Translations under genes and position numbers: made by a program | Notes under the pieces: generated by a model | What the model was told of the DNA's origin: nothing | Seen by the model: the letters and a program-made list of their open reading frames with translations, nothing else | Databases searched by the model: none | Shown here: piece after piece, positions 1 through 64,000 of the stretch | Numbering within the stretch: the first letter of the stretch is position 1 | Layout: every line of letters begins with the position of its first letter | NCBI RefSeq assembly: GCF_003385955.1 | Contig: NZ_QRDW01000001.1 | Span: forward strand, 789,893-853,892 | DNA length: 64,000 nucleotides | Origin: Aestuariispira insulae | GTDB taxonomy: Bacteria; Pseudomonadota; Alphaproteobacteria; UBA8366; Aestuariispiraceae | Reading direction: 5' to 3'

Positions 1-41
1 CGGAACCTGCCCTGCCCGAAGATGCTTCGGCCTATGTTTAG
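1..41 (+). CDS. 3' end of an upstream gene (partial)
   Basis: Frame 3 reads Glu-Pro-Ala-Leu-Pro-Glu-Asp-Ala-Ser-Ala-Tyr-Val and stops at TAG 39-41. It would be the C-terminus of a gene that starts before the window and converges with the MarR gene, with stop codons overlapping by two bases. Twelve residues are too few to identify a family, and chance open frame cannot be excluded. Confidence 0.3.
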   Translation, partial: EPALPEDASAYV

Positions 42-496
42 CGTGCCCTTCCGGTGATTTTGTCCAGGCAGATCGCAAGTTGTGCCTGTTCTTCCGGGGT
101 CAAGGTCGCATTGATACGATCAACTGCCTCCTGATATACCACTTCTTCCTGGGTCAGGCAGGCCCTGGCCAATGGCGTCAGGACAATATGCTGCGCCCTG
201 GCATCGAACTGGCACGGAAAACGCTGAACCAGCCCTTTTTTCTCCAGTTTGGCGACGGCCACACTGGCGGAGGCCTTATTCACCCCCAAGACCGCTACAA
301 GATCCTGCAAATGGTGGCCATCATCCGAGACATCACTATGTGATCCGGTTTTAGCGATCTTGTCCCCATCCAGGCGTTCGATCCCCCGAAGATACTCATA
401 TTCGCTGTGAGAGAGCTTACCCGGCCGTTTGGCTGGGTCATTCCAAAGGCGCCCCAAATACCGGTAAAGCTGATCGAGAGACTGTTCCAGAGACAT
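38..496 (-). CDS. MarR-family transcriptional regulator
   Basis: A 152-residue protein of normal MarR length. Helical dimerisation segments lie at residues 1-45 and 112-150. A winged helix-turn-helix lies at about 55-112, with the recognition-helix pattern VNKASASVAVAKLEKKGLV at 72-90 and a wing containing Asp98-Ala-Arg100. MarR proteins are dimeric repressors or activators that usually respond to small phenolic or oxidised ligands and often control the divergent neighbour. Here the divergent gene is the phosphomannomutase, about 200 bases away, so it is a candidate target along with the gene itself. The ligand cannot be read from the sequence. The start at ATG 496 is the only reasonable one. 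Confidence 0.85.
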   Translation of the reverse strand: MSLEQSLDQLYRYLGRLWNDPAKRPGKLSHSEYEYLRGIERLDGDKIAKTGSHSDVSDDGHHLQDLVAVLGVNKASASVAVAKLEKKGLVQRFPCQFDARAQHIVLTPLARACLTQEEVVYQEAVDRINATLTPEEQAQLAICLDKITGRAR

Positions 497-699
497 GGTC
501 CATCCAACTTAGTTCGTCTGGCGAACCATATAAGGTGACCGCTCTTCCTTGTCAATAAAATACAGCCCGCATCTGTCAATTCGGCTGAATTCACCCGGAT
601 CGCGCCCCAACTGGTTTTAGAGCTGGCAAGACCCGGCGATTCATTCATAATCCGGAAAATTGCCTGGAAATAAGAACAACAACAGAGCCATTCCTATCC

Positions 700-2088
700 A
701 TGACCGACCAGAGTTCCTCCCTGCCCTTTGATCGCAGTATTTTGCGCGCCTCCGACATCCGGGGCATTGTCGGGAAAAATCTGGATGAAGGGGTGGTGCA
801 TCGGATCGGGCGCGCCTTTGGCACATATGTCCGCGGGCAGGGCGGCAAGACGGTGGCCGTCAGCTTTGATGGCCGTCTCTCCTCCCCCGCGCTGGAACAG
901 GCCCTGGTCGGCGGCCTGATGAAAAGCGGCATGACCGTGCGGCGTGTCGGTCGAGGGCCAAGCCCCATGCTCTATTTCGCAACCCATCACCTGGGCACCG
1001 ATGCCGGGATGATGATCACCGGCTCCCACAACCCGCCGGAATATAACGGCATTAAGATGATGCTGAACGGACAGTCTTTCCATGGCGACGATATCCAGCG
1101 GCTGGGGACATTGATAGAGGCAGAAAATTTTGAAGAAGTCGCCGGCGCGCAAGAAAACGCGCCTGTTGCCCAGGCCTATGTGAACCGCCTCATGGAGGAT
1201 TTTTCTCCCGCCACCCCGCTGACCGTCGCCTGGGACGCCGGAAACGGTGCAGCGGGCGAGATCATGCAGGAACTGGCAGCCCGGCTGCCTGGCACCCATT
1301 ATCTGCTCAATGAAGAAATAGATGGCCGTTTCCCCAATCACCACCCGGATCCGACGATTGAGGAAAATCTGGAACAGTTGAAAGCCCATGTCATCACGCG
1401 GAAATGTGATCTCGGGATTGCCTTTGACGGCGATGGCGACCGGATTGGTGTCGTCGATCAAAAAGGGCGCGTGGTCTGGGGAGATCAGATGATGATCCTG
1501 TTCGCCCGGGAGATTTTACGCGAGCATCCCGGCGCCACCATTATTGGCGATGTGAAATGCAGCCAGACCTTCTTTGACGAGGTGGCAAAGCTTGGCGGCA
1601 AACCGATCATGTGGAAAAGCGGCCATGCCATGGTAAAGGCCAAGATGGTCGAGACCGGCGCCCTGCTGGCGGGCGAGATGAGTGCGCATATTTTCTTCAA
1701 ACACCGTTATTACGGATTTGATGATGCGCTTTATGCGGCTGTGCGCCTGCTTTCGATCCTCGGCCGGGGAGAAAAACCCCTGGCCGACATCCTGGATGCC
1801 ATGCCCACCACCGTGAATACGCCCGAATTGCGCTTTGATTGTGATGAAAACCGCAAGTTTGAGGTGGTCAGGGAAGTCGCCGAAAGACTGGCCACCGAGC
1901 CGGAGGCCGAGATTTCCACGCTCGATGGTGTCCGGGTCAGCACAAAGCATGGCTGGTGGCTGCTACGTGCCTCCAATACCCAGGCGGTTTTGGTGGCCCG
2001 TTGCGAATCGACCAGCCATGAAGGGCTGGAATATCTGAAAGACACCCTGAGAAGACAGCTGAGACTGTCCGGTCTTGATTTGCCCTAG
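700..2088 (+). CDS. Phosphomannomutase/phosphoglucomutase
   Basis: A 462-residue alpha-D-phosphohexomutase, the usual length of the AlgC/ManB group. It interconverts hexose 1- and 6-phosphates in the cytoplasm and so supplies GDP-mannose or UDP-glucose for surface polysaccharide. All four active-site motifs are visible. The phosphoserine loop TGSHNPPEYNG has Ser109. The metal loop FDGDGDR has Asp243, Asp245 and Asp247. A sugar-binding GEMSAH segment lies near residue 327, and the phosphate-binding loop RASNTQ lies near 425. Sequence cannot separate mannose from glucose specificity. It is transcribed alone, divergent from the MarR gene. No strong ribosome-binding site precedes ATG 700. Confidence 0.9.
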   Translation: MTDQSSSLPFDRSILRASDIRGIVGKNLDEGVVHRIGRAFGTYVRGQGGKTVAVSFDGRLSSPALEQALVGGLMKSGMTVRRVGRGPSPMLYFATHHLGTDAGMMITGSHNPPEYNGIKMMLNGQSFHGDDIQRLGTLIEAENFEEVAGAQENAPVAQAYVNRLMEDFSPATPLTVAWDAGNGAAGEIMQELAARLPGTHYLLNEEIDGRFPNHHPDPTIEENLEQLKAHVITRKCDLGIAFDGDGDRIGVVDQKGRVVWGDQMMILFAREILREHPGATIIGDVKCSQTFFDEVAKLGGKPIMWKSGHAMVKAKMVETGALLAGEMSAHIFFKHRYYGFDDALYAAVRLLSILGRGEKPLADILDAMPTTVNTPELRFDCDENRKFEVVREVAERLATEPEAEISTLDGVRVSTKHGWWLLRASNTQAVLVARCESTSHEGLEYLKDTLRRQLRLSGLDLP

Positions 2089-2197
2089 GCACAACCCTGA
2101 CTGGGTTCCTGCCTCGATTTGACCGCAATTCCGCCTCTTTGCCGGCACAAGCGAACCTTATCCCTCGATCCTGAAATTTTTTCCGAGGGGAAGTGTT

Positions 2198-3850
2198 ATG
2201 AAAAATTCTGTAATTTCCGGTCTCCTGTTAAGGACCGCCCTGGCCGGCGGCCTTGTCCTGCTGGCGGCTTGTGACGTTCAGCAGCAAAATGAACAACGTT
2301 CGACCGGTGCCACTGTGTCTGAAGCCAACGCTAAGGCAAGCTCCGGCCTCTATGAGGCACCGGCCTCGATGGGCGCGCCGATGGAAACCCGGGAAAGAAA
2401 AACTCAGATCATCCTACCCGGACTGGAAGACCGTGAAAACTACGCGGATCTGGATGAAAGCCCGGTCCATCTGGTGAGCCAGGCCCCGGTCTCAACCTTC
2501 AGCGTGGATGTGGATACCGGCTCCTACACCAATATGCGCCGCTATCTTAACGAAGGCCAACTGCCGCCCAAGGAAGCGGTCCGGATTGAAGAATTCGTCA
2601 ATTATTTCGACTATGATTATCCAATACCTTCTGATCAGGACGCGCCTTTCACTGTCACGACCGAAGTTGCCCCGACACCTTGGAACGGCAACACCAAATT
2701 GCTTCATATCGGCATAAAGGCCTATGACGAACCCCATGCAGAACGGCCGCCGGCCAACCTGGTATTCCTGGTCGATGTCTCCGGTTCCATGCAGGCCCGG
2801 GACAAGTTGCCCCTGCTGCAATCCTCGCTGAAGCTGTTGGTCAACCGCATGCGCGAACAGGACCGGATCGCCCTTGTCACCTATGCCGGGAATACCCAGC
2901 TTGTGCTGGAACCGACCGCAGGCGATGAAAAGGCCAAAATTATCCGCGCCATCGATAATCTCACCGCCGGTGGCAGCACCAACGGCGAAGCCGGGATTAA
3001 TCTGGCCTATGACCAGGCGGAAGAGACAATGATCGAGGATGGAATCAACCGGGTGATTCTGGCCACCGACGGTGACTTGAATGTGGGTCTCAGTAATGTC
3101 GACAAACTGCGCGACTTGATTAAGGAGAAACGCAAGTCCGGCGTATCCCTGAGCGTTCTTGGCTTTGGCACCGGCAATCTGAACGATCATCTGCTGGAAC
3201 AGGTGGCCGATTTCGGCAATGGCAATTACGCCTATATCGACACGCTTTCCGAAGCCCGGAAAGTTCTGGTGGAGGAGATTTCCTCCACTTTGATGACGGT
3301 CGCGAAGGATGTGAAGCTGCAGGTGGAGTTTAATCCCGGCATCGTCGCAGAATATCGCCTGATCGGCTACGAAAATCGCGCGCTCAAACGTGAGGACTTC
3401 AACAATGACAAGGTTGATGCCGGCGAGATTGGAGCCGGCCATACGGTAACCGCGCTTTATGAGGTTGCCCTGGTCGGATCCAACGGCACCAAGGTGGACC
3501 CGCTTCGCTATTCAGACCCGGCGGTGCTCACGGCAAGCCAGAATGAACTGGCCTTCATCAAGGTCCGCTACAAGGAGCCGGAAGGCAAAAAGAGCAAGCT
3601 GCTGGAATATCCAGTTATGGTGGCCGACATGCATGATGACCTGCGCGAAACCGGCAACCGTTTCCGCTTCTCCGCAGCTGTTGCAGCCTTTGGACACTAT
3701 TTGCGGGACAGCGACTATCTTGGCGAAATGAGCCTCCTTGATATCCAGGAGCTGGCGGAAAGCAGCCTGGGTGAGGATATCCAAGGCTATCGCCGGGAGT
3801 TTGTCACCCTGCTGGAACTGGCCGACGGGTTGAACCTCGCATCGCGCTGA
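2198..3850 (+). CDS. VWA-domain lipoprotein, YfbK-like
   Basis: A 550-residue protein. Its signal peptide ends in the lipobox LLAAC with Cys25, so it should be a lipidated envelope protein. A YfbK-type N-terminal domain (about 90-180) is followed by a von Willebrand factor A domain (about 183-365) with the MIDAS motif DVSGS at Asp193, Ser195 and Ser197 and a second metal-ligand region ATDGDLN. The C-terminal third matches the DUF3520-type domain that closes YfbK proteins. VWA domains bind protein partners through a divalent metal; the partner is unknown. A good ribosome-binding site (GAGGGGAAG) precedes ATG 2198, and a strong terminator follows at 3879. Molecular function beyond adhesion or scaffolding is not established for the family. 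Confidence 0.88.
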   Translation: MKNSVISGLLLRTALAGGLVLLAACDVQQQNEQRSTGATVSEANAKASSGLYEAPASMGAPMETRERKTQIILPGLEDRENYADLDESPVHLVSQAPVSTFSVDVDTGSYTNMRRYLNEGQLPPKEAVRIEEFVNYFDYDYPIPSDQDAPFTVTTEVAPTPWNGNTKLLHIGIKAYDEPHAERPPANLVFLVDVSGSMQARDKLPLLQSSLKLLVNRMREQDRIALVTYAGNTQLVLEPTAGDEKAKIIRAIDNLTAGGSTNGEAGINLAYDQAEETMIEDGINRVILATDGDLNVGLSNVDKLRDLIKEKRKSGVSLSVLGFGTGNLNDHLLEQVADFGNGNYAYIDTLSEARKVLVEEISSTLMTVAKDVKLQVEFNPGIVAEYRLIGYENRALKREDFNNDKVDAGEIGAGHTVTALYEVALVGSNGTKVDPLRYSDPAVLTASQNELAFIKVRYKEPEGKKSKLLEYPVMVADMHDDLRETGNRFRFSAAVAAFGHYLRDSDYLGEMSLLDIQELAESSLGEDIQGYRREFVTLLELADGLNLASR

Positions 3851-3878
3851 ACTTCTCGTCCTTGACCTAGACCATCAC

Positions 3879-3907
3879 GACGGGCGGCTTCTGTCGCCCG
3901 TCTTTTT
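3879..3907 (+). terminator. Rho-independent terminator after the VWA lipoprotein
   Basis: Perfect 8-bp stem GACGGGCG/CGCCCGTC with an 8-base loop, followed by TTTTT at 3903-3907. Confidence 0.85.
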
Positions 3908-3989
3908 GTATCATGGAATAACTAACCCTTGTCCGAATCGGGTATGATATGGGATGTAACGGCCAATCATTATCCGTCGGGCGATTTTC

Positions 3990-4784
3990 ATGCAGCAATA
4001 TCTGGATCTTTTGCGCCAAGTGCGCGACTTTGGCACCGACCGGGGCGATCGCACCGGAACAGGCACCCGCTCCGTTTTCGGCCACCAAATGCGCTTTGAT
4101 CTCAGCGCCGGCTTCCCGGTCACCACGACCAAGAAGCTGCATCTGAAAAGCATCATTCACGAGCTTCTCTGGTTCTTGGCGGGCGATACCAACATCAAAT
4201 ATTTGAAGGATAACGGTGTCCGCATTTGGGATGAATGGGCCGATGAAAAAGGCGACCTTGGACCGGTTTACGGCCATCAATGGCGATCCTGGCCAACCCC
4301 TGACGGCGGTACGGTCGACCAGATCCAGGGTTTGCTCGACCAGATCCGCAACAGCCCGGAATCACGTCGCCTGATCGTCAGCGCCTGGAATGTGGCCGAT
4401 GTGGATAAGATGGCGCTGCCGCCCTGCCATTGCCTGTTCCAGTTTTATGTGGCGAATGGGAAACTCAGCTGCCAGCTTTACCAGCGCAGCGCGGATCTGT
4501 TCCTGGGCGTGCCGTTCAATATCGCCTCCTATTCCCTACTGACTATGATGATGGCACAGGTCTGTGACCTAGAGCCCGGCGATTTTGTCCATACCTTCGG
4601 TGACGCCCATCTCTATCACAATCATTTCGATCAGGTGGATGAACAGCTCAGCCGCACACCCGGCGACCTGCCGCATATGCATATCAACCCTGATGTGAAG
4701 GATCTGTTCGCTTTCACCTTTGAGGATTTTGAGCTGCAGGATTACGTGGCTCAGCCCCATATTCCCGCGCCCGTCGCCGTTTAA
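3990..4784 (+). CDS. thyA: Thymidylate synthase
   Basis: Exactly 264 residues, the canonical length of ThyA. It methylates dUMP to dTMP using 5,10-methylene-tetrahydrofolate and releases dihydrofolate. The catalytic nucleophile is Cys146 in LPPCHCLFQ. The phosphate-binding arginines in [10 protein letters not shown] (about 18-27) and [10 protein letters not shown] (about 125-134), and the folate-contacting C-terminus IPAPVAV, are all present. It is followed after 19 bases by folA, the enzyme that recycles its dihydrofolate product, so the two form a folate-thymidylate operon. The start at 3990 gives the standard ThyA N-terminus [11 protein letters not shown]. Confidence 0.97.
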
Positions 4785-4803
4785 GTTCCAAGAGTAACAA
4801 GCC

Positions 4804-5307
4804 ATGCGTATCAGCCAAATTGTCGCCATGGGGCGCAACCATGTGATTGGCCGCGAAGGCGGCCTGCCCTGGCATCTGTCAGGTGATTTGAAATTCTTCA
4901 AAGCCACCACCATGGGCAAACCGATTGTCATGGGCCGGAAGACCTTTGAATCGATCGGCCGTCCCTTGCCGGGCCGCCCGAATATCGTCATCACCCGCCA
5001 ACAGGATTACGCGCCCGAGGGCGTCTCGGTCTGTGCGACATTGGAAGAGGCGCTGGACAAGGCAAAAACCGAAGCAGAACGCCTTGGCGTGGAAGATGTG
5101 ATGATCATCGGCGGCGCGCAGATTTATGCAAGCTCGCTGAATCTGACCGACCGGCTCTATATCACGGAAGTGGATCTGGCACCGGATGGTGACGCCCATT
5201 TTCCTGAGTTTGACCGAAACAACTGGCAGGAAATATCCCGCGAAACCGTGGAAGCGGTTGATGATATTCCGGAATTTGCCTTTGTTATTTATGACCGGCG
5301 GTCATAA
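4804..5307 (+). CDS. folA: Dihydrofolate reductase
   Basis: A 167-residue chromosomal-type DHFR. It reduces dihydrofolate to tetrahydrofolate with NADPH. The Met20-loop segment GGLPWHLSGDLKFFK contains the catalytic acid Asp28. MGRKTFESIGRPLPGR is the NADPH phosphate-binding and adenosine region, and MIIGGAQIY is the conserved glycine pair near residue 100. It lies 19 bases after thyA and is almost certainly co-transcribed with it. The next gene, trxB, starts about 140 bases on and may have its own promoter. Confidence 0.97.
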   Translation: MRISQIVAMGRNHVIGREGGLPWHLSGDLKFFKATTMGKPIVMGRKTFESIGRPLPGRPNIVITRQQDYAPEGVSVCATLEEALDKAKTEAERLGVEDVMIIGGAQIYASSLNLTDRLYITEVDLAPDGDAHFPEFDRNNWQEISRETVEAVDDIPEFAFVIYDRRS

Positions 5308-5449
5308 CAGAATGGCGCGGCGCGCAAATCCGGCGGCAATTGCCGCTTACGCCCTTGCGATTTGGGCCGCCATGCCTATTTTCAGGAACCAGGCCAGCTT
5401 AAGAGCAGTGGCCGCCCGTTGATTGTTGAGATGTGAAAGGTGCAGCGAA

Positions 5450-6415
5450 ATGAGCGCGCAACATAGCAAAGTTCTGATTATCGGCTCCGGCCCGGCCGGC
5501 TATACCGCCGCCATCTATGCCGCGCGCGCCAATATGCAACCGACCATGGTGGCGGGCCTGCAGCCCGGCGGCCAGTTGACCATCACCACGGAAGTTGAAA
5601 ACTATCCGGGTTTCGCCGATGTCATCCAAGGCCCCTGGTTGATGGAACAGATGCGCGGTCAGGCGGAAAATGTCGGCACCAATATCGTCTATGACATCAT
5701 CATGGACGTTGATTTTACCACGCGCCCTTTCCGTGCAACCGGCGACAGCGGCACGGTCTATACCGCCGACAGCGTGATCATTTCCACCGGTGCCCAGGCC
5801 CGCTGGCTGGGTCTCGATTCCGAGCAGAAATTCCAGGGTTTCGGTGTGAGCGCCTGCGCCACCTGTGACGGCTTCTTTTATCGCGGCAAGGAAGTGGCCG
5901 TGATCGGTGGTGGCAATACCGCCGTGGAAGAGGCTATCTATCTCACCAACCATGCGGACAAGGTCACTCTGATCCACCGCCGGGACGAGCTGCGTTCTGA
6001 GAAGATCCTGCAGGACCGTCTGTTCAAAAACCCGAAAATCGAAGTGATCTGGGACACGGTCCTGGAAGAGATTGTCGGCGACGAAAACCCGCTGGGTGTA
6101 ACCGGCCTGCGCCTGAAAAATGTCAAATCCGGCGAGGAGAGCCTGTTGAATGTCGACGGTGTCTTCATTGCCATCGGCCATAAACCTTCCACCGAGGTTT
6201 TCCAGGGCAAGATCGACATGGATGATGATAACTACATCCTGGTTAAACCCGGCACCACCAGCACCAATATCCCCGGTGTTTTTGCCGCCGGAGATGTGAC
6301 CGACAAAGTCTATCGCCAGGCCGTGACCGCAGCCGGCATGGGCTGTATGGCAGCCCTGGAAGCGGAAAAATTCATTGCCGCTCTGGAAGCCGGTGAAATG
6401 GCCGCAGCCGAGTAA
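5450..6415 (+). CDS. trxB: Thioredoxin-disulfide reductase
   Basis: A 321-residue flavoprotein of the low-molecular-weight TrxB class. It passes electrons from NADPH through FAD and a redox-active disulfide to thioredoxin. The FAD-binding GSGPAG is at 12-17, the redox pair CATC is at 136-139 in the NADPH domain, GGGNTAVEEA binds NADPH, and the C-terminal FAD motif GVFAAGDVTD is present. I place the start at ATG 5450 because AAGGTG lies just upstream and MSAQHSKVLIIG is the usual beginning; a TTG nine codons earlier would add unconserved residues. A 9-bp hairpin at 6453 follows. Confidence 0.96.
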   Translation: MSAQHSKVLIIGSGPAGYTAAIYAARANMQPTMVAGLQPGGQLTITTEVENYPGFADVIQGPWLMEQMRGQAENVGTNIVYDIIMDVDFTTRPFRATGDSGTVYTADSVIISTGAQARWLGLDSEQKFQGFGVSACATCDGFFYRGKEVAVIGGGNTAVEEAIYLTNHADKVTLIHRRDELRSEKILQDRLFKNPKIEVIWDTVLEEIVGDENPLGVTGLRLKNVKSGEESLLNVDGVFIAIGHKPSTEVFQGKIDMDDDNYILVKPGTTSTNIPGVFAAGDVTDKVYRQAVTAAGMGCMAALEAEKFIAALEAGEMAAAE

Positions 6416-6452
6416 TCATCCGGCTTTCCAACCCGACAATTCGATAGATACC

Positions 6453-6480
6453 TTCCTCCGGTCTTGACAGCCCGGAGGAA
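6453..6480 (+). terminator. Hairpin after trxB, possible terminator
   Basis: A 9-bp stem TTCCTCCGG/CCGGAGGAA with a 10-base loop. No T-run follows, so it may act as a 3' mRNA stabiliser or a weak terminator. Confidence 0.45.
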
Positions 6481-6573
6481 TCAGTTGTGCTCAACATCTA
6501 CATGGCGTAGCATGCCTCTCGGTGAAGGGGACAGCCGTGATCATTCCGGCTGCACGATCTCATGGAGGAAAGG

Positions 6574-7080
6574 TTGTTCGGTTCGTCAGACAACAAGGAT
6601 CCTGCTCCGGCAAAGTCCGATCCAGGGTCCGTGATCGCCAAGGGCATGCAGCTTGCCGGAGAGTTTTCCGGTGACGGCGATGTGCTGCTGCAGGGCCAAT
6701 ATAATGGCTCGATCCGATGCCGAACCCTGACCATTGGTGAAACCGGCCGCATGGAAGGCAAAATCCGCGCTCAAAGAGTTGTTGTCAAAGGCTCTGTCCA
6801 GGGCGAAATCCGTGCCAAGCAGGTCGTTTTGCACAATACCGCCCATGTCACCGGAGACGTCTATCACGAAATTCTCGAAGTTGCTGCCGGGGCTAAAGTC
6901 GAAGGCCGCTATAGCCGCAAACTTCAGGAAAAGGCGCAGGTCGGTGCAAAACTGCTGGACAATCAAAAGGAAATGCCGCCACGCGCGCCCATGTCTGCCG
7001 CTCTTGGCAGTCCATCGGCTAAACCCGCCCCCGCGGGCAGTTCCAACGGCAGTGGACAGAAACTGCCAGCGGCGGAATAA
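6574..7080 (+). CDS. Bactofilin family cytoskeletal protein
   Basis: A bactofilin of about 168 residues. The central beta-helix region (about 28-125) shows the regular six-residue periodicity of the family, as in GSVIAKGMQLAGEFSGDG, GQYNGSIRC, GRMEGKIRAQ and HVTGDVYHE. It is flanked by disordered Pro/Ala/Lys-rich ends. Bactofilins self-polymerise without nucleotide at the inner membrane and organise stalks, cell shape or chromosome anchoring. I favour the TTG at 6574 as the start: GGAGG at 6564-6568 sits five bases upstream, and the result begins MFGSS, a typical bactofilin opening. The ATG at 6562 would put that ribosome-binding site inside the gene. It is transcribed alone, ahead of rnpB. 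Confidence 0.88.
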   Translation: MFGSSDNKDPAPAKSDPGSVIAKGMQLAGEFSGDGDVLLQGQYNGSIRCRTLTIGETGRMEGKIRAQRVVVKGSVQGEIRAKQVVLHNTAHVTGDVYHEILEVAAGAKVEGRYSRKLQEKAQVGAKLLDNQKEMPPRAPMSAALGSPSAKPAPAGSSNGSGQKLPAAE

Positions 7081-7136
7081 GGATTATCCCACAGATATTT
7101 CTGCGGGCAATTCCACCGTCTCTCCACGCTCTGCTA

Positions 7137-7165
7137 TTGATTTCCCACGCTTGTGCGCCTATTAC
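7137..7165 (+). promoter_or_regulatory. Sigma70-type promoter of rnpB
   Basis: TTGATT at 7137-7142 and TATTAC at 7160-7165 are separated by exactly 17 bases. The predicted transcription start, about six bases further, coincides with the first paired base of the RNase P RNA at about 7171. Confidence 0.65.
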
Positions 7166-7170
7166 AGGCG

Positions 7171-7555
<385 letters not shown>

Positions 7556-7588
7556 ACTATTCCCGTCCCATCGAGCTCTAAGTCTTCA

Positions 7589-7609
7589 CACAGCCTTGAT
7601 TTGGCTGTG
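7589..7609 (+). terminator. Hairpin after rnpB
   Basis: Seven-bp stem CACAGCC/GGCTGTG with a seven-base loop, about 34 bases after the RNase P RNA. There is no good T-run, so termination here is uncertain. Confidence 0.35.
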
Positions 7610-7634
7610 ATCGATCTTCCCGCAATGATAGGCT

Positions 7635-8621
7635 ATGCAAAAGCCCAAACGACATTTTCAATCCCTCCTCCTGGCGGTTATTTTCAGCTGTTTCATGGCA
7701 CCGGCTCTGGCCTCCCCCGAGCGCTGGCAGCGGGAATGGCCGCAAACGGATTTCTCGAAAACCAGCGTGGATTTTGGTGAGATCAAATCCGGCGGCCCGC
7801 CGAAAGACGGCATCCCCCCGATCGACCATCCTGTTTTTAAGCCCATCGCCGACGTAACCGATATCGAGGATACCGAACCGGTGATCGGGCTGGTAATGGA
7901 TGGTATCGCACGGGCCTATCCGATCAGGATTTTGATGTGGCATGAAATTGTGAATGACCGGATCGGTGAGGTGCCGATTGCCGTCACTTTCTGCCCGCTC
8001 TGTAACGCTGCGATTGTCTTTGACCGCAGGATTGACGGAATGACATTGGATTTCGGCACAACCGGCAAATTGCGCAATTCGGACCTGGTTATGTGGGACC
8101 GGCAGACTGAAAGCTGGTGGCAGCAATTCACCGGCGAAGCCATTGTCGGGACCCTGACCGGCAAGCGGTTGGAAGTGCTCCCCGCCCGGCTGGAAAGTCT
8201 CGCCAGTTTCCGACAACGAACCGACCAAAGCGCGCAGATTTTGATCCCAAACAATTCCCGCATGAGGGCCTATGGTTCAAACCCCTATCGCGGCTATGAC
8301 AGCGGTTATCCGTTTCTTTATGACGGCGAACTGCCGAAAGATATCGACGCTTTGCAAAGGGTGATCTCCCTTGCCGGGAAAGAAGAGGCCTGGTCCCTGG
8401 CGTTGCTCAGGGAAAAAGGCAGCATTATCACCTCTGATGGAACAGTTCTCAGCTGGCAAGCGGGCCAAAATTCAGCGTTGGATCACGGCCGCATTGCCGA
8501 AGGACGCGATGTGGGCACGGTCACCGCCCGGAAAGATGGCCAGGATGTGGTCTATTTCGTGGATTTCGCCTTTGCCTTTCACGCCTTTAGGCCGGATGCA
8601 CCGATCCACACACTGCCCTAG
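7635..8621 (+). CDS. DUF3179 domain-containing secreted protein
   Basis: A 328-residue protein with a cleavable signal peptide (Lys/Arg start, hydrophobic core 9-25, likely cleavage after ALA at about residue 26). The rest matches DUF3179. The family hallmarks are the HEIVND segment near 103 and FCPLCNAAIVFDR, which places Cys120 and Cys123 in a CxxC that could bind a metal or form a disulfide. They are followed by a long conserved domain with WQQFTGEA and NPYRGYDSG. The molecular function of DUF3179 is not known. It converges on the antiporter gene with stop codons only eight bases apart. Confidence 0.85.
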   Translation: MQKPKRHFQSLLLAVIFSCFMAPALASPERWQREWPQTDFSKTSVDFGEIKSGGPPKDGIPPIDHPVFKPIADVTDIEDTEPVIGLVMDGIARAYPIRILMWHEIVNDRIGEVPIAVTFCPLCNAAIVFDRRIDGMTLDFGTTGKLRNSDLVMWDRQTESWWQQFTGEAIVGTLTGKRLEVLPARLESLASFRQRTDQSAQILIPNNSRMRAYGSNPYRGYDSGYPFLYDGELPKDIDALQRVISLAGKEEAWSLALLREKGSIITSDGTVLSWQAGQNSALDHGRIAEGRDVGTVTARKDGQDVVYFVDFAFAFHAFRPDAPIHTLP

Positions 8622-8629
8622 AATGGCAC

Positions 8630-10396
8630 TCAATCAGCTTCCTGGCTGGCCACGTTACGTTTTTCCGCCGCAGGCGGCTCCGGCTGACCATCTTTTTCCA
8701 CTGCCTGAACATGCTCACGCAGCAGGCGATAATCATTCGCACTCATCAATTCAAGCTGTTGTTGCACCTGCTCGCGCGGGATCCCGATGGAGCGCAGCAC
8801 GCGCGCGCCCAGCCTCAGACTGGCCTCAATAGTTTCAGGGATTGCCTCAGCCGCGCCAAGCCGCTCAAGCCGCTCGCTGTTGGCCAGATCGCGCGCACGG
8901 GCATAGATTGGCAAATCGGGCCAGCGTTGATGCAACACAGTCACCAGAACCTCCGCCGCCTTATGCTGGTCCAGCGTGATCACCGCAGCCTTCGCGCGAC
9001 CAATCCCCGCTGCCGCCAGCACATGGGCATTGCCCGCGTTACCATAATAGACCGGCAGATTGCGCCGCCGACCTTCGGCAACCAACGCCCGGTCTAATTC
9101 CAGCGCTACATAGGGAATATGCATTTCCGCCAGCAAATCCGCCACTGTCTGACCAACCCGACCAAACCCCGCAATCACCACATGATTACGAAGATCGAGG
9201 GTCTCATCTTCGAGCATGGGGGCTTCCGGCTCTTCCTTTTCCTTGAACCAGAGCGAGACCTTCTCGCCCAATGAAATCAGGAAAGGTGTTGCCACAATCC
9301 CCATCACCACAACAAGGAAGACGATTTGCTCGATTTCACCTTGCAGGACGCCTTCATTGACCGCCAACCCGATCAGCACAAAAGCAAACTCGCCGCCCTG
9401 AGCCAGTGTGATACCGGCGCGGCTTGCCACTGACCAACGCAGGCCAAACAGCCTTGCACAAAAGGCCATAATCAGGGCTTTGCCCACCAACAGCGCCACC
9501 AGCAACGACATGATCAATGCACCATGATCAAAGATCAAGCCGCCATCCACGATCATGCCGACCGTCATGAAGAAAAGCCCCAGGAACAATCCGCGGAACG
9601 GTGAAATATCCGCCTCCACTTGATGTCGATATTCGGAATCCGCCATCAATATGCCCGCGAGAAACGCCCCCAACGCCATGGAAAGCCCGGCAGCGGCCGT
9701 CAGGAAACTGGTGCCAATCACCAAAAACAGGCTGGTCGCGGTGAAAAGCTCCGGCATTTTTACCGATACCACCACTGCAAATAGCGGACGAAACACATAG
9801 CGGCCCAGCAAAGCCACAAAACCCAGCGCCGCAAGCCCCTGCACGGCTTTCAGGATCAACGCCTGGCTGTTGGGGATATCATCGCCCAGCAAGGGGATCA
9901 TCGCCAACAGAGGCGCCACCGCCAGATCCTGCATCAAGAGCACCGCCAACGAGACCCTGCCAAAACGCTGGACCAATTCTCCGCGCTCAGACAATTCTCC
10001 AAGAACTGTGGCCGTTGACGACAAGGCCAGGCCAAAGCCGATCACAATCGCTGCAGATATATCCAGCCCCAGATTGATCGACACTACGAAAATGATGAAG
10101 GCAGTCACCAGCACCTGCGCCGACCCCAGGCCGAAAACATAGCGCCGCATGGCCCGCAGCCGGTCAATTGGCAACTCCAGACCGATCATGAAGAGCAGGA
10201 ACAAGACACCGAATTCGGCCAGAATCTCGATCACATGCCCTTTGGGCACCAGGTCAAAGCCATGGGGACCGATCAGCATGCCGGCGACCAAATAGCCGAG
10301 TATCGGTGAAAGCCGGAGACGCTTGAACAACGGCACGATCAAAATCGCTCCTGCGAGGATGATCAAGCCATAGACCAAGCTGATATGTTCATTCAT
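8630..10396 (-). CDS. CPA2-family monovalent cation/proton antiporter with TrkA-N domain (KefB/KefC-like)
   Basis: A 588-residue integral membrane protein. Residues 1-380 form the Na+/H+ exchanger domain, with about twelve hydrophobic segments. It is followed by a cytoplasmic TrkA-N (RCK) domain at about 400-520, opened by the nucleotide-binding pattern GFGRVGQT. Proteins of this design exchange K+ or Na+ for protons, and the RCK domain gates the channel in response to NAD(H) or, in KefC, glutathione adducts. No KefF/KefG-type ancillary quinone reductase is adjacent, so glutathione gating is uncertain. The start at ATG 10396 gives the expected MNEHISLVYGLIILAGAI first transmembrane segment. 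Confidence 0.9.
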   Translation of the reverse strand: MNEHISLVYGLIILAGAILIVPLFKRLRLSPILGYLVAGMLIGPHGFDLVPKGHVIEILAEFGVLFLLFMIGLELPIDRLRAMRRYVFGLGSAQVLVTAFIIFVVSINLGLDISAAIVIGFGLALSSTATVLGELSERGELVQRFGRVSLAVLLMQDLAVAPLLAMIPLLGDDIPNSQALILKAVQGLAALGFVALLGRYVFRPLFAVVVSVKMPELFTATSLFLVIGTSFLTAAAGLSMALGAFLAGILMADSEYRHQVEADISPFRGLFLGLFFMTVGMIVDGGLIFDHGALIMSLLVALLVGKALIMAFCARLFGLRWSVASRAGITLAQGGEFAFVLIGLAVNEGVLQGEIEQIVFLVVVMGIVATPFLISLGEKVSLWFKEKEEPEAPMLEDETLDLRNHVVIAGFGRVGQTVADLLAEMHIPYVALELDRALVAEGRRRNLPVYYGNAGNAHVLAAAGIGRAKAAVITLDQHKAAEVLVTVLHQRWPDLPIYARARDLANSERLERLGAAEAIPETIEASLRLGARVLRSIGIPREQVQQQLELMSANDYRLLREHVQAVEKDGQPEPPAAEKRNVASQEAD

Positions 10397-10681
10397 GAAT
10401 CAATACTGCCGAAGGAGCCCGGGGAGGCTTTTAGAATAGCCGAATCGGGGCGCACTGAAAAGATGTTAAGTTATTGTCTTTGTTAATTTATGTTAACAAC
10501 TCAATTTGATATTCATGCCTCGGCAGTGCTTCTCCACTTTTAAACACATCCCCAGACATTGCCGATGATCAATCATCTTTGGCCCCCTCTTCTGGCAGGA
10601 TTTGAGGGCTTTCTGTCATTCACAATGATGCCGGATTGGATATTTTCTGGTTCCAGCTTCAATAGATACCGGAGAACAATC
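10397..10681. other. Divergent intergenic region, AT-rich
   Basis: About 285 bases between the antiporter and the small CxxC protein. The part from 10460 to 10515 is clearly AT-rich and carries three TTAA elements (10466, 10483, 10493), including TGTTAACAA at 10491-10499. It should hold both promoters. I recognise no specific regulator site: the TTAA spacings do not fit the CtrA site with its seven-base spacer. Confidence 0.4.
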
Positions 10682-10867
10682 ATGCCAGAACTGAATATCG
10701 AAGACTGCATCAATGACACCTGCCCCTGGTCCGGCAAGCCGGTCAAAGCAGATTCCTTGACCCGACTCGGGGAGCAGATCGTCGGTTTCTGCAATCCCGG
10801 CTGTCGGGATAAATTTGCCAAAGCAATTGATCATTTCCGGCTTGCCGCCAATGGGCGAAGCGCGTGA
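10682..10867 (+). CDS. Small Cys-rich YHS/TRASH-like protein
   Basis: A 61-residue protein with four cysteines arranged as CINDTCPWSGKPV near the N-terminus and FCNPGCRDKF near residues 38-47. The spacing and the 'C-P-x-S-G-K-P-V ... G-F-C-N-x-G-C-R-D-K-F' pattern resemble YHS/TRASH-type zinc- or copper-binding modules. Small stand-alone proteins of this type are, to my knowledge, widespread in alphaproteobacteria, without assigned function. The start at 10682 is supported by GGAG ten bases upstream; earlier in-frame start codons add unconserved hydrophobic sequence. A strong hairpin follows at 10915. Confidence 0.7.
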   Translation: MPELNIEDCINDTCPWSGKPVKADSLTRLGEQIVGFCNPGCRDKFAKAIDHFRLAANGRSA

Positions 10868-10914
10868 GACCTTCGCAAAATTTCAGAAGATATCTTTAGA
10901 TCGTTTTCAAGACC

Positions 10915-10949
10915 GGTTGTGTCAGCGCCCATCCTTCCCTGACACAACC
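10915..10949. terminator. Hairpin between convergent genes
   Basis: Perfect 11-bp stem GGTTGTGTCAG/CTGACACAACC with a 13-base loop, lying between two convergent genes. There is no clean T-run on either side, so it may be a bidirectional but imperfect terminator. Confidence 0.55.
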
Positions 10950-11014
10950 ACAGATTTTCAATCGATTCTGATTGCTAAGCCCGTCTGATGACAGAGGTCA
11001 CCGTGCGGGTGTAA

Positions 11015-11326
11015 TCAGGAATCAAATTCTTCCGTCACGGCGACCGGATCTTCTATCCGCTCCCAATCGCCACCAGCGGCCATCAGGCATGTTACGCCAT
11101 CCGGGCGGGTATACATGAATGTCCATGTTCCCTTATCCTTGGAAATGAACAATTCCACCAAGGTACCATTACCCGCCAAGCCAACACCGGCGCGTTTCTC
11201 CTGATACCCACTTTCCAGTCGCTTGACGATTTCCTCGTGCGGCCCACAGATATTTTGCGAAGACGCAGGGGAGGCGACGGCGCACATAAGACCGAATACG
11301 GCACCTAGAAACAGGCCTTTCTTCAT
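11015..11326 (-). CDS. Small periplasmic protein, unknown function
   Basis: A 103-residue protein with a classic signal peptide (MKKGLFLGAVFGLM, cleavage probably after ASS near residue 23). The mature part of about 80 residues contains two cysteines (in NICGPHEE and VTCLMAAGG) that may form a disulfide. The pattern G-L-x-G-N-G-T-L-V-E-L-F then G-T-W-T-F is, from memory, common among small exported alphaproteobacterial proteins of unknown role. AAGGAGG precedes ATG 11326. It is followed downstream by the convergent hairpin. No functional assignment is possible. Confidence 0.75.
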   Translation of the reverse strand: MKKGLFLGAVFGLMCAVASPASSQNICGPHEEIVKRLESGYQEKRAGVGLAGNGTLVELFISKDKGTWTFMYTRPDGVTCLMAAGGDWERIEDPVAVTEEFDS

Positions 11327-11707
11327 GTCGTCCTCCTTCTCAGATCATTCTGATCGGTTAGTTTTCTGCCTGTGAGCGCACAATAATCATGTCAACTCAC
11401 CTTGATAAATACGAAATAGTTCTTTGAATTTTTATGAATGATATAAATATCATTTTAATTACTAGAAGCTATTTATCGTAATATTTAAATTAGCACAATT
11501 TTGTTAATATGATCCTAATGCGTTTGTTAACAAATGATTACTAACAAAAGGCAATTTTTTAGTTAATTAAAACTTTACGAATGAGGAAATCTCACTTGGA
11601 ATAATTTTTAGATTCTTAAACTGATTAGAATTCTATGTTTTTTTTCAATTGCTTTGCCCATTTCAGCCTTCTAGCGTTGCGATCGGTCCAGGCGGTCAAA
11701 AACGGCT
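11327..11707. other. AT-rich intergenic island
   Basis: About 380 bases between the stop of the histidine kinase gene and the start of the small periplasmic protein. From 11395 to 11650 the composition is far richer in A and T than anything around it. It contains a perfect 12-base palindrome TTTGTTAACAAA at 11523-11534 and several TTAA and TTTGTTAAT elements. It has no open frame or recognisable RNA. It must contain the promoter of the small protein gene. Confidence 0.5.
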
Positions 11708-13663
11708 TCACTGCGACGACGGCGCCGTCACCGAGCCTTCTATCGCCCCAGTAGATTGCAGTAACCGGAAAGCCGGAAAGACCAGAGTAACCTGGGTGCC
11801 GGCCCCTGGCTCGCTTTGTACCTCCAGACGGCCGCCGTGCAGTTCCATCATGTTCTTGGCCAACGGCAAACCAAGCCCAGTCCCCCTATGGCGGCTATCA
11901 TAGGCGTTTTGAACCATGCCAAATGGTGTCAGTGCAGTGGCGATACCATCTTCATCCATGCCGATACCGGTATCTGTAACCTGCAAAATGAAGCCGCCAT
12001 CCGGCAAACGCTCGAACCCGACACTAACCACACCGCCATCTTGCGTGAATTTCACCGCATTACTGAGCAGATTGACGATAATCTGCCGTATCAGACGCTG
12101 ATCGGCATAGATGGGTAATGCCTCTTCAACCATGTCATTGCGCAGGATGATTCCCGCCTCTCGCGCCTGTATCAGAACCATCTGCAAGGCATCATTAACG
12201 GCAGCCGCTAGGTCAAATTCCGTTTCGGTGATCTCAAACTTGCCAGCTTCAATAGAGGAAACATCAAGAATATCGTCAATAATCTCCAATAGATGGCGGC
12301 CTGAGAGATGAATATCCTCTACATATTCCACATATTTGGAGGATCCGAGCGGGCCAAAAGCCTTTTGGCGCATCATTTCGGAAAAACCAATGATTGCGTT
12401 TAGTGGTGTCCTGAGCTCATGACTCATGGACGCGAGGAATTTACCTTTCACTTCATTGGAGGTTTCCGCTTCTCGGCGCAGTTTAGCCAGCAAATCGACC
12501 TGTTGTGAGATACCCCGGAAGATTAGCCCGATCAGGAAAAGGAAAAACACCACCCCCACCATGCTAAGCAGGAAAACATAAAGCCAGGTTTCAGAGAGAT
12601 CTCCCTGAAGCCGGTTTTCACGATCTTCCAAACGCCCCTGCACATCCTGAAGCAACAAAGAAAAATCTTGTTCAAATCCCAGGACCAACAGGTCCAGTTC
12701 TCTTTCCATCTCCCTTTCTTCATGCACCAGATCCAGATAGGAACGGCGTAAATTATACAAACCGCCTTCACCCATTTGGATCGTTTGATGATCTTGATCA
12801 ATCACATAACCAATTCCGAACAGGGCGGTTCGCAGAGCTTCCAACTCTGCCTGAACAATCCGTGCGCTTTCCGGATTTACCTTTGCAAGCAAACGATTAT
12901 CCCGATCCAGTCGCTCAAAATTCGGTTTCAACTGGTTATCCCGAATATCGGACAGGCGATCATGGGAGGTTTCTTTTCCCAATATTTCAACCAAGCGCTG
13001 CAAATCAGCCATCTCGCGTTGGAAATCAGCAATGAAGCTTTTCAGCATATTGCGATGCGTCAGGATGACCGAATTGGCCAAACTGTCACGGAACCGTTCC
13101 GGTGCCTCATCAAAACGGCGCAATTCCTGTGCAGCCCGCAATCTCTCGCGCCCGGTCAAACGGCTGATTTCCTCATGGACCGTAAAAAAATGGCCCCGGG
13201 CCCTTTCCAGCGTTTTCTCCAAGGAAACATCCGCATATACCCGCTCAAATGACCGGCGCCAGGCAATTGATTTTTGCGTAAGCTTTTCCAATTCAAGCGC
13301 CATTTGAACCAACGTTGCTCCATGCCCATCCTTTTTCTCTTCTGGAAAGGTGTTTAACAGGACATCAATGGCATGTTTAAGGGAGGCGCTGAATTGAAGC
13401 CCCGAAGCCCCTTCCATATTCCGGTTCGGGTCCAAGGTTATTCTGACAGTGCTGACATTCAGTCCCTGGAATTTACGGATCTCAGCCTCCCGATCCGCAA
13501 GGGTTATTTTCTCCTGAAATATTCTTCGCTGGCTGTCGCGTTGATTGAGGATTCCCCAGCCTAGCGCAAAATTGACAACAATCGCGATAGCCAGGGTCAG
13601 GCCGACCAAAATCCACAACAGCCGGATAATCCGTTTTGACTCCCGGTGATCCCCCATGGCCAT
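11708..13663 (-). CDS. Membrane sensor histidine kinase with large helical periplasmic domain
   Basis: A 651-residue kinase. Transmembrane helix 1 is at 13-35 and helix 2 at 360-382. They enclose a periplasmic domain of about 320 residues, predicted largely helical (many charged heptad-like stretches). The cytoplasmic part has HisKA with the phospho-acceptor His415 in SHELRTPLNAIIGFSEMM and a HATPase_c domain with N-box NLLSNAVKFT, G1 box DTGIGMDEDG and G2 box GTGLGLPLAKNMMELHGG. The protein ends soon after, with no receiver domain. Its ATG follows the stop of the binding-protein gene directly (TGA ATG). It presumably senses that protein's ligand state, as in periplasmic binding protein/kinase pairs such as LuxP/LuxQ or TorT/TorS. 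No response regulator is adjacent. Confidence 0.92.
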   Translation of the reverse strand: MAMGDHRESKRIIRLLWILVGLTLAIAIVVNFALGWGILNQRDSQRRIFQEKITLADREAEIRKFQGLNVSTVRITLDPNRNMEGASGLQFSASLKHAIDVLLNTFPEEKKDGHGATLVQMALELEKLTQKSIAWRRSFERVYADVSLEKTLERARGHFFTVHEEISRLTGRERLRAAQELRRFDEAPERFRDSLANSVILTHRNMLKSFIADFQREMADLQRLVEILGKETSHDRLSDIRDNQLKPNFERLDRDNRLLAKVNPESARIVQAELEALRTALFGIGYVIDQDHQTIQMGEGGLYNLRRSYLDLVHEEREMERELDLLVLGFEQDFSLLLQDVQGRLEDRENRLQGDLSETWLYVFLLSMVGVVFFLFLIGLIFRGISQQVDLLAKLRREAETSNEVKGKFLASMSHELRTPLNAIIGFSEMMRQKAFGPLGSSKYVEYVEDIHLSGRHLLEIIDDILDVSSIEAGKFEITETEFDLAAAVNDALQMVLIQAREAGIILRNDMVEEALPIYADQRLIRQIIVNLLSNAVKFTQDGGVVSVGFERLPDGGFILQVTDTGIGMDEDGIATALTPFGMVQNAYDSRHRGTGLGLPLAKNMMELHGGRLEVQSEPGAGTQVTLVFPAFRLLQSTGAIEGSVTAPSSQ

Positions 13664-14881
13664 TCAGCCCTTCCCCAGATATAGGTGGATCTGATCCCAT
13701 CGAAATGGTTGAAATTCACCATCCTTCAAAATGGTAGGCCAGATCCGGTGGCTTGCTTGATGCTCCTGCCTGCTGAACTCGAGGGGAAAACCGAGGCCGA
13801 TATCAAAACGCCCCAACCCCTCCACGGCCTCTACAAGCCCTTCCCTGGTCAGGGGATCAGATGCACCCGCCATAGCGCGCAAAAGGATTTTGGCGGCGAT
13901 GTACCCTTCCAGACTGCCAAAGGAGAGTTCTGCCGACGGTGCGTAGATGGCCATATCCTCACGATATTCCCTGACAATCGGCAAAGAGGTATCGTTTGGA
14001 TGCGGCACGACCTGGGTGACAACCACGCCATCGACCTCTCCCTCCAGCGCATTGGCCAGCGGCGCCCCTCCCACAAAGGAAATATTCAGCATCAAGGAGG
14101 AAACACCGTTTTGTCGAGCCAGCCGCATGAAACGGGCGCTTGGACCATAGGCTCCGACAAGAATCACCGCCTTCGGCAGACGCTCTGCCACCAGCATATC
14201 CGCCAAAGCGTTTTCAACAGCGAGGGTATTGCGCTCATAGCGCGCGTGAATGATCGCCGTGTCATCGGCAAGGCCATGCCGCCTTAATGCGGCAATCCCG
14301 CCAGCATATCCCGCATCGCCATAACCGTCCCGTTGAGTGAAAAAGGCAATATCCTCCGGAACCAGACCGCCATGGGTAATAAGGGCATCCACCATGGCCG
14401 CCATTTCTTCCACATAACTTGCCCGGTAATTGATGACATAGCGATCCGGCGGCCCCCGCCGCAATGCGCCCGCACCTGTAAAGGGAGCAAAGAAGAGCGT
14501 TCTTTCTTCATTGGCAATCGGCAGGGCGGCAATAGCGGTAGGCGTGCCGACATTGCCAATCACGGCAAGCACCTGATCCTGCTCGATCAACTGACGCATA
14601 TTGGGTGCCGTTCTTGATGGCTCATAACCATCATCCAGGACTTTCAGAGCAACCAGCCTGTTATGAATGCCGTGGTCCGCATTCCGTCGTGCAAGCCGGA
14701 CATTGACCCCCAACATCATATTCTGCCCCAGTTCCGACGCCGGACCGGTCAGGGCCGTGGACATGCCCAACAGATAGGGTTCAGTCGCAAAAGATCGACT
14801 GGCCCCGCAAAAAATCACGGCCAGGATGGCAACCCAAATCATTGCCCCGCTGCGGCATGCGGATAAATTTGGCAGACGCAT
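13664..14881 (-). CDS. Periplasmic binding protein of the Leu/Ile/Val (LivJ/K) fold, partner of the kinase
   Basis: A 405-residue protein with a signal peptide (hydrophobic core about 14-27, cleavage after SFA near 32). The mature protein belongs to the type I periplasmic-binding fold, with the opening motif LLGMSTALTGPASELGQNM, the hinge region VIGNVGTPTAIAALP and the C-lobe SFGSLEGYIAAKILLRAM. These proteins bind amino acids, amides or similar small molecules. There are no ABC permease or ATPase genes nearby, and the gene runs directly into a histidine kinase, so a sensory rather than transport role is likely. I choose ATG 14881, which has AGAGGAG five bases upstream, rather than the TTG at 14911. 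Confidence 0.88.
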   Translation of the reverse strand: MRLPNLSACRSGAMIWVAILAVIFCGASRSFATEPYLLGMSTALTGPASELGQNMMLGVNVRLARRNADHGIHNRLVALKVLDDGYEPSRTAPNMRQLIEQDQVLAVIGNVGTPTAIAALPIANEERTLFFAPFTGAGALRRGPPDRYVINYRASYVEEMAAMVDALITHGGLVPEDIAFFTQRDGYGDAGYAGGIAALRRHGLADDTAIIHARYERNTLAVENALADMLVAERLPKAVILVGAYGPSARFMRLARQNGVSSLMLNISFVGGAPLANALEGEVDGVVVTQVVPHPNDTSLPIVREYREDMAIYAPSAELSFGSLEGYIAAKILLRAMAGASDPLTREGLVEAVEGLGRFDIGLGFPLEFSRQEHQASHRIWPTILKDGEFQPFRWDQIHLYLGKG

Positions 14882-14970
14882 CGCTCCTCTCCGCATCGCG
14901 ACCGGCACCAAAACCGGTTCTTACCCGCCTTCCAACCTAGGGGAGGAGTTGTTAATTTTCTTTTAGCAAG

Positions 14971-15009
14971 AATAAATTAAAGGGCGGGAAAGTTACCCTC
15001 CCCGCCCTT
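14971..15009 (-). terminator. Terminator of the pnt operon
   Basis: Nine-bp stem AAGGGCGGG/CCCGCCCTT (14980-14988 with 15001-15009). On the minus strand it is followed by TTTAATTTATT. It lies 25 bases after the pntB stop. Confidence 0.8.
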
Positions 15010-15034
15010 GGACTAGAACCGTTTGATCGTACGG

Positions 15035-16429
15035 TTATTCCATCGCCTTCACGATGCCTTCGCACATATGTTTAGCATCGCCGAACAGCATCATGGTGTT
15101 ATCCCGGAAGAACAATTCGTTCTGTACACCGGCATAGCCTGCGGCCATGCCGCGTTTGACGAACAAGACCTGCTGCGCCTTTTCCACATCCAGGATCGGC
15201 ATCCCGTAGATCGGGCTTGCCTTGTCTGTCTTGGCCGCCGGATTGGTCACATCATTCGCGCCGATGACAAAAACAACCTCGGTCTGGGCAAAGTCACGGT
15301 TGATCTCTTCCAATTCCAGGACCTCGTCATAAGGCACGCTGGCTTCCGCGAGCAGCACATTCATATGGCCCGGCATGCGTCCCGCCACCGGGTGGATCGC
15401 ATACCGCACCTTGACGCCCTCTTCCTTCAGCAGATCCGCCATCTCGCGTAATGCATGCTGGGCCTGAGCCACCGCCATGCCGTATCCCGGCACGATGATG
15501 ACAGAGCTGGCATTTTTCATGATGAAGGCCGCATCCGCCGCAGAACCGGATTTGACCGGCCGGTCCTCGACCTGGCCGCCAGCCCCACCGGCAGAACTGT
15601 CTTCACCACCAAAACCGCCCAGGATCACATTGATAATCGACCGGTTCATCCCCTTACACATGATATAAGAGAGGATCGCACCAGATGCGCCAACCAAGGC
15701 CCCGGTCACGATCAAAGCCGTATTGGCAAGCGTGAAGCCGATGCCGCAGGCCGCCCAGCCGGAATAACTGTTCAGCATGGAAACCACCACGGGCATATCC
15801 GCACCACCAATCGGGATGATCAGCAGGAAGCCCAGAACGGTTGCCAGAATGACAATCATCCAGAATGTGCTGGGGTTCTGGTCCATGCAGAACCAGACCA
15901 GCAATACCGCCATAAGGAGACCCAGCAATGCATTCAGCTTATGCTGGCCGGCAAAGGTCACAGGCGCCGAGCGGAAAATGCCCTGCAGCTTGCCAAAGGC
16001 AACCAGGGAACCGGAGAAGGTGATGGCACCAATGGCCGTTCCCAGCCCCATTTCCAGCAAGCTGGCTACCGCGATGTTACCACTTTCGCCAATATTATAG
16101 GCTTCCGGTGCATAGAAGGCAGCGCCTGCAACAAAAACCGCGGCCGCACCGACCAGGGAATGGAAGGCCGCCACAAGTTGCGGCAGGGCCGTCATCTCAA
16201 TTTTGCGGGCAATCACGGTGCCGATCCCGCCACCGATCACGATCCCCGCCAGGATCAATTCGTAAGAGAGCACATTGGGCATGGCCAGCGTGGTCAACAC
16301 GGCAATCACCATCCCGATGATGCCCAGCATGTTACCGCGCCTCGCTGTTTCCGGTGAAGACAGGCCCCTCAAGGCCATAATGAAGCAAATCGCCGCTGCC
16401 AGATAGGCGAAGGCTGATAGATTTTCCAT
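15035..16429 (-). CDS. pntB: NAD(P) transhydrogenase subunit beta
   Basis: A 464-residue subunit, the normal length for PntB. It has about eight or nine transmembrane helices (residues 1-260, proton channel, domain II) followed by the cytoplasmic NADP(H)-binding domain III (about 285-464). That domain carries VIIVPGYGMAVAQAQHAL, the GRMPGHMNVLLAEA loop and GANDVTNPAA. With the alpha subunits it couples hydride transfer from NADH to NADP+ with proton entry, making NADPH. It is the last gene of a three-gene operon and follows pntAB by 22 bases. A good terminator follows. Confidence 0.96.
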   Translation of the reverse strand: MENLSAFAYLAAAICFIMALRGLSSPETARRGNMLGIIGMVIAVLTTLAMPNVLSYELILAGIVIGGGIGTVIARKIEMTALPQLVAAFHSLVGAAAVFVAGAAFYAPEAYNIGESGNIAVASLLEMGLGTAIGAITFSGSLVAFGKLQGIFRSAPVTFAGQHKLNALLGLLMAVLLVWFCMDQNPSTFWMIVILATVLGFLLIIPIGGADMPVVVSMLNSYSGWAACGIGFTLANTALIVTGALVGASGAILSYIMCKGMNRSIINVILGGFGGEDSSAGGAGGQVEDRPVKSGSAADAAFIMKNASSVIIVPGYGMAVAQAQHALREMADLLKEEGVKVRYAIHPVAGRMPGHMNVLLAEASVPYDEVLELEEINRDFAQTEVVFVIGANDVTNPAAKTDKASPIYGMPILDVEKAQQVLFVKRGMAAGYAGVQNELFFRDNTMMLFGDAKHMCEGIVKAME

Positions 16430-16451
16430 GGGTTCTTTCCCCCTTCCCTAA

Positions 16452-16868
16452 TCAGGCTTTGGGTTTCTTCTTGAACATCGAAAGCATTCGGTTGGTCACA
16501 ACGAAGCCGCCAAAGATATTCACGCTGGCCAGGACCACAGCAATGAAGCCGAAGATCTTGGACAGGTTCATATCCGCAGGACCCGCTGCAATCAGTGCGC
16601 CGACAATGATCACGGAGGAAATGGCGTTGGTGACGCCCATCAGGGGCGAATGCAAGGCCGGTGTCACCGACCAGACCACGTAATAGCCCACAAAGCAGGC
16701 CAGCACGAAGGCGGTGAAAAGATAGATAAAGGGCGTGCCGCCACTGGCTTCCGCTGCCTGGGCAACGGCCGGGACGATCTCTGTGGACTGTGCGGCAACG
16801 GCCTCAGCCAGTTCTTTCGCCTGGTTGGCCAGATTTTCCGCCTTTTCAATCAGTTCCTGTTTTTCCAT
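16452..16868 (-). CDS. pntAB: NAD(P) transhydrogenase alpha subunit 2 (membrane part)
   Basis: A 138-residue protein. A charged, coiled N-terminal stretch (1-30, heptads of Glu/Lys/Ala/Leu) leads into three transmembrane helices (about 46-70, 76-98 and 104-128). This corresponds to the membrane segment that is fused to domain I in E. coli PntA but is a separate polypeptide in most alphaproteobacteria. [15 protein letters not shown] is the characteristic proton-channel motif. It lies six bases after pntAA and 22 before pntB. The N-terminal coiled part may pair with the extended tail of PntAA. Confidence 0.94.
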
Positions 16869-16874
16869 CGGGCT

Positions 16875-18227
16875 TTACTCCCCTTTCTTCGGCGCGGATT
16901 TTTTGGCCGCAGCCTTCTTGGCGGATGTCTTTTTCGCCGCCGATTTCTTTGCCGCGGCTTTCTTTGCCGAGGCTTTTTTGGCGGAGGCCTTTTTCGCCGC
17001 TGTTTTCTTCGCAGCCGCCTTCGGCGCTTCTGTGGCTGCCGGTTTTACCGTTTTGCCAGCCTTTGCCGGCGCCGATCCGACTGCATCCTTGACCCGCGCA
17101 TTCACAATGGCACCGTCCCGGGTGACCAGCGAGCCCGTGACAACCTCATCTTCCATATCAAAGGTCAGCTGCCCTTTTTCCTGATCGATCATCGGTGTCA
17201 GGAAATTCAGCAAGTTTTTGGCAAACAGCTGGCTGGCGGTTTCCGCCAGGCGGCTCGGCACATTGGCATGGCCGATCAGGGTCACCCCATGCTTTGTAAC
17301 CACTTTGCCAAACTCACTCAGGGGACAGTTGCCACCGGCCTCAACCGCCAAATCGACAATCACGGAACCGGGCTTCATGCTTTTCAACATATCCTCGGTC
17401 ACAAGAACCGGTGCCGGTCGGCCCGGGATCAGGGCCGTGGTGATCACGATATCCTGCTGGGCAATGGTCTTGGCGATCAATTCCGCCTGTTTCTTTTTGT
17501 AACCGTCGGACATTTCCTTGGCATATCCGCCGTCGGTCTGCGCCTGGAGGAATTCCTCATCCTTAACCGCGACAAATTCGCCGCCCAGACTTTGGACCTG
17601 CTCTTCGGTAGCCGGGCGAACATCGGTCGCGCTGACAACGGCTCCCAACCGTTTGGCGGTCGCGATGGCCTGCAGGCCGGCAACACCGACCCCCATGATG
17701 AAAACCTTGGCCGGTTTGATGGTGCCGGCTGCGGTCATCATCAGCGGCATGGCGCGGCCAAAATGCTCCTGGGCATCCAACACCGCTTTATAGCCAGACA
17801 GGTTCGCCTGGGAGGAGAGCACGTCCATGCTTTGTGCCCGGCTGATGCGCGGCACCAGTTCCATGGCAAACAGAGACACCCCCTTTTCCGCCAGCTGGCC
17901 AACCAGATCCCCTTCGGTCAGGGCATTGGCGACACAAGCCAGAGACTGGCCCTTGGAGAATAAAGCGATCTCGTCATGGCCTTCCGCCGCCGTCATAGGC
18001 CGCTGCACCTTCAGGACAATATCGGCCCCCTTACAGGTTTCGGCTGCGGTCTTGGCGATGCTGGCACCGGCCTGGACAAAGATGTCGTCCGACAGGCTGG
18101 CCGCATCTCCGGCCCCTGTTTCCACAATGACCGAGGCGCCAAGCGAGATGAATTTCGAGACAGATTCAGGTGACGCAGCCACACGTTTCTCATGCGGCCG
18201 CCGTTCCTTGAGAATGGCGATCTTCAT
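16875..18227 (-). CDS. pntAA: NAD(P) transhydrogenase alpha subunit 1 with Lys/Ala-rich C-terminal tail
   Basis: A 450-residue protein. Residues 1-385 are the NAD(H)-binding domain I, related to alanine dehydrogenase: KERRPHEKRVAASPE at the start, GVGVAGLQAIATAKRLGA as the dinucleotide fold, and the mobile-loop region near 225-240. The last 65 residues (386-450) are different, made of about nine imperfect repeats of a pentamer ending in Ala-Lys-Lys, with Ala, Ser and Thr only, like a histone H1 or HU-type tail. The separate PntAA is usually about 370-390 residues, so this is an extension. The reading frame is intact, and pntAB starts six bases after the stop. The tail could tether this peripheral subunit to acidic lipid or to PntAB. 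Confidence 0.94.
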   Translation of the reverse strand: MKIAILKERRPHEKRVAASPESVSKFISLGASVIVETGAGDAASLSDDIFVQAGASIAKTAAETCKGADIVLKVQRPMTAAEGHDEIALFSKGQSLACVANALTEGDLVGQLAEKGVSLFAMELVPRISRAQSMDVLSSQANLSGYKAVLDAQEHFGRAMPLMMTAAGTIKPAKVFIMGVGVAGLQAIATAKRLGAVVSATDVRPATEEQVQSLGGEFVAVKDEEFLQAQTDGGYAKEMSDGYKKKQAELIAKTIAQQDIVITTALIPGRPAPVLVTEDMLKSMKPGSVIVDLAVEAGGNCPLSEFGKVVTKHGVTLIGHANVPSRLAETASQLFAKNLLNFLTPMIDQEKGQLTFDMEDEVVTGSLVTRDGAIVNARVKDAVGSAPAKAGKTVKPAATEAPKAAAKKTAAKKASAKKASAKKAAAKKSAAKKTSAKKAAAKKSAPKKGE

Positions 18228-18265
18228 AAAATATAAGCCCCACTGTTCAATCTTTGTTGCATTGC

Positions 18266-18294
18266 ATTATCACAACACAACATTTTACACGCAA
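18266..18294 (-). promoter_or_regulatory. Likely promoter of the pnt operon
   Basis: On the minus strand TTGCGT and GATAAT are 17 bases apart, with TGT just before the -10 (extended -10). The predicted start is about 30 bases before the pntAA ATG. Confidence 0.45.
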
Positions 18295-18630
18295 TAGGGT
18301 GCCGCCCGTCTTTTTCATACAGTTCGCGCACCAGGTCTCCGCAAAACCCCGGACGACTGTTATACACTGATTTTCCTCTTTGAATAGGGTTCCACAGTGA
18401 ATTTTTGGCGGTGCGGCAAAATCACACAGGAATCATGTCACTACCGATCCATTCAGTCGCAATATTATTATGGCAGCGCACAAATGTGATCACATAGAGC
18501 CAATTGGCTTGATAAATTGATCCAGACCGGCACTTGCATGGAGCCATTTTGAGCATTACCTCAGGAAGCAGACTGGAAATCCGTGCGCAGCTGAAGATCG
18601 TGCGGCCAAGAGAAACGGGAATTTAGAGAC
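18295..18630. other. Intergenic region between pntAA and aldehyde dehydrogenase
   Basis: The rest of a 403-base divergent gap. It contains a 10-base palindrome TGTGATCACA at 18486-18495 and tandem TTGAT/TTGAT near 18509, but neither fits the spacing of a CRP or FNR site. The aldehyde dehydrogenase promoter must lie here. No gene or structured RNA is recognised. Confidence 0.35.
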
Positions 18631-20070
18631 ATGATTGAAAAACGCGACTTTTACATCAACGGGAAATGGGTCAAGCCGCAAACGCCGCGCGACCTGGATG
18701 TGATCAACCCCTCCACGGAAGAAGTATGCGCCGTTATTTCTCTGGGCGACCAACCAGATACCGATGCCGCCGTTGTGGCCGCCCGCGCGGCCTTTGACAG
18801 CTGGAGCCAGACCCCGGCTGAAGAGCGCCTGGCCCTGATTGAGAAGCTGGCCGACATTTATGAGCGTCGCAATGATGAGATGGGCGAAGCAATCTCGCTG
18901 GAAATGGGTGCGCCGATTTCCATGTCCCGCGAGGATCAGGCCGGATCCGGCAGCTATCACATCCGCAACTTTATCCGGGCATTCAAGAATTTCACCTTCG
19001 AGAAAACGCTCGGTGACCATGCCCCGGACAATAAAATCCTGATGGAGCCGATCGGGGTTTGCGGTCTGATCACACCGTGGAACTGGCCGATGAATCAAGT
19101 GACACTAAAAGTGGTACCCGCTGTAGCCGTCGGCTGCACTGTGGTGTTGAAACCCTCCGAGATCGCGCCGCTATCTTCCATGCTGTTTGCGGAATTCATG
19201 GATGAAGCCGGTTTCCCGGCCGGGGTCTTTAACCTGGTCAATGGCGATGGTCCTGGGGTCGGTTCCCAACTGTCCGGCCACCGGGATGTGGATATGATCT
19301 CCTTCACCGGCTCCACACGCGCCGGCTCTGCCATCACCAAGAATGCGGCCGACACGGTCAAGCGCGTCAGCCTGGAATTGGGCGGCAAGGGTGCCAATAT
19401 CATCTTTGAAGATGCCGATGAGAATGCGGTAAAACGCGGCGCACGCCATTGTTTCTACAATACCGGCCAATCCTGCAACGCGCCGACACGCATGCTGGTG
19501 CATCGCTCCCGCTATGACGAGGCGGTTAAAATTGCAGGCGAGATCGCAGCCTCCACCCAGGTCAACCGCGCCTCCGAAGAGGGCCGTCATGTGGGTCCGG
19601 TCGTCTCCCAGCTGCAATATGACAAGATCCAGGCCCTGATCGAAAAAGGCATTGAAGAAGGTGCGGAACTTGTCGCCGGCGGCCCCGGCAAGCCGGACGG
19701 GCTGGAAAATGGCTATTATGTCAAACCGACCGTCTTTGCCGGTGTTAATAACGATATGACCATCGCGCGCGAGGAAATCTTCGGCCCGGTCCTCTCGATC
19801 ATCCCGTTCGACAGCGAAGAGGAAGCCATCGCCATCGCCAATGACACGGTGTACGGCCTGACCAACTACATCCAGACCACTGATGCGGAAAGGGCCAACC
19901 GGGTGGCGCGCCGCCTGCGTTCCGGCATGGTGGAGATCAATGGCAAAGGCCGTGGGCCTGGCGCACCCTTTGGCGGCTACAAACAATCCGGCAACGGCCG
20001 CGAAGGCGGCATCTGGGGCCTGGAGGACTTCCTGGAAGTGAAATCGGTGAGCGGCCTGGCCATTGACTGA
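18631..20070 (+). CDS. Aldehyde dehydrogenase family protein
   Basis: A 479-residue NAD(P)-dependent aldehyde dehydrogenase. The catalytic Cys282 sits in TGQSCNAPTR and the general base Glu249 in VSLELGGKG. The cofactor loop FTGSTRAGSAI and the proline/phenylalanine motif EEIFGPVLSII are intact. It oxidises an aldehyde to the acid; the substrate is not evident from sequence. ATG 18631 follows a modest AGAG site and gives the usual N-terminal strand DFYINGKWV. It stands alone between the pnt operon and the Sel1 gene, and ends at a strong terminator. Confidence 0.93.
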   Translation: MIEKRDFYINGKWVKPQTPRDLDVINPSTEEVCAVISLGDQPDTDAAVVAARAAFDSWSQTPAEERLALIEKLADIYERRNDEMGEAISLEMGAPISMSREDQAGSGSYHIRNFIRAFKNFTFEKTLGDHAPDNKILMEPIGVCGLITPWNWPMNQVTLKVVPAVAVGCTVVLKPSEIAPLSSMLFAEFMDEAGFPAGVFNLVNGDGPGVGSQLSGHRDVDMISFTGSTRAGSAITKNAADTVKRVSLELGGKGANIIFEDADENAVKRGARHCFYNTGQSCNAPTRMLVHRSRYDEAVKIAGEIAASTQVNRASEEGRHVGPVVSQLQYDKIQALIEKGIEEGAELVAGGPGKPDGLENGYYVKPTVFAGVNNDMTIAREEIFGPVLSIIPFDSEEEAIAIANDTVYGLTNYIQTTDAERANRVARRLRSGMVEINGKGRGPGAPFGGYKQSGNGREGGIWGLEDFLEVKSVSGLAID

Positions 20071-20094
20071 TCCTTGTGCGTGAACGAATTAGGA

Positions 20095-20132
20095 AAAAGG
20101 CGGAAACTTCCTCAGTTTCCGCCTTTTCTCTT
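20095..20132 (+). terminator. Rho-independent terminator after aldehyde dehydrogenase
   Basis: Perfect 14-bp stem AAAAGGCGGAAACT/AGTTTCCGCCTTTT with a five-base loop and a following CTCTT. Confidence 0.88.
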
Positions 20133-20262
20133 AGTTTCCTCTCCATTCCCCAGCCACAAATTCGAGAAAAACAATCTTAATTTCGCCATAATATTGCATT
20201 CAAGTAGAACAAAATAAGTACTTACCCCAATCAAGACCGCCCGCTCAAAAAGGGAACTTCTC

Positions 20263-21174
20263 ATGAAAAACCTGCTGCTCGTTGCCTTGTTCATGATGTC
20301 ACACCTCCTATCATCCACTGCCACCGCTCGCGATGCCTCAGAAGGTTTCCAAGCCTATCAGGCGGGTGATTTTGATCGGGCACTGGCTATATGGCACCCT
20401 TTGGCAGAAAACGGTTCCCCGGATGCCCAGTTCGGCCTGGGGCTTCTATACCGGCATGGCCAGGGGGTTGAGAAGAATTTCGATCAATCAATCGAGTGGT
20501 TGGAAAAAGCGGCTGAACAGGGACAAGCAGATGCCCTGCTGGAACTGGGACTTTCCTATGCCATGGGTATTGGCCGCCGCCCTGATGAGCAAAAGGCCCA
20601 AGAATATTTCCTCGCCTCTGCCCGTAAAGGCCAAGTTCATGCCCAGATCAACACCGGCTATAGCTATCTGCATGGTATCGGCACTGATCAGAATTATGAG
20701 CAAGCCGTCCATTGGTTTCAGACAGCGGCCGACCGGGGCAACGCAAATGCGCAATATGAACTAGCCATGCTCTATGCTCACGGCAAGGGCACGGCCATTG
20801 ATCTCCCAAAGGCCAACGCCCTTTTCCAGGAAGCCGCGCAGCAGGGGCATCGCGAAGCCCAATATAATATCGGTTACAGCTATCTGAGCGGCAAAGGTAT
20901 TGAAAAAAACTACGGCGCTGCATTGAAATGGTTTGCCGCCGCCAGCCAGCAAGGTTCCGTTGACGCCCTATTTGCAATGGGAACCATGGCAAATGCCGGC
21001 CTTGGCGTTAAGGCTGACAAAATCCAGGCCCATAACTGGTGGACCATCGCTGCTATTGAAGGCCACCCGGAAGCCCCCAATGCCCTAAAGCGGTTGGAGG
21101 CAGAGATGACAGCAGAAGAATTGGAAGCGGCAAAGCGGGAAGAAGAGCGCTGGAACCCGCCCGCAAAGAACTAA
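20263..21174 (+). CDS. Secreted Sel1-like repeat protein
   Basis: A 303-residue protein with a signal peptide (hydrophobic core 3-20, cleavage after ATA near residue 23). It has about six to seven Sel1-type tetratricopeptide-like repeats from residue 30 to 275. Each has the pattern A-x-x-x-L-G-x-x-Y-x-x-G-x-G-x-x-x-x-x-x-x-A-x-x-W, for example near 68, 104, 140, 176 and 212. A charged Glu/Lys-rich tail closes the protein. Sel1 repeats form curved helical solenoids that bind other proteins, often in envelope or stress pathways. No catalytic domain is present. The partner is unknown. Its stop lies 39 bases from the convergent peptidase. Confidence 0.88.
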   Translation: MKNLLLVALFMMSHLLSSTATARDASEGFQAYQAGDFDRALAIWHPLAENGSPDAQFGLGLLYRHGQGVEKNFDQSIEWLEKAAEQGQADALLELGLSYAMGIGRRPDEQKAQEYFLASARKGQVHAQINTGYSYLHGIGTDQNYEQAVHWFQTAADRGNANAQYELAMLYAHGKGTAIDLPKANALFQEAAQQGHREAQYNIGYSYLSGKGIEKNYGAALKWFAAASQQGSVDALFAMGTMANAGLGVKADKIQAHNWWTIAAIEGHPEAPNALKRLEAEMTAEELEAAKREEERWNPPAKN

Positions 21175-21213
21175 GAATTCCGCAGCGACAGGAAGCACTC
21201 CCCTTTCATCGGA

Positions 21214-22989
21214 TCAGGCTTCCTTTTCCAACTCATCAATGAAGCCCGCAATCACATCCAGCCCCTTGGACCAAAAGGCCGGGTCGGAGGCATCCAGGCC
21301 GAAAGGCGCCAACAGTTCCTTGTGCCGCAGGGTGCCGCCGGCGCGCAGCATGTCGAAATATTTTTCCACAAAGCCTTCATCGGCATTTTCATAAAGCGCA
21401 TAGAGGCTGTTCACCAGACAATCACCAAAGGCATAGGCATAGACATAGAATGGCGAATGGATGAAATGCGGGATATAGGACCAGAAGGTCCGGTATCCTT
21501 CATCAAAGCATAAGGCATCGCCCAGGCTTTCCTCAGAGACCTTCATCCAGATATCGCCCAGCTGATCCGCTGTCAGTTCTCCTTGAAGACGGGCATCATG
21601 CACCTGGCGCTCAAAATCAAAGAAAGCCACCTGCCGCACGACGGTATTGAGCATATCTTCAACCTTGGCCGCCAGCATGGCCCGGCGTTTCTTCGGATCG
21701 TCCTCCTGGGACAGCATGCCTTTGAAGGTCAACATCTCGCCGAAGACGGATGCGGTTTCGGCCAGCGTCAAAGGCGTGTCGGACATCAAATGCCCCTGAT
21801 CACCTGCCAGCACCTGATGCACCCCATGACCCAATTCATGGGCCAGGGTCATCACATCGCGGGTCTTGCCCTGGTAATTGAGCAAAAGATAGGGATGTGC
21901 GCTAGGCACAGTCGGATGGGCAAAGGCCCCGGACGCTTTACCAGGTCGTGCCGGGACATCAATCCATGCATTGTCGAAAAATTTCTGGCCAATCGCCGCC
22001 AAATCCGGAGAAAAGCGACCATAGGCTGACAGCACAGTCTCCTGAGCCTGATCCCAGGAAATAACGCCGTCATCCTCATCCGGCAACGGAGCCAGACGGT
22101 CCCAGTAATCCAACCTTTCCTGGCCCAGCCATTTGGCTTTCAGGCGGTAATAGCGGTGCGACAGGCGCGGATAGGCATCCTTCACGGCCGAGACCAGCGC
22201 ATCCACCACCTCATCTTCCACATAGTTGGACAGGTTGCGTGCGGAAACCGGCCGGTCAAAACCGCGCCAGCTATCCTCAACCGACTTGTCTTTTGCCAAT
22301 GTGTTGGTGATATGTGTGAAGATGCGGATATTGGCTCCCAACACTTTGCCGACGGTCTGCGCCGCCTCTTTGCGGACAGTGGCATCCTGATCATGCATCA
22401 GGTTGAGCGCTTCGGTGGCCGTCATCTCGCGCCCCTGGCAGGGAAATCGCAGCGAGGCCAATGTCTCATCAAACAAACGGATCCAGGCCGCTTTACCACT
22501 GACCGATTTTTCATGCAGCAGCTTTTCCAGCTCATCACTCAGCTGATGATCGCGCAAGGCGCGCACGTCACGCAGCCAGGGGCGATAATGGGCAAGCTCC
22601 GCCGCTTCATCCAGCATGCTGTTGAGGATGGCTTCATCCAGCCGGTTGATCTCCAGGGTGAAGAACAGAAGATGGCTGGAAATATCATTCACCTTTTCCT
22701 GGCAATTCTGGAAAAACCGCCCGATCTCCGAATCGGTCACGTCACCGGCGTAAACCAGATAGGCATAGCTCATGACCCTTGAGAGCGTTTCATCGAGATT
22801 TTCATATTCCCGGATCGCTTTTGCCAGGGCGGCGGCATCCAGCCCTGCAACCTTACCTTGATAGCGTGATGAAAATTCTTCTGCCTTTTCAAAGGATTGC
22901 ACCATATCGTGGTCCAGCTCGGGGCTGTCCATTCCAGGATAGAGATCGCTCAAATCCCATTCCGGCAGATTGTCCAAAGTTTTTTCCAT
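21214..22989 (-). CDS. pepF: M3-family oligoendopeptidase (PepF-like)
   Basis: A 591-residue cytoplasmic metallopeptidase of the M3B oligoendopeptidase F group. The zinc site HELGH is at 384-388, and the third ligand glutamate lies about 25 residues on, in LAETASVFGEM. A long helical N-terminal lobe and a conserved C-terminal FCFDEG/YPHFIHSPFYVYAYAFG-like region complete the fold. The enzyme trims short peptides. I prefer ATG 22989, preceded by AGAGG at ideal spacing, over the ATG six codons earlier. It is divergent from the acyl-CoA synthetase. Confidence 0.93.
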   Translation of the reverse strand: MEKTLDNLPEWDLSDLYPGMDSPELDHDMVQSFEKAEEFSSRYQGKVAGLDAAALAKAIREYENLDETLSRVMSYAYLVYAGDVTDSEIGRFFQNCQEKVNDISSHLLFFTLEINRLDEAILNSMLDEAAELAHYRPWLRDVRALRDHQLSDELEKLLHEKSVSGKAAWIRLFDETLASLRFPCQGREMTATEALNLMHDQDATVRKEAAQTVGKVLGANIRIFTHITNTLAKDKSVEDSWRGFDRPVSARNLSNYVEDEVVDALVSAVKDAYPRLSHRYYRLKAKWLGQERLDYWDRLAPLPDEDDGVISWDQAQETVLSAYGRFSPDLAAIGQKFFDNAWIDVPARPGKASGAFAHPTVPSAHPYLLLNYQGKTRDVMTLAHELGHGVHQVLAGDQGHLMSDTPLTLAETASVFGEMLTFKGMLSQEDDPKKRRAMLAAKVEDMLNTVVRQVAFFDFERQVHDARLQGELTADQLGDIWMKVSEESLGDALCFDEGYRTFWSYIPHFIHSPFYVYAYAFGDCLVNSLYALYENADEGFVEKYFDMLRAGGTLRHKELLAPFGLDASDPAFWSKGLDVIAGFIDELEKEA

Positions 22990-23140
22990 CACGACCTCTT
23001 TGCCCATCCGTCTTTACTCCATACGGTTTTGACAAGTATATGAATGGTTTCAGACAAGAGAACAAGCATCCGGCGCGAAGAAACCGAACCATCGGGAGCC
23101 GCACCGGCCAGCGGGTAATAAAACAGGACAGGAAAACAGC

Positions 23141-24937
23141 GTGCTGAATTACGACACGATCAAAAACTTGCCGGACATGTTTTTCACACAGGCCGAGAAA
23201 TTTGGCGATGCGCCTTTCCTGTGGACCAAGAGAGACGGCAGCTGGCAAAGCCAGAGCTGGTCGGAGATCGCCGCGCGCGTATCAGCACTCAGCCGCGGGC
23301 TGCGGGCCAATGGCGTGAAACCAGGTGATCGGGTGATCATCCTCTCGGAGAACCGTCCCGCCTGGTTCATCAGCGATCTGGCTATCATGTCCACCGGCGC
23401 CATCACAGTGCCGGCCTATACCACCAACACGGTGGAAGACCATGTTCATGTCCTGAGCGATTCCGGCGCCAAAGTAGCCATCATTTCCGGCAAGCGCATG
23501 GCCAAGAATTTCATCCCGGCTGCCGTTCAGGCCGGCCTTGACCTGGTCATCACCATGGAGCCGATCGATCAAAAACCGGCCCAGTCGGTGGAGGTCCGTG
23601 AACTGGATGAGGTCACCGCACAGGGCCGCACCCAGCCGGATGATGTCCTTGAGATCGTCAGCGGGTTGAAACGAACCGATACCTGCTGCCTGATCTATAC
23701 CTCCGGCACAAGCGGCACCCCCAACGGCGTAATGCAAAGCCATGGATCCATTCTGTGCAACTGCAAGGGCGCGGAGGATGTGCTCAAACACCTGCCGCGC
23801 TATGGCCAGGAAACCGAAGTGTTTCTATCCTTCCTGCCACTCAGCCATTCCTATGAACATTCCGCCGGGCAATTCGTACCGATCGGATTTGGCGCGCAAA
23901 TCTATTATGCGGAAAGCATTGATAAGCTGGTCGCGAATATCGAGGAAGTACGGCCGACAATCATGGTTTCCGTGCCCAGGCTCTATGAAACCATCCGAGG
24001 GCGGATCCTGCGCGGCGCAGAACAGGCTGGCGGCCTGAAACAGAAGATGCTGTTAAAAGCTATCGCCCTTGGCCGCAAACGCTATGAAGATCCCAAATCC
24101 CTGTCCTTCATTGACCGGATTTTAGATGCTGTCCTGGAAAAACTGGTGCGCAAAAAGGTGCAAAACCGCTTTGGCGGCCGATTGAAAACCTTTGTTTCCG
24201 GCGGTGCGCCACTGAATTTTGATGTCGGCGTCTTTTTCCTCTCTATCGGCTTACGGGTTCTTCAGGGGTATGGCCAGACGGAATCAGGACCGGTGATTGC
24301 CGTCAACCGCTGCGAGTTGAACAATCTGCGCACCGTCGGCCCGCCGATGACCGATGTCGAGGTGAAGATCGCAGAGGATGGCGAAATCCTCTGCCGGGGC
24401 GAGTTGGTCATGAACGGCTACTGGAACAATCCGGAAAAATCAGCAGAAACCGTTGTCGATGGCTGGCTGCATACCGGTGATGTCGGTCACCTGAATGACG
24501 ATGGCTATCTGGTCATCACCGACCGGAAAAAAGATATCATCGTCAATTCCGGCGGTGACAATGTTTCGCCCCAGCGGGTCGAAGGCATTCTCTGCCTGGA
24601 ACCCGAGATCGGCCAATGCATGGTCTATGGAGACCAAAAGCCCCACTTGGTGGCCGCCATCGTGCCCGACGAAGAATTTATGGCAACCTGGCGCAAGGAA
24701 AGCGGCGCGCTTGATGACCAGCCCCTGGCCGAAGATCCGGCTTTCCGCCGGGCGATAAATGATGCGATCGAACGCACCCGCGCCCGGCTCTCCGTGATTG
24801 AACGGGTTCGGAAATTCATCATCATCGAAGAACCCTTCTCTGTTGAAAATGCCATGATGACCCCATCTCTGAAAATCAGGCGGCATATCGTCAAAGAAAA
24901 TTACGGCGACCTCCTGGAAGCGCTTTACAAGAAATAA
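23141..24937 (+). CDS. Long-chain acyl-CoA synthetase (AMP-forming)
   Basis: A 598-residue ANL-superfamily enzyme of the FAA1/FadD15-type long-chain group. The ATP/AMP P-loop YTSGTSGTPNGV is near residue 185. GYGQTESGPV is the adenine motif, TGDVGHLNDDGYL lies near 450, and DRKKDIIVNSGGDNVSPQ is the hinge. The C-terminal lysine region is slightly divergent. It activates fatty acids to acyl-CoA for beta-oxidation or lipid synthesis. The start is GTG 23141, with ACAGGA upstream. It is followed after 38 bases by an OsmC gene and then a GlxA-type regulator on the same strand, a probable operon. Confidence 0.92.
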   Translation: MLNYDTIKNLPDMFFTQAEKFGDAPFLWTKRDGSWQSQSWSEIAARVSALSRGLRANGVKPGDRVIILSENRPAWFISDLAIMSTGAITVPAYTTNTVEDHVHVLSDSGAKVAIISGKRMAKNFIPAAVQAGLDLVITMEPIDQKPAQSVEVRELDEVTAQGRTQPDDVLEIVSGLKRTDTCCLIYTSGTSGTPNGVMQSHGSILCNCKGAEDVLKHLPRYGQETEVFLSFLPLSHSYEHSAGQFVPIGFGAQIYYAESIDKLVANIEEVRPTIMVSVPRLYETIRGRILRGAEQAGGLKQKMLLKAIALGRKRYEDPKSLSFIDRILDAVLEKLVRKKVQNRFGGRLKTFVSGGAPLNFDVGVFFLSIGLRVLQGYGQTESGPVIAVNRCELNNLRTVGPPMTDVEVKIAEDGEILCRGELVMNGYWNNPEKSAETVVDGWLHTGDVGHLNDDGYLVITDRKKDIIVNSGGDNVSPQRVEGILCLEPEIGQCMVYGDQKPHLVAAIVPDEEFMATWRKESGALDDQPLAEDPAFRRAINDAIERTRARLSVIERVRKFIIIEEPFSVENAMMTPSLKIRRHIVKENYGDLLEALYKK

Positions 24938-24975
24938 CGCCGTCCCTGCGCGGCCTGTAACGAGAGTAGAATTTT

Positions 24976-25404
24976 ATGAAGACACGTGTGCAATGGATCG
25001 ACAATAACCGCTGGCTGGCCAATAACGAGTCTGGCCACGGCCTGGTGCTGGATGCTTCCATGGGTGAAGGGGATCCGCTGGGCCGGCTGGGCCCGAGCCC
25101 TATGGAACTGTTGTTGATGGGTGTTGGTGGCTGCTCCGGGATCGACGTCATCCACATCCTGAAAAAATCCCGCGAGCCGGTAACCGATTGCGTGGTCGAA
25201 ATTGTAGGGACGCGGGCCGATACCGATCCCAAAGTCTTCACCGACATTCATATGATCTATACCGTGACCGGCAAAGGTCTCACCCCGGCCAAAGTAGAGC
25301 GCGCGGTTGACCTGTCCAAGGAGAAATACTGCTCTGCGTCTGTGATGATGGGCAAAGCCGCCAAAATCACACGCGAGATCAAGATCCTGGAAGCCGGGGA
25401 ATGA
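24976..25404 (+). CDS. OsmC family protein
   Basis: A 142-residue OsmC/Ohr-fold protein. The first conserved cysteine is in the GVGGCSGIDVIHIL helix (near residue 55), and the second in KYCSASVMM (near 116). These are the expected peroxidatic and resolving pair of thiol-dependent peroxidases in the family. Such proteins reduce organic hydroperoxides, including fatty-acid peroxides, which suits its place behind an acyl-CoA synthetase. The regulator that follows starts seven bases after its stop. A second OsmC domain occurs in the fusion protein at 45601. Confidence 0.9.
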   Translation: MKTRVQWIDNNRWLANNESGHGLVLDASMGEGDPLGRLGPSPMELLLMGVGGCSGIDVIHILKKSREPVTDCVVEIVGTRADTDPKVFTDIHMIYTVTGKGLTPAKVERAVDLSKEKYCSASVMMGKAAKITREIKILEAGE

Positions 25405-25411
25405 TACGCCG

Positions 25412-26404
25412 ATGACGACAGACAGGGATATGGGGGGCAGTTCTCTTTCCGTGGGGTTGATCCCACTGGAAAAATTCACCCTCTCTCCCTTCTCAGCCTT
25501 TCTTGACGTCTTGCGTCTGGCGGCGGACAAAGGCGATAGAAGCGAACAGCGCAACTGCCACTGGTCGGTGATGGCCCCTGGCCATTCGCAGGTAACCGCC
25601 AGCTGCGGCGTAACCATTGCGACCGACCGTCAGCCCGCGAGCCCTGAGCGTTATGACTATATCGCCGTCTTCGGCGGCCTTTTACAGCCGCATTTTTCAC
25701 TCGACGAACATACCCTGCTCTATCTTCGCAAGGCTGATGAGCTGGGCATCCCTCTAATCAGTGTCTGCAACGGCACCTTTGCGCTGATTGAAGCCGGATT
25801 GATGAAGGGACGGCGCAGCTGCATCAGCTGGTACCATCACCGGGATTATGTGGAAGCATTCGGGGAGATCCCCCTGGAAACCGACCAGCTCTATCTGGAA
25901 GATGGCAACCGGATCACCTGTGCCGGGGGCGCGGGGGCGGCTGATCTGGCGCTCTGGCTGGTCAACCGGCATATCGGGGATCGCTGGGCCCGGAAATGCC
26001 AGCGCATTCTCATGCTGGAAGAGGCCCGCCCGCCAACCCGTTCACAACCCCTGCCAGCCCTTTCAGCCAGGGTCAATGACCCCGCAGTGCGCCAGGTGGT
26101 TTTGACTATCGAGCGCACCTTATCCGAACCGATCACAACCGCCGATCTCGCCAGTGCGGTCAATATGAGCCGACGTCACCTTGAGCGGCGTTTCCGCCAG
26201 GAGATGAAAATCGGCGTGCAGGAATTTGTGCGCGATATGCGCCTGCGCATGGCCCATGACCTGTTGACCAATACCGGGCAAACGGTGACTGAGATCGCCT
26301 ATGAATGCGGATTCAAGCACCACACCTATTTCACCGCGCTCTTTAAGAAGAAATTCGGTTTCTCGCCCAAAGAGTTCCGGGAACAGAATGCTGAACAGGA
26401 ATAA
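25412..26404 (+). CDS. GlxA-type transcriptional regulator (DJ-1/PfpI + AraC)
   Basis: A 330-residue regulator. Residues 12-190 form a DJ-1/PfpI-like domain, with the nucleophile-elbow region SVCNGTFALIEAGLMKGRR retaining a cysteine. Residues 215-325 form an AraC-type double helix-turn-helix, with NMSRRHLERRFRQEM and the signature GQTVTEIAYECGFKHHTYFTALFKK... in the second half. GlxA-type regulators commonly control amine, carnitine or betaine catabolism. The inducer here is unknown. It overlaps no gene but follows osmC by seven bases, so co-expression is likely. A bidirectional terminator follows. Confidence 0.9.
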   Translation: MTTDRDMGGSSLSVGLIPLEKFTLSPFSAFLDVLRLAADKGDRSEQRNCHWSVMAPGHSQVTASCGVTIATDRQPASPERYDYIAVFGGLLQPHFSLDEHTLLYLRKADELGIPLISVCNGTFALIEAGLMKGRRSCISWYHHRDYVEAFGEIPLETDQLYLEDGNRITCAGGAGAADLALWLVNRHIGDRWARKCQRILMLEEARPPTRSQPLPALSARVNDPAVRQVVLTIERTLSEPITTADLASAVNMSRRHLERRFRQEMKIGVQEFVRDMRLRMAHDLLTNTGQTVTEIAYECGFKHHTYFTALFKKKFGFSPKEFREQNAEQE

Positions 26405-26411
26405 AGCCTAG

Positions 26412-26450
26412 AAAAAAGGGCTCCCGTGTTGAACAGCAGCCCTTCTCTTT
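26412..26450. terminator. Bidirectional terminator between convergent genes
   Basis: Seven-bp stem AAGGGCT/AGCCCTT with a 15-base loop. An A-run on the left and CTCTTT on the right serve both convergent genes. Confidence 0.65.
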
Positions 26451-26475
26451 CCGTTGATCGCGCCAGGGCGCGAAA

Positions 26476-27459
26476 TCAAACTCCGTGATACTCTTTGTAC
26501 CAGTTCACGAAATTCGGAATGCCCTTTGAAATCGGGGTCGACGGCTCAAAGCCGAAATCATTCCGGATCGCCTCGATATCCGCATAGGTCGCGGGCACAT
26601 CGCCAGCCTGCATCGGCTGGAAATCGCAATCGGCCTTGACCCCGGTCGCCTTTTCGATCTCACCGATCATATCCATAAGCTTTTCGGAGTTATTGTTGCC
26701 GATGTTATAGACCCGGTGAGGCGCCTTGCCCTCGGTTGCTTCCGGCGGATTATCCAAACAGGCAATCACCCCTTTGACGATATCGTCGACATAGGTGAAG
26801 TCGCGCATCATTTCGCCATTGTTGAAAACCGGAATCTTCTCGCCCTTCAACATTTTCGAGGTGAAAATATAGGCAGCCATATCCGGGCGGCCCCAGGGGC
26901 CATAAACGGTGAAGAAACGCAGGCCGGTCTGGGGAATCCCGTAGAGATGGGAATAGGCATGGCCCATCATCTCATCACTTTTCTTGGTTGCGGCATAAAG
27001 TGAAACGGGGGTATCCACCCGGTCATCCACGGAAAACGGCATTTTGGTATTGCCGCCATAAACGGAAGAGGAAGATGCATATACCATATGCTTAACACCG
27101 CCTTCCTTATGGCGGGCCAGTTCCAGGATATTCAGATGCCCTAGAATATTGGTCTCGATATAGGCGTGCGGGTTTTCCAGGCTGTATCGAACACCGGCCT
27201 GTGCCGCCAAATGAACGATCCGGTCAATATCCGGTCGTTCCTCAACCATCTTTTTCAGCGCATCCCGGTCAGTGATATCAACCTGGCGGAATTCAAAGCC
27301 GTTGCGCCCCACCAGGCGGTCACGCCGGGCATATTTGAGATTCACATCATAATAGTCATTCAGATTATCAATCCCGACGACCTTTTCTCCCCGGTCGAGC
27401 AGAAATTGTGAGACATGCATGCCGATAAAGCCGGCCGCTCCGGTAACGAGAACAGTCAT
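26476..27459 (-). CDS. NAD-dependent epimerase, UDP-glucuronate 4-epimerase type
   Basis: A 327-residue extended short-chain dehydrogenase. The NAD-binding GAAGFIGMHVSQ is at 7-18. The catalytic Ser/Tyr/Lys set is present: SSSSVYGGNTKMPF near 130-140, and YAATKKSDE with the Tyr-x-x-x-Lys near 155. LRFFTVYGPWGRPDM is the strong signature of the UDP-glucuronate/UDP-galacturonate 4-epimerase (LpsL/GAE) group. It would provide galacturonate for lipopolysaccharide or capsule. The epimerase subgroup is inferred; the substrate is not proven. No other polysaccharide genes are adjacent. Confidence 0.88.
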   Translation of the reverse strand: MTVLVTGAAGFIGMHVSQFLLDRGEKVVGIDNLNDYYDVNLKYARRDRLVGRNGFEFRQVDITDRDALKKMVEERPDIDRIVHLAAQAGVRYSLENPHAYIETNILGHLNILELARHKEGGVKHMVYASSSSVYGGNTKMPFSVDDRVDTPVSLYAATKKSDEMMGHAYSHLYGIPQTGLRFFTVYGPWGRPDMAAYIFTSKMLKGEKIPVFNNGEMMRDFTYVDDIVKGVIACLDNPPEATEGKAPHRVYNIGNNNSEKLMDMIGEIEKATGVKADCDFQPMQAGDVPATYADIEAIRNDFGFEPSTPISKGIPNFVNWYKEYHGV

Positions 27460-27849
27460 GTGATTTGATACCCAACCATCTGTTTTGCGGCCCCGCGATT
27501 CGCGACGCCAGGAAATCGCGCGGCGAAGATATAACCCGTGATCCCGGCCTCTGACAAGGATCTAGGCCGCCTTTCAAAACGCAATTCAGAAGACTGAAAC
27601 TGACTTTTACGTCAACGGAAAGTATGTTGACGCGGATTTTCCCGATTTATTCTGAAAGGCTTACCGCATTGCAGCAATAAAATTACCCGTCCTTGTAATA
27701 ATATTTCTTGCAGTTTAGGTCAGTAATGCTACCCTATTATTGAGTACGAAACAACGCATGGCTCCGCTATAATTCCAAGACAGGTGCATAGAAACATAAG
27801 GAAAAGCACCGGTTGGCCAACGGCCGCCATGACATCGGGAGAAGACGGG
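27460..27849. other. 390-base intergenic region with a possible ALDH relic
   Basis: The gap lies between the divergent epimerase and indolepyruvate oxidoreductase genes. Positions 27569-27655 read as an open frame encoding TDFYVNGKYVDADFPDLF and a stop. This closely resembles the N-terminal strand of aldehyde dehydrogenases, including the one at 18631. GCATTGCAGCAA at 27666-27677 resembles the PhaR-like sites near the pha genes. The rest has no recognised feature. Confidence 0.35.
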
Positions 27850-30800
27850 ATGAAACTCACCTCTGTTAGCCTGGAAGACAAATACACTCTGGAATCCGGA
27901 CGGATTTTCACCACCGGTATCCAGGCACTGGTCCGGCTGCCGTTGATGCAACGCGCACGCGATATCAAGGCAGGCCTCAATACCGCCGGCTTTATCTCCG
28001 GCTATCGGGGATCGCCGTTGGGCGGCGTCGACCAGCAGCTTTGGAAAGCACGGAAATATCTCGAAGAGAAAAATATCCTGTTCCAACCGGGCATCAACGA
28101 GGATCTCGCCGCCACCGCCGTATGGGGCTCCCAGCAAAGTCAGCTGTTTAATGACAGTGAAGTCGACGGCATCTTCGGCATCTGGTACGGCAAGGCTCCC
28201 GGTGTCGACCGAACCGGAGACGTGTTCAAACATGGTAATGCGGCAGGTTCTTCCAAACATGGCGGTGTCCTGGTCCTGGCCGGTGACGATCATACCTGCA
28301 AATCCTCCACACTTCCCAGCCAGACCGAATATGCCTTCATGGATGCCATGATGCCGGTCCTGGCCCCGGCCGGCGTGCAGGAATATCTGGACATGGGCAT
28401 TCACGGGATTGCGCTATCGCGCTATTCAGGCCTCTGGATCGCCTTCAAGACCCTGGCGGAAACGGTGGAGACCAGTGCCAGTGTTTACGTGGATCCGCAC
28501 CGTTTGCAGATCACCATGCCAACCGATTTCGAGATGCCCGAGGGCGGTTTGAATATCCGATATCCGTTCCCGCCACTGGAGCAGGAGCAGATGCTGCATA
28601 AATACCGTCTTTATGCCGCACTGGCTTATGCACGGGCCAACAAACTGAACCAGACGGTCATTGACGGCCCGAACCGGCGCCTTGGGATTGTTACCACCGG
28701 CAAAAGCTATCTGGATGTGCGCCAAGCCCTGGAAGACCTGCAGATCTCTGAAGAATATGCCAAGGAAATCGGCATCAGCGTCTATAAGGTCGGCATGGTC
28801 TGGCCGCTGGAACGCGAAGGCATCCGCAAATTTGCCGAAGGCCTGGAAGAGATCATCGTGGTGGAGGAAAAACGCGCGGTCATCGAAAACCAGCTCAAAG
28901 AACAGCTGTACAACTGGCGCGAAGATGTGCGCCCCCGCGTTGTCGGCAAATTTTCCGAAAAAGGCGAATGGATTTTGCCCTCCGCCGACGAACTGACCCC
29001 GGCAAGGATCGCACGTGTCCTGGTTGACCGCCTGCGTGGTATGAAAGACGGCACAACGGCGGAGATGGAATCCCATTTCGGCAACCGCCTTGGCTTCCTG
29101 GAGAGCAAGGAACAGCAGCTGTCCAAACGCTCCGCCTCAATCAGCCGCCTCCCCTTCTTTTGTTCCGGCTGCCCGCACAACACTTCAACCAAGGTACCGG
29201 AAGGGTCACGGGCCCTGGCCGGTATCGGCTGCCATTACATGGTTCAATGGATGGACAGGGACACAAACACCTTTACCCAGATGGGCGGCGAGGGTGTGAC
29301 CTGGGTCGGCCAGGCCAATTTCTCAAAAACAAAACATGTCTTTGCCAACCTGGGTGACGGCACCTATTTCCATTCCGGCCTGCTGGCCATCCGCCAGGCA
29401 GTTTCCGCCAAGGTCAATATCACCTACAAGATCCTTTATAACGACGCAGTCGCCATGACCGGCGGCCAACCGTTCGACGGGCCGTTGACCCCGTGGGACA
29501 TCGCCCGCCAGGTTCATGCCGAGGGCATCTCGAAACTGGTGGTGGTGACAGACGAACCGGAAAAATACGGTTCAGGCGATTTGTTCCCGCCCCAGACCAC
29601 GATCCATCACCGGCGCGAACTGGAAAAGATCCAGAAGGACCTGCGCGAAGTGCCCGGTACCAGCATCCTGATCTATGACCAGACCTGTGCGGCGGAAAAA
29701 CGCCGCCGCCGCAAGCGGGGCCAGTTCCCAGACCCGGCTAAGCGCGCCTTCATCAATGACGCGGTCTGCGAGGGCTGCGGCGATTGTGGCGAGGTTTCCA
29801 ACTGTGTCTCCATCGAGCCCAAGGAAACCGAATTTGGCCGCAAGCGCAAAATCGACCAGTCTTCCTGCAACAAGGATTATTCCTGCGTGGACGGTTTCTG
29901 CCCAAGCTTTGTCACTGTCCATGGCGGCAAACCACGCAAGGGCAGCGGTGCCGCCCAGGGGGCAGCCGACAAGGCCGGTGTGACCGATGTCTTTGAAACC
30001 CTGCCGGATCCGGTTCTGCCGAAACTGTCCAAACCCTACGGCATCATGCTGACCGGGGTTGGCGGCACCGGGGTTGTCACCATCGGCGCGATCCTGGGCA
30101 TGGCCGCCCATCTGGAAAACAAAGGCATCTCCATCCTCGACATGGCAGGCCTGGCCCAAAAAGGCGGCGCGGTCGCCAGCCATATCCGGATTGCCGCCAA
30201 CCCGGAAGACATCAATGCGGTCCGCCTGGCCGCCGGTGGCGCCAATCTGTTGCTAGGGTGTGACATGGTGGTCTCTGCCGGTTTTGATGCCATGGCCAAG
30301 ACCGACCGGGAATTCACCAAGGCCGTGATCAACACCCATGAGGTGCTGACCGGGGCTTTCACCACCAATCCGGACATGAAATATCCCGGCCAGGAATTGC
30401 GGGAAATCATCACCGATGGCGTCGGATCGGAAAACACCCATTTTGTTGCCGGAACCGAACTGGCCACCGCGTTGATGGGCGACACAATCGCCACCAACAT
30501 GTTCATGCTGGGATATGCCTATCAGAAAGGCTTCATTCCGGTATCAGAAGAGGCCATAACCGAAGCCGTCAAATTGAACGGAGTGGCTGTGGATTCCAAC
30601 CTGCGCGCCTTCCTCTGGGGCCGCCGGGCTGCCCATGACCAGGAAGCCGTCCGCAAGATCATCGCCGTTGGCAAGAAACCAAAAACCGTCATCGCCAAAG
30701 CAGACAGCCTGGAGGAGATCGTCGATCGCCGGGTTGCGGAGCTGACAGAGTATCAGAATGCCGCCTATGCCAAACGCTATGCCGGCCTGGTGGAGCGGGT

Positions 30801-31368
30801 AAAAGAGGCTGAAACCAAGCTTCGCCCCAACAGCGACATCTTGGCCAAAGCCGTCGCCCGATACTACTTCAAACTGATGGCCTACAAAGATGAATATGAA
30901 GTGGCGCGCCTCTTCACCAAGCCGGAATTCATGGAACAGGTGAAGGAAGCCTTTGAAGGTGATTTCAAACTGCGTTTCCATTTGGCCGCCCCGCTGTTGG
31001 CGGAACGCGATCCCAATACCGGCGCGCCGGTGAAACGGGAATACGGGGCCTGGATGCTCGGTGCCATGAAAATACTGGCGAAGCTGAAGGGATTGCGCGG
31101 CACCGCCTTCGATATCTTCGGCTATACACAAGAACGCCGGCATGAGCGTCAATTGATTGACAGCTATGAGCAAACCATCACCAAACTGCTGGACCATCTC
31201 AAACGGGACAATATCGACCTGGCCGCCGAGATCGCTGCTCTGCCGGAACAAATCCGAGGATTTGGTCATGTGAAGGAACGCCATATCCAGGATGTGAAGG
31301 CCAATGAAGAGGCATTGATGGCGCGCTTCCTCAACCCTGAAAAGAATATCGCCCGCGCCGCAGAATAG
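27850..31368 (+). CDS. Fused indolepyruvate ferredoxin oxidoreductase
   Basis: A 1172-residue single-chain member of the 2-oxoacid oxidoreductase family, the large fused form found in many proteobacteria. In order: an alpha-type pyrimidine/TPP-binding domain (about 1-400), a TPP pyrophosphate domain beginning at the FCSGCPHNTS motif (Cys438 and Cys441), a cysteine-rich ferredoxin-like insert (CEGCGDCGEVSNC from Cys640, then SSCNKDYSC), and the gamma domain from VGGTGVVTIGAILG at 737. It decarboxylates arylpyruvates from aromatic amino-acid breakdown to aryl-acetyl-CoA. The electron acceptor is not obvious. I choose ATG 27850 because GGGAGAAGACGGG precedes it. A very strong terminator follows. 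Confidence 0.93.
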   Translation: MKLTSVSLEDKYTLESGRIFTTGIQALVRLPLMQRARDIKAGLNTAGFISGYRGSPLGGVDQQLWKARKYLEEKNILFQPGINEDLAATAVWGSQQSQLFNDSEVDGIFGIWYGKAPGVDRTGDVFKHGNAAGSSKHGGVLVLAGDDHTCKSSTLPSQTEYAFMDAMMPVLAPAGVQEYLDMGIHGIALSRYSGLWIAFKTLAETVETSASVYVDPHRLQITMPTDFEMPEGGLNIRYPFPPLEQEQMLHKYRLYAALAYARANKLNQTVIDGPNRRLGIVTTGKSYLDVRQALEDLQISEEYAKEIGISVYKVGMVWPLEREGIRKFAEGLEEIIVVEEKRAVIENQLKEQLYNWREDVRPRVVGKFSEKGEWILPSADELTPARIARVLVDRLRGMKDGTTAEMESHFGNRLGFLESKEQQLSKRSASISRLPFFCSGCPHNTSTKVPEGSRALAGIGCHYMVQWMDRDTNTFTQMGGEGVTWVGQANFSKTKHVFANLGDGTYFHSGLLAIRQAVSAKVNITYKILYNDAVAMTGGQPFDGPLTPWDIARQVHAEGISKLVVVTDEPEKYGSGDLFPPQTTIHHRRELEKIQKDLREVPGTSILIYDQTCAAEKRRRRKRGQFPDPAKRAFINDAVCEGCGDCGEVSNCVSIEPKETEFGRKRKIDQSSCNKDYSCVDGFCPSFVTVHGGKPRKGSGAAQGAADKAGVTDVFETLPDPVLPKLSKPYGIMLTGVGGTGVVTIGAILGMAAHLENKGISILDMAGLAQKGGAVASHIRIAANPEDINAVRLAAGGANLLLGCDMVVSAGFDAMAKTDREFTKAVINTHEVLTGAFTTNPDMKYPGQELREIITDGVGSENTHFVAGTELATALMGDTIATNMFMLGYAYQKGFIPVSEEAITEAVKLNGVAVDSNLRAFLWGRRAAHDQEAVRKIIAVGKKPKTVIAKADSLEEIVDRRVAELTEYQNAAYAKRYAGLVERVKEAETKLRPNSDILAKAVARYYFKLMAYKDEYEVARLFTKPEFMEQVKEAFEGDFKLRFHLAAPLLAERDPNTGAPVKREYGAWMLGAMKILAKLKGLRGTAFDIFGYTQERRHERQLIDSYEQTITKLLDHLKRDNIDLAAEIAALPEQIRGFGHVKERHIQDVKANEEALMARFLNPEKNIARAAE

Positions 31369-31411
31369 GGCCATCGTGTATTGAGACCCCGACAGGGAGG
31401 TCTTCAAGGGG

Positions 31412-31458
31412 AAACAAACCCGGGAACGTCATACTCCGTTCCCGGGTTTGTTTTTTTT
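31412..31458 (+). terminator. Strong Rho-independent terminator
   Basis: A 16-17 bp stem, AACAAACCCGGGAACG pairing with CGTTCCCGGGTTTGTT. The loop is eight bases, and a run of eight T follows at 31451-31458. Confidence 0.92.
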
Positions 31459-31482
31459 GGAAAATCCGTCATGGGCGCTCCG

Positions 31483-31701
31483 TCATGCCGCTGCATGGTG
31501 GCAGCCGATCCGGAACCGGCCTGTGTCAGGCTTTCGCTCCCAAAAATGATCATGGATGGCAAAGACCCCGGTCTGCACCATCGGTTCTATGATCCCAATG
31601 CCCAGCGCCAGCATCAGATCCCCGGTCAGGGCATAGGCAACACCGGTCGCCACCGCCAGATGGGTGACGCCATAACTCACTGTTTTGGCCAGAAGGCGCA
31701 T
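31483..31701 (-). CDS. DUF2061 small membrane protein
   Basis: A 72-residue protein with two hydrophobic segments (about 8-24 and 28-46). It carries the DUF2061 pattern: RLLAKTVSYGVTHLAVATG, then GDLMLALGIGIIEPM, then HDHFWER. The function of DUF2061 is unknown; members are small inner-membrane proteins. The start at 31701 has GGGAGGGGTGAG just upstream, which is also the end of the preceding small gene (stop four bases before the start), so the two are translationally coupled. Confidence 0.82.
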   Translation of the reverse strand: MRLLAKTVSYGVTHLAVATGVAYALTGDLMLALGIGIIEPMVQTGVFAIHDHFWERKPDTGRFRIGCHHAAA

Positions 31702-31705
31702 GATC

Positions 31706-31888
31706 TCACCCCTCCCGCGCCGGCACGGTTTCCAGGAAAGGACGGTCAATGCCGCCCGGTATCGCACCATAGCCCTGTTCGCTAAGATATCCGAGGCATC
31801 CACAGGCGATATCATCCATCAATTGGCGCGATCCGGCCGCCGCCTCTCGCAATTTTGTCAGGCAAAAAAGATCATATTGGTCATTCAT
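31706..31888 (-). CDS. Small hypothetical protein upstream of the DUF2061 gene
   Basis: A 60-residue protein beginning MNDQYDLFCLTKL, with AAAGGAGAGCC in front of ATG 31888 (a strong ribosome-binding site). It is helical and rich in Asp, Gly and Cys (Cys9, Cys27, Cys29), and I do not recognise a family. Its stop lies four bases before the DUF2061 start. Good translation signals and coupling support a real gene. Confidence 0.6.
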   Translation of the reverse strand: MNDQYDLFCLTKLREAAAGSRQLMDDIACGCLGYLSEQGYGAIPGGIDRPFLETVPAREG

Positions 31889-32016
31889 GTCGGCTCTCCT
31901 TTCAACGCAAAGGTAAGCCGCCCCCATTAATCCTCAAAATTGATTTTAATGAGGGTTGTTTTCGTTTTTTCCGATTAATGATAATAACCAGGAAACCATT
32001 TTGTCGATGGCCGGGA

Positions 32017-32775
32017 TTAATAGCTTCCCGAAGCGTCGGCACTGGCCCGCGGAAGATAACGCCGGATAATCTGTTCTCGGCGGCCTGTTGCCCTGACCTG
32101 TTCGAAAGCATCCTGCCAGCTGGCGACGATTTGTGGATCGGCAGTTTTGGCAAAAACAAGATACAATTCGGCCTTTTTCAATCGGAAGACCGGTTTAATC
32201 TTATCGGACGCCATGCCGTTAATCCGTAATTGATAATAGGCGGACAGATCCGACAGATAAATTAGATCGACCCGCCCCATTGTCAGCATGACCAGTTGTT
32301 TGTCCGTTACGGTATAGGGCTGCAAATTTTGGAACCCGAGCGATTTCAAATAAACATGGGATCCGCCGCCATTTTGCACCAATATTGATCCAACATCCCG
32401 GGCCTCATCCAGGTTGTTGATCTCCATAGCAAACTGATCATTGCCGAACAGATAGTCCTGAACCTCAAACAACGGCCCGACCCATTGAAAATCTTCCTCA
32501 CGGGTTGGAAGACGGGTGGTCGAAAAAAGCGCAGTATCCGGATCGGTCAGCGCCTGTTGATAAGCCCGTTTCCAAGGCAGGATTCTGGCTTTGAACGGTA
32601 TCCCTAACATTTCTGACATGGCCCGGACCATGTCAGCGCCTATCCCCGTCAAACGCCCATCTTCCAGATAGTTGAATGGCGCATATTCTTCGGTCAGAAG
32701 ATTCACCCTGACTTGCGCTTGTGCAGGGGTTGCAATAGACAAACATACGGCAAAGAGGATGAACAAACGCGGCAT
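32017..32775 (-). CDS. Orphan periplasmic solute-binding protein (SBP_bac_3-like)
   Basis: A protein of about 252 residues with a signal peptide (PRLFILFAVCLSIATPAQA). The mature part is a polar amino-acid-type binding protein, with the opening strand VRVNLLTEEYAPFNYLEDG, GIGADMVRAMSEMLG and the ILPWKRAYQQAL helix. No transporter genes are adjacent. This kind of stand-alone periplasmic protein is common in marine alphaproteobacteria and Vibrio. It may serve a distant permease or a sensor. I choose ATG 32775 for signal-peptide shape. A similar gene stands at 34907 on the other side of the DUF4153 gene. Confidence 0.8.
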   Translation of the reverse strand: MPRLFILFAVCLSIATPAQAQVRVNLLTEEYAPFNYLEDGRLTGIGADMVRAMSEMLGIPFKARILPWKRAYQQALTDPDTALFSTTRLPTREEDFQWVGPLFEVQDYLFGNDQFAMEINNLDEARDVGSILVQNGGGSHVYLKSLGFQNLQPYTVTDKQLVMLTMGRVDLIYLSDLSAYYQLRINGMASDKIKPVFRLKKAELYLVFAKTADPQIVASWQDAFEQVRATGRREQIIRRYLPRASADASGSY

Positions 32776-32876
32776 CGGCTTCCATCGGTCACAATTCGAC
32801 AATTACGCCGTGATCATACTCTCCAAGCTGCAAAGAAATGCTTAACCGGTATGCCGGATCAAGCACCAGTCGTAAT

Positions 32877-34739
32877 CTAATCATCCAGCCAGCGCATATG
32901 ATGGATCATGTCGGACCGGACAAAACGCCGGCCGCCAATCACCAGATCGCGAATGCCGGATGGCTCGAGGGAATACCGCCCTTCTTCTACGTATCTCTTC
33001 AATTCCGGCCAGCTCCCGGCCCCTGTTTCAATTTGGCTGTCCGTTTCCTGATTGAACAGCTCCATATCAGAACCAAACTCCCATTTTCCAGAGCGTGTCC
33101 GAAGATAGACACTGGCCTCTGCCCCAGTGCCTGAATTGAAAAGAACCATATCCTCGGCGCCGTCTTCATTCATATCTTCCAGAAGGATGGCGCATCTGGT
33201 CTCAGTCGTCCCCTGTCGGACATAACAGTCTTCAAAACGCCATCCATGATAATCCAGCCACGCCCGGGCATCTTCTTCGGCAACAACCGCGTCTTTGGGG
33301 TAGATATCGATATAGTCGCTGACGAACAGCAAATCTTTTCGGCCCTTCCCATCCATGTCGGCAGGATGGTCCATCCTCATCCCGCCGAAATGGTTTTTAG
33401 TTTCTTCCGCCAGTGCCAGTTTTCTTTGAATGCGTTCGTTCGCCATCAGTTCCGGATCATCCTTGATCGATTGGAAGGCGGTTTGTCCCTCGGTCCCTAA
33501 ATCAGTCAACAGATGTTCGAAATCAAATTCCTCCGGAATCACTTCGCCGTTTTTCAACCGGGCCAGCTGATCACGCGCGCTCAGTCCATAAGGCTCTATC
33601 ACCGGCAGATGAACCACCAGGGCCACCAATGCCGTTCCCGCCGCCAGCAGCGGATTGAACCGGCAGACTGCGGTCATCCAATCCTGCTTTTTCCAAAGCA
33701 CCGCCCCGGCATAGGCCAGCCCGTACACAAACCCGCAGATTGCCAGCGCCATCATATAAAAACGGGCCGGGGTCCAGCCATGCTGTCCAACCCGCTCGCT
33801 CAGGGCCAGAACCGCCAGGATGCCCAGAACCGGCAACAGGATGTTGGCCAGCATGACCAACCACCCGGCCGGACGCCAGAACCGGTTTTCCTCTTGGCCG
33901 GTCTGGATCGCCGCATTTTCAAACAGAATCAGAAGAAACAGGGCCGATAGGAGGATCCGGGAAGCAAACTGGGTATCCCAAAGCCCCATAACGCCGGTGA
34001 AGGGAAGAGCACTGAGAAACAGCAGAATCATCCCGGCCAGCAAAGGGGTTAAGAAGCCGGACAGGATCGTAACCAGCTTCAGCATCACCTGAATGATGCC
34101 GGATTTTTCCCGGGCCATGGCCAGCCCCAGCGCAAAAAAAGCAGTGGAGAAAGGCAATCCGAACCAGGCTTCATCGATCAGATCACCAAAAAACGAAATA
34201 CCGATCATCCCAAACAGCGCAGCCAGCAAGGCCAGCAACAACCAACCCAAGCCGAGGAAGAACCCGGCAATCAATAATGTCAGCACATTGGTCCAGGCAT
34301 GAAGGAACAACGGTGCATAGGAAAAACGTGCAGGGCCTTTTTCCTGCTGTCTTTGAAAAAATGGCAGTGAGATCGCCGCCACCGCCAGGCAGGAGAGATA
34401 ATAGGCAAACTGAAATGTGCTGCCACCGTGGCTGCCGCGATAGGTGGCATTGGATATCAGGCTATCAAGACCGATCCAGGAAACCGAGAGATAATAGAGC
34501 CCCCCTAACAGCAATCCCATCCCTCCTGAGAAGGCCATGGCACTTTTCCAGGTTTTTCCATCCAGCACCAGCATGCAAACTGTCGGCGTGATCAGGAGGA
34601 ACAGGAAGGCTGTATCCTCCAGCAGGCGCATGGCAGGGTCGATCAGTCCACTTTCCCGCACCAGATAGATCGCAACCCCCTGTAGCAGGCCAAGCCCAGC
34701 CAGATAGAAACGGATCCCGCTGTCTGCATGATTGGTCAT
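32877..34739 (-). CDS. DUF4153 multi-pass membrane protein with Asp-rich soluble C-terminus
   Basis: A 620-residue protein. Residues 10-390 contain about twelve hydrophobic helices of the DUF4153 type. Residues 395-620 are hydrophilic. This tail has two loops rich in Asp and Gly, DMDGKGRKD near 460 and DMNEDGAED near 520. They resemble the calcium-binding loops of FG-GAP/VCBS propeller repeats and are each followed by a hydrophobic strand (LLFVSD, MVLFNS). DUF4153 proteins have no assigned function. The tail may face the periplasm. It lies about 100 bases before the solute-binding protein gene on the same strand. Confidence 0.8.
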   Translation of the reverse strand: MTNHADSGIRFYLAGLGLLQGVAIYLVRESGLIDPAMRLLEDTAFLFLLITPTVCMLVLDGKTWKSAMAFSGGMGLLLGGLYYLSVSWIGLDSLISNATYRGSHGGSTFQFAYYLSCLAVAAISLPFFQRQQEKGPARFSYAPLFLHAWTNVLTLLIAGFFLGLGWLLLALLAALFGMIGISFFGDLIDEAWFGLPFSTAFFALGLAMAREKSGIIQVMLKLVTILSGFLTPLLAGMILLFLSALPFTGVMGLWDTQFASRILLSALFLLILFENAAIQTGQEENRFWRPAGWLVMLANILLPVLGILAVLALSERVGQHGWTPARFYMMALAICGFVYGLAYAGAVLWKKQDWMTAVCRFNPLLAAGTALVALVVHLPVIEPYGLSARDQLARLKNGEVIPEEFDFEHLLTDLGTEGQTAFQSIKDDPELMANERIQRKLALAEETKNHFGGMRMDHPADMDGKGRKDLLFVSDYIDIYPKDAVVAEEDARAWLDYHGWRFEDCYVRQGTTETRCAILLEDMNEDGAEDMVLFNSGTGAEASVYLRTRSGKWEFGSDMELFNQETDSQIETGAGSWPELKRYVEEGRYSLEPSGIRDLVIGGRRFVRSDMIHHMRWLDD

Positions 34740-34906
34740 TTGGCTTCCCCCCGCAAAACACGTTAATTTCTGGCAACCTACTGTTGGAAGATGGCAAAAT
34801 CCAGGCAGAAGGTCCGCTGGGACTCACCTGTTATTTTTTTGTAAAATGAAACTTTGTCACCCTATGGTATCCTTTCCAGATTGGACGGTTATCTGAGATT
34901 TCTCTG

Positions 34907-35695
34907 ATGATGAAGAATTCCTTGAGATGCTTCTTAATGTGTCTAAGTATTTTGGTCGCGACTGCCGCCCAAGGGGCCGACCAAGCGCGGACGATCACCA
35001 TATCAACTGGTGAATACCCGCCCTATGCCTCAAAGGAATTCGTCCATTTCGGATTGGTCCCCCGCATCGTCAGTGAAGCCTTTGCGTCCGAAAATATCGA
35101 GGTCGAGTATCGATTTTTCCCCTGGGCCCGATCCTATGAATTGTCCCGGGACGGCATGGTGGATGCCACTGCCTATTGGTACTATTCCAAGGAGCGCCAG
35201 GCAGACCATATCTACAGTGATCCCCTGTTCGAAGACGTGATTGTCTGGTTTCACCGCAAGGATCTGGATTTTCAGTGGAAGAAGTTAGGAGATTTGACCG
35301 ACTACCGGATCGGTGCAGTAAATGGCTACACTTATACACCCGAATTCTATGCCTTGATCAAACAGGGAATCCTATCCGTGGAATTCGTCAACCGGGACCA
35401 ATTGAATTACCGGAAACTGGTGGGCGACCGGATCGATGCCTTTCCGGAAACCCTGGATACCGGGCTTTATTACATCCAGTCCAACCTGACACCGGCCCAG
35501 GCCGCGCACATCACCTATCACCCACAGCCATTTTCGAAAAAACGCACCTTTCTGCTGGCCCCACGGATAAAGCCAGAATCGGCTGAATTGATCCGTGCCT
35601 TCAACCGCGGCCTGGCCCGCCTTATAGCCGATGGCCGCTTCCAGCAATTCATCTCGGAATCACGTCTGGGCGGGTCTCTGCCGCCAATAAACTAA
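34907..35695 (+). CDS. Orphan periplasmic solute-binding protein (SBP_bac_3-like)
   Basis: A 262-residue protein with a signal peptide (cleavage after AQGA near residue 24). The mature domain opens with RTITISTGEYPPYASKEF, has VEYRFFPWARSYELSRDG and then the second lobe DYRIGAVNGYTYTPEF, the standard order of the polar amino-acid-binding fold. It is distantly similar to the protein encoded at 32017. No ABC permease or ATPase is nearby, and it is divergent from the DUF4153 gene. Ligand unknown. Confidence 0.82.
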   Translation: MMKNSLRCFLMCLSILVATAAQGADQARTITISTGEYPPYASKEFVHFGLVPRIVSEAFASENIEVEYRFFPWARSYELSRDGMVDATAYWYYSKERQADHIYSDPLFEDVIVWFHRKDLDFQWKKLGDLTDYRIGAVNGYTYTPEFYALIKQGILSVEFVNRDQLNYRKLVGDRIDAFPETLDTGLYYIQSNLTPAQAAHITYHPQPFSKKRTFLLAPRIKPESAELIRAFNRGLARLIADGRFQQFISESRLGGSLPPIN

Positions 35696-35784
35696 GATGG
35701 CCTCAGCTAAGATTCTGATTTTAAACATGAAAAACTGCGATATGATTATTTGAAAAAGAGCCATTGCCAGGAAGATGAGCGGCC

Positions 35785-37140
35785 TTGACGAAACTTAGTA
35801 AAAAACAACGGGAAAAACTGTTGGAGGCAGGCCGCCTGCTTCGGGAAGCGGAAAAACCCGTGCGGGTGCTTCGCACGGTTGGCTGGCCGCCGGAAGTCGC
35901 GGCAAAATTCTTCACCGACGGGGCAAAGGAGCTTCCGCGCCATGACTATGTTCCGGTCGATGACAGTCCGGTACAGGAAAAACTGGCAGCGGCGCGGAAA
36001 CTGATCGATGGCGACAGTCCGGCCCATCTCTGGCTCACCCGTGCCGCCCAATCCCTGGAGACCGGGGCGCGCATGCTTTCCGCCGTCGGCACCAAGGCTT
36101 TCCATGACCATTCAGCAAGCCTGTATAAGACACCGGCTGCCCCCATGCTGGATGGCGAAAGCCGCCCATTGGACCTGGCCCTCCAGTTGGATGAAACTTT
36201 AGAGGCCTTCCGCCCCACCGATGGGCAGCCGCTGGGCACGCCGGAACCTTCCGAGGTGATGGGGGCTGATGAGCTGGCTGCGCGCATGCGCCCGGTAATT
36301 GAGCGTTTTTTTGGCGAAGAAGCTCCCGAAGTCACGGTGGTGGACAGCCTCTCCGCCAACGCGCTGGCCGGGCCCCGTGCCATCCGGCTGCGCCGTGGTG
36401 CGGCCTTTACGCCGCATGATCTGCAGCAATTGATCCAACATGAAGCCTTCATCCATGTAGCCACCTCGCTGAATGGCAAAGCCCAGGAAGACCTTCCGCT
36501 GCTGGCGGGCGGCCATCCGGGAACAACCCGGACCCAGGAAGGTCTTGCAGTCTTTTCGGAGATGATCACAGGTGCCATGGACCCAGCTCGGCTGCGCCGT
36601 CTGGCCGATCGGGTCATTGCGATCCAGATGTCCATTGAAGGCGCCGACTTCCTTGAGCTTTACCAGTTTTTCCGGGAACGCGGCAATGGCGAAGGGCAGG
36701 CTTTTGAATCCGCCAGACGGGTCGTGCGCGGCGGCCTGGTCACCGGTGGCGCCCCCTTTACCAAGGATGTGGTTTATCTGGAGGGCCTGTTGCAGGTCCA
36801 TAATTTCCTGCGCGCCACGGTTCAGTTCGGTCGGCTGGATTGCTTGCACCTGCTTTTTGCCGGAAAGCTGGATGTTCAGGACCTGCCCGCATTGATCATG
36901 CTGGCGGAAAACGGCCTGTGCCGTTTCCCCCGCTTTTTGCCGCCCTGGGTGGTGGATTCTGGCTTCCTGATATCCTATCTCGCCTATTCATCCTTCCTAA
37001 ATCGGGTGAACCTGACGAAGGTGCGCCAGCATTATCATGACATGCTGGCCCATATCCCAAAACTGGATATCCCGGTCCGGGAGAGCGACCCCTTCGTCCA
37101 TGTAACCGTCGCAAGCACCAACGGCATGGATCTGGATTAA
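35785..37140 (+). CDS. QEGLA-motif (DUF1704) metallocarboxypeptidase-like protein
   Basis: A 451-residue member of DUF1704, annotated in bacteria as 'flavohemoglobin expression-modulating QEGLA motif protein'. The metal motif HEAFIH (HExxxH, His219, Glu220, His224) and the name-giving QEGLA at 251-255, which supplies the third ligand glutamate, are intact. Eukaryotic relatives (MATCAP) remove C-terminal tyrosine from tubulin, so a carboxypeptidase activity on an unknown protein or peptide is plausible here. The start is TTG 35785, with AGGAAG ten bases upstream; an overlapping ATG at 35775 is out of frame and stops quickly. Its neighbours do not form an operon with it. Confidence 0.88.
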   Translation: MTKLSKKQREKLLEAGRLLREAEKPVRVLRTVGWPPEVAAKFFTDGAKELPRHDYVPVDDSPVQEKLAAARKLIDGDSPAHLWLTRAAQSLETGARMLSAVGTKAFHDHSASLYKTPAAPMLDGESRPLDLALQLDETLEAFRPTDGQPLGTPEPSEVMGADELAARMRPVIERFFGEEAPEVTVVDSLSANALAGPRAIRLRRGAAFTPHDLQQLIQHEAFIHVATSLNGKAQEDLPLLAGGHPGTTRTQEGLAVFSEMITGAMDPARLRRLADRVIAIQMSIEGADFLELYQFFRERGNGEGQAFESARRVVRGGLVTGGAPFTKDVVYLEGLLQVHNFLRATVQFGRLDCLHLLFAGKLDVQDLPALIMLAENGLCRFPRFLPPWVVDSGFLISYLAYSSFLNRVNLTKVRQHYHDMLAHIPKLDIPVRESDPFVHVTVASTNGMDLD

Positions 37141-37247
37141 CCGCCAAGCCCACTCATCACCATCCGTTACATGGTGAAAACCAACGGGGCGCACCCAACA
37201 CCCGAAACAGAACGGCCCGTATGACCTCAGACGCATTTGAAAATTCG

Positions 37248-37279
37248 CAAAAAAAGGGAGCGAATAGTTTCGCTCCCTT
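37248..37279 (-). terminator. Terminator of gapR
   Basis: Eleven-bp stem AAGGGAGCGAA/TTCGCTCCCTT with a four-base loop. A run of seven or more T follows on the minus strand, 32 bases after the gapR stop. Confidence 0.9.
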
Positions 37280-37310
37280 GACATAAGCCTTAGTTTTTTG
37301 CGCTGACGGA

Positions 37311-37616
37311 TCAGGCCATGCCAAGCGCCGACATATAGGTTTCCAGCAGGGCTTCCTGCTCGGCGCGGTCATTCTGGTCCATCTTGCGGATCTTGATGAT
37401 CTGGCGAATGGTCTTCACGTCAAAACCGTCCCCCTTCGCCTCGGCATAGACTTCCTTCACATCTTCGGCCAATGCTGCCTTTTCTTCTTCCAGGCGTTCA
37501 ATGCGCTCGATAATGGAACGCAGGCGCTCCCCGGTCACACCGGTGGCACCGGCGGTGCTTTCCACCTCGGCAATGGCTTCGGCAACATTCGGCTGGAAAC
37601 CTTCGGTATCGGACAT
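37311..37616 (-). CDS. gapR: GapR nucleoid-associated protein (DUF2312)
   Basis: A 101-residue protein. The last 75 residues match GapR: GERLRSIIERIERLEEEK, then AEDVKEVYAEAKGDGFD, then KTIRQIIKIRKMD. It has long helices that form a tetrameric clamp around overtwisted AT-rich DNA. GapR travels ahead of replication forks and stimulates topoisomerases, and is essential in Caulobacter. The extra 25 residues at the N-terminus are acidic and poorly conserved. It is transcribed alone, divergent from hemN, and closed by a strong terminator. Confidence 0.95.
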   Translation of the reverse strand: MSDTEGFQPNVAEAIAEVESTAGATGVTGERLRSIIERIERLEEEKAALAEDVKEVYAEAKGDGFDVKTIRQIIKIRKMDQNDRAEQEALLETYMSALGMA

Positions 37617-37753
37617 GCGTCACCCCTGTAATCAATCGGTCAATTCAATGTGCGGCCTTTGCCGCGAGGGGCGCACCTTAGCGAATGGCGGGTACCGGTT
37701 CAAACGGTTTCAAAAGGCCAAATGAGGCTTTTTTTGGCCCAAAGGGCGAATGA

Positions 37754-37767
37754 TTGACCGAGGTCAA
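37754..37767 (+). promoter_or_regulatory. FNR/FixK-type box upstream of hemN
   Basis: Perfect inverted repeat TTGACCGAGGTCAA, which fits TTGAY-N4-RTCAA of the FNR/FixK/Dnr regulators. Its centre (37760.5) is exactly 41.5 bases before the A of the hemN start codon. It lies in the divergent gapR-hemN region. Oxygen-limitation control of hemN by such regulators is well established in other bacteria. Confidence 0.75.
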
Positions 37768-37801
37768 TGCCTTGGCACCGTTTTGATGACAAATCATAAC
37801 C

Positions 37802-39166
37802 ATGACCGATACACAGCTCATCGCCAAATATTCCGGCCCCGTGCCCCGCTATACCAGCTATCCGACCGCACCGCAGTTCCATGACGGTGTGAAGGAAGCC
37901 GACTATCGCACCTGGCTGGCCGATATCCCGAGCGAGCGGCCCCTGTCGCTCTATTTCCACATCCCCTATTGCGATACGCTCTGCTGGTTCTGCGGCTGCA
38001 TGACCAAAATAACCGAGCGCTATCTGCCGGTGACCAATTATCTGGCCAGGCTATTGCGCGAGATTGAGTTAACCGCAGAGGCACTGGGCACCAAACGCCT
38101 GGTCGAGCACATCCATTGGGGCGGCGGGTCGCCTACCATCCTGAAACCCGGTGACGTCCTGCGGCTGGCGGAACAGACCGCAAAGCATTTTGATCTGATG
38201 GACCGAACGGATTTTGCCGTGGAAATTGATCCGCGCGGTGTTACGCTGGACATGGCCCGGGCCCTGGCCGATGCCGGGGTCAGCCGGGCCAGCATCGGTA
38301 TCCAGGATTTCAATCCCCTGATCCAGAAACTGATCAACCGGGTCCAGCCGTTTGATGAGACCAAGGAGGTTGTTATCAACCTGCGCCGGGAAGGGATTGC
38401 CAATATCAATCTGGACCTGATGTATGGCCTGCCTCACCAAAAGGTTTCCCATGTGGCGCGCACAGTGGAACTGGCGCTCAGCCTCACACCGTCGCGCTTG
38501 GCGTTGTTCGGCTATGCCCATGTGCCTTGGATGAAAAAGCATCAGCGCCTGATCAACGAAGAGCACCTGCCCGACGCAGCCCTGAGGCTGGAACAATCGG
38601 AATATGCCGCGCAGATGATCCTGGATGCAGGCTATGTGCGGATCGGGTTGGACCATTTTGCCCATCCGGAAGACGAAATGGCCATCGCCTATCAGGCAGG
38701 ACGCCTGAAACGGAACTTCCAGGGTTACACCACCGACCAAGCGGAAAACCTGATTGGGTTCGGTGCCTCCGCCATCGGGGTCAGCGACGGCGGCTATGTG
38801 CAAAACCACACCGCGATCCACGAATATGAACGCAGCATTGATCACGGAAGATTGCCAATCGCCCGCGGGGTCGCGGTCAGCGGTGAAGACCACCTCCGCC
38901 GGTCAGTCATCCAGGAGTTGATGTGTCACTATGCTGTGGATCTGGATCTGCTGCTCAACCAGCATGACCCTGCATCCCCGGACGCACAGGAATTTTTCGA
39001 AAGCGAGCTTGCCGGAATGACCGATTTGATTGCTGACGGCCTGATGGAACTGGAAGATTCTATCATCACGGTGACAGAGGCCGGAAAACCATTCGTGCGT
39101 GTCATCTGCGCCCGCTTCGATCAATATCTCGGCAATGAAAAGGGGCGTCATTCCGCAGCGGTTTGA
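37802..39166 (+). CDS. hemN: Oxygen-independent coproporphyrinogen III oxidase
   Basis: A 454-residue radical-SAM enzyme. It decarboxylates coproporphyrinogen III to protoporphyrinogen IX without oxygen, for haem under microaerobic or anaerobic conditions. The N-terminal YSGPVPRYTSYPTA is specific for true HemN. The iron-sulfur motif in HIPYCDTLCWFCGC has Cys57, Cys61 and Cys64 (plus Cys66). A C-terminal HemN domain is present, with GFGASAIGV. The FNR-type box at 37754 points to induction at low oxygen. No ribosome-binding site is visible before ATG 37802, and the box spacing suggests a leaderless or nearly leaderless transcript. Confidence 0.95.
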   Translation: MTDTQLIAKYSGPVPRYTSYPTAPQFHDGVKEADYRTWLADIPSERPLSLYFHIPYCDTLCWFCGCMTKITERYLPVTNYLARLLREIELTAEALGTKRLVEHIHWGGGSPTILKPGDVLRLAEQTAKHFDLMDRTDFAVEIDPRGVTLDMARALADAGVSRASIGIQDFNPLIQKLINRVQPFDETKEVVINLRREGIANINLDLMYGLPHQKVSHVARTVELALSLTPSRLALFGYAHVPWMKKHQRLINEEHLPDAALRLEQSEYAAQMILDAGYVRIGLDHFAHPEDEMAIAYQAGRLKRNFQGYTTDQAENLIGFGASAIGVSDGGYVQNHTAIHEYERSIDHGRLPIARGVAVSGEDHLRRSVIQELMCHYAVDLDLLLNQHDPASPDAQEFFESELAGMTDLIADGLMELEDSIITVTEAGKPFVRVICARFDQYLGNEKGRHSAAV

Positions 39167-39259
39167 CACAACCCTTGCCGGATGTGCCAAACCGAAAGGC
39201 TTCCCCCGCCTGAACAATAGGGGTAAGCTCCTGAAACAGTTTTATTTTCAGGGGTTCTC

Positions 39260-40510
39260 ATGGCTTATTTTCAGGGATCTTTTGGGCTTGTCGTCATTTG
39301 CCTTCTGGCCTGGGCGATAAGTGAAAACAGACGTGCGGTTTCGTGGAAACTGCCGTTGGCAGGGATCGGGCTGCAACTTGTTATTGCTGCGTTGCTGTTG
39401 AAACTGCCCGTCTCGCGCGAGCTGTTTCTATGGATGAATTCCCTGGTGCTTGCCATTGAACAGGCCACCGAGGCCGGCACCAAACTTGTCTTTGGCTATC
39501 TGGGCGGCGGCCCCCTTCCCTTCGAAGAACCTTTCCCCGGTGCGGCCTGGATCCTGGCCTTTCGCGGCCTGCCGATCATCCTGGTGATGAGCGCACTTTC
39601 CGGCCTGCTTTTCTATTGGAAAATCCTGCCACTGATTGTGCGCGGATTTTCCTGGCTGCTGCGCCGTTCGCTCGGAATTGGCGGTGCGGTCGGTGTCAGT
39701 GCCGCAGCCAATGTCTTTGTCGGCATGGTCGAAGCCCCGCTTTTTGTGAAACCCTATCTCCTGCGCCTGACAAGGGCGGAGCTGTTCATGGTCATGTCAG
39801 TGGGCCTGTCCACGGTCGCGGGAACGGTCATGGTGCTGTATGCAACGATCCTGGGCCATGTCATCCCCGGTGTCCTGGGCCATATCCTGACCGCATCGAT
39901 CATCAGTGCGCCCGCCGCATTGTTGATCGCACGCCTGATGGTCCCCGATAACGGCGAGGCCACCGAAGCGGACCGTATGACACCACCGGCGGAAGCCGAC
40001 AGTGCCATGGAAGCGATAGTCAACAGCACCGGCATGGGGATCAAACTGATCGCCAATATCATTGCCATGCTGATTGTCATCGTGGCCCTGGTCTATCTGG
40101 TCAACCAACTATTCGCTTTCCTGCCCAATGTTGATGATACCCCGCTGACCATCCAGCGCATCACCGGTTGGATCTTCGCGCCGCTGGCCTGGCTAATGGG
40201 CATGAGTTGGAACGAGGCCCTCGTCAGCGGGGAGCTGTTTGGAACCCGTTTGGTGTTGACCGAATTTGTTGCTTATCTGGATATGAGCAAGCTGCCGATG
40301 GGAACCCTATCGGAACGCGCCAATGTCATCATGCTGTATGGATTATGTGGCTTTGCCAGCCTGCCCAGCCTCGGCATCATGATCGGCGGTTTGGGCGCCA
40401 TGGTACCGGAAAGACGGGCGGAAATCCTGGAACTGGGTTTTAAATCCGTCCTGGCCGCCACCCTGGCAACCGCCATGACCGGCACCGTGGCCGGGTTGCT
40501 CAGTTTCTAG
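39260..40510 (+). CDS. Concentrative nucleoside transporter (CNT/NupC family)
   Basis: A 416-residue membrane protein with about ten hydrophobic segments. The CNT signatures are present: an N-terminal domain (about 8-80), the gate region with VSAAANVFVGMVEAPLFVKP, and the C-terminal nucleoside-binding region FGTRLVLTEFVAYLD. It imports nucleosides with Na+ or H+. Its last four bases overlap the end of the convergent membrane acyltransferase gene. ATG 39260 follows TCAGGGGTTCTC, a usable site. Confidence 0.92.
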   Translation: MAYFQGSFGLVVICLLAWAISENRRAVSWKLPLAGIGLQLVIAALLLKLPVSRELFLWMNSLVLAIEQATEAGTKLVFGYLGGGPLPFEEPFPGAAWILAFRGLPIILVMSALSGLLFYWKILPLIVRGFSWLLRRSLGIGGAVGVSAAANVFVGMVEAPLFVKPYLLRLTRAELFMVMSVGLSTVAGTVMVLYATILGHVIPGVLGHILTASIISAPAALLIARLMVPDNGEATEADRMTPPAEADSAMEAIVNSTGMGIKLIANIIAMLIVIVALVYLVNQLFAFLPNVDDTPLTIQRITGWIFAPLAWLMGMSWNEALVSGELFGTRLVLTEFVAYLDMSKLPMGTLSERANVIMLYGLCGFASLPSLGIMIGGLGAMVPERRAEILELGFKSVLAATLATAMTGTVAGLLSF

Positions 40511-41250
40511 AGGATATAGGTAACTGCCAGATACAGACCACCGAATAAGATCGGCTGGTGCAGCATATAAATCAGCAGGCTGTGCCGGCCGGCCAGACCG
40601 CAGAGACGGAAGATCGCCTGATCAGTGCGCCAGCCGAGAATCCAAGGATGGGCCAACATCCAGCGCCCCAGGATCACCCCTGACAAGGATAGACCGAACC
40701 ATGGAAAAACCGGCACATAATCTGAGGGCTGCCCAACCGGCCACCAGAGACCCAGCCAGGAAAGCCAGGGGGCGGCGAAAGCCTCTGAAAACAGCCAGAA
40801 AGGCCCCGACAGGAAGAAGGCTGTCAGACACAATATCAGGATCGACGGCAGACGCCCGAGCAACAACAAAAGCAAACTGGCCAACGCGATATGGTGCAGG
40901 ATGCCAAAGTAAATGAAACTGCCTGGGTCCATCTGATAGGTTCCCAAGGAAATCACAGCGGCACAGGCTGCCACCTTTAACCATCGCAAGACAAAGGGTT
41001 TCGGCAGAATTCCCCTGGTTTGGACCAGCACAAAGGCAATGCCGGAAACCAGCAATATGGTCCCGGCGATGCTTCTAGCGAACCAGACCCAGAACGGATC
41101 TGACGTGATCTGAATATCAGCCAGCCCGAAAAAGCTGAGATCCCAGGAAAAATGGAAGACAATCATGGCCAGAATGGCCAGACCGCGTACCGCATCAACC
41201 AGATCATATCGGATGGTTGGCACCCGCCTCTCCCCTTTTCCCAGGCTCAC
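40507..41250 (-). CDS. DUF1624 membrane protein (heparan-alpha-glucosaminide acetyltransferase-like)
   Basis: A 247-residue protein with about seven transmembrane helices. It carries the DUF1624/HGSNAT N-terminal hallmark RYDLVDAVRGLAILAMIVFHFSWDLSFFG, in which the conserved Asp, Arg and His of YeiB/HGSNAT-type acyltransferases are present, and a second HIALASLL motif. Members are thought to move acetyl groups across the membrane onto sugars or other amines. It starts nine bases after the DUF1244 stop and so ends the four-gene operon that begins at 43632. Specific substrate unknown. Confidence 0.85.
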   Translation of the reverse strand: MSLGKGERRVPTIRYDLVDAVRGLAILAMIVFHFSWDLSFFGLADIQITSDPFWVWFARSIAGTILLVSGIAFVLVQTRGILPKPFVLRWLKVAACAAVISLGTYQMDPGSFIYFGILHHIALASLLLLLLGRLPSILILCLTAFFLSGPFWLFSEAFAAPWLSWLGLWWPVGQPSDYVPVFPWFGLSLSGVILGRWMLAHPWILGWRTDQAIFRLCGLAGRHSLLIYMLHQPILFGGLYLAVTYIL

Positions 41251-41259
41251 AAGCGAGGC

Positions 41260-41577
41260 TTATCCTTCACCATGAGTTTTGGCGTGGGAGATCTCAAATT
41301 GGGCCAATTGCTCCGCACTGGCCTCTTTCTGGTATTTGGCCTTCCAATCGTCATAGGGCATGCCATAAATGATCTCGCGCGCATCATCATAAGTCATGTC
41401 CAGCCCTTTATCCTCAGCCGCCTTTCTGTACCATTTCGAGAGGCAGTTCCGACAAAAGCCAGCCAGATTCATCATGTCGATATTCTGCACATCCGTGCGT
41501 TCGCGGAAATGCGCCACCAGTGTGCGGAAAGCAGCCGCTTCCAGTTCAATGCGTGTCTGGTCATCCATGGACGCCAT
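41260..41577 (-). CDS. DUF1244 domain-containing protein
   Basis: A 105-residue protein matching DUF1244: TRIELEAAAFRTLVAHFRER, then NIDMMNLAGFCRNCLSKWYRKAA (which includes Cys-x-x-Cys), then YDDAREIIYGMPYDDWK. It is a small helical protein, conserved across alphaproteobacteria, without known function; the CxxC could bind metal. I choose ATG 41577, with GGGAGAGA upstream, rather than 41604. It lies between the ligase and acyltransferase genes in one operon. Confidence 0.85.
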   Translation of the reverse strand: MASMDDQTRIELEAAAFRTLVAHFRERTDVQNIDMMNLAGFCRNCLSKWYRKAAEDKGLDMTYDDAREIIYGMPYDDWKAKYQKEASAEQLAQFEISHAKTHGEG

Positions 41578-41637
41578 CTCTATCTCTCCCAAGAGTTCAA
41601 TCAAACATCGGTTATATCTAATCAGATCCCAGCGGTT

Positions 41638-42795
41638 TTAAACCGGGATGTCATGCACGGTCTCGTCAATGAGCCAATCCACCACGTCATCCAGCGCCTG
41701 TTGCTCGGTTTTATTGGCCGCCAAGGCCTCGTTATAGACACGCACCTGATTGTCAGCACTGCTGCCGCGATGGAGGATTTCCCGCGCCTGCGCCACTTCC
41801 CTCACGCAACCCAGGATTTCCTGGTCTTCCGCCGTCAACTCGATCAACTCTTCCAGCAGATCCGCATAATCAATGATCTGAGCCTTGCCGAAATCAATCA
41901 GCCCCTGGGAAAAGCCATAGCGTTGCGCCCGCCAACGGTTTTCGTTGATCAACATATCGGAATACATGCGCCAGCGCTGGTTAGAGCGGCGCAACCGTTG
42001 CAGCATGGACAGCAGACAGGCATAGAGTGCTGCCACGGTGATGCCATCCTCCAGCCGGGTGCAGATGTCGGCGATCCGCATTTCCAGGGTCGGGAATTTG
42101 CAATGGGGCCGAATATCCCACCACATCTTGGACCCATCTTCGATCACACCCGCCTTGATCAGCATATTTAAGTGGCGCTGATATTCTGACCAGCTTTCAA
42201 ACCGTTCCGGCAGGCCGGTGCGCGGCAATTCGTCAAACACCGCCAGACGGTAACATTTCAGGCCGGTATTATGGCCGCGCCAGAAAGGCGAGGATGTGGT
42301 CAGTACCAACAGATGAGGCAAAAAATAGGATACCTGGTTCAACAGATCGATGCGAGTATCATCATCATCAAAACCCACATGAACATGCATGCCGCAGATC
42401 ACCAGACGCTGGGCCACCGCCTTCAGATCGTTGGCCAGCATGTTATAGCGTTCTTTATCCGTATGCTGCAGCTGCTGCCAATTGGCAGTCGGGTGGGTTG
42501 AGGCGGCAATCGGCGCAAGGCCATGGCGCCTGGCAGACCGGGCGACGGCACCGCGCATATGCACCAGTTTTTCCCGTGCCTCCCCGATCGAACGGCAGAC
42601 TGCGGTGCCGACCTCCACCTGCGCCTTGAGGAATTCAGGCGTGGCAAAACCGATGGTTTCATCCACTTCCTTCAATACATCATTGATAACCGCTTCCTGG
42701 ACACCGGTATCGCTGGTTAGCTGGCGCGTCTCGGGATCAACCAGAAGATATTCCTCTTCAATGCCGATGGTCAGACTGCTGATCTTCTTGGCCAT
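41638..42795 (-). CDS. Carboxylate-amine ligase, GCS2 family (YbdK-like)
   Basis: A 385-residue ATP-dependent ligase of the glutamate-cysteine ligase 2 family. It has LTIGIEEEYLLVDPETRQL at the start (metal and glutamate site), the HVHVGFDDDD strand and the WDIRPHCKFPTLEMRIAD nucleotide-binding strand. E. coli YbdK has weak gamma-glutamylcysteine synthetase activity, but the true substrates of the group are unknown. AAGGGGGCG precedes the ATG, 12 bases after the N-formylglutamate amidohydrolase stop, so the two enzymes are tightly linked. DUF1244 follows after about 60 bases. Confidence 0.9.
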   Translation of the reverse strand: MAKKISSLTIGIEEEYLLVDPETRQLTSDTGVQEAVINDVLKEVDETIGFATPEFLKAQVEVGTAVCRSIGEAREKLVHMRGAVARSARRHGLAPIAASTHPTANWQQLQHTDKERYNMLANDLKAVAQRLVICGMHVHVGFDDDDTRIDLLNQVSYFLPHLLVLTTSSPFWRGHNTGLKCYRLAVFDELPRTGLPERFESWSEYQRHLNMLIKAGVIEDGSKMWWDIRPHCKFPTLEMRIADICTRLEDGITVAALYACLLSMLQRLRRSNQRWRMYSDMLINENRWRAQRYGFSQGLIDFGKAQIIDYADLLEELIELTAEDQEILGCVREVAQAREILHRGSSADNQVRVYNEALAANKTEQQALDDVVDWLIDETVHDIPV

Positions 42796-42807
42796 GAAAG
42801 CGCCCCC

Positions 42808-43632
42808 TTAATCCGCCAAACGGGCTTCCCCCTGATAGGCGGTATAGACATGCGGGTCGGCCAGCACCTCTTCCAGGGCGTCACCGACTATTTCTCCCCA
42901 TTCCTGCTGGCCCGCTTCGGTCCGGATCAGATCCTGGCGGATCTCCAGCAACACATTGGGCAATCCGCCCGGAAGTGCATGGGTTTCAATAGTATAGCCG
43001 TAAGGGTCCATGCCGGAATAGGGTTTGTTATCGCCAATGCACAAATCCGGACGCTGTTTGGCCAGAACCTTCATTAATGCCTCGCCCATGCGCCGGTCCC
43101 GGTTCATCAGGACACCGATATGCCAGGGGCGTTTGGCGCCGCGCATCTGGTCCGTGCAGCTATGCACCGAAATAATCGCCGGCAAGCGGCCATGTTCATG
43201 CCGGGAGGCAATGGCATCGGCCACACGTTCATGATAGGGCCAGTAGATCTCGTCCTGGCGCGCTTTGCGCTGTTCGGCGGAAATATTCCGGTTGCCCGGA
43301 ACAATGTCACCATCGGATATTTCCCGGATACTGGTAAAATCATCAACTGGTCGGTTGATATCGATTACCAGCCGGGAATAACCGCCGATCACAGCCGGTG
43401 CATCCAGACGGCGTGACAGATAATCTGCAACACCTTGTGCGCCAATATCATAAGCAATATGCCGTTCCATGATACCTGGTTGCACGCCAAGGCCGAACAG
43501 GGCCTCCGGCACCGCCTGACCCGCATGGTCACAGACGATCACAACCGGCGCGCGCCCGTCTGGATTGCTCACGGTTACCGGGGCCGGATCATTGGCGGTC
43601 AAAAGGCGGGATTGGGTCATTACTTCAGTCAT
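42808..43632 (-). CDS. N-formylglutamate amidohydrolase family protein
   Basis: A protein of about 274 residues matching the N-formylglutamate amidohydrolase (HutG/COG3741) family. VIVCDHAGQAVPE is an early conserved block, with YDIGAQGVADYL, VIDINRP and the ISVHSCTD strand; Asp, His and Glu residues in these form the zinc site of the family. The classical reaction is release of formate from N-formyl-L-glutamate at the end of histidine degradation, but no other hut gene is here. It heads an operon with a carboxylate-amine ligase, so another N-acyl substrate is possible. The start (GTG 43635, ATG 43632 or ATG 43620) is uncertain because no clear ribosome-binding site is seen. Confidence 0.87.
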   Translation of the reverse strand: MTEVMTQSRLLTANDPAPVTVSNPDGRAPVVIVCDHAGQAVPEALFGLGVQPGIMERHIAYDIGAQGVADYLSRRLDAPAVIGGYSRLVIDINRPVDDFTSIREISDGDIVPGNRNISAEQRKARQDEIYWPYHERVADAIASRHEHGRLPAIISVHSCTDQMRGAKRPWHIGVLMNRDRRMGEALMKVLAKQRPDLCIGDNKPYSGMDPYGYTIETHALPGGLPNVLLEIRQDLIRTEAGQQEWGEIVGDALEEVLADPHVYTAYQGEARLAD

Positions 43633-43884
43633 CACTTAGCCGGATAATGTCTCTGGTCACGGACTATACAGATTTCTGTCCCGTAATAAAGGCTTGAGCC
43701 CAAACCACCGCCGGCATCCCCCGGCAAGGGAACGATCTGGCAAAATTGTTCCGGGTGTAACTTTACAACTGATAGCCAACAACGTTCAGAAAAACATCAC
43801 GCAGGAATAATCATATGATCACAAACCGGGAATGAAATACCTGCCGACCACGGGTCTTACCTTAATCAATCCCCGGAGCAGGAT

Positions 43885-45459
43885 ATGACAATGAAATTCT
43901 CACGACGCGGCTTTTTGACCTCCGCTTCCGCAACCGGCTTTGCCATGGCCACCGGCTTTGCCATGCCGAGCCTTTCCCGGGCCGCCTCCCGGCCACAGAT
44001 CACTCACGGCTTGCAGTCCGGTGATGTCACCACCGATTCCGGTATGATCTGGGCGCGCACCGACCGCCCGGCCCGGATGATGGTTGAATATGACGTCACC
44101 GACAGTTTCCGTAACCCGGTCCGGATGGCACCGATCAACGCCCTTCCCGAGAGCGATCTGGCCGCCAAGCGCCTGATCGAAAACCTGCCGTCCGACCAGG
44201 ATATCTTCTATCGGGTTCAGTTCGCCGACCTCAATGACATCAATGCGCTTTCCGAGCCGATGGTCGGCCATTTCCGGACCGCACCGGCATCGCGGCGAAA
44301 CATCCGCTTTGCCTGGTCCGGTGACACCGCCGGTCAGGGCTGGGGCATCGACAAGGACCGGGGCGGCATGAAAACCTATACCACCATGGCCAAGCATCAG
44401 CCTGACTTTTTCATCCATTCCGGCGACACCGTCTATGCCGATGGCCCGCTGAAGGATGAAGTTGCCCTGAAGGACGGCACGGTTTGGAAAAACCTGATGA
44501 CCCAGGAAAAATCCAAAGTGGCGGAAACCCTGGCGGAATATCGCGGCCAGTGGAAATACAATCTGATGGATGACAATGTTCGTGACTTCAACGCCCAGGT
44601 ACCCACCTTCTTCCAGTGGGACGACCATGAAGTTGTCAACAACTGGTCCGACGCCAAGAACCTGATGGCCGATGATCGTTACAGCGAAAAGAATGTCCAT
44701 GTTTTGGCCGCCCGTGCCAGCCGGGCTTTCCATGAAATGACCCCGATCCGCCAAACGCCGTCCGAGCCGGGCCGTGTTTACCGCCAGATCAGCTATGGGC
44801 CGATGCTGGACGTCTTCTTCCTGGATTTGCGTTCCTATCGCGGCCCCAACGGCGCGTCCATGGAAGCGGAGATGAACCCGGCCTCCCGAATTTTGGGCGC
44901 TGAACAGCTGGCCTGGTTGAAGAAATCCCTGGCCGCCTCCAAAGCCACCTGGAAAGTGATCGCCTGTGACATGCCGATCGGCCTGATCGTTTGGGACAAC
45001 TGGAAAGAAAAAGCCGGTGCGGAAGCGGTTTCCAACGGCGACCACGGCGCCGCCAAGGGCCGAGAGCTGGAATTTGCCGATCTGCTGCGCTTCATCAAGA
45101 ATGCCGACATTGAAAACATCGTCTGGCTGACTGCTGATGTGCATTACACCGCAGCTCACTACTATAACCCGGACAAAGCCAGTTTCCAGGATTTCAAACC
45201 TTTCTGGGAATTTGTCTCCGGCCCGATCCATGCAGGCACCTTTGGGCCGAACGACCTGGACAAAACCTTTGGCCCCGAAGTCAAATTCGTCAAGGCACCG
45301 ACCAAGGAACAGGGGGCAAACCTGCCGCCGTCCATGGGGCTTCAATTCTTTGGCCTTGTGGATATCGACGGCCAAACCGAACAGCTCACTGTGCGCCTGA
45401 TGGATCGCGACGATTCGGAGTTGCACAAAATCACGCTCGATCCGGTCCGCCGTAGCTGA
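43885..45459 (+). CDS. phoD: PhoD-family alkaline phosphatase, Tat-exported
   Basis: A 524-residue protein with a twin-arginine signal (SRRGFLT, Arg7-Arg8) and cleavage after a long Ala/Thr/Gly-rich core near residue 32. The PhoD N-terminal domain (about 38-140) is followed by the metallophosphatase domain, with FAWSGDTAGQ, FFIHSGDTVYADGP, FFQWDDHEVVNNW and LTADVHYTA as metal-binding blocks. PhoD enzymes are calcium/iron-dependent phosphodiesterases and monoesterases that act in the periplasm or outside it, often under phosphate limitation. I find no convincing Pho box upstream. GGAGCAGGAT precedes ATG 43885. Confidence 0.92.
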   Translation: MTMKFSRRGFLTSASATGFAMATGFAMPSLSRAASRPQITHGLQSGDVTTDSGMIWARTDRPARMMVEYDVTDSFRNPVRMAPINALPESDLAAKRLIENLPSDQDIFYRVQFADLNDINALSEPMVGHFRTAPASRRNIRFAWSGDTAGQGWGIDKDRGGMKTYTTMAKHQPDFFIHSGDTVYADGPLKDEVALKDGTVWKNLMTQEKSKVAETLAEYRGQWKYNLMDDNVRDFNAQVPTFFQWDDHEVVNNWSDAKNLMADDRYSEKNVHVLAARASRAFHEMTPIRQTPSEPGRVYRQISYGPMLDVFFLDLRSYRGPNGASMEAEMNPASRILGAEQLAWLKKSLAASKATWKVIACDMPIGLIVWDNWKEKAGAEAVSNGDHGAAKGRELEFADLLRFIKNADIENIVWLTADVHYTAAHYYNPDKASFQDFKPFWEFVSGPIHAGTFGPNDLDKTFGPEVKFVKAPTKEQGANLPPSMGLQFFGLVDIDGQTEQLTVRLMDRDDSELHKITLDPVRRS

Positions 45460-45468
45460 CCGGCGGCA

Positions 45469-45496
45469 GGACACGCCCGGACCTCCGGGCGTGTCC
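45469..45496 (+). terminator. Hairpin after phoD
   Basis: Perfect 12-bp stem GGACACGCCCGG/CCGGGCGTGTCC with an ACCT loop, ten bases after the stop. It has no T-run, so it may be a Rho-dependent or stabilising structure. Confidence 0.5.
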
Positions 45497-45600
45497 ACCA
45501 CCGCTCGCGAACTGTTTACCCATAGCCCCCTTGTGGTGATCGCTCTCCTGACTGATCCTGTTCAGCCATCTTCGGGAAAACAACCAGGGAACGCCAAGCC

Positions 45601-46839
45601 ATGAAACGGGGTGACAGCCACAAGATCACTTTCACCAACCGCCAGGGGCAGACATTGGCGGCCAGGCTGGATCTGCCGTTGGAAACGCCTAGGGCTTATG
45701 CGCTTTTTGCCCATTGCTTTACCTGTTCTAAAGATATTTTCGCCGCCAGCCGGATCGCCCAGGGCCTAACAAATAATGACATTGCTGTGCTGCGATTTGA
45801 TTTCACAGGACTTGGTGCCAGCGAAGGAGAATTTGCCAATTCAAATTTCAGTTCCAATGTGGAAGACCTAGAGGATGCCGCCCGGTTTCTCGCAGAGGAA
45901 TATGAGTCCCCCGCACTCTTGATCGGCCATAGCCTGGGCGGGGCAGCAGTCCTGGTGGCAGCCCCCAGATTGGAAAGCGTGCAGGCGGTTGCCACCATCA
46001 ATGCGCCGGCCGATCCAGATCATGTGAAAGAGAATTTCCATTATGCCCTGCCGGAAATTCAGGAATCCGGTGCCGCGCAGGTAACCCTGGCTGGCCGCCC
46101 CTTCACAATCAAACGGCAGTTTCTGGAAGATATAGCCCAACAACGGCTGGCCGATGAAATTGCCACCATGAAAAAAGCACTGCTGGTGTTCCATGCTCCA
46201 CTGGATCAGCAGGTCGGCATTGAAAATGCAGCTAAGATTTTTAAGGCCGCCAAACATCCCAAAAGCTTCATCTCCCTGGACCAGGCGGATCATCTGCTCA
46301 GCGACCGGCAGGATGCGATCTATGTGGCCGATCTTCTCGGATCCTGGGCACGGCGCTACCTTCCCGCCCCTGACTCTGCCATCCATCCAGAAGATCTGTC
46401 AGAAGGCGAAGTTTTGGTTCAGGAAAACGGTGTCGGCCGGTTCTCCCAAACCATATCGGTCGGCGGACGCCATAAACTTCTTGCGGATGAGCCGCCGCGG
46501 ATCGGCGGCACTGATACAGGCCCCACCCCCTATGATCTGCTGTTAAGCGGTCTTGGTGCCTGCACGACGATGACCATGCGCATGTATGCACAACGCAAGG
46601 GGCTTTCCCTTGATCGTGCCAAGGTCACATTACGCCATGAGAAGATTCATGCCGATGACTGCGAAAGCTGCGAGTCGCAGGGCGGCAAAATAGACAGGAT
46701 CGAGCGCAGAATAGAGCTTATCGGCGATCTCAGTAACAAAGAGCGGGCAAAACTGCTGGAGATTGCCGACAAATGCCCGGTTCACAGAACCCTGCATTCC
46801 GAAGTCCAGATCAACAGCCGCCTTGCAGATGACGAATAG
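45601..46839 (+). CDS. Bifunctional alpha/beta hydrolase-OsmC fusion protein
   Basis: A 412-residue two-domain protein. Residues 1-255 form an alpha/beta hydrolase with the nucleophile elbow GHSLGGAAVL (Ser near 109), a FDFTGLGASEGEF segment and a C-terminal His in DQADHLLS. Residues 275-408 form an OsmC domain, with GLGACTTMTMRMYAQRKGL (first Cys) and KCPVHRTLHSE (second Cys). Fusions of this type are known in proteobacteria. They plausibly hydrolyse a thioester or ester and remove a peroxide, but the substrate is not known. GGGAACG precedes ATG 45601. It converges on the acyl-CoA synthetase gene. Confidence 0.9.
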   Translation: MKRGDSHKITFTNRQGQTLAARLDLPLETPRAYALFAHCFTCSKDIFAASRIAQGLTNNDIAVLRFDFTGLGASEGEFANSNFSSNVEDLEDAARFLAEEYESPALLIGHSLGGAAVLVAAPRLESVQAVATINAPADPDHVKENFHYALPEIQESGAAQVTLAGRPFTIKRQFLEDIAQQRLADEIATMKKALLVFHAPLDQQVGIENAAKIFKAAKHPKSFISLDQADHLLSDRQDAIYVADLLGSWARRYLPAPDSAIHPEDLSEGEVLVQENGVGRFSQTISVGGRHKLLADEPPRIGGTDTGPTPYDLLLSGLGACTTMTMRMYAQRKGLSLDRAKVTLRHEKIHADDCESCESQGGKIDRIERRIELIGDLSNKERAKLLEIADKCPVHRTLHSEVQINSRLADDE

Positions 46840-46856
46840 GGCGCGCTGGAATTAGC

Positions 46857-48473
46857 TCAGCTATTTTCAGGCAGATCCCGCAATTTACGCCGCATCACTT
46901 TACCCGTCGTCGTCATCGGCAATTCCCGGACATAGGCAATAGCGCGCGGATATTCATGGGCCGCCAGTTTGGTTTTCACATAAGTCTGGATCTCACGGGT
47001 CAGTGTTTCATCTTCTGAAAAACCGTCCCGCAGAACGATATAGGCTTTCACCGACTGCGTCCTGATCGGATCTGGAACGCCAATCACCGCCGCCAACTGA
47101 ACGGCCGGATGGTTGATCAGGCAATCCTCAATCTCGCCCGGTCCAACGCGATAGCCCGCCGTCGTGATTACGTCATCGTCGCGCCCGATATACCAGAGAT
47201 AGCCATCTTCATCTTTCTTGCCAGTATCCCCGGTCAGCAGCCAGTCACCAATGAATTTTTCCGCCGTCGCCTGCTCATTTTGCCAATAGCGCAAAAACAT
47301 GACCGGATCCGGACGGCGCACTGCAATCAGACCTTGTTCACCGGCGGGCAAAACATTGCCATCTGCATCAATGACCTCAACCTGGTGTCCCGGGATCGGT
47401 TTGCCCATGGAACCCGGCCGGATATCCATTGCCTGCTCACAACAGCCCACCACCAGATTACATTCCGTCTGGCCGTAAAACTCATTGATATTGATGCCGA
47501 ATGTCTCCCGTCCCCAATCAAGCAGGCCAGCCCCCAGGCTTTCCCCGCCGGATCCGATGGAACGCAAATCATGGGAGAAACGCTCCCTTGGCTTTTCCAC
47601 CTGACGCATCAGTTTCAAAGCGGTCGGGGGCATAAAAACATTACGGACCTTGAAATCCGCCATCAGGCGGAAGGCCTCTTCCGGGTCAAATTTTGCGGCG
47701 CGATAAGCCAGAACCGGCTTACCATGATGCAAACTGGGCAACAGGACATCGATCAAGCCCCCGATCCAGGCCCAGTCTGCCGGTGTCCAGAAAAGGTCCT
47801 GATCCTGGGGAAAGAAATTATGCGGAAATTCAACGCCCGGCAGATGGCCCAGCAGAACCCGGTGCGCATGCAGAGCGCCTTTGGGATTCCCCGTTGTGCC
47901 GGACGTAAAGATGATCAGTGCCGGATCATCGGCTTTGGTCGGAACCGGTTCAAACCGGTCGGACGAGCGTTCCAGTAGAGCATGGAAATCCTGCGCGTCT
48001 TCCATACTGCCATCAATGCAGAAAACCGCTTCCAATGCCGGCAACCTGTCCCGGATTGTGGCGATCTTCTCCACCCCGGACTTGTCCGTCACCAAGAAAC
48101 GGGCACCGCTGGCAGATAACCTGTATTCCAGCGCCTCTTCCCCAAACAGCACAAAGAGTGGCACCGCGATCATGCCCGATTTATACGCCGCGATATGCGC
48201 GATCGCCGTTTCCGGCGCCTGGGGCAGTAATATGGCTAATCTGTCCTCACGCATGGCCCCATGGGCCGACAGCAGATTGGCGAAACGGTTGGATAGCGCT
48301 TTCAGGTCGCCAAAGCTATAATCGCGGACCTGACCGTCCTGGTCCCGGAAAATGATGGCTTTTGCGGCCGGGTTTTGACGGTCACAAATATCGACCCCGA
48401 TATTGTAATATTCAGGTATCTGCCATTGGAAGCTGTCATAGACTTCCCCGTACTGTCCAGCGGCTTTCAGCAT
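46857..48473 (-). CDS. AMP-dependent acyl-CoA synthetase (acetyl/medium-chain type)
   Basis: A 538-residue ANL enzyme. The P-loop is ALIIFTSGTTGNPKGALH (near 170-185). INEFYGQTECNLVVG is the adenine motif, LLTGDTGKKDEDGYLWYIGR precedes the hinge, and TTTGKVMRRKL supplies the C-terminal catalytic lysine. It resembles the group that includes AcsA-like and medium-chain acyl-CoA synthetases, so the acyl chain is probably short to medium. I choose ATG 48473, preceded by AAGAAGGGTG, over the ATG at 48491. It is transcribed alone. Confidence 0.92.
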   Translation of the reverse strand: MLKAAGQYGEVYDSFQWQIPEYYNIGVDICDRQNPAAKAIIFRDQDGQVRDYSFGDLKALSNRFANLLSAHGAMREDRLAILLPQAPETAIAHIAAYKSGMIAVPLFVLFGEEALEYRLSASGARFLVTDKSGVEKIATIRDRLPALEAVFCIDGSMEDAQDFHALLERSSDRFEPVPTKADDPALIIFTSGTTGNPKGALHAHRVLLGHLPGVEFPHNFFPQDQDLFWTPADWAWIGGLIDVLLPSLHHGKPVLAYRAAKFDPEEAFRLMADFKVRNVFMPPTALKLMRQVEKPRERFSHDLRSIGSGGESLGAGLLDWGRETFGININEFYGQTECNLVVGCCEQAMDIRPGSMGKPIPGHQVEVIDADGNVLPAGEQGLIAVRRPDPVMFLRYWQNEQATAEKFIGDWLLTGDTGKKDEDGYLWYIGRDDDVITTAGYRVGPGEIEDCLINHPAVQLAAVIGVPDPIRTQSVKAYIVLRDGFSEDETLTREIQTYVKTKLAAHEYPRAIAYVRELPMTTTGKVMRRKLRDLPENS

Positions 48474-48576
48474 CACGCACCCTTCTTTCATTGCGCGTGC
48501 CTTATATCACGATGCAGAATCCCGCTCCCAGAAAAATCAACGTAAACCCCGTGACAATTACTGGGTATCCGAAATG

Positions 48577-48608
48577 AAAAAACCGGCTGAGGGGGCAGCC
48601 GGTTTTTC
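48577..48608. terminator. Bidirectional terminator
   Basis: Twelve-bp stem AAAAACCGGCTG/CAGCCGGTTTTT with a six-base loop. It serves the lipoprotein gene on the minus strand. Confidence 0.85.
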
Positions 48609-48644
48609 AACTTCATATCACAGCAATAGTAACTGCTGCCCGCC

Positions 48645-49613
48645 TTACATCGTGAAGGAGATCGCGTTTTTCTGGCGGTCTTCCCCCTCACCGGAAACGC
48701 GTACCTTTCCTTCATCACCTTGATACAGTTTCAGGCGGCCTTCTGCGGCCTGTCCGGCGCTGCATTCAATATTCCAGCTTCCTTTGGCCAGATCGCCACG
48801 CTTCATCTGATCAAGGGCTTTATCAAGAATGAAGTCCCCTTTGCATGTACCGGTTTTCGGATCTTCAAATGAAATCACGCCATCATAACTGGTATACATA
48901 CGGCTGTTGATATCAAGCTTCTGCTTATCAAAAACGCCGTTCCAGATAATCTCTACACGATCCGCCTTAAACCCGGTCATGGTGCTGGTTTGCCCCGCGG
49001 AACCGGAAGCCTTTTTCGGCTTCTCGCTGTTTGCAACCTTGATCACTTCCCCTTCATTGAGGACTTGAACGCTTTTGATCACCTTTTCCGCCTTAGCGCT
49101 ATCGATCTGGCTCTGATCACAAAACAGGCCATTCAATTCCCTGTTCCCCCCTCTGCTGGACAGATGGCCACCCCATTTAACAACGAAAAACATGCAATGC
49201 CCGCCATTGTCTTCAAAGGTGACATAATCTGCACGGCCCTCTGTGTAGACAACAAAAGCAGGTTCGCTGTGGTTCGGCGGGGTATCGAAAAACACTGTCA
49301 TCTGTTCATCGATCGAACGTTTCGGATAATAATACTCCACATCGGTCAGCTTCCAAAAAAGCAGGACGAGTGACGGGAAGGCACCACTTTTGGGCCCATA
49401 ATTGGCCTGGAGATATTTCTGGCGATAATCAACCGAACGCCCGGCGAGGAATTTTCTATACCCTCCCTCAATGCCCGGATAATCAAATACCAGAGGACTT
49501 TCCGCCTCTGTCAGCGCACGGTTGCGAACCCCCAGATCAGAATCTGACACACAGGCAGACAAGGCCGCCAGGGTGCCAAACAGCATCGTCAGCTGTAAAA
49601 CTCGTTTTTTCAT
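48645..49613 (-). CDS. Hypothetical lipoprotein
   Basis: A 322-residue protein with a signal peptide and lipobox LSAC (Cys near residue 21). The mature part has a segment with YPKRSIDEQMTVFFDTPPN and GHCMFFVVKWGGH, then a Gly/Ser/Lys linker near 205, then a small beta-rich domain near 220-320 (DGVISFEDPKTGTCKGDF and GSWNIECSAGQAAEG) that looks like a repeat-free beta barrel. I do not recognise a family. It follows the DUF2927 lipoprotein gene by nine bases, so the two are co-transcribed. Confidence 0.7.
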   Translation of the reverse strand: MKKRVLQLTMLFGTLAALSACVSDSDLGVRNRALTEAESPLVFDYPGIEGGYRKFLAGRSVDYRQKYLQANYGPKSGAFPSLVLLFWKLTDVEYYYPKRSIDEQMTVFFDTPPNHSEPAFVVYTEGRADYVTFEDNGGHCMFFVVKWGGHLSSRGGNRELNGLFCDQSQIDSAKAEKVIKSVQVLNEGEVIKVANSEKPKKASGSAGQTSTMTGFKADRVEIIWNGVFDKQKLDINSRMYTSYDGVISFEDPKTGTCKGDFILDKALDQMKRGDLAKGSWNIECSAGQAAEGRLKLYQGDEGKVRVSGEGEDRQKNAISFTM

Positions 49614-49622
49614 AAATACCTC

Positions 49623-50327
49623 TTAACTTGCAGCCAAAATTAACAACAATTCCTGCTCGGCGCGTTTAAGCGCCTCTTCACGCTTCATACCAGGTTCGAG
49701 ATTAGGGCTATAGAGCGCCTTGAGCAGCATCTCGTCCCACTTGGTCATTTCATTTTCCGAGACAAAAGACGACATCGTTGATCGGATCCGCTGGGTATGT
49801 CCCCAAAACCCAAATACATGGAGTATTTCATGCTCCAAACAGGCAGTCATCACCCTTGGGCGCATACCGGGCAGATAGATGGACGCTTTTTTCAGCTTGC
49901 CACCATCTTCAGACTGGTTTCCCGGTTTAAAAATCTCGTCAATATTCGCATAACAACTGGCCCGTTCCGCACCATTGATCCGATAATCGCGATCAGTGGC
50001 ATTCAACGTAAACGTAATGTTTGTTTCCGTCAGTTTTTCAGCCCGAGAGACTTTTCTGCCGGCCACCGCACCAACCCTGGCCATCGCCCTGTCGATCTGT
50101 TCCAGCATGCCCGGTTCTGGTGAACCTTCCACCTGGACAAAATACCGAACCTCGCCTTCCCAACGGACAAGATAGGGGTTCCATTGCCGAACCTCAGCCC
50201 CCTGCCGGTCAGGTGCGACAAAAAACACCAGATCGTCAAAGGCCTGGACCAGGCGCTGATTCACTTCTTCAGGACTGTTGCAGGAGACGAGAAGAAGACA
50301 GGAAACAATCAAAGAAATAACTCGCAT
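49623..50327 (-). CDS. DUF2927 lipoprotein with zinc-protease motif
   Basis: A 234-residue protein with a lipobox LVSC (Cys16). The mature part opens with DDLVFFVAPDRQGAEVRQW, typical of DUF2927, and contains the zincin-like motif HEILHVFGFWGHT (HExxHxxGxxxH) near residue 168. That is one residue longer between the glycine and the last histidine than classical metzincins. A downstream Met in STMSS could be the Met-turn. The family is thought to be secreted metallopeptidase-like, with unknown substrate. It is the first of two lipoprotein genes. Confidence 0.8.
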   Translation of the reverse strand: MRVISLIVSCLLLVSCNSPEEVNQRLVQAFDDLVFFVAPDRQGAEVRQWNPYLVRWEGEVRYFVQVEGSPEPGMLEQIDRAMARVGAVAGRKVSRAEKLTETNITFTLNATDRDYRINGAERASCYANIDEIFKPGNQSEDGGKLKKASIYLPGMRPRVMTACLEHEILHVFGFWGHTQRIRSTMSSFVSENEMTKWDEMLLKALYSPNLEPGMKREEALKRAEQELLLILAAS

Positions 50328-50414
50328 GGCGCAAGTTATGGCGATGATACCGAACCTGTCAATCTTCTGGGTTTTTCTGAACTCAAGACCAAGCCGAACA
50401 TTCGGCCGGTGGTC

Positions 50415-50750
50415 TTAATTCACCTTATGTCGCGGCAGATAAACACCGCCGCACGATCCATCAAAATATTCCACAATAGCGGGATGATTGATCTCGTCCC
50501 CGGGCGCAACCTGTTTCAGATTTTGTTCAGAAACATAGGCGATATAGGGGGAATCACTGTCGGAAGAAACTGCAAACAGATGATAAAACGGCTGTTTCTT
50601 GTCTGGACGCACATCGGAAGGAATAGATTGATACCATTCTTCCGTATTCGCGAATTCCGGATCCACGTCAAAAATGACGCCTTTGAACCCATAGCGTTTA
50701 TGCTCCACAGGCGTTCCGATTGAAAATTTGGCCATTCGATAGTCGTACAT
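50415..50750 (-). CDS. hspQ: Heat shock protein HspQ
   Basis: A 111-residue protein matching the HspQ/YccV family (hemimethylated DNA-binding fold): FSIGTPVEHKRYGFKGVIFDVDPEF, QPFYHLFAVSSDSD and YIAYVSEQNL. In E. coli HspQ is a heat-shock protein that modulates Lon protease. The start ATG 50750 is supported by GTGAGGTC just upstream; a second ATG lies five codons later and begins closer to the family consensus MAKFSIG. It is downstream of no other gene on the same strand. Confidence 0.88.
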   Translation of the reverse strand: MYDYRMAKFSIGTPVEHKRYGFKGVIFDVDPEFANTEEWYQSIPSDVRPDKKQPFYHLFAVSSDSDSPYIAYVSEQNLKQVAPGDEINHPAIVEYFDGSCGGVYLPRHKVN

Positions 50751-50965
50751 GGTGACCTCACCATCTTTGTCTTTGTTGTTATGCCTGTAATTGTAATCGG
50801 GAAACCTTACTCGACATTTAAAAAAAGATTACTCGAACCTTAAGAAGACAGCCCGAAACGTCAAATACTGGCACAGACAAGCCAAACGGCCCCGGCCCCC
50901 AAGCTCACCAAAAAGCCGGATCATTTGAGCAACCGCCTAAAATCACGTTTTTGATTGAACCCGCG

Positions 50966-51337
50966 TCAGATGGCACCACGGGTATCATGAGGTCCATCTT
51001 CCAGAATGACACTCAGGAAGGCCAGAAAAGGTCGTCTGGCTTCACCCGGCATGTCCGAGATTTTTTTTGCCAATCTCAATAACACCGGTGAAATATCACT
51101 GTGCACTTCATGGTGCTCTCCTTCCAGACCATTGAAAAAGAAGGTCACCGGTGTTTCAAGGACGACACTGATATCCCAAAGCCTGCTGCATCCGATCCGA
51201 TTGCTGCCTTTTTCATATTTCTGGACTTGCTGGAAACTGATCCCGAGCCTCTCCGCCAGTCTTTCCTGGCTGAACCCTTTCAGCATCCGGGCCTCGCGAA
51301 CCTTCGCGCCCACGTAAATATCCGTTGGATGTGCCAT
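50966..51337 (-). CDS. XRE-family helix-turn-helix regulator
   Basis: A 123-residue protein. Residues 9-65 form a Cro/C1-type helix-turn-helix, with GAKVREARMLKGFSQERLAERLG as helices 1-2 and SFQQVQKYEKGSNRIG as the recognition helix. The helical C-terminal half (about 70-120) resembles the short dimerisation tails of many alphaproteobacterial XRE proteins that follow the same pattern. Its target is unknown. It is divergent from the LysR-headed regulator. Confidence 0.85.
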   Translation of the reverse strand: MAHPTDIYVGAKVREARMLKGFSQERLAERLGISFQQVQKYEKGSNRIGCSRLWDISVVLETPVTFFFNGLEGEHHEVHSDISPVLLRLAKKISDMPGEARRPFLAFLSVILEDGPHDTRGAI

Positions 51338-51489
51338 ATCCCCCCCTACTTAACCAATCAACAAGCAACCACCGCAAGCAGCAAAAATTATCACCGCCAA
51401 TGAGCCAGAGAAATCGTCAAAACGATTTATTTATTTAAAAAAACTTAATAAGTTTTGGGCAACAGGAACGGACCAACAGGATCAGAGCC

Positions 51490-52803
51490 ATCAGCCCCCC
51501 GATCAAAATACCAAGCATTCAGGCCATCTACGCCTTTATGGCGGCTGCGGACAACATCACCCTGCAGGACGCGGCACAAAGCCTGGGCAAATCTGTCGCC
51601 GCCCTTTCCATCCAAATTAAAGCGTTGGAAGACATCGCCGGCCAGCCTCTGTTTGAAAGGGCCGTGCGCGGAAAGCGATCCAAGCTGACCGATGCCGGAA
51701 AGCTTTATTACAGCCGCCTGCAATCCTCGCTCAACAATCTCTCTCCCGCGGATTTGAACCGGTCCTTGCCCACAGAGGTGATCGAGCTGGATTTCAACAG
51801 GGAAATCGACAACCAGTCACCCAAACTCAAAAAATTCTGGCAAGATCTTTCCAGCATCGATTTCGATCTGCGCAACGATCCGGACAAGGCCTATGCCCTG
51901 AAAAACGTCTCACTCTCCTTCCGGGAGGAAAATGGCCAATGGATCTACCACCATATTGGCCGCCGGAATGACTATGCGGAATATAAGGGATGGGATTATT
52001 GCCGAAATGCCATTGGCAAAGTTGCCATGCTCCGGCAACCAACAGGCCTGTTTCACCCATACGACTGGACCGTGACGAAAAATTATAACAAGGTCTTTGT
52101 CACTGGAGAGCCGAGCCTGTCACGGGTTCAAGGCTGGCTCGACGATGCCAACAACACCTATCGGCATGTCACCTATCACCGGATCGTGGTGCGGGTCGCC
52201 TCAAAAGACGGGCCGCTTATCATGGTCAAAGGCCTGATACAGAATTTCGATCTGCCTGAACCTTCCCTGAGGCCGAAGCTGATCTCTCTGGATGTTGAGC
52301 AGGTGGAAAGTTACAGTCCCTTCCTGGCCCGGTTCTACAAGGCGTGGCAGAAAAACCCCCTGTGGAATTCATCAGAGATCCGCGCCCTGCATCCGGAGCT
52401 TATGATGTGCAGGCCGCTTCGCCCCCATTATGAGACATTGGTCGCCGCCCATATTGGCGAGCGCCATAATGCTACCTTATATTTTGGCAATGCCTGGCGG
52501 GAAACGGCGATTGGTGTCTCGATCAGTGACCGGGATATCTGGGGGGAGTTCGACGAGAAAATCAATGACGGATATTATTCGACATTGAATACAGGCATCC
52601 CGAGCTTTGAGCTGTTACGGGCAGCTTACCCGCATAAGAGTGGCCGCATCATGCACGCTGTCTATTTCCGATTGATGCTGCGTCTGTTCCTGTCCGACGG
52701 GTCACCGGTACTGGTCAATATGCTGGAACAGCATGGAATGGAGGAAACATCCGCGGCCGCAACCGTCTTAGCGCAAAAGCTTCTTTCCAGGCTCTCCCCC
52801 TGA
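51490..52803 (+). CDS. LysR-type wHTH fused to two PAS-like repeats; start codon not standard
   Basis: The first 65 residues are a LysR-type winged helix domain, with LQDAAQSLGKSVAALSIQIKALED as the HTH and GQPLFERAVRGKR as the wing. The remaining 350 residues do not match the LysR effector domain but form two similar halves (about 115-260 and 305-420 from ATG 51538). Each has an Ile-Gly-x-Arg/Glu-Arg strand, a Trp...Ile-Gly helix, Tyr-x-x-x...Thr-Gly-x-Pro and Tyr-x-Arg/His-Arg strands, typical of PAS-like sensors. The first ATG (51538) lies inside the conserved HTH, and codons upstream still read IPSIQAIYAF, yet no ATG, GTG or TTG occurs in frame before the stop at 51436. ATC 51490 with AGGA eight bases upstream is a candidate start. 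Confidence 0.6.
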   Translation: MSPPIKIPSIQAIYAFMAAADNITLQDAAQSLGKSVAALSIQIKALEDIAGQPLFERAVRGKRSKLTDAGKLYYSRLQSSLNNLSPADLNRSLPTEVIELDFNREIDNQSPKLKKFWQDLSSIDFDLRNDPDKAYALKNVSLSFREENGQWIYHHIGRRNDYAEYKGWDYCRNAIGKVAMLRQPTGLFHPYDWTVTKNYNKVFVTGEPSLSRVQGWLDDANNTYRHVTYHRIVVRVASKDGPLIMVKGLIQNFDLPEPSLRPKLISLDVEQVESYSPFLARFYKAWQKNPLWNSSEIRALHPELMMCRPLRPHYETLVAAHIGERHNATLYFGNAWRETAIGVSISDRDIWGEFDEKINDGYYSTLNTGIPSFELLRAAYPHKSGRIMHAVYFRLMLRLFLSDGSPVLVNMLEQHGMEETSAAATVLAQKLLSRLSP

Positions 52804-52913
52804 AAAACCGGGCATGATCGCCCTCTACCAGGTGTTTCATTGATTGCATCCGGGCGCACATTCGGTTACATCGGGCGCTAGATTATCCAGATTTCGCGAG
52901 GAGAAGGTCCGAC

Positions 52914-54593
<1,680 letters not shown>

Positions 54594-54616
54594 CTGGTCT
54601 GTTGGGACTAAAAGGG

Positions 54617-54649
54617 AAAAGGCCGCGAAACTCGCGGCCCTTTCTTTTT
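54617..54649 (+). terminator. Rho-independent terminator after ettA
   Basis: Eight-bp GC stem GGCCGCGA/TCGCGGCC, extended by A-T pairs, with a three-base loop followed by CTTTCTTTTT. Confidence 0.88.
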
Positions 54650-54678
54650 GCAAGTGGTGCAGGAGAATTCAGCCCAAG

Positions 54679-54758
54679 ATCCCCGGATCAAGTCCGGGGA
54701 TGACGTCTTTCTATGGGATCGTATCTCTGATCGCCATTACCGGACTTGATCCGGTAAT
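54679..54758. repeat. Pair of REP-like palindromes
   Basis: Palindrome 1 (54679-54701) has arms ATCCCCGGA and TCCGGGGAT around TCAAG. Palindrome 2 (54736-54758) has arms ATTACCGGA and TCCGGTAAT around CTTGA. Their cores CCGGATCAAGTCCGG and CCGGACTTGATCCGG are reverse complements, so the two units lie in opposite orientation. Such CGGACTTGATCCGG elements are dispersed intergenic repeats in many alphaproteobacterial genomes. Confidence 0.8.
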
Positions 54759-54773
54759 CCAGCACCAATAGCC

Positions 54774-55310
54774 TCACGCCTCACGGTTCAACAGATAGAC
54801 CCGGGCCACTTCGTTTGTGGACACGTCAGCCAATTCCGCCACACGCCGCAAAGGCAGGCCATCCTTCAAAAGCACGGTGATCAGCCGGAAGGTATCCGTC
54901 GGCGAGACTTTGGCATTGGAGTGAAAATTGCGGGCCCGGGGCTTGGCATTGCTGTTGGCGGCATTCTTTTCCCGCTCATCCAACCCCCGTTGCCGGGCCT
55001 GTCTTTTGGCCTGCTCGAAAGCGTATTTCTCCTGGGCTTCCTTGTTGCGCATCATGCGCATGGTACCTGTTTCCCAGGCCTCATAAGCACTCTGACGCCG
55101 TGCGGTGCGCTCCCGCTCGGCATAGCGGTCGCCATAAATCTCCGGATGGGTTTCCTCGATCGCCTCTTCCAATGTCATATCCCATTGCGCAGCCATACGA
55201 GTCGCGGCCATGCTGGCCGCGTCACGCTCACCGTCAATGGTGGCAGACTTCATGACCAGAATGATCTTGCGAAACCGGTCACGGTCCTTGGGCGAAATCT
55301 TTTGTTCCAT
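54774..55310 (-). CDS. DUF2786-like protein with C-terminal HTH-like motif
   Basis: A 178-residue, highly charged protein. The N-terminal 60 residues (RFRKIILVMKSATIDGERDAA then MAAQWDMTLEEAIEE) resemble DUF2786. The middle part (70-125) is a basic coiled stretch rich in Arg, Glu, Lys and Ala. The last 45 residues contain RLITVLLKDGLPLRRVAELADVSTNEV, which fits a helix-turn-helix. It may therefore bind nucleic acid, but no function is known. It follows the J-protein gene by 77 bases on the same strand. Confidence 0.65.
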   Translation of the reverse strand: MEQKISPKDRDRFRKIILVMKSATIDGERDAASMAATRMAAQWDMTLEEAIEETHPEIYGDRYAERERTARRQSAYEAWETGTMRMMRNKEAQEKYAFEQAKRQARQRGLDEREKNAANSNAKPRARNFHSNAKVSPTDTFRLITVLLKDGLPLRRVAELADVSTNEVARVYLLNREA

Positions 55311-55387
55311 AGCTAGAGAATATCAGGATCAAAGAGGCAATCACAGACTTGACAGGTCAGATAACACACCCTTTGCAAGCATGAAAG

Positions 55388-56077
55388 TCACCGGCCCAGC
55401 AAAACATCCTTCGCTTCATTGATTTTCGCCGCCAGATACCCCGAACCGCCGCGGTCAGGATGCATCTGTTTCATCAATTCCCGATGGGCCTTGCGGATCT
55501 CTTCTTCGCCGGCCCCCTCCGATAGACCGAGGATCTTGAACGCTTCTTGGCGCGACATTGCGCCCGCCGCCTGGCCAGCGTGCCGGTCGGAACTGTCGAA
55601 TCCATCGCGCCAATCCGGGCCGTGGGTCTTATCCAGATAGCTCTCCAAAAGCTGGACCGACCGGGCATCCCCGTCAATCTCGCGCCTCAGCGCCATGCAA
55701 TCCGCCAGATCCATCTGGTTCAGGTAGCGCCCTTCAAACGCACCTTTCAACACATAACCGTCCATCTCCCCCTGCACCTGATCAAGGCGCATGTGCAGAT
55801 AGTCGCTTTTTACCTCGGCAAACTGTCCCGCGCTGGGCCCTTTCATTCCCTTAAAGATATTGCGCAACCGCCCGATCCAGGGCAGCAGGCCGAACATCAG
55901 CAGCCAGACCAGATGAAACCCGCCGCGCACAACCAGAGTCAGCACCAACAACACCAGCAATGTCACGAAGACCCATTTTGCGATCCGAGCCAGTTTTTCA
56001 GGATCCGCATTGGCAATTGCCCACAGGCCGGCCAACAGGAAAAACAGTACAGCGACCCCCATCAAGAACCAAGACAT
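55388..56077 (-). CDS. Membrane-anchored J-domain protein
   Basis: A 229-residue protein. Two transmembrane helices (about 5-22 and 36-58) are followed by a cytoplasmic linker and a C-terminal J domain (about 172-229). That domain contains the HPD motif (KQMHPDRGG) and [23 protein letters not shown] as helix 1. The layout, membrane first and J domain last, is that of the Tim14/Pam18-like alphaproteobacterial J proteins, which stimulate DnaK at the membrane. It starts four bases after the VWA gene stop, so both are in one operon downstream of mipZ. Confidence 0.88.
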
Positions 56078-56081
56078 AGGC

Positions 56082-56807
56082 TCAGCGCTCCCGGATCTGC
56101 TGGGTCAGTTGCTTCAAATCTGATCGATCCCGGGCAAAATCGAGCATGGCTTGCCGGCCTCCGGACGCATAGACCGCCACAGCGGACAAAAGATCCCGCA
56201 ACTGTTTGGCGCTGTCGGCATCAAAGGGACACCATGCCCCGCCGGTCAGTTTGGCAATCTGTTTGAAAGCCCGCTCGGCAACCGGATCCCGCCCTTCCTG
56301 GAACAGGAATACGGGGATGCCGACCAGTCCCAATTGCCCCGCATCATGACAGACCGCGTCGATATCCTCTTCAAAGGCATCACCGACAAAAACCAGTGCA
56401 TCCACCTTGCCCTTGTCATTGGCATTCAGCCCATGGCGCAAGACCCGCCCGATCTGGGTATGCCCCCCCAGACAGGTGACCCCGGACATGATCCGGGCCA
56501 GGCCTTTGCCATCCTGCTGCCAGCGGCTTGCCTTGCATTCGTTGAAACCTCGGTAATAAACCAGTTGAATACTCAGCCCCCCAATGTTGGCCGTTTCACG
56601 GAACATGTCCGCCTGCAAATGACAAGCATGATCCCACATGGGCTGGCGGCTCGCGGTCGCGTCCATGGCAAAGATCAGCCGCCCCGGCCGGTCGCTGGCG
56701 GACCGCTGGGCCGGTACGGCCTTCTCAACCTTCGCCAGGAAGGCATTCACATCCGCCTGACTGGACTGAGGCGCTTGCTTTTCTTTATCTGTCGGTAACT
56801 TGGCCAT
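56082..56807 (-). CDS. VWA domain protein
   Basis: A protein of about 241 residues. It has a predicted disordered N-terminus (1-45) followed by a VWA-type domain beginning [16 protein letters not shown], where Asp-x-Thr-x-Ser gives the MIDAS pattern, and later [10 protein letters not shown]. No signal peptide is seen, so it should be cytoplasmic, unlike the lipidated VWA protein at 2198. VWA proteins bridge other proteins through a bound metal ion. It is coupled to the J-protein gene, a possible chaperone pair. ATG 56807 has only a weak AGG site, and an upstream ATG at 56870 has none. Confidence 0.78.
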
Positions 56808-56910
56808 AACCTGAATATAAGAAGAAACGGGGCTGCCTCCTAGAGGCAACCCAGACTTTCTGAAGATCATGCGCTAATATTGATCAAAATGGCTGCTTGA
56901 TGCTGCCCGG

Positions 56911-57786
56911 TCATCCGATCACGGGCAAACCGATGGATTGCAAAAGGCCGCGCACCTCCTGCCTGGCCGCCACATGGGACATGCTCATGCGGATTCCCGT
57001 ATCTGCCGCCCGAAGATCCAACAGGGTCAATCCATCCAGGAACAGCTCCCTGAAAATCACACGCTCGGAAAATCCGGGCGCGACCCGGAAGCCTATCCGT
57101 TTGGCAAGCGTGGTGATCGCCTGGTCCATGGCTTGCTGGTTTTTGGATTCCAGATGCCCCATGCGATTTCGCATCACAACCCAGTCAAAGGTTTTATGCA
57201 GGCCTTCCCGCTTGGCCCGGGCCATTTTCTGTTCAAACACCATCTGCGCATATTGGCTGGGCCGGATAACATTGTGATTATCCGGGTCGATCTTGGCCAG
57301 AACATCCAGATCGACAAAACTGTCATTCAGCGGGGTGACCAGGATGTCCGCATAGGAATGGCCGATCCGGCTCAGGAAATTATCCGACCCTGGCGTATCA
57401 ATCACCAGAAAGTCGTTTTCCGCGCGTAGCCGCTGGACCGCCTCTTCCACCCGGTCCTCATCTTCCTGGCGCGCTTCATCGCGGCTGACTTTGTCACTGG
57501 GCAGGATTGCATGATATTCCGGCATCGGCAGATTCAGCCCCTTGCGCGCCATGAGGTCGCGCCGGTTTTCCAGATAATGGCTCAAGGTCGCCTGACGGGC
57601 ATCCAGATCCAGGGCCGCCACCTTGTATCCCGCATGCAGCAAGGCCGTCATCAAATGCATGACCGTGGTCGACTTGCCTGAGCCGCCTTTTTCATTGCCG
57701 ACCACAATCACCTTTGAGTGCCCCTCAAGGGACATTGCTTCCGGATTGGGGGCTTGGCCATTCTTTGGTGCGACGGTATTACTCAT
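56911..57786 (-). CDS. mipZ: Division-site positioning ATPase MipZ
   Basis: A 291-residue ParA/MinD-type ATPase. The deviant Walker A GNEKGGSGKSTT is at 30-41 (Lys32 is the signature lysine of this class). ALDLDARQATLSHYLENRR is the MipZ-specific region, and DTPGSDNFLSRIGHSYADILVTPLNDSFVDLD is the Walker B/switch block shared with Caulobacter MipZ. MipZ forms a gradient from ParB at the cell poles and blocks FtsZ polymerisation there, placing division at mid-cell. The N-terminal 20 residues are extra. It lies about 100 bases before the VWA gene on the same strand. Confidence 0.93.
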   Translation of the reverse strand: MSNTVAPKNGQAPNPEAMSLEGHSKVIVVGNEKGGSGKSTTVMHLMTALLHAGYKVAALDLDARQATLSHYLENRRDLMARKGLNLPMPEYHAILPSDKVSRDEARQEDEDRVEEAVQRLRAENDFLVIDTPGSDNFLSRIGHSYADILVTPLNDSFVDLDVLAKIDPDNHNVIRPSQYAQMVFEQKMARAKREGLHKTFDWVVMRNRMGHLESKNQQAMDQAITTLAKRIGFRVAPGFSERVIFRELFLDGLTLLDLRAADTGIRMSMSHVAARQEVRGLLQSIGLPVIG

Positions 57787-57897
57787 TCACGGTTCCTAAA
57801 AAAAACTTCCCGACCCTATGGCGGCCTTAATCACGCCTCTCCGGGTCATATTACTTTCGACATGCTTTCAATATCCGGTTCGGGAGAGAATTCAACC

Positions 57898-58497
57898 ATG
57901 GAAATCAAACGGTCCCCGATAGGCCTGACACTGGCAATTCTGGCAGCAGGACTGGGATTGTCCGCCTGCGCCGAGCTGGATTGGAACCCGCTGGATCCCG
58001 CCTTCGTGCCGGAAAAAATCAAGGCCAGAATGCCTTCCCCTGTTGAGTTGTCCCTCGATCTTGAGACTTTACAGGAGATTCGGCCCATCAACCAAGAGCG
58101 CTTGTTGCGAGATCCCTTCCGTCTGCGCCGCGAAGCCAATTGGAACCGCAGCACCAGCCTGGAGGCGTCGGGCGCATTGATCCTGATTCAGCCGCTGGAT
58201 GATGCCTCCGGCACAATGCCCGATGACCCGAAGGAAACCCTGGCGCTCTGGCCAGACCTGGCCTGGCGTGAAACCACCTTCCTGGATTACTTTAAAACGA
58301 ACAATGAGATCGGCACCGCCACCTGGCGGCGTTTTTCCTCCGGCGGCCAGCTTTGCGTGGTTTTCAGCCAGGCAGTCCCCGCTCTAAAAACCCCGCAGGG
58401 ATCTACCAGCCTGGCCGGTTATTACTGTTCCGCGGCCGGAGAACCCCTGACGCCGGGACAGGCTGAAACGGTGGTACAATCAGCCAAGGTGCAATAG
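57898..58497 (+). CDS. Hypothetical lipoprotein
   Basis: A 199-residue protein with a signal peptide ending in LSAC (Cys24), so lipidated. The mature part has a region rich in charged residues (ELSLDLETLQEIRPINQE), then DPFRLRREANWNR, and a C-terminal mixed beta region with GGQLCVVFSQAVPA. I do not recognise a family. GGGAGAG precedes ATG 57898. It is divergent from mipZ and upstream of the DUF3750 gene on the same strand. Confidence 0.7.
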   Translation: MEIKRSPIGLTLAILAAGLGLSACAELDWNPLDPAFVPEKIKARMPSPVELSLDLETLQEIRPINQERLLRDPFRLRREANWNRSTSLEASGALILIQPLDDASGTMPDDPKETLALWPDLAWRETTFLDYFKTNNEIGTATWRRFSSGGQLCVVFSQAVPALKTPQGSTSLAGYYCSAAGEPLTPGQAETVVQSAKVQ

Positions 58498-58585
58498 CCC
58501 CCGGTTTCTGACATAATTCCCTCATGGAGTAGCCACAATTCCTTGCACAATGTCAGTTTGTGCCCATTTAGGAGGGATGGCGAAA

Positions 58586-59362
58586 ATGAGCGACAAAAAA
58601 CGATCCGGCCGGTCAGCAAAGCGTCTCACATGGTTGGCTGTGGGACTTGGTCTCCTCTCGGTTGCCGGTTTCGCAACGGCCAATGCCATTGGGGCCGACT
58701 GGCGCAATGCCCGGCGTGATTCTGCCGGGATTGCCCCGGATCCAAAAGTCAAAACGGAAGCTGTGGTCCAGATCTATGCGGCGCGGGCATTCAGCTGGCG
58801 CGGCACTTTTGCGGTCCATCCCTGGATCTCTGTCAAACGGGCCGGAGCGGACAGCTATTCCATCTACCAGATCTTAGGATGGCGTGCCCGGCGCGGCCTG
58901 CCCGCACTTACGGTTCAAGAGGGCGTGCCCGACCGCCATTGGTTTGGATCCAGGCCTGACCTGCTGGTGGATATCCAGGGTGGCAAAGCTGAATTAATCA
59001 TCGACAAGATCGAAGCCGCCGCCAAACGCTATCCCTTCGCCAATGAATACACGCTTTTTCCCGGCCCCAACTCCAACACCTTTGTCGCCTGGATCGGTCG
59101 CCAAGTGCCGGAACTGCGCCTGGACCTCCCGCCCACCGCCATCGGCAAGGACTATCTCGGGCCCGACCGCTTTTTCGACGATGCCATCAGCGGCACGGGT
59201 TACCAGCTCTCCCTGGCCGGATTGCTGGGCCTAACCATCGCGAAGGAAGAAGGCTTGGAGATCAATCTCGCCGGTTTGGGCTTTGGCATTGATCCGGGTG
59301 ATCTGAACCTGCGCCTACCTTTCATCGGCACCCTCGGGCCGAAGACGGATACCCGTCGGTAG
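58586..59362 (+). CDS. DUF3750 domain-containing protein
   Basis: A 258-residue protein with one N-terminal hydrophobic helix (about 15-35), either an anchor or signal. DUF3750 follows from about 55 on, with VQIYAARAFSWRGTFAVHPWISVK, YEL-like strands and NSNTFVAWIGRQVPELRLDLPPTAIG. The function is unknown. I choose ATG 58586, which has AGGAGG at ten bases; ATG 58577 would lie immediately next to that site. Confidence 0.85.
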   Translation: MSDKKRSGRSAKRLTWLAVGLGLLSVAGFATANAIGADWRNARRDSAGIAPDPKVKTEAVVQIYAARAFSWRGTFAVHPWISVKRAGADSYSIYQILGWRARRGLPALTVQEGVPDRHWFGSRPDLLVDIQGGKAELIIDKIEAAAKRYPFANEYTLFPGPNSNTFVAWIGRQVPELRLDLPPTAIGKDYLGPDRFFDDAISGTGYQLSLAGLLGLTIAKEEGLEINLAGLGFGIDPGDLNLRLPFIGTLGPKTDTRR

Positions 59363-59438
59363 GCGCCTCAGTTTCGACCTTGACTAACTTCCTTCGCCAG
59401 GCGAGAGATTGCAAAGTCTGCAAAAAAGGGGGAAATTC

Positions 59439-59972
59439 ATGGTTTCAGATCATGTTCGGGTCAGCAAATTCTTAAGCTTTATCCTGCGCCACAAACCAGG
59501 TGAAATCGGTCTTGAACTGGATGCCGAGGGATGGGCCGTTGTCGACGAACTGATCGAAAAAGCGACAATTCCGCTTAGCCGCGCCTTGATCGAGGAAGTC
59601 GTGGCCACCAATGAGAAAAAACGGTTTGCCTTGTCAGAAGATGGCCAACTGATCCGAGCGAACCAGAGCCATTCTATTCAGGTGAATCTCGGTCTATTGC
59701 CGACAGAGCCCCCAGAAACACTTTTTCACGGCACCGCAGAAAGGTTTTTGGAAACGATACTCAAAGAAGGTTTAAAACCCATGTCGCGTCAGTATGTGCA
59801 TCTTTCTGCCGATGCCGAAACGGCCCGAATGGTCGGCAGCAGACATGGTAAACCAATAATCCTGGCACTCCCTGCACTAGAGATGCACCAAACCGGTCAT
59901 CAGTTCTTTTTGGCGAAAAATGGCGTTTGGCTCTCCGGCCTCATCGGGCCGTCCCACCTGAACCGCCTATAA
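59439..59972 (+). CDS. kptA: RNA 2'-phosphotransferase (Tpt1/KptA family)
   Basis: A 177-residue protein, the normal length of bacterial KptA. VSKFLSFILRHKPGEIGLELD carries the catalytic Arg-His-Lys, and HGTAERFLETILKEGLKPMSRQYVHLS carries the NAD-binding and second Arg/His motifs. The family moves the 2'-phosphate of spliced RNA to NAD+, giving ADP-ribose 1'',2''-cyclic phosphate. Bacteria lack the tRNA splicing that makes this substrate, so the role here is unknown. GGGGGAAAT precedes ATG 59439. It ends at a strong bidirectional terminator shared with phaR. Confidence 0.92.
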   Translation: MVSDHVRVSKFLSFILRHKPGEIGLELDAEGWAVVDELIEKATIPLSRALIEEVVATNEKKRFALSEDGQLIRANQSHSIQVNLGLLPTEPPETLFHGTAERFLETILKEGLKPMSRQYVHLSADAETARMVGSRHGKPIILALPALEMHQTGHQFFLAKNGVWLSGLIGPSHLNRL

Positions 59973-59996
59973 AAAAGGAGGCTATGGCCTCCTTTT
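59973..59996. terminator. Bidirectional terminator between kptA and phaR
   Basis: Ten-bp stem AAAAGGAGGC/GCCTCCTTTT with a TATG loop, immediately after the kptA stop. Confidence 0.85.
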
Positions 59997-60028
59997 AAAT
60001 TCAAACAGAAAACTCGGAACGAAGCGGC

Positions 60029-60640
60029 TTATTTGCCTTTTTCCATGTCTTCCAGCTTTTTCTGCATCATCTGCATCTGTTTTTGCAATTCATCAAGCGC
60101 ATTGCCGGCGGGCGCTTCCTCAGCACCATCACGCTGTTCCGGCGCGGCGGGCTTGGCACCAAAGCCAGCGCCATTAAAGGGGGAAAACATCTGCATGGCC
60201 TGCTCAAACATGGCCATATTCTGTTTGCCCATTTCCTCCAGATTGCCAAATGGGAAAACATTACCAAAGGTCTGGTTCATGTAATCCTGGATCTGATCCT
60301 TGTTTTGGGTGAAGGACTGCATGGACATATCCAGATATTGCGGCAACAGCATCTGTTGAACATTATCACCGTAAAAGCTGATCAACTGCCGCAGGAAGCT
60401 GATCGGCAAGAGATTTTGGTCCCCCTTGCTTTCTTCCTCGACAATAATCTGGGTCAGGACCGAACGGGTAATATCCTCGCCCGTCTTGGCGTCAAAAACC
60501 TCAAACTCAACACCGTCCTTAACCATCTGGCAGAGGTGATCCAATGTCACATAACTGCTGGTCGCGGTATTATAGAGCCGCCGGTTTGCGTATTTCTTGA
60601 TCGTAATCGGGCCGACCTTGCCCGTGGAATTATCCGACAT
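60029..60640 (-). CDS. phaR: Polyhydroxyalkanoate synthesis repressor PhaR
   Basis: A 203-residue protein. The N-terminal DNA-binding PHB_acc_N domain has ITIKKYANRRLYNTATSSYV (about 12-31), and the regulatory PHB_acc repeats follow (about 78-125). A Met/Gln-rich tail of coiled nature follows (about 160-203). PhaR binds both nascent PHA granules and TGC-rich operators, and so represses phasin and synthesis genes until polymer is made. It is divergent from the PhaE-like/PHA synthase genes. Confidence 0.93.
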   Translation of the reverse strand: MSDNSTGKVGPITIKKYANRRLYNTATSSYVTLDHLCQMVKDGVEFEVFDAKTGEDITRSVLTQIIVEEESKGDQNLLPISFLRQLISFYGDNVQQMLLPQYLDMSMQSFTQNKDQIQDYMNQTFGNVFPFGNLEEMGKQNMAMFEQAMQMFSPFNGAGFGAKPAAPEQRDGAEEAPAGNALDELQKQMQMMQKKLEDMEKGK

Positions 60641-60786
60641 ATCTGCCGTCCGCCTTCAGTTGCATCCCCTGGTCACGCCATAGCCCACCTGCACATGTCA
60701 TCTGGAGCCTGCGTAACCCTATTCTTTTGAGTTCACTCATTTTTATTGTGCAACGCATAACAGATAACAGGCCTTACGCCAAGGCT

Positions 60787-60799
60787 TTGCTGCATCGCA
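60787..60799 (+). promoter_or_regulatory. Possible PhaR operator upstream of the PHA synthase pair
   Basis: TTGCTGCATCGCA, a TGC-rich sequence like the PhaR sites (CTGC spaced by 3-4 bases from GCA(G)) described in other alphaproteobacteria, lies 67 bases upstream of the PhaE-like gene. A closer match is at 62415. Confidence 0.4.
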
Positions 60800-60866
60800 T
60801 CACTCTTTCTGGCCAAACCCTTCCGGGCTCTGGCAGTTTTGGGACCGCCCCCCTATAGTAACAGAC

Positions 60867-61244
60867 ATGAGCGAAACCAACGACTATCAAAAATTGGCCA
60901 TCCGCCTGCTGGACCTTTGGCAGGAACAGATGACATTGGTGGCCCAAGACCCGGAATATCAGGTAATTTTCAAAAACTGGCAGGACCGGTTTAATAGCTT
61001 TGCGACCGCTGACGGTCCGTCTTTCCCCTTTCCCGGACAGGGTCTGACATATGAAAGAAACTCCACAGCCTTCCAACAGCCCGCCGGGGCCGGGAAAGAG
61101 AATGGGGCCCCGCCCCCTACCGCAGCATCTAACAGCCGCGATGACACTCTTCGCGAGCTCGCCCGCACTCTTGAGATGCTTAACCAGCGGCTCGACCGAC
61201 TGGAACAGCGGGATGATCCATCCAAGCCTTCGGGAAGCGGTTGA
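60867..61244 (+). CDS. Short PhaE-like protein
   Basis: A 125-residue protein. It opens with a helical DYQKLAIRLLDLWQEQMTLVA then PEYQVIFKNWQDRFNSF, and ends with a coiled coil LRELARTLEMLNQRLDRLEQR. A Pro/Gly/Ser-rich linker lies between. This resembles the ends of PhaE, the partner of class III PHA synthases, but is much shorter than the usual 300 or more residues. It overlaps the start of the synthase gene by 32 bases, suggesting translational coupling. Family assignment is inferred from position and shape. Confidence 0.6.
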   Translation: MSETNDYQKLAIRLLDLWQEQMTLVAQDPEYQVIFKNWQDRFNSFATADGPSFPFPGQGLTYERNSTAFQQPAGAGKENGAPPPTAASNSRDDTLRELARTLEMLNQRLDRLEQRDDPSKPSGSG

Positions 61245-62334
61245 CGGTCTCCAACAAGACCTGCAGGCAATCCGGACCGGGCGGGAACAAGACGCGGACA
61301 AAACCCTGCTCGAAGCCCTGGAATTAGTGAGCCAAAAACGGTTCAACCTATTCCTGGATGGTATCCAACGCTATCGTTCGCACCCTTATCAAAGAACCGC
61401 GCAAAACCGGCCCATTGCCGCGCAGTCCGGCAATACATGCCTGCTTGATTTCTCAGATGGCCGACAGGGTGCAGAACCGGTTTTGGTGATTCCCTCGCTG
61501 GTCAACCGTGCCTATATCCTGGATCTTACGCCGGAAAACAGTTTTATGCTCTGGCTTCGGGATCAAGGTTTGACCCCCTACATGGTTGATTGGGGCAGTC
61601 CAGGACAGGACGAACACGGTTTTTCATTAAGTGACTATACCGGACGACTAGCCGATTTCATCGATGAAATCGGTGATCGCCATGGGCGTCCAGTCTCGGT
61701 GATTGGCTATTGCATGGGGGGCCTTCTGGCACTGGGCGCAGCCATTCATAGACAGGAAAAAACCGCCACGCTCACCCTGCTGGCCACCCCATGGGACTTT
61801 CACAGCGATGGCGGTCGGCAGTCCGCGCTTCTGGGCATGATGATGCCAATGATCCATCAGACAATAGAAACGGTCGGATTCCTGCCGACCGATGCTCTTC
61901 AGATGTTTTTCACCGGGTTGGATCCCCTTCTAGCGCTTCGGAAATTCACGAAATTCGCCAGTACCGCCCCGGATGGAGAGTTTGCAAAATCCTTTGTAGC
62001 CCTGGAAGACTGGCTCAATGATGGCGTGCCGTTGGTTGGCCCTGCGGCTCTTGATTGTTTGGAAGGATGGTATCAACAAAACCGAACCCATCAGAAAAAC
62101 TGGCACCTGTTCGGAGAGCCCGTGGATCCTCAGCAGTTAGAGATACCCTCACTGGCGCTGATCCCGCAGGGGGACAGGATTGTCCCGCCAGCCTCCGCCG
62201 AAGCCCTGGCCCAGCAATTGCCAATTTGCCGTAGCCGGTCGATCAATGCCGGTCATATCGGTATGATGGCCGGCCGACGCGCGGCATCCAGCACCTGGCC
62301 GCTGATTGGCGAGTTTATCCGAAAATCCGGATGA
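61213..62334 (+). CDS. phaC: Class III-like poly(3-hydroxyalkanoate) synthase, PhaC-type
   Basis: A 373-residue alpha/beta hydrolase-fold protein, close to class III PhaC size. The lipase-like box has cysteine in place of serine, IGYCMGGLLAL (Cys167), the mark of PHA synthases. The acid is Asp in LIPQGDRIVPP and the base His in NAGHIGMM. A YRSHPYQR motif near the N-terminus and LTPYMVDWGSPG are also family features. It polymerises hydroxyacyl-CoA into storage polyester. I choose ATG 61213; ATG 61141 is possible. It overlaps the PhaE-like gene and is followed by phaA. Confidence 0.82.
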   Translation: MIHPSLREAVDGLQQDLQAIRTGREQDADKTLLEALELVSQKRFNLFLDGIQRYRSHPYQRTAQNRPIAAQSGNTCLLDFSDGRQGAEPVLVIPSLVNRAYILDLTPENSFMLWLRDQGLTPYMVDWGSPGQDEHGFSLSDYTGRLADFIDEIGDRHGRPVSVIGYCMGGLLALGAAIHRQEKTATLTLLATPWDFHSDGGRQSALLGMMMPMIHQTIETVGFLPTDALQMFFTGLDPLLALRKFTKFASTAPDGEFAKSFVALEDWLNDGVPLVGPAALDCLEGWYQQNRTHQKNWHLFGEPVDPQQLEIPSLALIPQGDRIVPPASAEALAQQLPICRSRSINAGHIGMMAGRRAASSTWPLIGEFIRKSG

Positions 62335-62414
62335 CCGCTCATTAAACCGTCATAATCGGTCCATAAGGTGCAGGTGAGGATGTATAGTTGTATTGCATCG
62401 CCACAGGCATTATA

Positions 62415-62428
62415 TTGCAATGCAGCAA
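62415..62428 (+). promoter_or_regulatory. Possible PhaR operator upstream of phaA
   Basis: TTGCAATGCAGCAA, an inverted TTGC...GCAA element of TGC-rich type, 62 bases before the phaA ATG. A related TTGTATTGCA lies at 62388. The reverse complement reads TTGCTGCATTGCAA, nearly the same as the site at 60787. Confidence 0.5.
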
Positions 62429-62489
62429 CACAAGCAGATGCGGCCTGGGTCGAGGCACGCAGATCACGCAAATATGAGGGAGACATTCC

Positions 62490-63665
62490 ATGACCGATGT
62501 GGTGATTACCGGTGCAGCCCGCACCCCGATCGGCGCTTTTAATGGCGCTCTGAGTTCCGTACCCGCTTCTTATCTCGGCGCGATCGCGATCAAGGAAGCC
62601 CTCAACCGTTCCAAAGTGGACGGCACCGACGTGGATGAAGCCATCCTCGGCCAGATCCTGATTGCCGCCCAGGGCCAGAACCCCGCGCGCCAAGCCGCAG
62701 TGGAAGCCGGCATCCCTGTTGAAAAAACCGCTTTCCAAATCAACCAACTTTGCGGGTCCGGTCTGCGTGCGGTCGCACTCGGCCTTCAGGCCATCAAAAA
62801 CGGTGACAGCAAAATTGTAGTGGCCGGTGGCCAGGAAAGCATGAGCCAGGCTCCCCACGCGGCCCATCTGCGTGACGGTCAAAAAATGGGCGATGTACAA
62901 TTCATTGATACCATGATCCGCGATGGCTTGTGGTGTGCTTTCAATGGCTATCATATGGGTAACACCGCAGAAAACATCGCCGAGAAATGGCAGCTCAGCC
63001 GCGAAACGCAAGACGAATATGCCGCCCACTCCCAGCAGAAGGCCGAAGCGGCCCAGAATGCTGGCCGTTTCGATGACGAGATCGTGCAGGTCACCATCAA
63101 AACCCGCAAAGGCGAGATTGTGGTCGATCGCGATGAATACCCGAAAGCCGGTGTCACAGCAGACGGCTTGGCAAAGTTGCGCCCGGCCTTTGACCGGGAA
63201 GGCACCGTGACGGCTGGCAATGCATCAGGCATTAATGATGGTGCCGCCGCCCTGGTCCTGATGTCCGCAGACGAAGCAAAATCCCGCGGTATCGCCCCGA
63301 TGGCGCGCATCGTTTCCTGGGCCACCGCCGGTGTTGACCCCGCCATCATGGGAACCGGCCCGATCCCGGCCACCCAGGTCGCGTTAGAAAAGGCTGGCTG
63401 GAAAGCCGAGGATCTCGACCTGATTGAGGCAAATGAAGCTTTTGCCGCTCAGGCCCTGTCTGTTGTGCATGAGCTGGGTTTGAACCCGGATATCGTCAAT
63501 GTAAACGGCGGCGCCATCGCACTTGGCCACCCAATTGGGGCTTCCGGTGCCCGCGTGCTGGTGACCCTGCTGCATGAAATGGAAAAACGCGACGCGAAAA
63601 AGGGTCTGGCCACCCTTTGCATCGGTGGCGGCATGGGCATTTCCATGTGTGTTGCCCGCGATTGA
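62490..63665 (+). CDS. phaA: Acetyl-CoA C-acetyltransferase (beta-ketothiolase)
   Basis: A 391-residue thiolase of the biosynthetic type. The acylated Cys88 is in LCGSGLRAV, the His is in [12 protein letters not shown] (near 348) and the second Cys in [10 protein letters not shown] (near 378). It condenses two acetyl-CoA to acetoacetyl-CoA, the first step of polyhydroxybutyrate synthesis. It lies 155 bases after the synthase gene on the same strand, with a PhaR-like site between. GAGGGAGAC precedes ATG 62490. No phaB reductase is in the window. A strong terminator follows. Confidence 0.95.
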
Positions 63666-63685
63666 TCAGAAACCACGACATATTG

Positions 63686-63722
63686 AAAAAGGGCTGCCTA
63701 TCAGGCAGCCCTTTCTTTTTTT
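63686..63722 (+). terminator. Rho-independent terminator after phaA
   Basis: Twelve-bp stem AAAGGGCTGCCT/AGGCAGCCCTTT with a three-base loop and a run of TTTTTTT after it. Confidence 0.92.
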
Positions 63723-63745
63723 ACGCACCAACGCATATCCACTCC

Positions 63746-64000
63746 TCAGAGCATCACCCAGTCGCCTGTTGCTGTGCGGCACGCGGTCCGCTCACCTTCT
63801 CGGGGTGTGCCATCAACATCCAATGTCACGACAAAATCCCTGCAAATCCGCCCTTTGGCATCCAGGAAGGTTCGCACAGGCGTGAAACTGCCGGAATTGC
63901 CGGAATCCTGATTGGCCCAGGTCAGGGTCTGGCCACTGCTGGATTCATTCAGTCCCTGAAACGCTGTATCATTCATGGCGGATTTATCCCAACGGGTCAG
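63746..64000 (-). CDS. 16-kDa surface antigen-like protein, C-terminal part (partial)
   Basis: The gene runs off the right end of the window. The visible 84 residues contain LTWANQDSGNSGSFTPVRTF, then GRICRDFVVTLDVDG, then ACRTATGDW. This is the conserved C-terminal domain of rickettsial-type 17-kDa/RT0821-like surface antigens, with the two cysteines of CRDF and ACRT. An in-frame ATG at 63976 exists, but codons continue upstream without a stop and the domain normally starts earlier, so I treat the gene as truncated by the window. Confidence 0.75.
   Translation of the reverse strand: MTRWDKSAMNDTAFQGLNESSSGQTLTWANQDSGNSGSFTPVRTFLDAKGRICRDFVVTLDVDGTPREGERTACRTATGDWVML

Follow-up and report, generated by a model that had tools for sequence, protein, structure and literature searches.

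A conserved gene pair of an FGase-family amidohydrolase and a GCS2 ligase in Aestuariispira insulae, possibly acting on gamma-glutamyl amides

Gene layout at the locus

The window, i.e. the whole stretch of 64,000 nucleotides of Aestuariispira insulae DNA that was analysed, carries genes for an FGase-family amidohydrolase (FGase), a GCS2 carboxylate-amine ligase, a DUF1244 protein and a DUF1624 membrane acyltransferase in this order, and a GapR-like gene (Table 1). Coordinates, open reading frames and Pfam matches agreed with the four minus-strand genes of the original prediction and with gaps of 12, 60 and 9 bases for the listed starts. Pfam scores were 148.6 bits for FGase, 180.3 for GCS2, 134.3 for DUF1244 and 210.6 for HGSNAT_cat, for which DUF1624 is an older name; the gathering scores of 28.9 for PF05013 and 22 for HGSNAT_cat were both exceeded. 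Judged by the sequence, the four genes are real and their arrangement is operon-like.

The ribosome-binding site of the ligase had been predicted right at the amidohydrolase stop, and AAGGGGG overlaps this stop directly before the ligase ATG. In DUF1624 a second GTG at 41223 is preceded by AAAAGGGGAG; we judged it the better start, which would leave a gap of 36 between DUF1244 and DUF1624. A pattern scan yielded 2 promoter-like sites where shuffling predicted 2.8, and 8 terminator-like sites where it predicted 3.5; of the latter, seven were located within genes, one upstream of FGase and none in the three intergenic gaps. The scan was uninformative.

Table 1. Features of the FGase-ligase locus, in positions of the window
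Feature	Position	Strand	Remarks
FGase-family (PF05013) amidohydrolase	42808..43635	minus	GTG start; alternative ATG 43632; gene 1 of the core pair
GCS2 / PRK13515 carboxylate-amine ligase	41638..42795	minus	gene 2 of the core pair; NF010039 match, GhExE motif
FGase-ligase junction, 12 bases	42796..42807	minus	likely ligase ribosome-binding site overlapping FGase stop, read from sequence
DUF1244 (PF06844) small protein	41260..41577	minus	Pfam match; CRNC invariant; part of wider syntenic block
HGSNAT_cat (PF07786) / DUF1624 membrane acyltransferase	40507..41250	minus	apparent lineage-specific addition; likelier start GTG 41223
GapR-like gene	37311..37616	minus	in relatives the far end of an FGase-GCS2-DUF1244-gapR block; displaced here

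Conservation of the pair and its neighbours

All four genes, including the membrane acyltransferase, had been predicted to form one system with a possible connection to a QEGLA metallocarboxypeptidase. The tight gene order in this genome would suit a four-gene system that includes acyl transfer at the membrane and may involve QEGLA. Yet DUF1624 was found in none of 12 same-family relatives and in none of 80 related loci around the ligase, and QEGLA/MATCAP was sporadic (7 of 289 genomes) and never near the ligase (0/80 loci). Thus both look incidental, with DUF1624 as a recent, lineage-specific addition; we discarded the QEGLA link and give the four-gene system hardly any chance. No PDB sequence matched MATCAP at E 0.01.

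The adjacency of amidohydrolase and ligase, on the other hand, is conserved well beyond close relatives, and this part of the original prediction held. FGase was located directly upstream of the ligase on the same strand in 51 of the 80 related loci with a median gap of 50 between match ends. In 289 genomes of the class at least 58 of the 79 ligase loci had it within 1.5 kb upstream, and the median gap was 36 as measured between profile ends; G224, where the pair is present with a split ligase below the cut-off, is outside the 58. Paired loci span at least 33 family codes, and 11 of 13 same-family genomes have the pair. With kinship uncorrected, FGase was among the matches listed for at least 67 of 72 ligase genomes vs at least 68 of 217 genomes without ligase. 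Five ligase genomes had no FGase among the matches listed; two of them, G154 and G252, are nevertheless matched in the genome table. Mapped onto the ligase tree, pairing required 7 changes vs 24.0 for shuffled labels with none of 500 shuffles as low. This tree is of a quick kind; 21 of its 78 inner branches are open, and the strongly supported ones by themselves call for 3 changes. Of the 80 loci, 27 had room upstream and no FGase match, thus the ligase also works without FGase. A plasmid search for the ligase returned 20 records with a best identity of 48.4%; no FGase was annotated beside the plasmid ligase in two regions inspected, where the gene table is incomplete.

Conserved gene order might reflect synteny only, i.e. 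FGase, DUF1244 and gapR could constitute an old alphaproteobacterial chromosomal block with the ligase as a passenger that shares no pathway. We consider this unlikely. Such a block is indicated by at least 33 genomes with FGase-DUF1244 adjacency and no ligase over the cut-off, although in G034, which is among these, fragments of a ligase are located between FGase and DUF1244, and by gapR being downstream in 20 of the 24 DUF1244-containing loci among the 80. The correlation of FGase and GCS2 distances was 0.875 (partial 0.735). In a length control with about 85-90 sampled columns it was 0.70, hardly above the 0.67 of FGase and GapR; this lack of specificity is compatible with synteny and weakens the correlation as proof of a common function. 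Against synteny only, DUF1244 and gapR were not found near 8 of the 51 paired loci (two of which hold less than 2 kb downstream). The neighbours of these eight differ, and seven are titled Gammaproteobacteria or its orders or genera. Moreover, the gaps between FGase and ligase are short across the family codes mentioned above.

DUF1244 is a syntenic neighbour of the pair. It follows in at least 41 of the 79 ligase loci of the class genomes, and its CRNC motif was invariant in 11 of 11 rows. Its predicted role as a helper is supported by this adjacency and by at least two fusions with FGase, which were looked for where frame lengths hinted at them; it is undermined by DUF1244 being also beside or fused with other genes in the absence of FGase. 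Clustering of neighbours in the 80 loci, which took in open reading frames of at least 60 aa and clusters in at least 4 loci, yielded no third gene tied to the pair everywhere, DUF1244 and gapR included. Further clusters comprised a divergent pyruvate kinase (16 loci; two members Pfam-checked) and a 197-aa protein (9 loci). A fusion of FGase and GCS2 was rejected because the reading frames differed in all six long ligase frames compared by hand (G087, G127, G128, G163, G231 and G261).

Families and folds of the two enzymes

With the HutG model TIGR02017 the window FGase scored 30.7 bits, far below the equivalog cut-off of 278.75. It has PF05013 in common with HutG N-formylglutamate deformylase but lacks a hut context, as none of the ten window genes scanned scored above the cut-off of a hut model. 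The true HutG of the genome (L084, 359.5 bits) is encoded elsewhere with hutI and hutF about 3-6 kb from that copy. Thus a normal role in histidine degradation, which the original prediction had named as speaking against itself, was rejected. Likewise, gshA (668.1 bits vs a cut-off of 463.15 for TIGR01436) and a gshB-family gene (243.8 bits) are carried elsewhere, and the window ligase is not the sole glutathione ligase. The claim that no hut or glutathione genes accompany the four genes is therefore correct for the scanned neighbourhood only.

Residues H36, D62, H157 and E230 of FGase were the same in all 28 rows of the alignment. The structure model (pLDDT 88.7) matched its own family best, with Z 33.0 for 2odf and 22.6 for 2q7s. 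2odf is Atu2144 from Agrobacterium, the closest solved structure with 33% identity, the entry of which is titled only as a gene product. Next by Z were the poly-gamma-glutamate hydrolases 5onj (13.2), 3a9l (12.4) and 21dc (12.1), with the amidase CwlD at 11.7, so that only 5onj exceeded the CwlD group by more than 1 Z and 3a9l and 21dc were tied with it. Poly-gamma-glutamate hydrolases cut gamma-glutamyl bonds. Yet their identity to FGase was 11-14% over 169-176 residues, and their Pfam family was not reported for FGase at E 0.001. Foldseek's own ranking placed cell-wall amidases, REP34 and aspartoacylase next, and poly-gamma-glutamate hydrolases were absent from its best 50 rows.

Aspartoacylase and aminoacylase 3 among the fold matches would also fit a deprotection followed by ligation, in which FGase strips a formyl or acyl group from N-acyl-glutamate and the ligase takes the freed glutamate in one small biosynthesis. 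N-formylglutamate gives the FGase family its name, and in paired loci the FGase gene comes ahead of that of the ligase. However, glutamate is abundant, so a dedicated source seems unneeded, and an acylating enzyme was not recognised among the recurrent neighbour clusters, most of which were judged by their first residues only. We view such a deprotection as rather improbable.

The window ligase passed the cut-off of NF010039 (PRK13515) with 514.6 bits vs 371 and missed that of the YbdK model PRK13516 with 196.3 vs 425. G10, I11, E12, E13 and E14 of its GhExE motif were invariant in 27 of 27 rows; PMC2588565 gives GhExE as the metal/ATP motif of the GCS2 / carboxylate-amine ligase superfamily. 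The structure model (pLDDT 89.5) matches gamma-glutamyl ligases, with Z 43.4 for 1tt4, 42.4 for YbdK (1r8g) and 35.4 for the plant glutamate-cysteine ligase 2gwc. The YbdK-type ligases 1r8g and 1tt4 are of the same family and fold, yet identity was 24-26% in the structural alignment, and the window ligase differs from YbdK by being paired with FGase.

The fold is also common to PafA and Dop (Z 23.5 for 4bjr and 4b0r), and the deglutamylase CCP5 was among the fold matches of FGase (Z 9.8). Both would agree with glutamylation of proteins or peptides and its removal, similar to pupylation or polyglutamylation. We consider this very unlikely: the ligase model is far nearer to YbdK than to PafA, and under the clustering limits given above DUF1244 and gapR were the only recurrent small genes that might encode a tag.

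Could the pair serve an auxiliary thiol chemistry, with the ligase as a second synthetase of gamma-glutamylcysteine or an analogue and FGase recycling the product? PMC2588565 cites a paper whose title mentions a gamma-glutamyl:cysteine ligase activity for YbdK. In addition, a pyridine nucleotide-disulphide oxidoreductase was nearby in 8 of the 80 loci (one member Pfam-checked), and an msrB-like gene was divergent to the pair in L049 and L052 (L049 Pfam-checked). Yet all eight oxidoreductase loci are without FGase, the genome has the gshA and gshB-family genes described above, and TIGR01436, the model of canonical glutamate-cysteine ligase, gave no match to the window ligase at E 0.001. A profile comparison with canonical GshA, which aligned 303 columns at probability 93.8, was uninformative about the amine. 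Thiol chemistry thus appears quite improbable.

A candidate gamma-glutamyl make-and-break pair

Taken together, the linkage is conserved, the motifs are kept, the folds are matched and neither enzyme is the genome's only HutG or GshA candidate. Our leading, still tentative explanation is that FGase and GCS2 are a hydrolase/ligase pair for gamma-glutamyl amides. With ATP, the ligase would couple an amine, presumably a small molecule, to the gamma-carboxyl of glutamate, and its product would be the substrate of FGase. FGase, probably a zinc enzyme, would release glutamate again by cutting this gamma-glutamyl amide, either as made or after processing. Acting in sequence the enzymes may support a glutamylation-based use of the amine or a protection or storage cycle. 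The predicted role in making or editing an amide fits the family and fold data of both enzymes.

The closest known system, as described in PMC6529630, is that of Streptomyces coelicolor, where GlnA4 (SCO1615) was assayed as a gamma-glutamylethanolamide synthetase for glutamylation-based ethanolamine use and an FGase-family protein near GlnA4 was predicted to hydrolyse gamma-glutamylglycine as the end product. PMC3684760 and PMC9751292 were of no relevance to the pair. Both systems combine a ligase for a gamma-glutamyl amide, putative in the window, with an FGase-family protein, and in S. coelicolor the hydrolysis is a prediction, too. In contrast to GlnA4 the window ligase is GCS2 rather than GS-like, and its gene is 12 bases from that of FGase, whereas dehydrogenases are predicted between the steps in S. 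coelicolor. As an observation against the favoured explanation, no oxidoreductase gene is located between the FGase and ligase genes, unlike in amine-utilisation pathways.

It is possible, if doubtful, that the pair represents a gamma-glutamyl cycle not yet described in Alpha- and Gammaproteobacteria: GCS2 would attach glutamate as a cap to an amine or amino compound, and the FGase-family enzyme would take this cap off again. One metabolite would then be common to the PRK13515 ligases and a large share of the non-Hut FGase family. 'Carboxylate-amine ligase' and 'N-formylglutamate amidohydrolase' are vague or misleading names, and the pairing leads to one testable hypothesis for both enzymes. 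It also sets the pair apart from the adjacent DUF1244-gapR block and from the passengers DUF1624 and QEGLA, which could lead a guess from this single operon astray. Related gene neighbourhoods, which may include that of the pair, are reportedly treated in the work of Iyer et al. 2009 on amidoligases.

Conservation of the FGase-ligase pair

The original prediction joined the PF05013-family amidohydrolase (FGase), the GCS2 carboxylate-amine ligase, DUF1244 and the DUF1624 membrane acyltransferase in a four-gene system for an amide-linked small molecule or tag. The four closely packed minus-strand genes are indeed present in the window, with gaps of 12, 60 and 9 bases. The last gap amounts to 36 bases if the acyltransferase begins at the GTG at 41223, a putative start that we judged to have the better ribosome-binding site.

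Positions of the genes in the window and of fused frames in related loci
Feature	Position	Strand	Remark
FGase	42808-43635	minus	
GCS2 ligase	41638-42795	minus	
DUF1244	41260-41577	minus	
HGSNAT_cat (DUF1624)	40507-41250	minus	
MATCAP/QEGLA metallopeptidase	35785-37140	plus	385.4 bits, TTG start
FGase-DUF1244 shared frame	L138:5929-7098		389 aa
FGase-DUF1244 shared frame	L139:6412-7542		376 aa
DUF1244-riboflavin kinase/FAD synthetase frame	L142:1632-3209		
DUF1244-riboflavin kinase/FAD synthetase frame	L143:4637-5935		

Ligase relatives were collected by a search of genome contigs and the best 80 loci were used, the nearest being that of Marivibrio halodurans with 72% identity to the ligase of the window; on this match we treated the window's genome as alphaproteobacterial. 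FGase, DUF1244, gapR, DUF1624 and MATCAP were sought there by tblastn (E 1e-4) with the proteins of the window as queries; diverged copies could therefore escape, and some loci were short. In 51 of the 80 loci the gene immediately upstream of the ligase, and in the same orientation, was FGase, with a median gap of 50 between match ends; one more locus had FGase farther upstream. No FGase match was found in 27 loci having upstream room. A ligase above the cut-off was carried by 72 of 289 genomes sampled from the class, compared with 0 of 14 control genomes. These 72 genomes hold 79 ligase loci with FGase at most 1.5 kb upstream in at least 58, DUF1244 downstream in at least 41 and both in at least 40; by hand count the FGase-paired loci spread over 33 family codes. 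Adjacency across genomes was supported for FGase and ligase. All 13 genomes of the window's own family had the ligase above the cut-off, 11 of them with FGase beside it, while the 1.5 kb ligase flanks of the other two gave no FGase match.

DUF1244 and gapR were not found in eight of the 51 paired loci, two of which have less than 2 kb downstream. Seven of the eight are titled Gammaproteobacteria or its orders or genera and one Proteobacteria, and the surroundings of the pair vary among them. In a Motiliproteus genome (L034:215-7523) the pair stands ahead of a PrkA, DUF444, SpoVR cluster, 367 bases downstream, and in another locus (L049) an msrB-like gene is divergent to the pair.

A ligase tree with 81 rows showed strong clustering of the paired state (7 changes versus 24.0 with shuffled labels). 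Against a shared role, the ligase often occurs without FGase, beside genes that are VIT1-family or, as we read the sequences, DAHP-synthase-like or NAD-synthetase-like. In the 20 loci with FGase, ligase, DUF1244 and gapR all present, FGase and ligase distances correlated at 0.875 (partial 0.735), and none of 2000 permutations was as high. On approximately 85-90 sampled columns the value was 0.70 versus 0.67 for FGase and GapR, and the partial correlation went down to 0.48. With these sampled values, the correlation reflects a common history of the genes more than any particular link between FGase and ligase.

Folds and a possible common substrate

The ligase belongs to PRK13515 by profile (514.6 bits) and keeps the GhExE motif. 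Its predicted model (pLDDT 89.5) matched 1tt4 (Z 43.4), YbdK (42.4) and plant glutamate-cysteine ligase (35.4), followed by other glutamate-cysteine ligases (25-27), PafA/Dop (18-24) and glutamine synthetases (about 16). Enzymes in this list target the gamma-carboxyl of glutamate. A separate gshA (668.1 bits) and a gshB-family match (243.8 bits) are present in the same genome.

HutG was ruled out as the identity of FGase by score (30.7 versus a cut-off of 278.75), and a separate HutG (359.5 bits) is encoded elsewhere in the genome, with hutI and hutF about 3-6 kb away. A histidine-degradation role for FGase, which would have spoken against the original prediction, is thus rejected. Its residues H36, D62, H157 and E230 were invariant in 28 aligned rows and are present also in 2odf; by analogy with M14-type peptidases we take them to be candidate metal ligands and base. 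The predicted FGase model (pLDDT 88.7) matched 2odf with Z 33.0 (250 residues, rmsd 1.8) and 2q7s with 22.6. Next came the poly-gamma-glutamate hydrolases 5onj (13.2; 169 residues, rmsd 2.9), 3a9l (12.4) and 21dc (12.1), then the amidase CwlD (11.7) and others. In Foldseek's own ranking the FGase family was followed by cell-wall amidases, REP34 and aspartoacylase, and the 50 rows listed included no poly-gamma-glutamate hydrolase. The lead of these hydrolases in the fold list of the model is small and has no counterpart in this ranking.

Because a gamma-glutamyl-type ligase is kept beside an amidohydrolase of a glutamate-handling family, the simplest reading is that the pair acts on a single gamma-glutamyl amide, which would be common to both enzymes. 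No dehydrogenase lies between them, so the compound would not need to undergo oxidation while capped. The GlnA4 system offers a parallel: in PMC6529630, GlnA4 was shown to make gamma-glutamylethanolamide, hydrolysis of gamma-glutamylglycine is predicted for a FGase-family protein encoded nearby, and the authors liken the pathway to an in silico-predicted one of Chromohalobacter salexigens. Combined name searches, outside which the likely source Iyer et al. 2009 falls, found no published description of the pair.

The genome of the window encodes a third FGase (L085:8213-9756), which overlaps a DNA alkylation repair-like gene by 4 bases.

DUF1244 and gapR

DUF1244 was downstream of the ligase in 24 and gapR in 30 of the 80 loci; the 20 loci with both had the order ligase, DUF1244, gapR without exception. 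In the window these two genes are separated by DUF1624, a nucleoside transporter and hemN. DUF1244 directly followed FGase in at least 33 genomes without a ligase above the cut-off, and two loci of different family codes (L138 and L139) have FGase and DUF1244 in a single open frame, each with a possible internal start; L140 shares its family code with L138 and has the two genes apart. Yet in two loci an in-frame fusion joins DUF1244 to riboflavin kinase/FAD synthetase, and elsewhere DUF1244 adjoins other genes, being ahead of gapR in several loci. Given the adjacency and FGase fusions on the one hand and these other fusions and neighbours on the other, DUF1244 is a plausible, though not exclusive, partner of FGase.

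One of the genomes counted above as having FGase followed by DUF1244 and no ligase above the cut-off (G034:C12:76007-77666) has short ligase fragments between FGase and DUF1244, as if the ligase had decayed. In L141:5504-6691 and L158:5532-6317 a stretch without Pfam match precedes DUF1244 and gapR at the position that FGase has in other loci; in L141 a single frame covers both this stretch and DUF1244.

Genes set apart from the pair

The acyltransferase and the suggested link to the QEGLA metallopeptidase had to be dropped, as neither DUF1624 nor MATCAP was found by tblastn (E 1e-4) in any of the 80 ligase loci, some of them short. PF07786, the DUF1624 family, occurred in 3 of 19 genomes searched, namely that of the window and two others from its order, both without a ligase above the cut-off, and in 0 of 12 other same-family genomes. 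MATCAP was perhaps gained horizontally, since just 7 of the 289 class genomes carry it.

Relatives carry other insertions in the region; L119, for instance, has genes with TetR, alcohol dehydrogenase and CMD domains. Immediately upstream of FGase, both L119 and L180 have an AMP-binding (acyl-CoA synthetase-like) gene. The window also holds an OsmC domain fused to an alpha/beta hydrolase (45601-46839, plus strand). Its genome has two solute-binding-protein-like genes (SBP_bac_3), one at 34907-35695 (plus strand) of the window and one near hut genes (L084:6129-6908).
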